A stretch of 25,427 bases of DNA from a virus, in the IMG/VR virus record IMGVR_UViG_3300021197_001078, positions 1 to 25,427 of that record; one strand, written 5' to 3'. Position numbers and translations under genes: made by a program. The notes beneath the pieces were generated by a model, which saw only the letters and a program-made list of their open reading frames with translations, did not search any database and was not told the origin of the DNA. Positions within the stretch are counted from its first letter, which is position 1. Every line of letters starts with the position of its first letter. Of this stretch, positions 1 to 25,427 are shown piece after piece.

Positions 1-1
1 A

Positions 2-1129
2 TCTGGTTTATATGCTTTGTTTATTCCAATGGAATGGAACTTTGAAGGATTTATTGATGAATATGGACGACCTGTCTTCACTACTCCAGGACGAGATGTT
101 CATGGACCAGACGGTGAACTAATAGATGTAGGCGTTGTTGACCACTGGGATAACGAAGTAGATGGACTAAAAGACGATCAAGACGCTTTGAATGAATTTT
201 ACCGTCAGTTTCCAAGAACTACAGAGCACGCGTTTAGAGATGAAACTAAAAACAGTCTGTTTAACTTAACTAAAATATACGAGCAAATAGATTATAATGA
301 AGGAGCTAAAAGCTCTGCTGTTGTTACAACTGGAAGCTTTCAATGGGTTAATGGAGTTAAAGACACTCAAGTTGTTTTCAACCCTGATCCAAGCGGTAGG
401 TTTAAAGTGAGTTGGGTTCCAGATAGAAATCTACAAAATAGAGTGATACTTAAAAATGGAATAAAATATCCTGGAAATGAACACGTGGGCGCTTTTGGTT
501 GCGATAGTTATGATATTAGCGGTACTGTTGATGGTAGAGGATCCAACGGATCTCTTCATGGACTAACTAAGTTTTCTATGGAATCAGCACCAGCGAATAC
601 TTTTTTTCTGGAATATATTGCTAGACCACAAACCGCAGAAATATTCTTTGAGGATATATTAATGGCTTGCGTATTTTACGGTATGCCAATATTAGCAGAG
701 AATAACAAACCAAGGTTGCTGTACTATTTTAAAAGAAGAGGATATAGAGGATTTAGTATGAATAGACCAGATAAGATTTGGAATAAACTATCTACTACTG
801 AAAAAGAAATAGGTGGTATGCCAAACTCTAGCGAGGATATAAAGCAAGCTCATGCTGCTGCAATTGAAATGTATATTAACGATCACGTTGGTATAGGTCA
901 AGAAGGCGACTATGGCACAATGTACTTTAATGAAACGCTAAACGACTGGGCTAAGTTTGATATAAACAAAAGAACTAAGCATGATGCCTCTATAAGTTCT
1001 GGTTTAGCTATAATGGCTTGCAACAGGCATTTATATAAACCAAGACAAGATAGACAAGCTAACAAAGTGAATATAAGTATGGCAAGATATACTAACGACG
1101 GTTTTGCGTCAAAAATTATTAAAAATTAA
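2..1129 (+). CDS. terL: Terminase large subunit, C-terminal part (5' truncated)
   Basis: Packaging motor subunit; the visible part is the linker and RNase H-like nuclease that cuts concatemeric DNA during head filling. The frame is open to the left edge, so the N-terminal ATPase with its Walker motifs lies outside the window. The first in-frame start-like codon (TTG at 17) is probably internal. Counting from that TTG, candidate metal-binding acidic residues are D163 in the segment FGCDSYD, E212/D213 in FFEDIL, and D323 in KHDASISSGL. This spacing and order are usual for terminase nuclease domains. The linker wording (MEWNFEGF..., EFYRQFPRTTEHAF) matches what I recall of terminases from marine Bacteroidota phages. 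The portal start follows two bases after the stop, as expected for a packaging module. Identity is firm; the exact subfamily is not. Confidence 0.93.
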   Translation, partial: SGLYALFIPMEWNFEGFIDEYGRPVFTTPGRDVHGPDGELIDVGVVDHWDNEVDGLKDDQDALNEFYRQFPRTTEHAFRDETKNSLFNLTKIYEQIDYNEGAKSSAVVTTGSFQWVNGVKDTQVVFNPDPSGRFKVSWVPDRNLQNRVILKNGIKYPGNEHVGAFGCDSYDISGTVDGRGSNGSLHGLTKFSMESAPANTFFLEYIARPQTAEIFFEDILMACVFYGMPILAENNKPRLLYYFKRRGYRGFSMNRPDKIWNKLSTTEKEIGGMPNSSEDIKQAHAAAIEMYINDHVGIGQEGDYGTMYFNETLNDWAKFDINKRTKHDASISSGLAIMACNRHLYKPRQDRQANKVNISMARYTNDGFASKIIKN

Positions 1130-1131
1130 AT

Positions 1132-3552
1132 ATGGCTGATTCAGTTATAAAAAGTTATTTCCCTAGCCAAGTAGTTAGTGACATTGAAAAAGTTAGTTAC
1201 GACTACGGTATGAAGGTTGCTAAAGCTATCGAAAGCGAATGGTTTTCTGATGGCTACAATAATAGGTATCTAAATAATCAAAACAACTTTCATAGATTAA
1301 GATTGTATGCTAGAGGCGAGCAGTCTATACAGAAATATAAAGACGAACTGTCTATAAACGGCGATTTATCTTATTTAAACCTTGACTGGAAACCAGTACC
1401 TATTATATCTAAGTTTGTGGATATAGTTGTTAATGGTATAGCTGAAAGAACTTACGACATAAAAGCTTATTCTCAAGACCCGTTCGGCGTTCAGAAAAGA
1501 ACAGAGTACATGCAGTCTATTATAGACGATATGAGAACTCAAGAAATAAACAACTTTGCGGAAGAGGCTTTCGGCGTTAATCTATATGCTAACGATCCTG
1601 AGTCTTTACCTAGAGATGAAGAAGAATTACAATTACACATGCAGCTTGATTATAAGCAGGCTGTCGAGATAGCTGAAGAGCAAGCTATAAACGTTTTGCT
1701 TGAAGGTAATAGATATGAGCTTACTAAAAAAAGATTTTATTACGACTTAACTGTTCTAGGTATTGGTGCTGTTAAAACCTCATTCAATACATCTGAAGGC
1801 GTTGTAGTTGATTACGTAGATCCAGAAAACTTAGTTTACTCTTACACTGACTCACCTTATTTCGAAGATATATACTACGTAGGTGAAGTGAAGACTATTC
1901 CTATTAATGAACTTACTAAGCAGTTTCCACATTTAACTCAAGAAGACTTAGAGGAAATAAATAAGAATAGCGCTAGAGACGACGGTAGATATAACACTAG
2001 AACGTCTGGCAACAGCAGGTACACTGACAACAATCAAGTATCTGTATTGTACTTTAACTATAAGACTTATATGAATGAGGTGTATAAAGTTAAAGAAACT
2101 GGCACTGGCGCTGAGCGAGCTATAGAGAAAGATGACACATTTAATCCTCCGCAAGACATGGAGGCTAACTTTAGTAAGGTTAGTAAGTCTGTAGAGGTTT
2201 TGTATGAAGGTGCTAAAATACTAGGTACAGAGAAATTACTTAAGTGGGAGATGTCTAAGAATATGATGCGCCCTAAAAGCGATTACACTAAAGTAAAGAT
2301 GAATTACTCTATTGTAGCGCCAAGAATGTATAACGGCAAAATAGAATCACTAGTCAGTCGTATTACAGGTTTCGCTGATATGATTCAGCTAACACACTTA
2401 AAGCTACAGCAAGTAATGTCAAGACTTGTGCCAGATGGAGTTTACTTAGACGCAGATGGTTTAGCAGAAATAGATTTAGGCAACGGTACAAATTATAATC
2501 CACAAGAAGCTTTAAATATGTTCTTCCAAACAGGTTCTGTTATCGGTAGATCAATGACTGCTGACGGTGATATGAATCCAGGTCGAGTACCTATTCAAGA
2601 AATATCAAGTGGATCAGGTGGGGCTAAGATGCAAAGTTTGATTGGTACGTACAACTACTATTTGCAAATGATTCGCGATACAACCGGACTTAACGAAGCT
2701 AGAGATGGTAGCACGCCGGACAAAAATGCTTTAGTAGGTGTTCAAAAATTAGCGGCTGCTAATAGTAACACTGCTACTAGACATATACTACAGGCTGGCT
2801 TATTTTTAACAGCTGAAGTAGCAGAATCTTTATCTCTTAGAATATCAGACATTATAGAATACTCTCCAACAAAAGATGCTTTTGTTCAAGCTATAGGCGC
2901 TCACAACGTTGCTACACTTGAAGAAATGTCAGAGCTACATCTATACGACTTTGGTATATTTATAGAGCTTGCTCCAGATGAAGAAGAGAAAGCAATGCTA
3001 GAGAACAACATACAAGTCGCTATAGCTCAGAAAAACATCGATCTTGAGGACGCTATAGATTTAAGGGATATTAAAAACATCAAGCTAGCTAATCAACTAT
3101 TGAAGATTAGGCGGAAAGAAAAGATGCAAAGAGATCAACAGCTGCAACAGCAAAATATTCAAATGCAAGCACAAGCTAATACTCAATCAGCGCAAGCGGC
3201 AGCTCAGCTAGATATTCAGAAGCAGCAAGTTATAGCTCAGATGGAAGCTCAACTTGAGCAAACTAAATCTCAGCTTAGGCTGCAAGAAACACAGGCTGAC
3301 GTTGAGTTTAAAAAGCAGCTAATGCAAATGGAGTTTCAAATGAACATGCAGTTAAAGCAAGCCGAGGTTGACGGTATGAAAACCAGAGAAAAAGAAAAAG
3401 AAGATCGTAAAGACGAAAGAACTAAAATCCAAGCATCACAACAGAGCGAGCTTATAGACCAAAGAAAGACAGGTGGTTCACCTAAAAAGTTTGAGTCAGC
3501 AGGTAATGATGTACTTGGTGGATTTGATCTAGGTGGATTTGAGCCTAGATAA
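1132..3552 (+). CDS. Portal protein
   Basis: Forms the dodecameric ring at the unique head vertex through which DNA enters and leaves and on which the tail is built. The 806-residue length is at the large end for short-tailed phages, close to P22-type portals. Residues about 180-280 contain the helix-plus-strand pattern seen in portals (YDLTVLGIGAVKTSF, then VDYVDPENLVYSY). Residues about 515-550 (GLNEARDGSTPDKNALVGVQ) resemble the conserved segment near the tunnel loop. From about 654 to 781 the chain is an extremely Gln-, Ala- and Lys-rich helix. It probably forms a coiled-coil barrel extending into the head, like the P22 portal barrel; that role is inferred. The start is ATG two bases after terL with no Shine-Dalgarno motif. 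Its place between terL and scaffold/capsid agrees with the call. Confidence 0.88.
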   Translation: MADSVIKSYFPSQVVSDIEKVSYDYGMKVAKAIESEWFSDGYNNRYLNNQNNFHRLRLYARGEQSIQKYKDELSINGDLSYLNLDWKPVPIISKFVDIVVNGIAERTYDIKAYSQDPFGVQKRTEYMQSIIDDMRTQEINNFAEEAFGVNLYANDPESLPRDEEELQLHMQLDYKQAVEIAEEQAINVLLEGNRYELTKKRFYYDLTVLGIGAVKTSFNTSEGVVVDYVDPENLVYSYTDSPYFEDIYYVGEVKTIPINELTKQFPHLTQEDLEEINKNSARDDGRYNTRTSGNSRYTDNNQVSVLYFNYKTYMNEVYKVKETGTGAERAIEKDDTFNPPQDMEANFSKVSKSVEVLYEGAKILGTEKLLKWEMSKNMMRPKSDYTKVKMNYSIVAPRMYNGKIESLVSRITGFADMIQLTHLKLQQVMSRLVPDGVYLDADGLAEIDLGNGTNYNPQEALNMFFQTGSVIGRSMTADGDMNPGRVPIQEISSGSGGAKMQSLIGTYNYYLQMIRDTTGLNEARDGSTPDKNALVGVQKLAAANSNTATRHILQAGLFLTAEVAESLSLRISDIIEYSPTKDAFVQAIGAHNVATLEEMSELHLYDFGIFIELAPDEEEKAMLENNIQVAIAQKNIDLEDAIDLRDIKNIKLANQLLKIRRKEKMQRDQQLQQQNIQMQAQANTQSAQAAAQLDIQKQQVIAQMEAQLEQTKSQLRLQETQADVEFKKQLMQMEFQMNMQLKQAEVDGMKTREKEKEDRKDERTKIQASQQSELIDQRKTGGSPKKFESAGNDVLGGFDLGGFEPR

Positions 3553-3575
3553 TTACTAATTTTATATTTTATATT

Positions 3576-4760
3576 ATGGAACAAAACGAAAACAAGGATG
3601 ATATTGTCAAAATAGACATGAAAAACTTAACGCCGCAAGGAGAACAGGAAAGTGTAACTAAGGTTGACTTTAGTAAACCTCCGGAAATAGAAGATGATAC
3701 CAATGAAGAACCAGTTAAAGATGACGGAGCTGACGAGGCAAGAGTGGTTAGAAGCGATGAAAGTGCCGACGCCGTTGAGGAACAAGAAGAAGTACAGGCG
3801 GAAGCAGAAACACAAGAAGCTCCAGCCTTAGAAGAAATAACAGAAGAAAAAGCTGAAGAACCGAACGAGGTTGTTGAAGATTTAGTTGAAGAAGTTCAAG
3901 AGGCTATAGCAGAAGCAGGAGCTACTGGAGAACCACTACCAGAGAATATTCAAAAGTTAATGGACTTTATGAATGAAACTGGTGGTACACTAGAAGATTA
4001 CGTCAACTTAAATAAAGATTACTCTGATGTTGACAACCTAACGGCATTAGAAGAGTACTATAAAAAGACTAAGCCGCATTTGTCGGCTGATGAAATAGAT
4101 TTCTTAATAGAAGATCAATTTAACTTTGACGAAGAGTTAGATGATGAAAAAGATATTAAGAGAAAAAAGCTAGCGCTAAAAGAGCAAGTTGCCAGCGCAA
4201 AGGCCTACTTAGACGGGCAAAAGTCTAAATATTATGATGAGATTAAAGCTGGTTCAAACCTTCCGCCAGAAGCGCAGAAGGCTGTGGACTTCTTTAATCG
4301 ATATAACAAGGAAAGCGAAGAGGCTAATAAGACAGCTGAAGAAGCTAAATCTACTTTCTTACAAAAAACCGATCAGGTTTTTAACGACAAGTTCAAAGGT
4401 TTTGAATACAACGTCGGAGATAAGAAATATAGATTTAATGTGGGTAATGCTGATGAGGTTAAGACTACTCAAAGCGACATTAATAACTTTGTCAAAAAGT
4501 TTTTGAACGAAGATAATACAATGTCAGACGCTAAGGGTTATCACAAATCTCTATTTACAGCAATGAACGCAGATGCTGTTGCTAAACACTTTTACGATCA
4601 AGGCCGATCAGATGCTATCAAGGATAGTGTTGCAAAAAGTAAAAACGTAAATATGGACCCAAGGCAAAGTCATGGTGAAGTAAAGGTTGGCGGAACAAAG
4701 TTTAAGGTGCTAAGTGGTGATTCTTCAGATTCTTTGAAATTTAAAATAAAACGAAAATAA
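3576..4760 (+). CDS. Probable head scaffolding protein
   Basis: A 394-residue protein placed directly before the capsid gene, the usual slot for an assembly scaffold. Residues about 20-130 are strongly acidic, dominated by Glu and Asp with Ala, Val and Pro, and are probably disordered or helical. The middle (about 130-290) is charged and helix-rich with coiled-coil character. The last residues turn basic (KFKIKRK). An acidic helical body with a basic C-terminal tail is what P22-type scaffolds use to bind the coat protein, so a transient scaffold is the best reading. No protease motif is visible, so self-cleavage cannot be claimed. Sequence identity to a named family was not recognised; the call rests on composition and position. 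The start is ATG 23 bases after the portal, preceded by a pure A/T leader except for one C. Confidence 0.65.
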   Translation: MEQNENKDDIVKIDMKNLTPQGEQESVTKVDFSKPPEIEDDTNEEPVKDDGADEARVVRSDESADAVEEQEEVQAEAETQEAPALEEITEEKAEEPNEVVEDLVEEVQEAIAEAGATGEPLPENIQKLMDFMNETGGTLEDYVNLNKDYSDVDNLTALEEYYKKTKPHLSADEIDFLIEDQFNFDEELDDEKDIKRKKLALKEQVASAKAYLDGQKSKYYDEIKAGSNLPPEAQKAVDFFNRYNKESEEANKTAEEAKSTFLQKTDQVFNDKFKGFEYNVGDKKYRFNVGNADEVKTTQSDINNFVKKFLNEDNTMSDAKGYHKSLFTAMNADAVAKHFYDQGRSDAIKDSVAKSKNVNMDPRQSHGEVKVGGTKFKVLSGDSSDSLKFKIKRK

Positions 4761-4782
4761 TTTAACTTAAAATTTAGAAATT

Positions 4783-6174
4783 ATGGCAGGAGAAAATCCA
4801 ACAGCTGGTGGCGGTTTAAATAGCGTACCAGCACCGGGCAAACAGACAGTCTCATCAGCGTATGTTGATTTAAGAGAAGAGGGCTGGGCTCAACAATATT
4901 TACCAGATCTTATGGAGCAAGAAGCTGAGGTTTTTGGAAACAGAACTATCTCAGGATTTTTATCGCAAGTAGGAGCTGAAGAGGCGATGGCGTCTGATCA
5001 AGTACTTTGGTCTGAGCAAGGTCGTTTACACATTAAAGAAACTGTTACTATTACTACAGCAAGTGCTGGTCTTTGTACTACAGGAGCAGCTCACTCTGTA
5101 AGAAAAGGTGACACTGTGGTTCTTCACGGGCTTACTGGTACTGGTGACGGAGACACGATCAAAGGTTATGTATCGGCTGTTCCATCAACGACTACTTTCA
5201 ATGTATTACCTTACACTCAAGCTACATTAGCAACTGGCTCTTTATTTGCTGACGCTGATACAGCTACAGTATTTGTATACGGTTCTGAGTACGCTAAAGG
5301 TGTTGAGGGTAGAGACGAAGGTTTAGAGCCTGGCTTTAAGTCTTTCGAGAACAAACCAATTATCATTAAAGATAAGTACGAAGTATCAGGTTCTGATGCA
5401 TCTGCAATCGGTTGGATCGAAGTATCTGGCGAAGACGGGCAGAACGGTTACTTATGGTACTTGAAAGCTTCAGGTGACACAATGTCTCGTTTTACTGATT
5501 ATTGTGAAATGGCGATGATTGAAGGTGAATTAAACGCTAACAGTTCAACTGCACCAGCAGGTACTGAAGGTTTATTTGCAGCTATCAAGAACAGAGGTCA
5601 CTACACAGCGGGTATTACAGGTTCAAGCGTTTCTGATGACTTAGAGTCTTTCGACTTTATTCTTAAGAAGTTTGACGCTCAAGGTGCTATTGAAGAAAAC
5701 ATGATGTTCGTGAACAGAAATGTATCTTTAGCTATTGACGACATGCTAGCTTCTATGAATTCTTACGGTGGCGGTGGTACATCTTACGGTGTATTCAACA
5801 ACTCTGAGGATATGGCATTAAACTTAGGTTTCTCTGGATTTAGAAGAGGTTCTTATGACTTCTACAAATCTGACTGGAAATACCTAAACGACGCTCAAAC
5901 TCGTGGAGCTTTAAATGGTGAAGACGTTAGAGGTGTATTTGTGCCGGCTGGTGTATCTTCAGTATACGACCAAATGCTAGGGAAAAACATGAAGCGCCCG
6001 TTTTTACACGTTCGTTTCCGTGCTTCTCAAACTGAGTCTCGTAAAATGAAGACATGGGTTACAGGATCTGTAGGCGCTGTATCATCTGACTTGGATGCTA
6101 TGGAGGTAAACTACTTATCTGAAAGATGTTTAGTTACTCAAGGAGCTAACAACTTTATGTTGTTAACTGACTAA
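4783..6174 (+). CDS. Major capsid protein (HK97-fold expected)
   Basis: Main shell protein of the head. The 463-residue length, the N-terminal pattern (REEGWAQQYLPDLMEQEAEVFG), the central helix segment (GDTMSRFTDYCEMAMIEGEL) and the C-terminal part (VNYLSERCLVTQGANNFML) are of the type seen in capsid proteins of short-tailed phages of Bacteroidota and marine samples. Residues about 86-171 are a Thr/Gly/Val-rich beta stretch that interrupts the fold and may be a surface Ig-like insertion. Seven of the 17 arginine codons are CGT or CGC, whereas neighbours use almost only AGA, and C-ending Tyr, Asn, Asp and Phe codons are common. This fits selection for very high expression. The gene follows the scaffold by 22 bases and is closed by a strong terminator, which would let it be the most abundant message. 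No Shine-Dalgarno motif precedes the ATG. Confidence 0.87.
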   Translation: MAGENPTAGGGLNSVPAPGKQTVSSAYVDLREEGWAQQYLPDLMEQEAEVFGNRTISGFLSQVGAEEAMASDQVLWSEQGRLHIKETVTITTASAGLCTTGAAHSVRKGDTVVLHGLTGTGDGDTIKGYVSAVPSTTTFNVLPYTQATLATGSLFADADTATVFVYGSEYAKGVEGRDEGLEPGFKSFENKPIIIKDKYEVSGSDASAIGWIEVSGEDGQNGYLWYLKASGDTMSRFTDYCEMAMIEGELNANSSTAPAGTEGLFAAIKNRGHYTAGITGSSVSDDLESFDFILKKFDAQGAIEENMMFVNRNVSLAIDDMLASMNSYGGGGTSYGVFNNSEDMALNLGFSGFRRGSYDFYKSDWKYLNDAQTRGALNGEDVRGVFVPAGVSSVYDQMLGKNMKRPFLHVRFRASQTESRKMKTWVTGSVGAVSSDLDAMEVNYLSERCLVTQGANNFMLLTD

Positions 6175-6182
6175 TTATTATT

Positions 6183-6217
6183 AAGGTCGAGGGCTTCGGT
6201 CCTCGATCTTTTTTTTT
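6183..6217 (+). terminator. Strong intrinsic terminator after the capsid gene
   Basis: The left arm at 6183-6194 pairs with 6199-6210 over twelve base pairs, two of them G-U. It closes on a C(UUCG)G tetraloop at 6194-6199, an unusually stable RNA loop. Nine T residues follow at 6209-6217, the first two shared with the base of the stem. This is a textbook rho-independent terminator. It starts 8 bases past the capsid stop and separates early structural genes from tail genes, probably with partial read-through because no clear promoter follows. Confidence 0.93.
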
Positions 6218-6240
6218 ATTAACTATTATTATATATTATT

Positions 6241-7071
6241 ATGGCAAAAAAACAAACAAAAAAAGTACAGGTGGAAACGCCTGAAGTAAAAGCAACTAAC
6301 GAGATTACTCAAGTTGTTATTGAAAAACCAAAACCTAAGAAAGACACTTGGGAAATTAAAGACAGAGTATACATACTTAAACATGGTCTTTCACCTTTAA
6401 GCTACGCTATCAAAAGCTCTAGCATATTCTGGTTTGACGAAGAAAAAGGCTACGAAAGAGAGTTAAAGTATACCAGAAATCAAAAAACACCATTTGTTGA
6501 TGAGTTTCCAGAAGGTTCTCAATCAAAGCTAGAGCACATTGTATTTGAAGACGGCGTTTTAGCTGTTAAAAAAGAAAAACAAACTTTGCAGAAACTAATG
6601 TCTTTGTATCACCCAAGCTTGAACAAAAAGTACGAAGAGTTTGATGCGGTTAAAGAAGCTGTTGACGAGGTTGATGTGCTAGAGTTAGAGATAGAAGCTT
6701 TAATGGCAGCTAAAGAGATGGATATAGATATGGCGGAAGCTGTAATGCGCGTAGAGCTAGGATCTAAAGTATCTACGATGAGTTCTAAAGAGCTTAAAAG
6801 AGATCTACTATTATTTGCTAAGAGAAATCCAAGTATGTTCTTAGAGCTAGCCGACGATGATAACGTGCATCTTAGAAACATTGGTATTAGAGCAACTGAA
6901 ATGGGGATAATAAAACTATCTCAAGACAACAGGACATTTAAGTGGGCTTCTAACGATAGAAAACTTATGACTGTTCCTTTTGATGAACACCCATACTCTG
7001 CGCTTGCAATGTGGTTTAAGACTGACGAAGGTATGGAAGTCTTTGGTAGCATTGAAAAGCGATTAAAGTAA
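6241..7071 (+). CDS. Conserved-looking virion-module protein, function unknown
   Basis: A 276-residue soluble protein with no recognised catalytic motif, signal peptide or membrane segment. Residues 1-36 are Lys-rich and probably disordered; two runs of seven A lie in the first ten codons. Residues about 37-110 look mixed alpha/beta (WEIKDRVYILKHGLSPLSY, then HIVFEDGVLAV). Residues about 110-200 are helical and acidic (EEFDAVKEAVDEVDVLELE). The C-terminal part (LKRDLLLFAKRNPSMFLELA onward) is compact and resembles a small helical or winged-helix-like domain. Similar proteins are familiar to me immediately after the capsid gene in marine flavobacterial-type phages, where they are unassigned. 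Position suggests a capsid-associated or head-completion role; that is inference only. The ATG is preceded by an A/T leader after the capsid terminator. Confidence 0.7.
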   Translation: MAKKQTKKVQVETPEVKATNEITQVVIEKPKPKKDTWEIKDRVYILKHGLSPLSYAIKSSSIFWFDEEKGYERELKYTRNQKTPFVDEFPEGSQSKLEHIVFEDGVLAVKKEKQTLQKLMSLYHPSLNKKYEEFDAVKEAVDEVDVLELEIEALMAAKEMDIDMAEAVMRVELGSKVSTMSSKELKRDLLLFAKRNPSMFLELADDDNVHLRNIGIRATEMGIIKLSQDNRTFKWASNDRKLMTVPFDEHPYSALAMWFKTDEGMEVFGSIEKRLK

Positions 7072-7079
7072 GTGATTAT

Positions 7080-7122
7080 TTATGATAGCTAGGTCGCCCG
7101 AGTGGTGGCTTAGCTTTCATAA
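7080..7122 (+). other. Long intergenic RNA hairpin without U tract
   Basis: The 64-base gap between two genes is mostly one hairpin. Positions 7087-7098 pair with 7104-7115 (12 pairs, three of them G-U) around the 5-base loop CGAGT at 7099-7103. After a single T-T mismatch (7086/7116), positions 7080-7085 pair with 7117-7122. No T run follows; the sequence continues AATAAATAAAA to the ATG at 7136. The G-U pairs suggest it works as RNA. It could be an mRNA processing site, a 3' stabiliser or a control element for the following gene. Confidence 0.7.
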
Positions 7123-7135
7123 TAAATAAAACGCA

Positions 7136-7849
7136 ATGGCAGTAGACGTAAATACAGTATATCAAAGGGTGTTGGCTATCGCCAATAAAGAGCAGAGAGG
7201 CTACATCACACCTCAAGAGTTCAACTTATTTGCTAATCAAGCTCAGATGAAAATATTTGAGCAGTACTTTTACGATGTCAATCAGTTTAGCAGGGTTCCA
7301 GGCAACGACACTGGAATAGGTGATATGCTAAGTATGCTAGCGGAGAAGATAGCTGAGTTTGAGGTTCATGGAACTTCGGTGAGCTCTGGAACAACTTTAC
7401 CTGCAGATCTTTACAAAATAATGGATCTATATTATACGGACGCCGACGGCAATGATTACCCATTACAAAGAATTACAAAAAAAGAATTTTCTCAGTATAG
7501 GCTTTCTAAGTTACCTATAATATCAAGCACTAAACCCGTGTACATTCAAAACTCAACTGGAGTAGTGTGTTATTCAGCGTTGACTAAGTCTACTTCTACA
7601 GCTATAACTAGCAGTGTGGATATAGACTATATTAAGAAGCCAGCGAACGCTGTTTGGGGTTATAATGTTATTGTAGGTCAAGCTTTGTATAATAGCTCAA
7701 CATCAATAGACTTTGAGTTGCACCCTTCAGAAGAAACATCGCTAGTAAACGAAATACTAGAATTAGCTGGTATAATGATGGAAAAGCCTAACTTAGTCAA
7801 TATAGCTAACGCAGAAGAAGATAAAAAAGTACAACAAGAAAAATCATAA
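7136..7849 (+). CDS. Probable head-tail connector / ring protein
   Basis: A 237-residue protein. Its start (VNTVYQRVLAIANKEQRGYITPQEFN) is familiar from structural proteins of marine short-tailed phages. The N-terminal half is helical; residues about 80-190 are mixed with beta strands (TTLPADLYKIMDLYYTD, PVYIQNSTGVVCYS, SVDIDYIKKPA); and the C-terminal helix contains HPSEETSLVNEILELAGIMM. That last pattern, a conserved Glu/Leu helix after an 'I.Y.KKP' strand, is seen in head-completion and ring proteins that bind under the portal. It is followed three bases later by another connector-like gene, so the two are probably translated together and assemble in the same neck. Placement just before the tail hub gene supports a neck role. 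Exact ring position cannot be assigned from sequence alone. Confidence 0.6.
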   Translation: MAVDVNTVYQRVLAIANKEQRGYITPQEFNLFANQAQMKIFEQYFYDVNQFSRVPGNDTGIGDMLSMLAEKIAEFEVHGTSVSSGTTLPADLYKIMDLYYTDADGNDYPLQRITKKEFSQYRLSKLPIISSTKPVYIQNSTGVVCYSALTKSTSTAITSSVDIDYIKKPANAVWGYNVIVGQALYNSSTSIDFELHPSEETSLVNEILELAGIMMEKPNLVNIANAEEDKKVQQEKS

Positions 7850-7852
7850 TAA

Positions 7853-8728
7853 ATGGGACTACTTAGCGGAACAGATCAAAATTATTACGAAGGTAGCGAT
7901 TTAGGCAACTATCAGTTTATATCTTTAGATGAAATTATTAGTCAATTTATTATTGCTTACGTCGGCGAAGATAACCTTATATCTAAAGCAAAAAGAACTG
8001 ATGTAGCGTTTCACGCTCAAAGAGCTTTAGCAGAATTATCTTTTGATACTTTAAAATCAATAAAATCTCAGGAGATAGTCATGCCAGCCACGTTAGTAAT
8101 GCCACTGCCTAGAGACTACGTCAACTACGTGAAGCTTACTTGGTCAGACAACGCTGGTGTCGAACATGTAATATATCCAATGTCTAAAACTAGTAACCCT
8201 AGCTCTATTAAGCAAAACGCCGCGGGAGAATATCAGTTTAATACTAACGCGTTAGAATACAACAGCACATCTAAAACGTCTGACAACTACAAGACTGAAA
8301 ATCCAGCTGAAAACAGTAACTTTGACTACGACTACGATGATAACATCTACAATCTAAACGAAGGTAAACGATATGGGTTAGACCCTGCATTTGCTCAAAC
8401 TAACGGTTCTTTTTATATCGATGAGTTGAAAGGAAATATACACTTTAGCTCTAACATCGCCGGCGCAACTGTAATACTTAAATATATAAGCGACAGTCTT
8501 GGCACTGACAGTGAGATGCAGGTTCATAAGCTTGCGGAAGAAGCTATGTATAAACAAATAGCTTACGCCATACTTTCTACTAGAGCTAACGTGCAAGAAT
8601 ACATTGTTCAAAGGTTTAAGAAAGATGCTAGAGCTGCCAAGCGCCAAGCTAAACTAAGGCTTTCTAATATTAAGTTAGAGGAAATCACACAAATACTACG
8701 AGGTAAATCCAAACAAATTAAACACTAA
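7853..8728 (+). CDS. Probable tail tube / neck protein (P22 gp4 or T7 gp11-like position)
   Basis: A 291-residue protein probably forming part of the short neck. Residues about 25-75 are helical (LDEIISQFIIAYVGEDNLI, then FHAQRALAELSFDTL). They are followed by a typical segment of adaptor proteins, VMPLPRDYVNYVKLTW, in which a Pro-Leu-Pro/Arg-Asp-Tyr turn leads into a strand. Residues about 115-165 are Asn/Asp/Tyr-rich and probably a flexible loop. The C-terminal third carries a strand (ATVILKYISD) and a helical tail rich in Arg/Lys (FKKDARAAKRQAKLRLSNIK) that could contact the portal or DNA. This order (helix bundle, PLP turn, strands, basic helix) is what I associate with P22 gp4-type and T7 gp11-type adaptors. 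It lies 3 bases after the preceding ring-type gene and 5 bases before the tail hub gene. Confidence 0.62.
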   Translation: MGLLSGTDQNYYEGSDLGNYQFISLDEIISQFIIAYVGEDNLISKAKRTDVAFHAQRALAELSFDTLKSIKSQEIVMPATLVMPLPRDYVNYVKLTWSDNAGVEHVIYPMSKTSNPSSIKQNAAGEYQFNTNALEYNSTSKTSDNYKTENPAENSNFDYDYDDNIYNLNEGKRYGLDPAFAQTNGSFYIDELKGNIHFSSNIAGATVILKYISDSLGTDSEMQVHKLAEEAMYKQIAYAILSTRANVQEYIVQRFKKDARAAKRQAKLRLSNIKLEEITQILRGKSKQIKH

Positions 8729-8733
8729 TATAC

Positions 8734-11700
8734 ATGCCGGAGTTAAAAAGAAATTTTCTAAAAGGTAAAATGAACAAAGACCTTGACGAAAGGCTAGTTC
8801 CAGACGGTGAGTATAGAGATGCTTTAAACATAGAGATTTCTACATCTGAAGACTCAGACGTTGGTTCTGTTCAAAACGTAAAAGGTAATAAATATATTGA
8901 AAGTACAAGCTACACGCTTTCTAACTCTGCTGAGTCAGTTGGCCATTACGTAGATGAAAAAAACTCTCACGCTTATAACTTTGTTAGACTAGCTTCAAAC
9001 GTAACTGCTAATACAAGCTTCGCAAACTACTCTAGCACACCAAGATACTTGGGCACTAAGTCAGACGCTATTATTAGAATAGAAGACGATAAATCTTCAA
9101 ACGAAGTTAAGAGTGAAGTTATATTTTGCGATGTGTATGAAGCGAGAGTAACTCCTAGTCCTTTTACAGCTAACGTTATCGATGGTCTTGATGTAAATAT
9201 ACCCTTGTATATAAGGCCGGGCATGAGGGTTCAGGCAATAGATCTTGATGGCAATGATCTGTGGGGAGAGTCAAACGACGTAAGAGTAGTTAGCGCGCCT
9301 TGGCCTAGTCTAATTGGAGCTAGCACAGGAACTGTTAATATAACATCGGTATTAAACGTAGCTAATATATATACTCAGTCTATGATTAACGACGGGGTTG
9401 TAATTAGGTTTACGGATGAAAAAATATTAAACTTCAAGGGCGGAACGTTAGAGTTAGAACAAAATAATAAAAATGCGTTGGGTGTTGACGTAAATGCTTT
9501 AGCTGTATACACCCCTGAAAGCAACATTATAACTGGGATAAACATAATAGATGGCTTACTGTGTTTTACAAACAACATTGATGAGCCTAAAAAAATTAAC
9601 ATAGCTCAATGTAGAAAAGGTAGTGGTTACTCAAAAAGCACGGCTTTAAAACACCACACAAGACTTATAATAGACAAGGAGGGTGTTAGCGTTAATAAAG
9701 GGCATATAAAAAAATCTCATGTTACACTTATAAAACCATCGCCTACTAGAGCACCTAGAGTAAAAGGTTTTACTTCAGAGAGAAGTGGTATAACAACATC
9801 TTATTTATACGACACTGCTGGCACTGAGTTTGACTTATCTCCAAACGGAGTGTTATATAACGCTTCAGATGTAAGCCCTGACACTATTCAATTAACAACA
9901 GGCAACTCTAACCCTGATTGGTTTGTTGGAGATATTATACGCATGAAAGGCGCGACTTCATCTATAGAAGTTGATTTAGTTTTAGACGAAAAAATCAACG
10001 ACTACACTTTTGTTTTTGAAATAAGAAATATACCTAGCTCTTACACAGCGAGTACTGCGCCTGAAGTATGGATTGGCAAGCTTTTTGAAAAAGAAAATAT
10101 ATACGAAGATAAGTTTATATCTTTTGCATATAGATACAAGTACAACGACAACGAATACTCTGTAATATCGCCGTACTCTAAGCCTTTGTTTATTCCTGGT
10201 AAATATGACTACGATCCAATATCTGGTTTTAATACAGGTATGTCTAACAACCTAAAAAAAGTAGAAGTATACGATTATATTCCATACAGCATTCCAAAAG
10301 ATGTAGTTGAAGTTGAGCTACTGTATAGAGAAACTCAATCACCTAACGTATATCTCATCAAAAAAGTTAGTATATCCGATGAAGAGTGGAACGCAGTAAT
10401 CACTAAAAGTAAACACAAAGGTAGAACTGTAATTAACTCGCAGCTATTCGGTAGCACAATACCAACAAATCAAGTTGACAGACTGCAAGACAATATTCCA
10501 ACAAAGGCTGCTGCTCAAGAAATCACGGCATCAAGACTTATGTTTGGTAATTATACGGAAAACTATAATTTAGTTGACGACGCGGGTCTTCCGGTCAAAG
10601 CTAGACTGTCGATGCAGTTAAGCTCTAAGAATATTAACTCTGAGCTAAATATAAACTCTACAAACAATTTTGAAGCGTCTCAGCTAACTACACTCGCTAA
10701 CAGCTACAACGTAGCGTTGCCGTGCGATGAGGAAGCTATCGATGGAGATCCTGGAGATAATTACAATCTTACTAACTATTATTTTGAAGCGCCAGTCGCT
10801 GGAGACTACACTTTTGAGGCTAGCTGCAAATGGAAAGCTCAAAACGGAATTTTAGCTCTAGATGCTCTTAATGACAACCGTTATATGTGGCTTTTTCCTT
10901 GGGCTTATTTAGAGCTGAGAGACTACGACACGCAGGAGGTTTTAGCTACAGGAGCCCAGTATAACAACGGGGACCCTGGCGCGCACACTAGTTTTTTGCA
11001 ATTTACAAATCAAACTATTAGTGGATCTACAAACCCAAGGGCAACTTTTAATGGTAGTACCTGGTGGGGTAATACTTTTTCTTCTAACCCGCCGGGCTGG
11101 ATTACATCCGACTACAACCCAACACTAACACTAGACTCTACGGTAAACTTAACCGCTAACAGAAAAGTATACATAAGAGTTGTAGCTCAAGACCCTACGG
11201 ACAATACTAACCTGCCACAAGGAACAATACCTGACGGAACTGCAGAGTTTGCTTATGACTACAATAGTGGAACAGAACCATTAGATACTTTCTCTTGGGT
11301 TAATACAACCCACACTTCTGAAATAACTAATGGTCTATTTAAGTGTACGAGTTCACCTGAAAGCAACGGTACTTTTAATGTTACGTCTGGGGTCGAATCA
11401 ATAAAAACAGAAAGAAAATATCAACTAGGCGTTGTCTATAGAGATTCTTATAATAGACAATCAACAGTGTTAATAAGTGATAACGCTGCTTTAGATATTA
11501 GAAAGTCTTACTCTGAAAACACTAACGCAATAAAGGCTAAAATATTTAACAAAGCGCCTTATTGGGCTGACTACTACAAGTTTTTTATTAAAGAAAATGC
11601 TAATCCTTTTTACAATCTAGTAATGTCCGCTGCCTACGAGAACAACGACGCTAGCTCTCTAGCTTCGCACTTGTGGTTATCGTTTAACTCAGATGATATT

Positions 11701-14700
11701 GATAAAGTTCAAGAGGGAGATTTTATTGCAGCTAAAAAAATGCATAACCAAAACACAGCGTCTAACACGGTAGCTCAAAAATGGAAGGTATTAGATATTA
11801 GTAGAACAAACCCTGTTACAGCGGACGGAGAGACGCCTTTAATCGCGGATGCTTCAGCTGTCGCTGGTAAGTTTTTTGTTAAAATAGCAAAAGACATTTA
11901 TAGCGATGCTTTTTTAGGAACAACATTTCCAATAGATCCTAGCCCTTACGGTGCTGTATTTGAAGTTCAACCTCAAAAAACTATAGATTTAGATATATAC
12001 TACGAGGTTGGCAACGCTTACCCTATTAAGCTAGATAAAAATAATCTATCAGAATTCGTAGATATAGATGCTAAAGTAAAATTGTTGGATATTTTTGATC
12101 CAGCGTGGTTGGAAGGTGGTGCTCAAACGTATAGGCAAGATAGTGTAGACGCGCTTAAGTCTATTATAGACGATCAAGATATAAAGGTAACCGGCTTAAT
12201 TGGAGCTAGATCTTTTAGTCATTATGGCGTTAATAGTGGTAGTTATTTTAGCTCAGCTGTTATATCGCTAGATAAAGATATTAACTTAAATCTTCCGCCT
12301 GAAGGAAGTATACTGATTGGCTTTGAAAATAAAGATGGAAGTGTAGTTTCTTTAAGCTTAGCTAAAAGCGTTTCTAGCAATCAGATTTATTGCAAACCTT
12401 TAACGCATAGCTACGGTAATATTAACGCTGCTTTACCTATAACCTTACCTTGGTTCAACTGTATTTCTTTTGGTAACGGTGTAGAGTCAGATGTAATAAA
12501 CGACGACTTTAACGCTAATCCAATATTTCCGTACACAGCCAACGGTAAGCAAAGTGGGTTTAATGTAAACGTCGTGTTTGACAGTTATAAAGAAGAAACA
12601 AAACAAAGCGATATTATATTCTCTCAAATATATAATGAAAAATCCGGGGTCAATAGATTTAATGAGTTTTTAATAGGCGAAAATATAGTCAAAACATTAC
12701 CTGATGAAAACGGTGGTATTCAGAGATTATTTACAAGGGACACAGACTTATTAGCGTTTTGCGAAAAGAAAGTGTTAAAAGTACTAGCGGATAAAGACGC
12801 TTTATTTAATGCTGATGGAAATCTTCAAACATTGTCAACAGATAAAGTTTTAGGTCAAGCTATACCTTTTGCTGGAGACTACGGTATTAGCAATAATCCT
12901 GAATCGTTAGCGTTTGATCAGTATAGAATTTACTTTGTAGACTTAGTAAAAAGAGCTGTATTGAGGTTATCTTTAGATGGTCTTACTGTGATCTCAGAGT
13001 ATGGTATGTCTGACTGGTTTGGCGATAATTTAAAACAAGCTCAAGCTGTTATTGGTAGTCTTGACGAAGATAAAGGTGATTACAACTTAACTGTGCACCA
13101 GGTTACAAACCCAGACTACAAGAAAAACGTATATACAGTTACGTTTAGCGAAGATGTAAAAGGCTGGGATAGTTTTAAGTCGTTTATACAAGAGCAAGGG
13201 TTTAGTTTAAACAATAACTACTACACTATTAACAAGGGTAAAGTGTATAGGCATCACGACGACACTGTTAGTAGAAATAACTTTTATGGAAATCAATATA
13301 ACTCTTCAGTTACCCCGATAATAAACGATGTTGTTAGTTCAGTGAAAAGCTTTTCCACCATAAACTACGAGGGGACACAGTCAAAGGTAGATCAAAATAC
13401 TCAAGATAGTAGCTACCATAACTTGACCGCTAAAAACGGATGGTATGTTGAATCTATAGTTACGGACCAGCAAGAAGGTACAGTGTCAGAGTTTATAGAA
13501 AAAGAAGGGAAGTGGTTTAACAATATACTAGGAAAGCAAACTCAATACACGAACTCTCAAGAAGGGTCTACAGCGTCGAACAACTTAGACTTTCAAGACT
13601 TTTCTGTTCAAGGTCTAGGTGTCCCTACGTCGGTGTCTGGAACAACCGCTGGATTTGGGCATAAGCTTTCTGTAACAATGACTGCGTCAGGTACTGGCTG
13701 GGAGTCTGATGGTTATACTGAGTATAATATAACAGGTAAAGCTAACGGTAACACTAGCACCTTTACAATAACACCTTTGCCGGGATATTCAATAGCTGCT
13801 AGCAACTTTACGGCAATAGGAGCCGACGCTAGCGTAAACTCCATCACTTATAGCGACGCTGGAGTCGCTAACACACCTAGCAACACTATAACTGTTACTA
13901 TAGACTGGAAAGCTATAGTGCTGTCCTCAGACTTAAATATTAACATCTCGGACAGTGGTACTTATATTGAAAATACTTTTGCTTACGAAACTAAGCTATC
14001 CGTATATAGAGATATCGCGAAAGAAGATGTCGCTATAAGCTCAATCGTTCCATCTATAGATGACTCTGCTTCTACAGAAGTTAATAGCGGGGCTTCAATA
14101 GTTTTATTCAATGCAAACTCAGATGGAGTAGAAAGTTACAAAATAACTGGTGGCGCTACTAAGTTAGTACCGTTAAACTTGTATAAAGTTACACTAACTG
14201 CTAAACCTGGCTTGTATTACTTTAACAATGGCCCTGGCGTCCAGTTCTCGAGCAATGCTGAAGAGGCCAACTGCTTTGAAGTAATAAGTGAAACTGTTGA
14301 AAGAAACTTAAACGACTTAATTGTAAGTAAAACAGTAATAATACAATACACTCCTACTGAAGATGTATTGTTTACAGATGAAATAAACATTGGCTTTGGT
14401 GGAGGTATTCCAATTTCAAGCTACGCCGTTTTCAATAGTAATCAAATAGTTGCTGCTCATGATACTAACAGTATTATTCTACCGTTTACAACTAACGTTG
14501 GGTACTTAAGTTTTTCAGCAACATCTACAGATAACACTAACGCAGCTATAAGCGCTGTAACAAGCTCAACTGTTGAGGTTACGCTTACAACTAACTCTGG
14601 ATCTACTGGTAGTCCAAGAACATTTACAATAGGTTTGTTCAGTTCGTTTAATAATACGGCCACGCCAAACGACACTATAACCATAATACAAACAGAGTCT

Positions 14701-15768
14701 TCTCAGAACTACGTAGATATAAAAACTCTAGATGACGCAGACGCACTTACTGTGACGGCTAACGTTGACCTTGACCCATTATCTTTGGTTGCTGGCACTT
14801 TTTTAATTAAAAAAAGCTTGTATCTATACACTAACGGAACGGCACCTGTCGCAGACACTTCTTTTAACAGTAATCAATCTTGGGCTAACACGTTTATTGT
14901 ATATGAAACTGATGACCCTACAGTTTACATTGGTAGAGTTGCTTTAGATATAAACACAACTGGATCAAGCAGAACAGCCACGATAACTTTAATACATTCT
15001 GACACATCGACCACAGACACCTTTGTTATAACTCAAGAAGCTTACGACGCCGCTACAGAGACAGCTTTATTTGACGATGCTGACAACTTTATAAGCGTAG
15101 ATCAAGCTGGCGGTTCTGGAACTATCGATATTACTACCGCTAATGTAGGTGCTTACGATCCTTACGTTGAGCTTTTTGATCCAAACGGTGATTTATCTAA
15201 CTATATTACGATAGGTGATGTTACTAAAATAGGTACTAACGACTACAGTATTTACTATTCTGTTATACCAAACGAAGAAACAACTAGCAAAGTATTTACA
15301 TTGAAAATGTATCACCCTTCAAACAGAACGCCGAGTGCAACGGCTAACGATACACTCACTATTAGTCAAAACGCTTTACCGTACGCTAACTTTGAGCCAG
15401 CTCAAGGTGTACAAAGTCAAATAGAGTTAAGTAGTGCTGGCGAGACAAACTACGAGCTAAATGTTAATCACAATGATTACACGCCTGGTTCACCGAGCTT
15501 CCCTAACACCAGATTCTTAGTGGATGATAATAACGACGGTACGTATGATGTAGATATTACAACTTCTCCAGGTATATCTTGGATTCCTTTCGCGAATGTT
15601 AACTGGACTAACTCAGCTAACAATGTTGATGGTAACGGTATACTTAAGTTCAACGCAAGTGCTAACGCAACTGGTAGCTCTAGAAGTATAAACTTAGGTG
15701 TATTCCACTCGAACAACTCTAGCTCTACTCCAAACGATACAATAATAATTAATCAAGTTTCAAGCTAA
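8734..15768 (+). CDS. Giant tail hub / 'muzzle' protein, P22 gp10-like with BACON-like C-terminal repeats
   Basis: A 2344-residue tail protein, probably the distal hub that plugs the tube and meets the cell surface. The N-terminus (FLKGKMNKDLDERLVPDGEYR) is the hallmark opening of gp10-like tail stabilisation proteins. Later family-like segments are LGVVYRDSYNRQSTVL (residues about 905-920), RFNEFLIGENI (about 1306), a propeller-like stretch to about 1430, and VKGWDSFKSFIQEQGFSLNN followed by SVKSFSTINYEGTQ (about 1470-1555). A beta-sandwich-like block at about 660-850 seems inserted between gp10-like segments. Residues about 1620-1890 look like Ig-type domains. Residues about 1897-2344 hold four BACON-like repeats. 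Far longer than P22 gp10, it resembles the muzzle of crassviruses in place and design. The start is ATG 5 bases after the neck gene. The stop overlaps the next start (TAATG). Confidence 0.78.
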   Translation: MPELKRNFLKGKMNKDLDERLVPDGEYRDALNIEISTSEDSDVGSVQNVKGNKYIESTSYTLSNSAESVGHYVDEKNSHAYNFVRLASNVTANTSFANYSSTPRYLGTKSDAIIRIEDDKSSNEVKSEVIFCDVYEARVTPSPFTANVIDGLDVNIPLYIRPGMRVQAIDLDGNDLWGESNDVRVVSAPWPSLIGASTGTVNITSVLNVANIYTQSMINDGVVIRFTDEKILNFKGGTLELEQNNKNALGVDVNALAVYTPESNIITGINIIDGLLCFTNNIDEPKKINIAQCRKGSGYSKSTALKHHTRLIIDKEGVSVNKGHIKKSHVTLIKPSPTRAPRVKGFTSERSGITTSYLYDTAGTEFDLSPNGVLYNASDVSPDTIQLTTGNSNPDWFVGDIIRMKGATSSIEVDLVLDEKINDYTFVFEIRNIPSSYTASTAPEVWIGKLFEKENIYEDKFISFAYRYKYNDNEYSVISPYSKPLFIPGKYDYDPISGFNTGMSNNLKKVEVYDYIPYSIPKDVVEVELLYRETQSPNVYLIKKVSISDEEWNAVITKSKHKGRTVINSQLFGSTIPTNQVDRLQDNIPTKAAAQEITASRLMFGNYTENYNLVDDAGLPVKARLSMQLSSKNINSELNINSTNNFEASQLTTLANSYNVALPCDEEAIDGDPGDNYNLTNYYFEAPVAGDYTFEASCKWKAQNGILALDALNDNRYMWLFPWAYLELRDYDTQEVLATGAQYNNGDPGAHTSFLQFTNQTISGSTNPRATFNGSTWWGNTFSSNPPGWITSDYNPTLTLDSTVNLTANRKVYIRVVAQDPTDNTNLPQGTIPDGTAEFAYDYNSGTEPLDTFSWVNTTHTSEITNGLFKCTSSPESNGTFNVTSGVESIKTERKYQLGVVYRDSYNRQSTVLISDNAALDIRKSYSENTNAIKAKIFNKAPYWADYYKFFIKENANPFYNLVMSAAYENNDASSLASHLWLSFNSDDIDKVQEGDFIAAKKMHNQNTASNTVAQKWKVLDISRTNPVTADGETPLIADASAVAGKFFVKIAKDIYSDAFLGTTFPIDPSPYGAVFEVQPQKTIDLDIYYEVGNAYPIKLDKNNLSEFVDIDAKVKLLDIFDPAWLEGGAQTYRQDSVDALKSIIDDQDIKVTGLIGARSFSHYGVNSGSYFSSAVISLDKDINLNLPPEGSILIGFENKDGSVVSLSLAKSVSSNQIYCKPLTHSYGNINAALPITLPWFNCISFGNGVESDVINDDFNANPIFPYTANGKQSGFNVNVVFDSYKEETKQSDIIFSQIYNEKSGVNRFNEFLIGENIVKTLPDENGGIQRLFTRDTDLLAFCEKKVLKVLADKDALFNADGNLQTLSTDKVLGQAIPFAGDYGISNNPESLAFDQYRIYFVDLVKRAVLRLSLDGLTVISEYGMSDWFGDNLKQAQAVIGSLDEDKGDYNLTVHQVTNPDYKKNVYTVTFSEDVKGWDSFKSFIQEQGFSLNNNYYTINKGKVYRHHDDTVSRNNFYGNQYNSSVTPIINDVVSSVKSFSTINYEGTQSKVDQNTQDSSYHNLTAKNGWYVESIVTDQQEGTVSEFIEKEGKWFNNILGKQTQYTNSQEGSTASNNLDFQDFSVQGLGVPTSVSGTTAGFGHKLSVTMTASGTGWESDGYTEYNITGKANGNTSTFTITPLPGYSIAASNFTAIGADASVNSITYSDAGVANTPSNTITVTIDWKAIVLSSDLNINISDSGTYIENTFAYETKLSVYRDIAKEDVAISSIVPSIDDSASTEVNSGASIVLFNANSDGVESYKITGGATKLVPLNLYKVTLTAKPGLYYFNNGPGVQFSSNAEEANCFEVISETVERNLNDLIVSKTVIIQYTPTEDVLFTDEINIGFGGGIPISSYAVFNSNQIVAAHDTNSIILPFTTNVGYLSFSATSTDNTNAAISAVTSSTVEVTLTTNSGSTGSPRTFTIGLFSSFNNTATPNDTITIIQTESSQNYVDIKTLDDADALTVTANVDLDPLSLVAGTFLIKKSLYLYTNGTAPVADTSFNSNQSWANTFIVYETDDPTVYIGRVALDINTTGSSRTATITLIHSDTSTTDTFVITQEAYDAATETALFDDADNFISVDQAGGSGTIDITTANVGAYDPYVELFDPNGDLSNYITIGDVTKIGTNDYSIYYSVIPNEETTSKVFTLKMYHPSNRTPSATANDTLTISQNALPYANFEPAQGVQSQIELSSAGETNYELNVNHNDYTPGSPSFPNTRFLVDDNNDGTYDVDITTSPGISWIPFANVNWTNSANNVDGNGILKFNASANATGSSRSINLGVFHSNNSSSTPNDTIIINQVSS
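14423..15765 (+). repeat. Four tandem BACON-like beta-sandwich repeats (protein level)
   Basis: The end of the tail hub gene encodes four diverged units of about 100-130 residues. Each closes with a pattern like 'SR-T-T/N-hydrophobic-hydrophobic ... ND(T)-hydrophobic-T-I-x-Q'. The closing strands are NDTITIIQTE (about 14700), TDTFVITQEA (about 15042), NDTLTISQNA (about 15375) and NDTIIINQVS (at the C-terminus). Units one and four share TPNDTI and are the closest pair. BACON domains are known from Bacteroidota surface proteins and from a crAssphage tail protein, where glycan or mucin binding is proposed. Similarity is by eye and at the protein level only; the DNA is not visibly repeated. Confidence 0.68.
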
Positions 15769-16115
15769 TGGCAGATATTACTTTAACGTTCGGTCAAACT
15801 ATAAATTCATCGCTGTCTGTTGGCGACTCAGTGTACTATGTTAGCTTAGCGTCTTCAGGCGGTTTTAATGTTTCATCTGGAGACGTAGTCAAGCTTGGGT
15901 CTGTATCATCAAGCACAAGCACTACAATCGTTGTAGACACGCCAAACGACGTGACTGTACCCACGACAAGTGATTTTATATTCTTTAGCAAAGACAACAT
16001 AGCTAACTTAAGTTCTTTGATTGGGTATTACGCTGAAGTAAAATTCACAAACAACTCTACTGACTCCGCTGAATTGTTTAGCGTGGGCGTTGACGCTATT
16101 GAAAGCAGTAAATAA
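15768..16115 (+). CDS. Small beta-rich virion protein, function unknown
   Basis: A 115-residue protein, almost all beta strand by composition, rich in Ser, Thr, Val and Gly with no Cys and no membrane segment. It opens with ITLTFGQTINSSLSVGDSVY and ends with a strand plus LIGYYAEVKFTNNSTDSAEL and FSVGVDAIESSK. The latter block looks conserved in proteins found after the tail hub gene of similar phages. Its ATG overlaps the stop of the tail hub gene by one base (TAATG), so translation is probably coupled and made in proportion to the hub. A role as an accessory tail or decoration protein is a reasonable inference, but no family was recognised. Confidence 0.68.
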   Translation: MADITLTFGQTINSSLSVGDSVYYVSLASSGGFNVSSGDVVKLGSVSSSTSTTIVVDTPNDVTVPTTSDFIFFSKDNIANLSSLIGYYAEVKFTNNSTDSAELFSVGVDAIESSK

Positions 16116-16151
16116 GCACCTTAGAGTGTAATTATAAAATAACAATACAAT

Positions 16152-16814
16152 ATGAAGAAGACTCCAAAAAAATATGTAGGCTCATCTCCAATGAAGCTTC
16201 CTGTGTGGGCTCCAGCTGCAATATCCGCTGGCGTAGGACTACTTGGCGCTATAAGTGGACGTAAGCAAGAAAAGCGAGCTAGACGTAGAGCTTTAGAGGC
16301 TGAGAAAGCTGCGGCTCCTTACTTAGAAGCTTATAAAGCAGAAGAGTATGTTAATCCTTACGCTGGTATGGAAAATGTTTACGAAGACATGCGTGTTGAT
16401 ACTCAAGCTGCAGAGTTTGAAAAGCAACAGCTAGCACAACAGCAAGCTGATGTACTTCAAGGTTTAAGAGGCGCGGCAGGTGGTGCTGGTGTAGCTGCTC
16501 TAGCTCAATCAATGGCTAGACAAGGTGCTATTCAAGCTCAAAGAACTTCAGCTGATATTTCTAGGCAAGAGCAAGATATACAGCGCCAACAATTACAAGA
16601 GCAGTCTAGAATACAGGGTCTTGAAATGCAAGGTGAAGAAATGGTTCGTCAACAAGAAAGACAAAGATTAACAGACTTATACGCTATAGAAGCTGGTAAA
16701 GCAGGCGTTGCTTTTGGAGAGGCAGCTAGCGCCAGACAACAAATGATTGGTGGATTAGGTCAAATAGCTTCGGCTGGAATTTCAGCGACTGACGCTGGTT
16801 TATTTAAAAACTAA
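16152..16814 (+). CDS. Probable internal virion (ejection) protein, T7 gp14-like position
   Basis: A 220-residue protein and the first of three likely ejection proteins. A short basic N-terminus (MKKTPKKYVGSSPMK) precedes a hydrophobic segment at about 18-35 (VWAPAAISAGVGLLGAISG), followed by a very basic patch (RKQEKRARRRALEAEKAA). The rest is a long helix region extremely rich in Gln, Ala, Arg and Glu (about 85-185). A Gly/Ala-rich stretch at about 106-122 is suited to membrane insertion. Such small Ala/Gln-rich helical proteins with one hydrophobic segment, next to a giant virion protein, correspond in place and character to T7 gp14, which lines the outer-membrane channel during DNA entry. 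Sequence homology to T7 is not claimed. It follows a 36-base A/T-rich gap; no promoter motif was recognised there. Confidence 0.62.
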   Translation: MKKTPKKYVGSSPMKLPVWAPAAISAGVGLLGAISGRKQEKRARRRALEAEKAAAPYLEAYKAEEYVNPYAGMENVYEDMRVDTQAAEFEKQQLAQQQADVLQGLRGAAGGAGVAALAQSMARQGAIQAQRTSADISRQEQDIQRQQLQEQSRIQGLEMQGEEMVRQQERQRLTDLYAIEAGKAGVAFGEAASARQQMIGGLGQIASAGISATDAGLFKN

Positions 16815-16820
16815 TAGGTA

Positions 16821-18032
16821 ATGGCAGATATAGTACAAGCAGCATTAGGATTAGAAAGAGCGAAAGCTGGAGCTAGAATGGCTAAAAGCGATATATCAGG
16901 CTTTACTGATCCTATACAAAGACAAGTTAGTGAAATAACTGAAAGAAATAAAGAGGCTCGCAAAAACTTTGTGGGTAACATCCCTGATAACTACGAGTTT
17001 GATTTAATACCAGCAGAGGCTAAAGCTAAGTTAACTACGTTCTTAAAAGATAAAAAACAAGAGTATATAGACTTTGCAGATCAAGCTAGTAGATATTCTG
17101 GCAACACAAGCAGCCAAGAATACATCGATGCTGTAGAAGGTATGGAAAATGTAAAAGCTGCAATGAACAGAAACTACGAGGATCTAGTTATAGCTAAGCA
17201 AATAAGACAGTACGAAATTGACAATGAAAACAAAGGTATAGTAGGTTTTGTTGGTGATGAAAATGCTGATTCAAGAAGAACTGCTATTGTTGACGGTAGC
17301 ACTTTTAACAACATAGAATTTACTGATGACGGAGCGTTTATAAACGATGGTTTTGGCGAAAAAATAGCGTGGAATAAGTATGATAAAACACCAGTAAGAA
17401 ACGTTGAGGCAGCTAAAGCTTTCGCAGATTTAAAGAGTGATGTTGGAAAGCTAAGTGCCGCAGGTAGAGATAAAAAAACTGTAAGAGATGCGGTAGAGAC
17501 TGAGCTTGGATTTCTTTTTCAAGATTCAAACTTTGTTGATGAAATATACAATATGGGTTTTTATGGAGATGTAAGAGGAAAAACTGTTTACAAGAACATA
17601 CCTGGAGCTACTAAAGAAAACATGTTTGACTTTTTTACCGATATGGTAATGAATGATAGTTATGTTCCACCTTTATCTAAAAGTGGTAGCGGCGCGAGTC
17701 AATCAAACTCGACTGTAATAGCTAGTCAATATATTCCAAATGAAGATATTATGGCTAACTTACAAGCTGCTCAAGACTTAGTAAACAAGCCTGGTAGAGG
17801 AAACGCTATAACCATATTAGGTAAAAATAGATTTGGAAAAGTTTGGTATGATCCAAAACTTAAAATGCATGTTCTTGAAGGTCCTGATTCAACTGAATTA
17901 GAACCTACTCAAGAAGGTTATAAAAAGAAAAGTTTTAAATCTTTAAAAGACTTATATTCTCAAATAACAGGCGGAGTTACAAACAAGTTCTTTAAAAGAA
18001 CAGCCGCTGATCTTATAAACCAATATAAATAA
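16821..18032 (+). CDS. Probable internal virion (ejection) protein, T7 gp15-like position
   Basis: A 403-residue soluble protein lying 6 bases after the previous ejection-type gene and 12 bases before the giant one, so the three form one unit. Residues about 1-130 are mostly helical and charged (ALGLERAKAGARMAKSD; EYIDAVEGMENVKAAMNRNY). Residues about 140-190 are strands and turns (GFVGDENADSRRTAIVDGS). Residues about 195-290 are helical, and a Ser/Gly-rich linker lies near 288-300. A compact C-terminal part contains GKVWYDPKLKMHVLEGPDS. No enzyme motif, signal peptide or membrane span is visible. By position and neighbours it is a candidate counterpart of T7 gp15, the internal core/periplasmic tube protein. 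This is inference; I did not recognise the family itself. Confidence 0.58.
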   Translation: MADIVQAALGLERAKAGARMAKSDISGFTDPIQRQVSEITERNKEARKNFVGNIPDNYEFDLIPAEAKAKLTTFLKDKKQEYIDFADQASRYSGNTSSQEYIDAVEGMENVKAAMNRNYEDLVIAKQIRQYEIDNENKGIVGFVGDENADSRRTAIVDGSTFNNIEFTDDGAFINDGFGEKIAWNKYDKTPVRNVEAAKAFADLKSDVGKLSAAGRDKKTVRDAVETELGFLFQDSNFVDEIYNMGFYGDVRGKTVYKNIPGATKENMFDFFTDMVMNDSYVPPLSKSGSGASQSNSTVIASQYIPNEDIMANLQAAQDLVNKPGRGNAITILGKNRFGKVWYDPKLKMHVLEGPDSTELEPTQEGYKKKSFKSLKDLYSQITGGVTNKFFKRTAADLINQYK

Positions 18033-18044
18033 TAAAATAAACTA

Positions 18045-21000
18045 ATGAAAGAGTTAGAAGAAATTGTTCAGCGCATGATTGACGCTGGAGAGACTGAAGA
18101 TAATATTAAGTTGGTTATTGAGGAATACACGGCAAACGTGGAAAAGACAAACGGCTCTCAGATAGAGGATGCAACTGCGGAGCCAGAAAGTACGGCATCC
18201 AGCTTGGAGGTTGGTTCTTCGGAGCAACCAAAAGTTAATAAGGAAGACTTACTTAGACAAGCAAGGTTTGAGTTTGCTTTGCCTAGCCAAAAAGCCGGGA
18301 TGGTTGTTGAGAGCATGTTTGACATGGTTAAAAGCTTAGTAACAGACAAGCAAGAAAGAGAAGAGACCGCTACGGCTCTTAAAAACCAATTTGTAAATGT
18401 ACCTAAAAGACTTAAAGATACTTTTTTTAAAAGCATACCAGCTATGTTTGCGGCTGGTTATAAAAGCGTAGCCTATGGTGATTTATCTGACGATGAAGAG
18501 TTAGATTATTTAAAAACACTAAATCCTAGCGATTCTTATGAAGATCCTATGGATGAGCCAACTGGGTTTAAAACAAACGCCGAAAGAATACAGTACCTTG
18601 AAAAATATAAAGCGGGTGAAACCTCTCAAGCTAAAAAAGAGCAGGAAATAGATGGCTTTATTAAAGATAAATTTAAAGAAATAGAGGCCAGTAAAAAGCT
18701 AATGAAAGATACTGGAGAAGGTATATTTGCTGGCGTAAAGCAAGCGGACGCTTCAGATTTTATAAGTGGACTTTTTGGCGCTAACGTGCAAATGATAGAA
18801 ACAGTGGTTCCAGCAATGGTTACTGGTGGCGCTTCTTTACCTTTTCAGATTGCCGCGCCTATGTACGTAGACTACAACACGGCTAAAGCTAAAGAAATAT
18901 ACGGTAAAGATGACCCAGAAGCTATAGATAAGCTAATAGACAATAATGAAGATGAGTTTGCGGTTCCAGTTACTCTTGGAATTGCAGCTAGTGGCTTAGA
19001 ATATGTAGGTTTTAAAGGTATAACTAAATATATAATGGGCTCTCCTGGTAAAGGAACAGCTTTTGCTAAACTGCTTTTAACAGGAAACAGAGAAGGTTTA
19101 ACAGAGCTTGGACAATCTGGTATAGAAGAAGCAAACACGGCTGTAGCTCAAGGTAAAAGTAACGAAGAAGTAGTGAAAGCTATGGCAGACGGTATTTTTA
19201 GCGAAAAAGGATTAGAGAGCTACTTAAATGGTTTTATTGGGTCTACCGGCATGAGTGTTGCTGGTAAAGCTTTAAATAGAGCAATAAGAAGTGACAACGC
19301 TAGTATTGCAGAAGTAAATAGTAAAATAGATAAAATAGCTAAGCTAGTATACACTAAAAATCAAACTAAAAACAAGCAAGTTAAGGACGCTATAGATTTA
19401 GACATTAAAGAAGCAGAGCAAGATCTAAAAACTTATATAACAGAAAAAAGAAAAATAAAAAACATACTAAATGAAGATCAAAAAAATTCCTTGATTAACG
19501 CGCTAAACGAAAAAGATAAAATAACATCTGACATATCATCTTTAAAACAGCAAGTTGAAAGCGGTGAAATTACCAACAAAGAGTTTGGGTATGCTTTTAG
19601 AGCATTAAATAATCAAGACAAAAGACTTTCAGAGCAAATAGAGCTTGTAAACGCTGAGGCCAAGCAAACTGCTATAGAGCAGCAGAAGGAGAGCTTAGCG
19701 CCTAAAGCAGAGGAGCTTGGTGGAACTATTGTCTCTATGACTTCTCAAGAAATATCAGACGCTCAAGGCGAAAGAATAGCGGCTCTTGAAGCTGAAATAG
19801 AAGAGAATCAAAAGTTTATAGACGACCCTAACGTTAACGAAGAAACTAAAAACACGGCTAAAGAAAACCTAAAAGAGTTTAAAAACCAATTATCAAATAT
19901 TCAGCAAGCACAAACATCTTATGGATTTATCGCTGAAAAAAGCGATGGTAGCTTTGAGCTAATAATAAACGAAGATAAACCTAAATTTGGCACGGCTGCC
20001 CATGAGTTTTTGCATTTAGTTTTAGCTAAAACTTTAAAAGGAGACTCGAGATTACAAAGCTCACTAGGTGACGCTTTGACTAGTTTTGTTAATGACAAAA
20101 AAGGCGGCGTTAGCAGTGAGTTTATAAATAGAATGACCCCGTATATAAACTTAGAAACTGGCGAGCTTGAGTCTAACTTTGGTGAAGAAACAATAACTAT
20201 AATGTCGGAATCTATAATGGACGGAACATTAGAGTTTAATGATAACTTTTTTACTAAAATAGGAGATATTGTAAGACAAACAACACGAAGACTAGGTTGG
20301 ACAGACGTTAAGTTTAACACAGGTCGAGACGTATATAACTTTATAAAAGATTACAACGCTAGCATCGAAAAAGGATATACTAGCGAAGCTATAACTAAAG
20401 TAGCTAAAGAAGGTGCTAAAGGTAAATTACTAAAAGGAAAAGTTGTTGATGGCACTAAAGCTCAGTTTTCAAAAGTTTACCAAGAAGTTGAAACAATGAA
20501 AGCTGATTTAGTAAATCCAGACACTAAGCAAGGGACAGCGTTTATTATTGCAGATACATTGTCTAACGAGGTAGATAGACGTTTACCTAGAATAGAAGGT
20601 ATAACAGCAGAAGAAAGAGCCGATATAGTTAGAAACTTTACTTTAGACGATAATAGAGGCTTAGTAGGTTTGTTAAATAACTATAATCCAGACAGAAACG
20701 ATAGCATAATGGGTTATCTAAACTCTTCTACACCCGGAGGTAAACTATTAGACGCTAGACTTCAAGAGTTTTATAAAGACGATCCTAGGTTCGGTCAAAT
20801 ATTTCAAACTACGACTGATGAAGCTGTAGCCACAAAAGTTGAAAGAGAGACAGCTATAGAAGAAGAAGCTACTGGTCTTTCTGAAACTGGTAGAAAAACT
20901 AAAGGTAAAGTCATTGCGAATGAGCTAAATATAGCTAATAAGGTTAAATCTGAAGTAGCTGAAGCTAATATAGATGTTGATGCATTAACCAACTTTAAGA

Positions 21001-24000
21001 GTGTCCCTAGCGCTGCCCCAAAAACCGTAGGAGAGTTATTAGGTATAAACCCAATAAAACTTCAAAGAACTGTTATTGACGAGGAAACAGGTGAAAAAAT
21101 AAAAAATAAAAAGTTTAAAGCCAACTTGACAGCAGGCGAAGTTGCTAGCGCTCAGCGTTGGTTTAACGCTAACAGGCAGCTGGTAATCGATGGTTTACCA
21201 AAAGGCTTTGATGTTGGCGGTCAAGCAACTGGCGTACCTAGAACCGTGTTAGATGCTTTATATACAAAAAAAGAAACTAGAGCTAAAACAGCGGCTGGAC
21301 TAAAAGGTCAAGTTAAACGTGCTAATATTAAAGACTCTGAGTTTTTAGCATTAGTAGATATTATTGATGGGAAACCTAATCGAAATAGAGATACATCGGC
21401 TAGAATTATAGCTATTGCAGATTTATTAAGCAAAGTGATTACTAATCAAGAGGTTAGGCAAACAGTGCCTGGTACAGAAAGAATACGAAGCGGTATGTCT
21501 GAGGTTATGTTTAGTAAAGCAGACGAGCTGATACAAGTTAACCCTGAGTTTGAAGGTGATTTAAAAAACATTAGTAAGCTTTTAAACACTTTTATAGACG
21601 AAGGAATATTTAAGCACAATACGGTAGAACAAATAGACTTATTCTACGAGCAAGTTGAAAATGTTTGGGCTAAAAATCTTCCTAAAGACTTAATTACTAA
21701 AACAGTTCTTAGACCTAGCAATAGAATATTACCAAACAAAGGTAAAGACACTATAACTGTTGACGGTGTTGAAACTACTATAGACGCTTATTACACTAAA
21801 AAAAGAGATGAATTTATAGCTAGAGAAGACGTAAAGTATGGTGAAGCTTTTTCTGAAGAAGGTGCAGACTACAAATACGGTAGAACTTATGGGAGTATGT
21901 TTGGGCTCACAGCTAAAGATATAAGTAAGGCTAACTCTAACGGAACTATAGCTAGAATAAACAAGGAAAACTTATCCATGCATAAGCAGCTTTGGCAAAG
22001 GGTTAACGAGTCAATTAAGGCTGACCCTAAAAACGCTAAAGCTTGGGGTAACTACTTTAGTCTTGTAGGTCAAGATGTAACACATCCACATAGAATGGGA
22101 GCTGAAATGATTGGCTGGACCACGAAGCCTAAAGGTCATAAAGGTAGAATGTACGAGTGGGAGCACGCCATGCCTGCAACTAGAGCCTACTTATACTTAA
22201 TGGAGGCTAGTTTAGATGAAAACATAAACTTTGAGTCTGCTTATGACTTAGTAATAAACAATTTTAAGCTAATAGCCTTAGATAAAGCTGATGACATGAA
22301 GCTTAAAGCTGCAGGAAGACAGACTAGTATGGGTAAAGGCTGGACTGTTTTTGATAATTGGTACGACAGATATTTTGACAAAGAAGTAGCTAAACAAGGA
22401 GGTATAGATCCAAAAGGCATACAAAGTCTTGACGGCAGGACGTTTGATCAAGTGTACAACGTTAACATAGAAGGTGCGGCAGCAATTACTTTACCAATAG
22501 AAGGTAAGGCTAACATCAGCCAAAGCATATCTAACGTTAGACCGGTTTTACAATACAGCAAAGACTCAAAAGGTATGTCTACCTTTGACTTTGATGAAAC
22601 TTTAATTATAGACGGTGAAAACTTTGTTACAGCAACTAAGGATGGTGACGTGGTAAAAATACCATCTGACAAGTGGCCTATTGATGGTCCTAGATACGCT
22701 GAAGAGGGATATGATTTTGATTTTTCTGATTTTGTAAACGTTCGCGGTGGTAAAGAAGGTCCACTACTTCAAAAAATGAAGAATCAAATAAAAAAGTATG
22801 GTCCTAGCAACGTGTTTGTTTTAACAGCTCGTATGCAAGAAGCCGCTGAACCTATACACAAGTGGTTAAAAAGCAAAGGTATTAATATACCTTTAGAAAA
22901 TATAACTGGACTTGGTAAAAGCGAAGGTGACGCTAAAGCTCAATGGTTTATAGATAAGTACGCTGAAGGTTATAATGATATGTACTTTGTAGACGATGCC
23001 TTGCCTAACGTAGAAGCTGTTAAGCACGTGTTTGATCAACTAGATGTTAAAGGTAAGTCAGTTCAAGCAAGAATACAGTTTAGCAAAGATATGAGCTCTG
23101 AGTTTAACAAAATGCTAGAGCGAACAAAAGGTGTTGCGGCTGAAAAAAGATTTTCAAGAGTTGTTGGTCAAAAGCGTGGTAAAAACATAGGTAGATATAG
23201 ATTTTTTGTACCACCTTCAGCTGAAGACTTTGCGGGGTTATTGTACGACTTTTACGGAAAAGGCAGTCAAGGTAACGCTGATATGGAGTTTATGAAAAAA
23301 GCTTTACTAGATCCATTTGGTAGAGCTGATCGTGAAATGAGTATGGCTCGCATGAGTATACTTGACGATTATAAAATGCTAAGAAAAGAGTTACCTAACG
23401 TAAAGAAAAAGCTAGGTAAGATAATAGACAAGAACACAGGCTTTACTTTTGACAACGCGGTAAGAGTTTATTTGTTTGATAAAGCTGGATTTGAAGTTCC
23501 TGGTATATCAAAGCGAGATCTTGAGTATTTAAGAAACGTAGTAAGAACAGATCAAGATTTAAAAACTTTTGCTGATACGTTAAGTGTTATTTCTAAAAGA
23601 AAAGAAGGTTACATAGAGCCGGGCGAAAACTGGAGCGTTGAAACAATAGCGTCTGACTTAGAAAATATTGTAAATAAAATTGGTAGAAAGCAATACTTAG
23701 CAGAGTTTATAGAGAATAAAAATATTATATTCTCGCCGGAAAACATGAATAAAATAGAAGCTGTGTATGGCTCTAGATTTAGAAACGCTTTAGAAGACTC
23801 GTTATATCGTATGGAAAACGGTACTAATAGATCTAAAGATAGAAACTATGGACAAAGTTGGACTAACTGGGTAAATGGTTCTGTAGGCGCTATAATGTTC
23901 TTCAACGCTAGGTCAGCTGTACTACAAACTTTATCTACAGTAAACTTTATAAATTTTCAAGACAACAATATATTCGCGGCTGGTAAAGCTCTTGCTAATC

Positions 24001-25244
24001 AAAAGCAGTATTGGTCAGACTTTTCTACACTGTTTAACTCAGACTTTTTGAAAGCTAGAAGAGCTGGCCTACAAATAAACGTAAATGAAGCTGAACTTGC
24101 CAACGCTGTAGCTGGAGCTCAGAACAAAGCCAAAGCTGCTTTAGCATATCTACTTAAAAAAGGTTTCTTGCCAACGCAGGTAGCAGATAGTTTTGCTATT
24201 GCTTCAGGTGGTTCTACATTTTACAGAAATAGAATTAAAACCTATGTTAAGCAAGGTATGGATCAAAAAGCTGCAGAAGAAAAAGCATTTTTAGATTTTC
24301 AAGAAATAGCTCAAGAAACTCAGCAGTCTAGTAGACCTGATCGTATATCACAACAACAAGCGAGTCCACTAGGACGTCTTATATTAGCTTTTGCCAATAC
24401 TCCAATGCAATACAACCGTTTGATTAAAAAAGCCGCTAGAGACTTAATAAACAATCGTGGCGACTGGAGAAGTAATATATCAAGAATATTATACTATGGG
24501 GCTATACAAAACATTATATTCTCTTCACTACAGCAAGCTATATTTGCTTTAAGTTTTGACGACGAAGAAGACGACGCATTAGACAAAAGAACAATGAGAG
24601 TAGCAAATGGTATGATGGATACTATACTTAGAGGATCGGGCGTGACAGGTGCTGCGGTTGCGACTATCAAAAACACTATAATGAGATTTATAGAGGAGTC
24701 TGAAAAGGGATTTAGAGCCGACTACGGGCAAGTTGCTGTTGAAGTTACTCAAGTATCTCCACCTATGGGGTCAAAAATGAGGAAACTTTACAGCGCGTTA
24801 AATGCTTATAAGTTTAATAGAGATATAATGGGTAGCATGGACACATTTGACTATAATAATCCTATTTGGGATGCGGCGGCTAAAGTTACTACAGCCACTA
24901 CTAACGTTCCGCTTGATAGACTTTTTAGAAAAACAGACAACATTAAAGAGGCCTTAAATCAAGAAAACACAGCCATGCAAAGATCGTTTTTAGCTCTAGG
25001 TTGGAGTAGTTGGGATTTACAAGTTGGCGAGCGTGTTGTTGTGAACAAAGGCAAGAAAAATGAATACGTAAAGTACCTAGACACAAAGCGTCAAGCTCAA
25101 GAAAAAGCTGAAGAAGAGTTGAAAGAAACTAAGAAAAAAGAAAAAAGAGCTAAACAGCAGAGATGTACCGCTATAAAATCTGGAGGCGGAAGGTGTAAAA
25201 ACATGGTGAACAAGCCGAAAACGCGCTGTCACTTTCACGATTAA
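18045..25244 (+). CDS. Giant multidomain virion protein: HEXXH peptidase, HAD phosphatase and zinc-knuckle parts
   Basis: A 2399-residue 'large polyvalent' type protein in the T7 gp16 position, probably packed in the head and ejected with DNA. Residues about 238-330 have hydrophobic stretches (VVPAMVTGGASLPFQIAAP), and about 430-625 are coiled coil. HEFLH at 653-657 is an HEXXH zincin motif, with E714, E715 or E722 as possible third ligands. About 1513-1670 is a HAD domain: DFDET at 1515-1519, LTAR at 1593-1596, candidate Lys 1625 or 1631, and VDD at 1649-1651. Residues about 1705-2345 are the helical region typical of such proteins (YRFFVPPSAEDF, ASPLGRLILAFANTPMQYNR), with hydrophobic helices near 1945-1972 and 2148-2172. 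A Lys/Glu helix leads to C2374, C2384, C2395 and H2398, a zinc-knuckle-like tail. A (Q/M/R)(F/Y)S(K/R) motif recurs at 807, 1155, 1503, 1678 and 1702. No lytic transglycosylase motif was recognised. Confidence 0.72.
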   Translation: MKELEEIVQRMIDAGETEDNIKLVIEEYTANVEKTNGSQIEDATAEPESTASSLEVGSSEQPKVNKEDLLRQARFEFALPSQKAGMVVESMFDMVKSLVTDKQEREETATALKNQFVNVPKRLKDTFFKSIPAMFAAGYKSVAYGDLSDDEELDYLKTLNPSDSYEDPMDEPTGFKTNAERIQYLEKYKAGETSQAKKEQEIDGFIKDKFKEIEASKKLMKDTGEGIFAGVKQADASDFISGLFGANVQMIETVVPAMVTGGASLPFQIAAPMYVDYNTAKAKEIYGKDDPEAIDKLIDNNEDEFAVPVTLGIAASGLEYVGFKGITKYIMGSPGKGTAFAKLLLTGNREGLTELGQSGIEEANTAVAQGKSNEEVVKAMADGIFSEKGLESYLNGFIGSTGMSVAGKALNRAIRSDNASIAEVNSKIDKIAKLVYTKNQTKNKQVKDAIDLDIKEAEQDLKTYITEKRKIKNILNEDQKNSLINALNEKDKITSDISSLKQQVESGEITNKEFGYAFRALNNQDKRLSEQIELVNAEAKQTAIEQQKESLAPKAEELGGTIVSMTSQEISDAQGERIAALEAEIEENQKFIDDPNVNEETKNTAKENLKEFKNQLSNIQQAQTSYGFIAEKSDGSFELIINEDKPKFGTAAHEFLHLVLAKTLKGDSRLQSSLGDALTSFVNDKKGGVSSEFINRMTPYINLETGELESNFGEETITIMSESIMDGTLEFNDNFFTKIGDIVRQTTRRLGWTDVKFNTGRDVYNFIKDYNASIEKGYTSEAITKVAKEGAKGKLLKGKVVDGTKAQFSKVYQEVETMKADLVNPDTKQGTAFIIADTLSNEVDRRLPRIEGITAEERADIVRNFTLDDNRGLVGLLNNYNPDRNDSIMGYLNSSTPGGKLLDARLQEFYKDDPRFGQIFQTTTDEAVATKVERETAIEEEATGLSETGRKTKGKVIANELNIANKVKSEVAEANIDVDALTNFKSVPSAAPKTVGELLGINPIKLQRTVIDEETGEKIKNKKFKANLTAGEVASAQRWFNANRQLVIDGLPKGFDVGGQATGVPRTVLDALYTKKETRAKTAAGLKGQVKRANIKDSEFLALVDIIDGKPNRNRDTSARIIAIADLLSKVITNQEVRQTVPGTERIRSGMSEVMFSKADELIQVNPEFEGDLKNISKLLNTFIDEGIFKHNTVEQIDLFYEQVENVWAKNLPKDLITKTVLRPSNRILPNKGKDTITVDGVETTIDAYYTKKRDEFIAREDVKYGEAFSEEGADYKYGRTYGSMFGLTAKDISKANSNGTIARINKENLSMHKQLWQRVNESIKADPKNAKAWGNYFSLVGQDVTHPHRMGAEMIGWTTKPKGHKGRMYEWEHAMPATRAYLYLMEASLDENINFESAYDLVINNFKLIALDKADDMKLKAAGRQTSMGKGWTVFDNWYDRYFDKEVAKQGGIDPKGIQSLDGRTFDQVYNVNIEGAAAITLPIEGKANISQSISNVRPVLQYSKDSKGMSTFDFDETLIIDGENFVTATKDGDVVKIPSDKWPIDGPRYAEEGYDFDFSDFVNVRGGKEGPLLQKMKNQIKKYGPSNVFVLTARMQEAAEPIHKWLKSKGINIPLENITGLGKSEGDAKAQWFIDKYAEGYNDMYFVDDALPNVEAVKHVFDQLDVKGKSVQARIQFSKDMSSEFNKMLERTKGVAAEKRFSRVVGQKRGKNIGRYRFFVPPSAEDFAGLLYDFYGKGSQGNADMEFMKKALLDPFGRADREMSMARMSILDDYKMLRKELPNVKKKLGKIIDKNTGFTFDNAVRVYLFDKAGFEVPGISKRDLEYLRNVVRTDQDLKTFADTLSVISKRKEGYIEPGENWSVETIASDLENIVNKIGRKQYLAEFIENKNIIFSPENMNKIEAVYGSRFRNALEDSLYRMENGTNRSKDRNYGQSWTNWVNGSVGAIMFFNARSAVLQTLSTVNFINFQDNNIFAAGKALANQKQYWSDFSTLFNSDFLKARRAGLQINVNEAELANAVAGAQNKAKAALAYLLKKGFLPTQVADSFAIASGGSTFYRNRIKTYVKQGMDQKAAEEKAFLDFQEIAQETQQSSRPDRISQQQASPLGRLILAFANTPMQYNRLIKKAARDLINNRGDWRSNISRILYYGAIQNIIFSSLQQAIFALSFDDEEDDALDKRTMRVANGMMDTILRGSGVTGAAVATIKNTIMRFIEESEKGFRADYGQVAVEVTQVSPPMGSKMRKLYSALNAYKFNRDIMGSMDTFDYNNPIWDAAAKVTTATTNVPLDRLFRKTDNIKEALNQENTAMQRSFLALGWSSWDLQVGERVVVNKGKKNEYVKYLDTKRQAQEKAEEELKETKKKEKRAKQQRCTAIKSGGGRCKNMVNKPKTRCHFHD

Positions 25245-25261
25245 CATGTAATAATAAAGTA

Positions 25262-25427
25262 ATGGCAACGGTTGACAAAGAAATAGCATTAATGCAGCAG
25301 AGAATGGATCAGATGGATAAGAAACTCGACAAGATGGACGAGAAGTTAGACAGTCTAGTTAAGCAATTACTAGACCCAGATAATGGCGTAACGGCCCGTG
25401 TTAATAAAAACACTACGGCTAGAAAAG
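25262..25427 (+). CDS. Small coiled-coil protein, 3' truncated by window edge
   Basis: The last 166 bases hold an open frame of 55 codons that runs off the window. It starts at ATG after an AATAATAAAGTA leader, 17 bases past the giant gene. The visible chain begins with a regular amphipathic heptad helix (MDQMDKKLDKMDEKLDSLV), then a DPDNGVTARVNKNTTARK segment. Proteins with this build (short coiled coil, 'G-x-x-x-R-V-x-x-N-T', then a C-terminal membrane helix) are common near phage lysis genes and are often labelled holin-like or XhlA-like. The membrane helix would lie beyond the edge, so this role is only a suggestion. Confidence 0.6.
   Translation, partial: MATVDKEIALMQQRMDQMDKKLDKMDEKLDSLVKQLLDPDNGVTARVNKNTTARK

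Follow-up and report, generated by a model that had tools for sequence, protein, structure and literature searches.

We propose that the 2399-aa protein encoded at positions 18045..25244 of this viral genome fragment is a virion-packaged polyvalent cargo protein, in which a swappable gluzincin-type cassette is joined to a steadier half composed of a Pnkp-type HAD domain and a helical core, and which would act at entry; we put the probability of this reading at roughly 0.7. Gene position, retained catalytic residues, a predicted HAD fold and module swapping between relatives all support it. The window analysed is the whole of virus record IMGVR_UViG_3300021197_001078, a 25.4-kb (25,427-nt) stretch occupied by a single uninterrupted gene module on the + strand, to which all coordinates below refer. 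The giant's frame runs from ATG to stop without interruption, and on re-reading the sequence we found the coordinates and motif positions given in an initial annotation of this DNA to be exact. In order, the chain contains the zincin, a domain with an EH..P motif, the HAD phosphatase-like domain and the helical core.

The module starts with the end of a terminase gene, followed by the portal, a 394-aa gene, the major capsid protein (MCP), a 276-aa gene, two ring/adaptor-type proteins, a muzzle-type tail protein of 2344 aa (8734..15768; Pfam crAss_MUZ_C, 3e-9, and phrog_14478), genes of 115, 220 and 403 aa, and finally the giant. Searches with the portal and with the muzzle each reached 87 named phages, all of Flavobacteriia except one unassigned environmental genome, and the order terminase, portal, MCP, rings, muzzle, 220-aa protein, 403-aa protein, giant is that of Cellulophaga, Flavobacterium and Maribacter podoviruses. 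By its genes, then, this is a marine podovirus of Bacteroidota type with a crAss-like muzzle, and its lineage is not T7-like. Among metagenome-assembled contigs, two matched (from a Maricaulis bin and a Sphingobacteriales bin), too few for a host assignment. The initial annotation had set the giant beside T7 gp16, which is likewise very large and in the ejection-protein position; given the crAss-type muzzle and the Cellulophaga/Flavobacterium podovirus gene order, that is the wrong lineage for comparison. Nor is the lytic transglycosylase of gp16 matched here: no such Pfam match appeared in the giant even at E up to 1, as the annotation had said. One relative (L093) has a glucosaminidase domain (PF01832, E 4.5e-15) within its 3548-aa giant frame (G015:C1:14862-15359), and wall-cutting domains can therefore belong to such cargo.

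Position in the module is what speaks for a place inside the particle. In the Cellulophaga phages phi18:3 and phi40:1, giants (gp123 and gp101) occupy the same slot after the muzzle and cargo-type genes, and proteins of this region are annotated as structural from experimental MS/MS proteomics: gp120, gp121 and gp123 in phi18:3, and gp097 to gp101 in phi40:1, the giant being the last protein detected in each. No sequence homology between these giants and ours was detectable, so that their equivalence is one of gene position, and the same lack of detectable homology holds for the giants of phi38:1 and phi19:3, close relatives of phi18:3 and phi40:1. (NC_021790, phi18:1, which we had taken as a possible origin of the phi38:1 annotation, turned out to be an unrelated siphovirus.) The genes leading up to the giant fit the same picture. 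The 220-aa protein (16152..16814), a probable cargo or structural protein, is related to phi38:1 gp99 (1e-7 by phmmer against a small set), and 82 of 87 loci encode a relative of it upstream of their giant. The 403-aa gene directly upstream of the giant (16821..18032), also in a cargo position, has as positional counterparts phi40:1 gp100 and phi18:3 gp121, both detected by MS/MS. Because MS/MS-detected giants fill this slot in syntenic phages, the ejection or cargo position proposed earlier is borne out, and by analogy the giant is probably packed inside virions as cargo. The same slot in Maribacter phage Panino (L010 35423-40912) is filled by a giant of 1829 aa, presumably a tRNA methyltransferase, going by its annotation.

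Two well-described kinds of virion cargo invite comparison. The phicrAss001 cargo proteins (gp45, gp46, gp47, gp49 and gp50) are likewise giant and encoded downstream of the muzzle protein; head and tail cargo includes gp45 to gp47, whose genes adjoin the muzzle gene, and the cargo is thought to unfold as it exits through the tail (PMC10172136). The giants of crassviruses, however, are RNA-polymerase-associated, while ours has neither a DxDxD-type motif nor a detected polymerase domain. The N4 virion RNA polymerase is also a giant with an HEXXH zincin that is delivered from the virion (PMC5512222); the T7-like RNA polymerase domain that defines the N4 type was not detected here. No polymerase family was found in the giant with Pfam or PHROGs, or in eight close members with a Pfam scan, and with the DxDxD motif missing we dropped a virion RNA polymerase as the giant's identity.

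The giant is a member of an established class, the polyvalent proteins, which the initial annotation had rightly invoked: one very long chain, encoded with virion genes, holds several unrelated domains. As in the proteins surveyed by Iyer et al. 2017, the chain is giant and multidomain, has a zincin as a hub domain, is encoded among virion genes and is mosaic in architecture (PMC5512222). A PNKP-like HAD as a standing part of the clade sets the giants apart: the survey does not mention this combination, and the terms 'HAD superfamily', 'haloacid' and 'phosphatase' are absent from it (PMC5512222). Pfam, PHROGs and NCBIfam gave no match above threshold on the whole giant. A PH_4 match at residues 2298-2394 (E 8e-4, under its cut-off) overlaps a coil rich in lysine, and we read it as a chance hit. 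The LPD domains in Pfam were likewise not found in the giant, and LPD14 is present in 3 of 20 relatives. A tblastn search with the giant found no named phage in the collection searched; BFVD contains uncharacterised relatives from uncultured viruses.

To gather the family, a search with the whole giant yielded seven close relatives, while scanning public viral contigs with the HAD region brought up 167 stretches that encode a relative, of which the best 80 were kept (87 HAD-bearing ORFs were listed, seven of them duplicates, leaving 80 distinct ones, 76 of these start-complete). The zincin alone was too divergent an alignment to gather relatives with. Relatives of this phage's portal (64-99% identity) were present in 24 of 26 contigs checked and relatives of its MCP (53-97%) in 25, so these contigs represent a single phage group in which the giant is a constant component.

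The zincin-type domain spans about residues 620-775 (19902..20369) and consists of a beta-hairpin, the HExxH helix and a helix with the putative third-ligand glutamate. The motif is HEFLH at residues 653-657 (20001..20015), and exactly one HExxH lies N-terminal to the HAD domain in all 76 start-complete relatives; considering that the mean probability in shuffled sequence is 0.013 per protein, the motif is not there by chance. The predicted third zinc ligand, E715 (20187..20189), is a glutamate in 75 of the 76. Across residues 61-800 the invariant columns are G627, H653, E654, H657, E715 and F766, and among 20 long, highly divergent N-terminal parts only M1, H, E, H and a downstream E are invariant; the same five columns are invariant in another 29. 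To us, these invariant H, E, H and E columns, read from sequence, are the strongest argument for selection on a working metal site.

An AlphaFold model of the zincin built from the 76-slice alignment (pLDDT 83.4) has two long helices, a two-strand beta-hairpin, the HExxH helix (model residues 83-96) and, on a separate neighbouring helix (145-158), E715 (model residue 148), so that HEXXH is followed by a glutamate on the next helix, as in zincins. The order of secondary-structure elements is that of polyvalent-protein zincins except that two strands are modelled (PMC5512222), the third strand being absent from the model. Foldseek and VIA searches with the model returned matches confined to the long N-terminal helices, so the zincin is assigned by motif and topology. 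Structure prediction, which the initial annotation had called for, thus gave a confident model with the HExxH and E715 helices adjacent and did not give a zincin match in the fold search. A PDB sequence search gave nothing significant for the zincin, the best being snapalysin-type zinc proteases (E 0.67) aligned at the HExxH; the Pfam peptidase families M78, M90 and M76 reach a few zincin slices (best 6e-5), and the giant's own zincin stays below the Pfam threshold. We therefore treat it as a predicted zincin, on the strength of the motif, the conserved third ligand and the secondary-structure order. A zincin profile also hit the giant of Flavobacterium phage elemo (27 bits, E 1e-9 in a five-sequence search; motif HEIFH) and was weak on the ctfjg026 giant, which has two HEFGH; HExxH is absent from the giants of phi38:1, phi19:3 and Panino.

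Comparison of close relatives shows that the two halves of the chain have different histories. In an alignment of eight sequences, nearly all blocks within residues 1500-2300 share 71-99% identity with this giant, against just 9-29% for residues 101-600. The clearest case is L006, a phage with a portal 99% and an MCP 97% identical to ours and a giant 94-99% identical over residues 1500-2200; its residues 101-800, on the other hand, are only 11-25% identical to ours and about 90% or more identical to those of L003, which indicates cassette exchange that includes the zincin region. As judged from these alignments, the zincin half is a swappable cassette and the helical core the fixed part, and the active-site residues are kept though much of the N-terminal half varies between relatives.

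Such a pattern, a fixed active site in an otherwise highly variable half, is what a fixed catalyst with variable targeting would produce, and one reading is that the zincin cuts a host protein (of the envelope, defence or transcription) just after entry, its surroundings varying with the target or with host defence. Exchange of the cassette between near-identical phages fits this reading as well. However, flanks needed only for packaging would give equal variability, and the target, including the envelope suggested in the initial annotation, is hypothetical; we consider such an effector role rather unlikely as the main explanation.

A somewhat better candidate, still short of an even chance, is a maturation protease: the zincin would trim itself and other cargo in the assembling head for storage or threading, with no host role, and the C-terminal part would be what is delivered. 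Autoproteolysis has been proposed for polyvalent-protein zincins, and P1 DdrB is cut before packaging, while the N4 virion RNA polymerase, likewise a zincin protein, enters the particle as an uncut chain (PMC5512222). In this giant the zincin precedes the steadier C-terminal half, and the linkers that separate them vary. Moreover, F/Y-S-K/R tripeptides occur near domain joints of the giant (residues 808, 1156, 1504 as YSK, 1679 and 1703), and in the N-terminal parts of the family FSK is 2.8-fold enriched (98 against 35 expected) and MFS is found 5.7 times over expectation; these tripeptides are a possible processing signal. Part of the FSK enrichment is due to shared ancestry, however, and the cleavage signal is putative, as is the cutting into products that the initial annotation's word 'polyprotein' implies. 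The alternatives for the substrate, namely the own chain, partner cargo or a host protein, are those that Iyer et al. raise for the zincins of polyvalent proteins (PMC5512222).

The HAD domain (residues 1506-1678; 22560..23078) carries motifs I-IV (DxDxT, T/S, K and DD) in order: DFDET (D1515, D1517, T1519), VLTAR (T1594), K1631 and VDD (D1650, D1651). Each of these seven residues is kept in 76 of 76 HAD-bearing relatives, a figure that covers HAD-bearing members only because the 80-member sample was gathered through this domain. Pfam matched DUF2608, which we take to be a member of the HAD clan, in 41 of 41 HAD slices (best 8e-6), and also NIF phosphatase and HAD; a PDB sequence search gave no significant match. 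In a 1181-residue model (pLDDT 78.1) the domain, at model residues 357-529, has the Rossmann-like HAD fold. With VIA-align 2 its best match is the T4 Pnkp 3'-phosphatase (Z 12.5, rmsd 2.6 A over 127 residues), next comes the bacterial RNA-repair enzyme Pnkp1 (Z 11.7-12.5 for the Pnkp pair), and almost only HAD structures follow; the table for this model spans Z 9.2-12.5 and is filled by HAD structures, so that it says little about the middle and core domains. The alignment with T4 Pnkp starts at model residue 358 and Pnkp residue 157, which places D1515 (model residue 366) at Asp165, presumably the nucleophile of that enzyme. Both the complete motif set and the HAD fold anticipated at this site in the initial annotation thus hold up, and the model predicts a phosphatase of T4-Pnkp type that is a standing part of the clade.

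What this phosphatase would act on is harder to say. In T4, Pnkp contributes to mending tRNA after cleavage by an anticodon nuclease. The HAD domain could similarly act in repair or on nucleotides, as a 3'-phosphatase resembling T4 Pnkp, and so counter nuclease-based or nucleotide-based host defence. The fold matches to the two Pnkp enzymes and the retention of every catalytic residue are consistent with this. At the same time, HAD folds take many substrates and a fold match reveals none of them, other HAD enzymes trail by Z gaps of merely 2-3, and identity to the T4 enzyme is 13-17% within the common fold. Unlike Pnkp, the giant has no kinase domain, nor is a ligase domain visible in it, and some relatives do without the HAD altogether. 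We therefore hold a repair function only tentatively, as one that may apply but that we would not yet favour.

The relatives lacking the HAD emerged when the scan was made with the core instead. This found ten loci, the seven close relatives plus L021 (4688-12067) and the near-identical L022 and L024 (2858-12340), whose giants, of 2460 and 3161 aa, have a core 38-43% identical to ours. Each of the three has a single HExxH and lacks the HAD domain; with the zincin profile L021 scores strongly (133 bits), L022 and L024 weakly. We accordingly gave up the idea that the HAD is invariant in every giant with this core. With HExxH kept where the HAD is absent, zincin and core form the wider pair and the HAD is a part at the level of the clade. 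Conversely, the core follows the HAD in all HAD-bearing ORFs except one cut-off fragment.

Between the zincin and the HAD lies a mixed alpha/beta middle domain (about residues 1169-1484; 21549..22496) that is confidently modelled (pLDDT mostly 85-97) and had no significant match in a PDB sequence search. It contains the motif EHAMPA (residues 1373-1378; 22161..22178), in which, among the 66 sequences having the region, 57 keep E1373, 58 keep H1374 and 45 keep P1377; the E and H are kept in most members while the surroundings vary. The C-terminal core (residues 1700-2300; 23142..24944) is all helical and 83-97% identical among the closest relatives. It gave 48 BFVD matches at E below 1e-3, several of them named polyvalent phage proteins, with TM-scores mostly of 0.25-0.4, which suggests a loose structural likeness only. 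The core probably serves packaging or ejection.

The ends of the chain are more variable. Residues 1-30 (18045..18134) form a tag-like segment, one of about five interchangeable N-terminal types that are exchanged among close relatives, for example 'Y.VDG..Y.V.P.R..EFL.K.PNA', 'ELNG.EYSLEQLQ..A....MDF..YL' and 'ELE.IVQRM.DAGE.E..IK.VI.EY' (giants L025-L104). The ctfjg026 giant also starts with short repeats. Among the family's contig fragments these types were not found convincingly on other proteins, and they are possibly packaging or ejection tags. Helices at residues 239-323 (18759..19013) are mildly hydrophobic. The hydrophobic helices reported earlier did not stand up as membrane spans, since no 19-residue Kyte-Doolittle mean exceeds 1.4 (best segments 239-272, 305-323 and 2153-2171) and the usual membrane-span threshold is about 1.6. 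The terminal Cys3His knuckle (residues 2374-2398; 25164..25238) is present with all four residues (C2374, C2384, C2395 and H2398) and has a weak, sub-threshold likeness to the HGGxSTG domain, but it is optional, occurring in 42 of 66 complete relatives; many of those without it end in a lysine/arginine-rich stretch. Its three cysteines are the only ones in the giant. Cysteine is strongly avoided in the family: outside the tail the giants have 0.4 per 1000 residues, a value shared by relatives of the 220-aa protein, whereas muzzle relatives have 4.5 and other ORFs, with non-coding frames included, 9.6. Of 66 complete giants, 40 are free of cysteine apart from the tail.

The conservation of the core is what one would expect of a structural ejection protein, and the giant could be purely that, an ejection or channel protein whose enzyme-like domains are inert relics. 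We regard this as very improbable, since relics shed their catalytic residues, and here these are among the best-kept positions across 76 relatives. Relatives exchange much of the chain yet preserve its active sites, so the giant is probably an entry tool and not a passive structural part. In the entry reading that we prefer, it would be stored in the particle, the long helical core probably serving packaging or ejection, and would exit via the tail before or alongside the DNA. It would then refold in the host, and the zincin would act there or en route, its HExxH and E715 cutting the own chain, partner cargo or a host protein. The HAD, for its part, may strip phosphates off nucleic-acid ends or nucleotides early in infection. 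A bolder version, which we think improbable though less so than inert relics, is that this widespread marine clade injects a self-cutting two-enzyme chain, in which the cassette-exchanged metallopeptidase would free the PNKP-like phosphatase and core to work in the host before phage expression, perhaps on nucleic-acid ends that host defence has cut.

Enzymes delivered together with the genome work before the phage is transcribed, and few activities have been described for that stage. In this large clade (167 candidate stretches via the HAD) two predicted active sites are kept while the N-terminal half is largely swapped, and the role of injected enzymes thereby becomes testable on two small domains; culturable Flavobacteriia phages share the gene slot and offer a route to virion proteomics.
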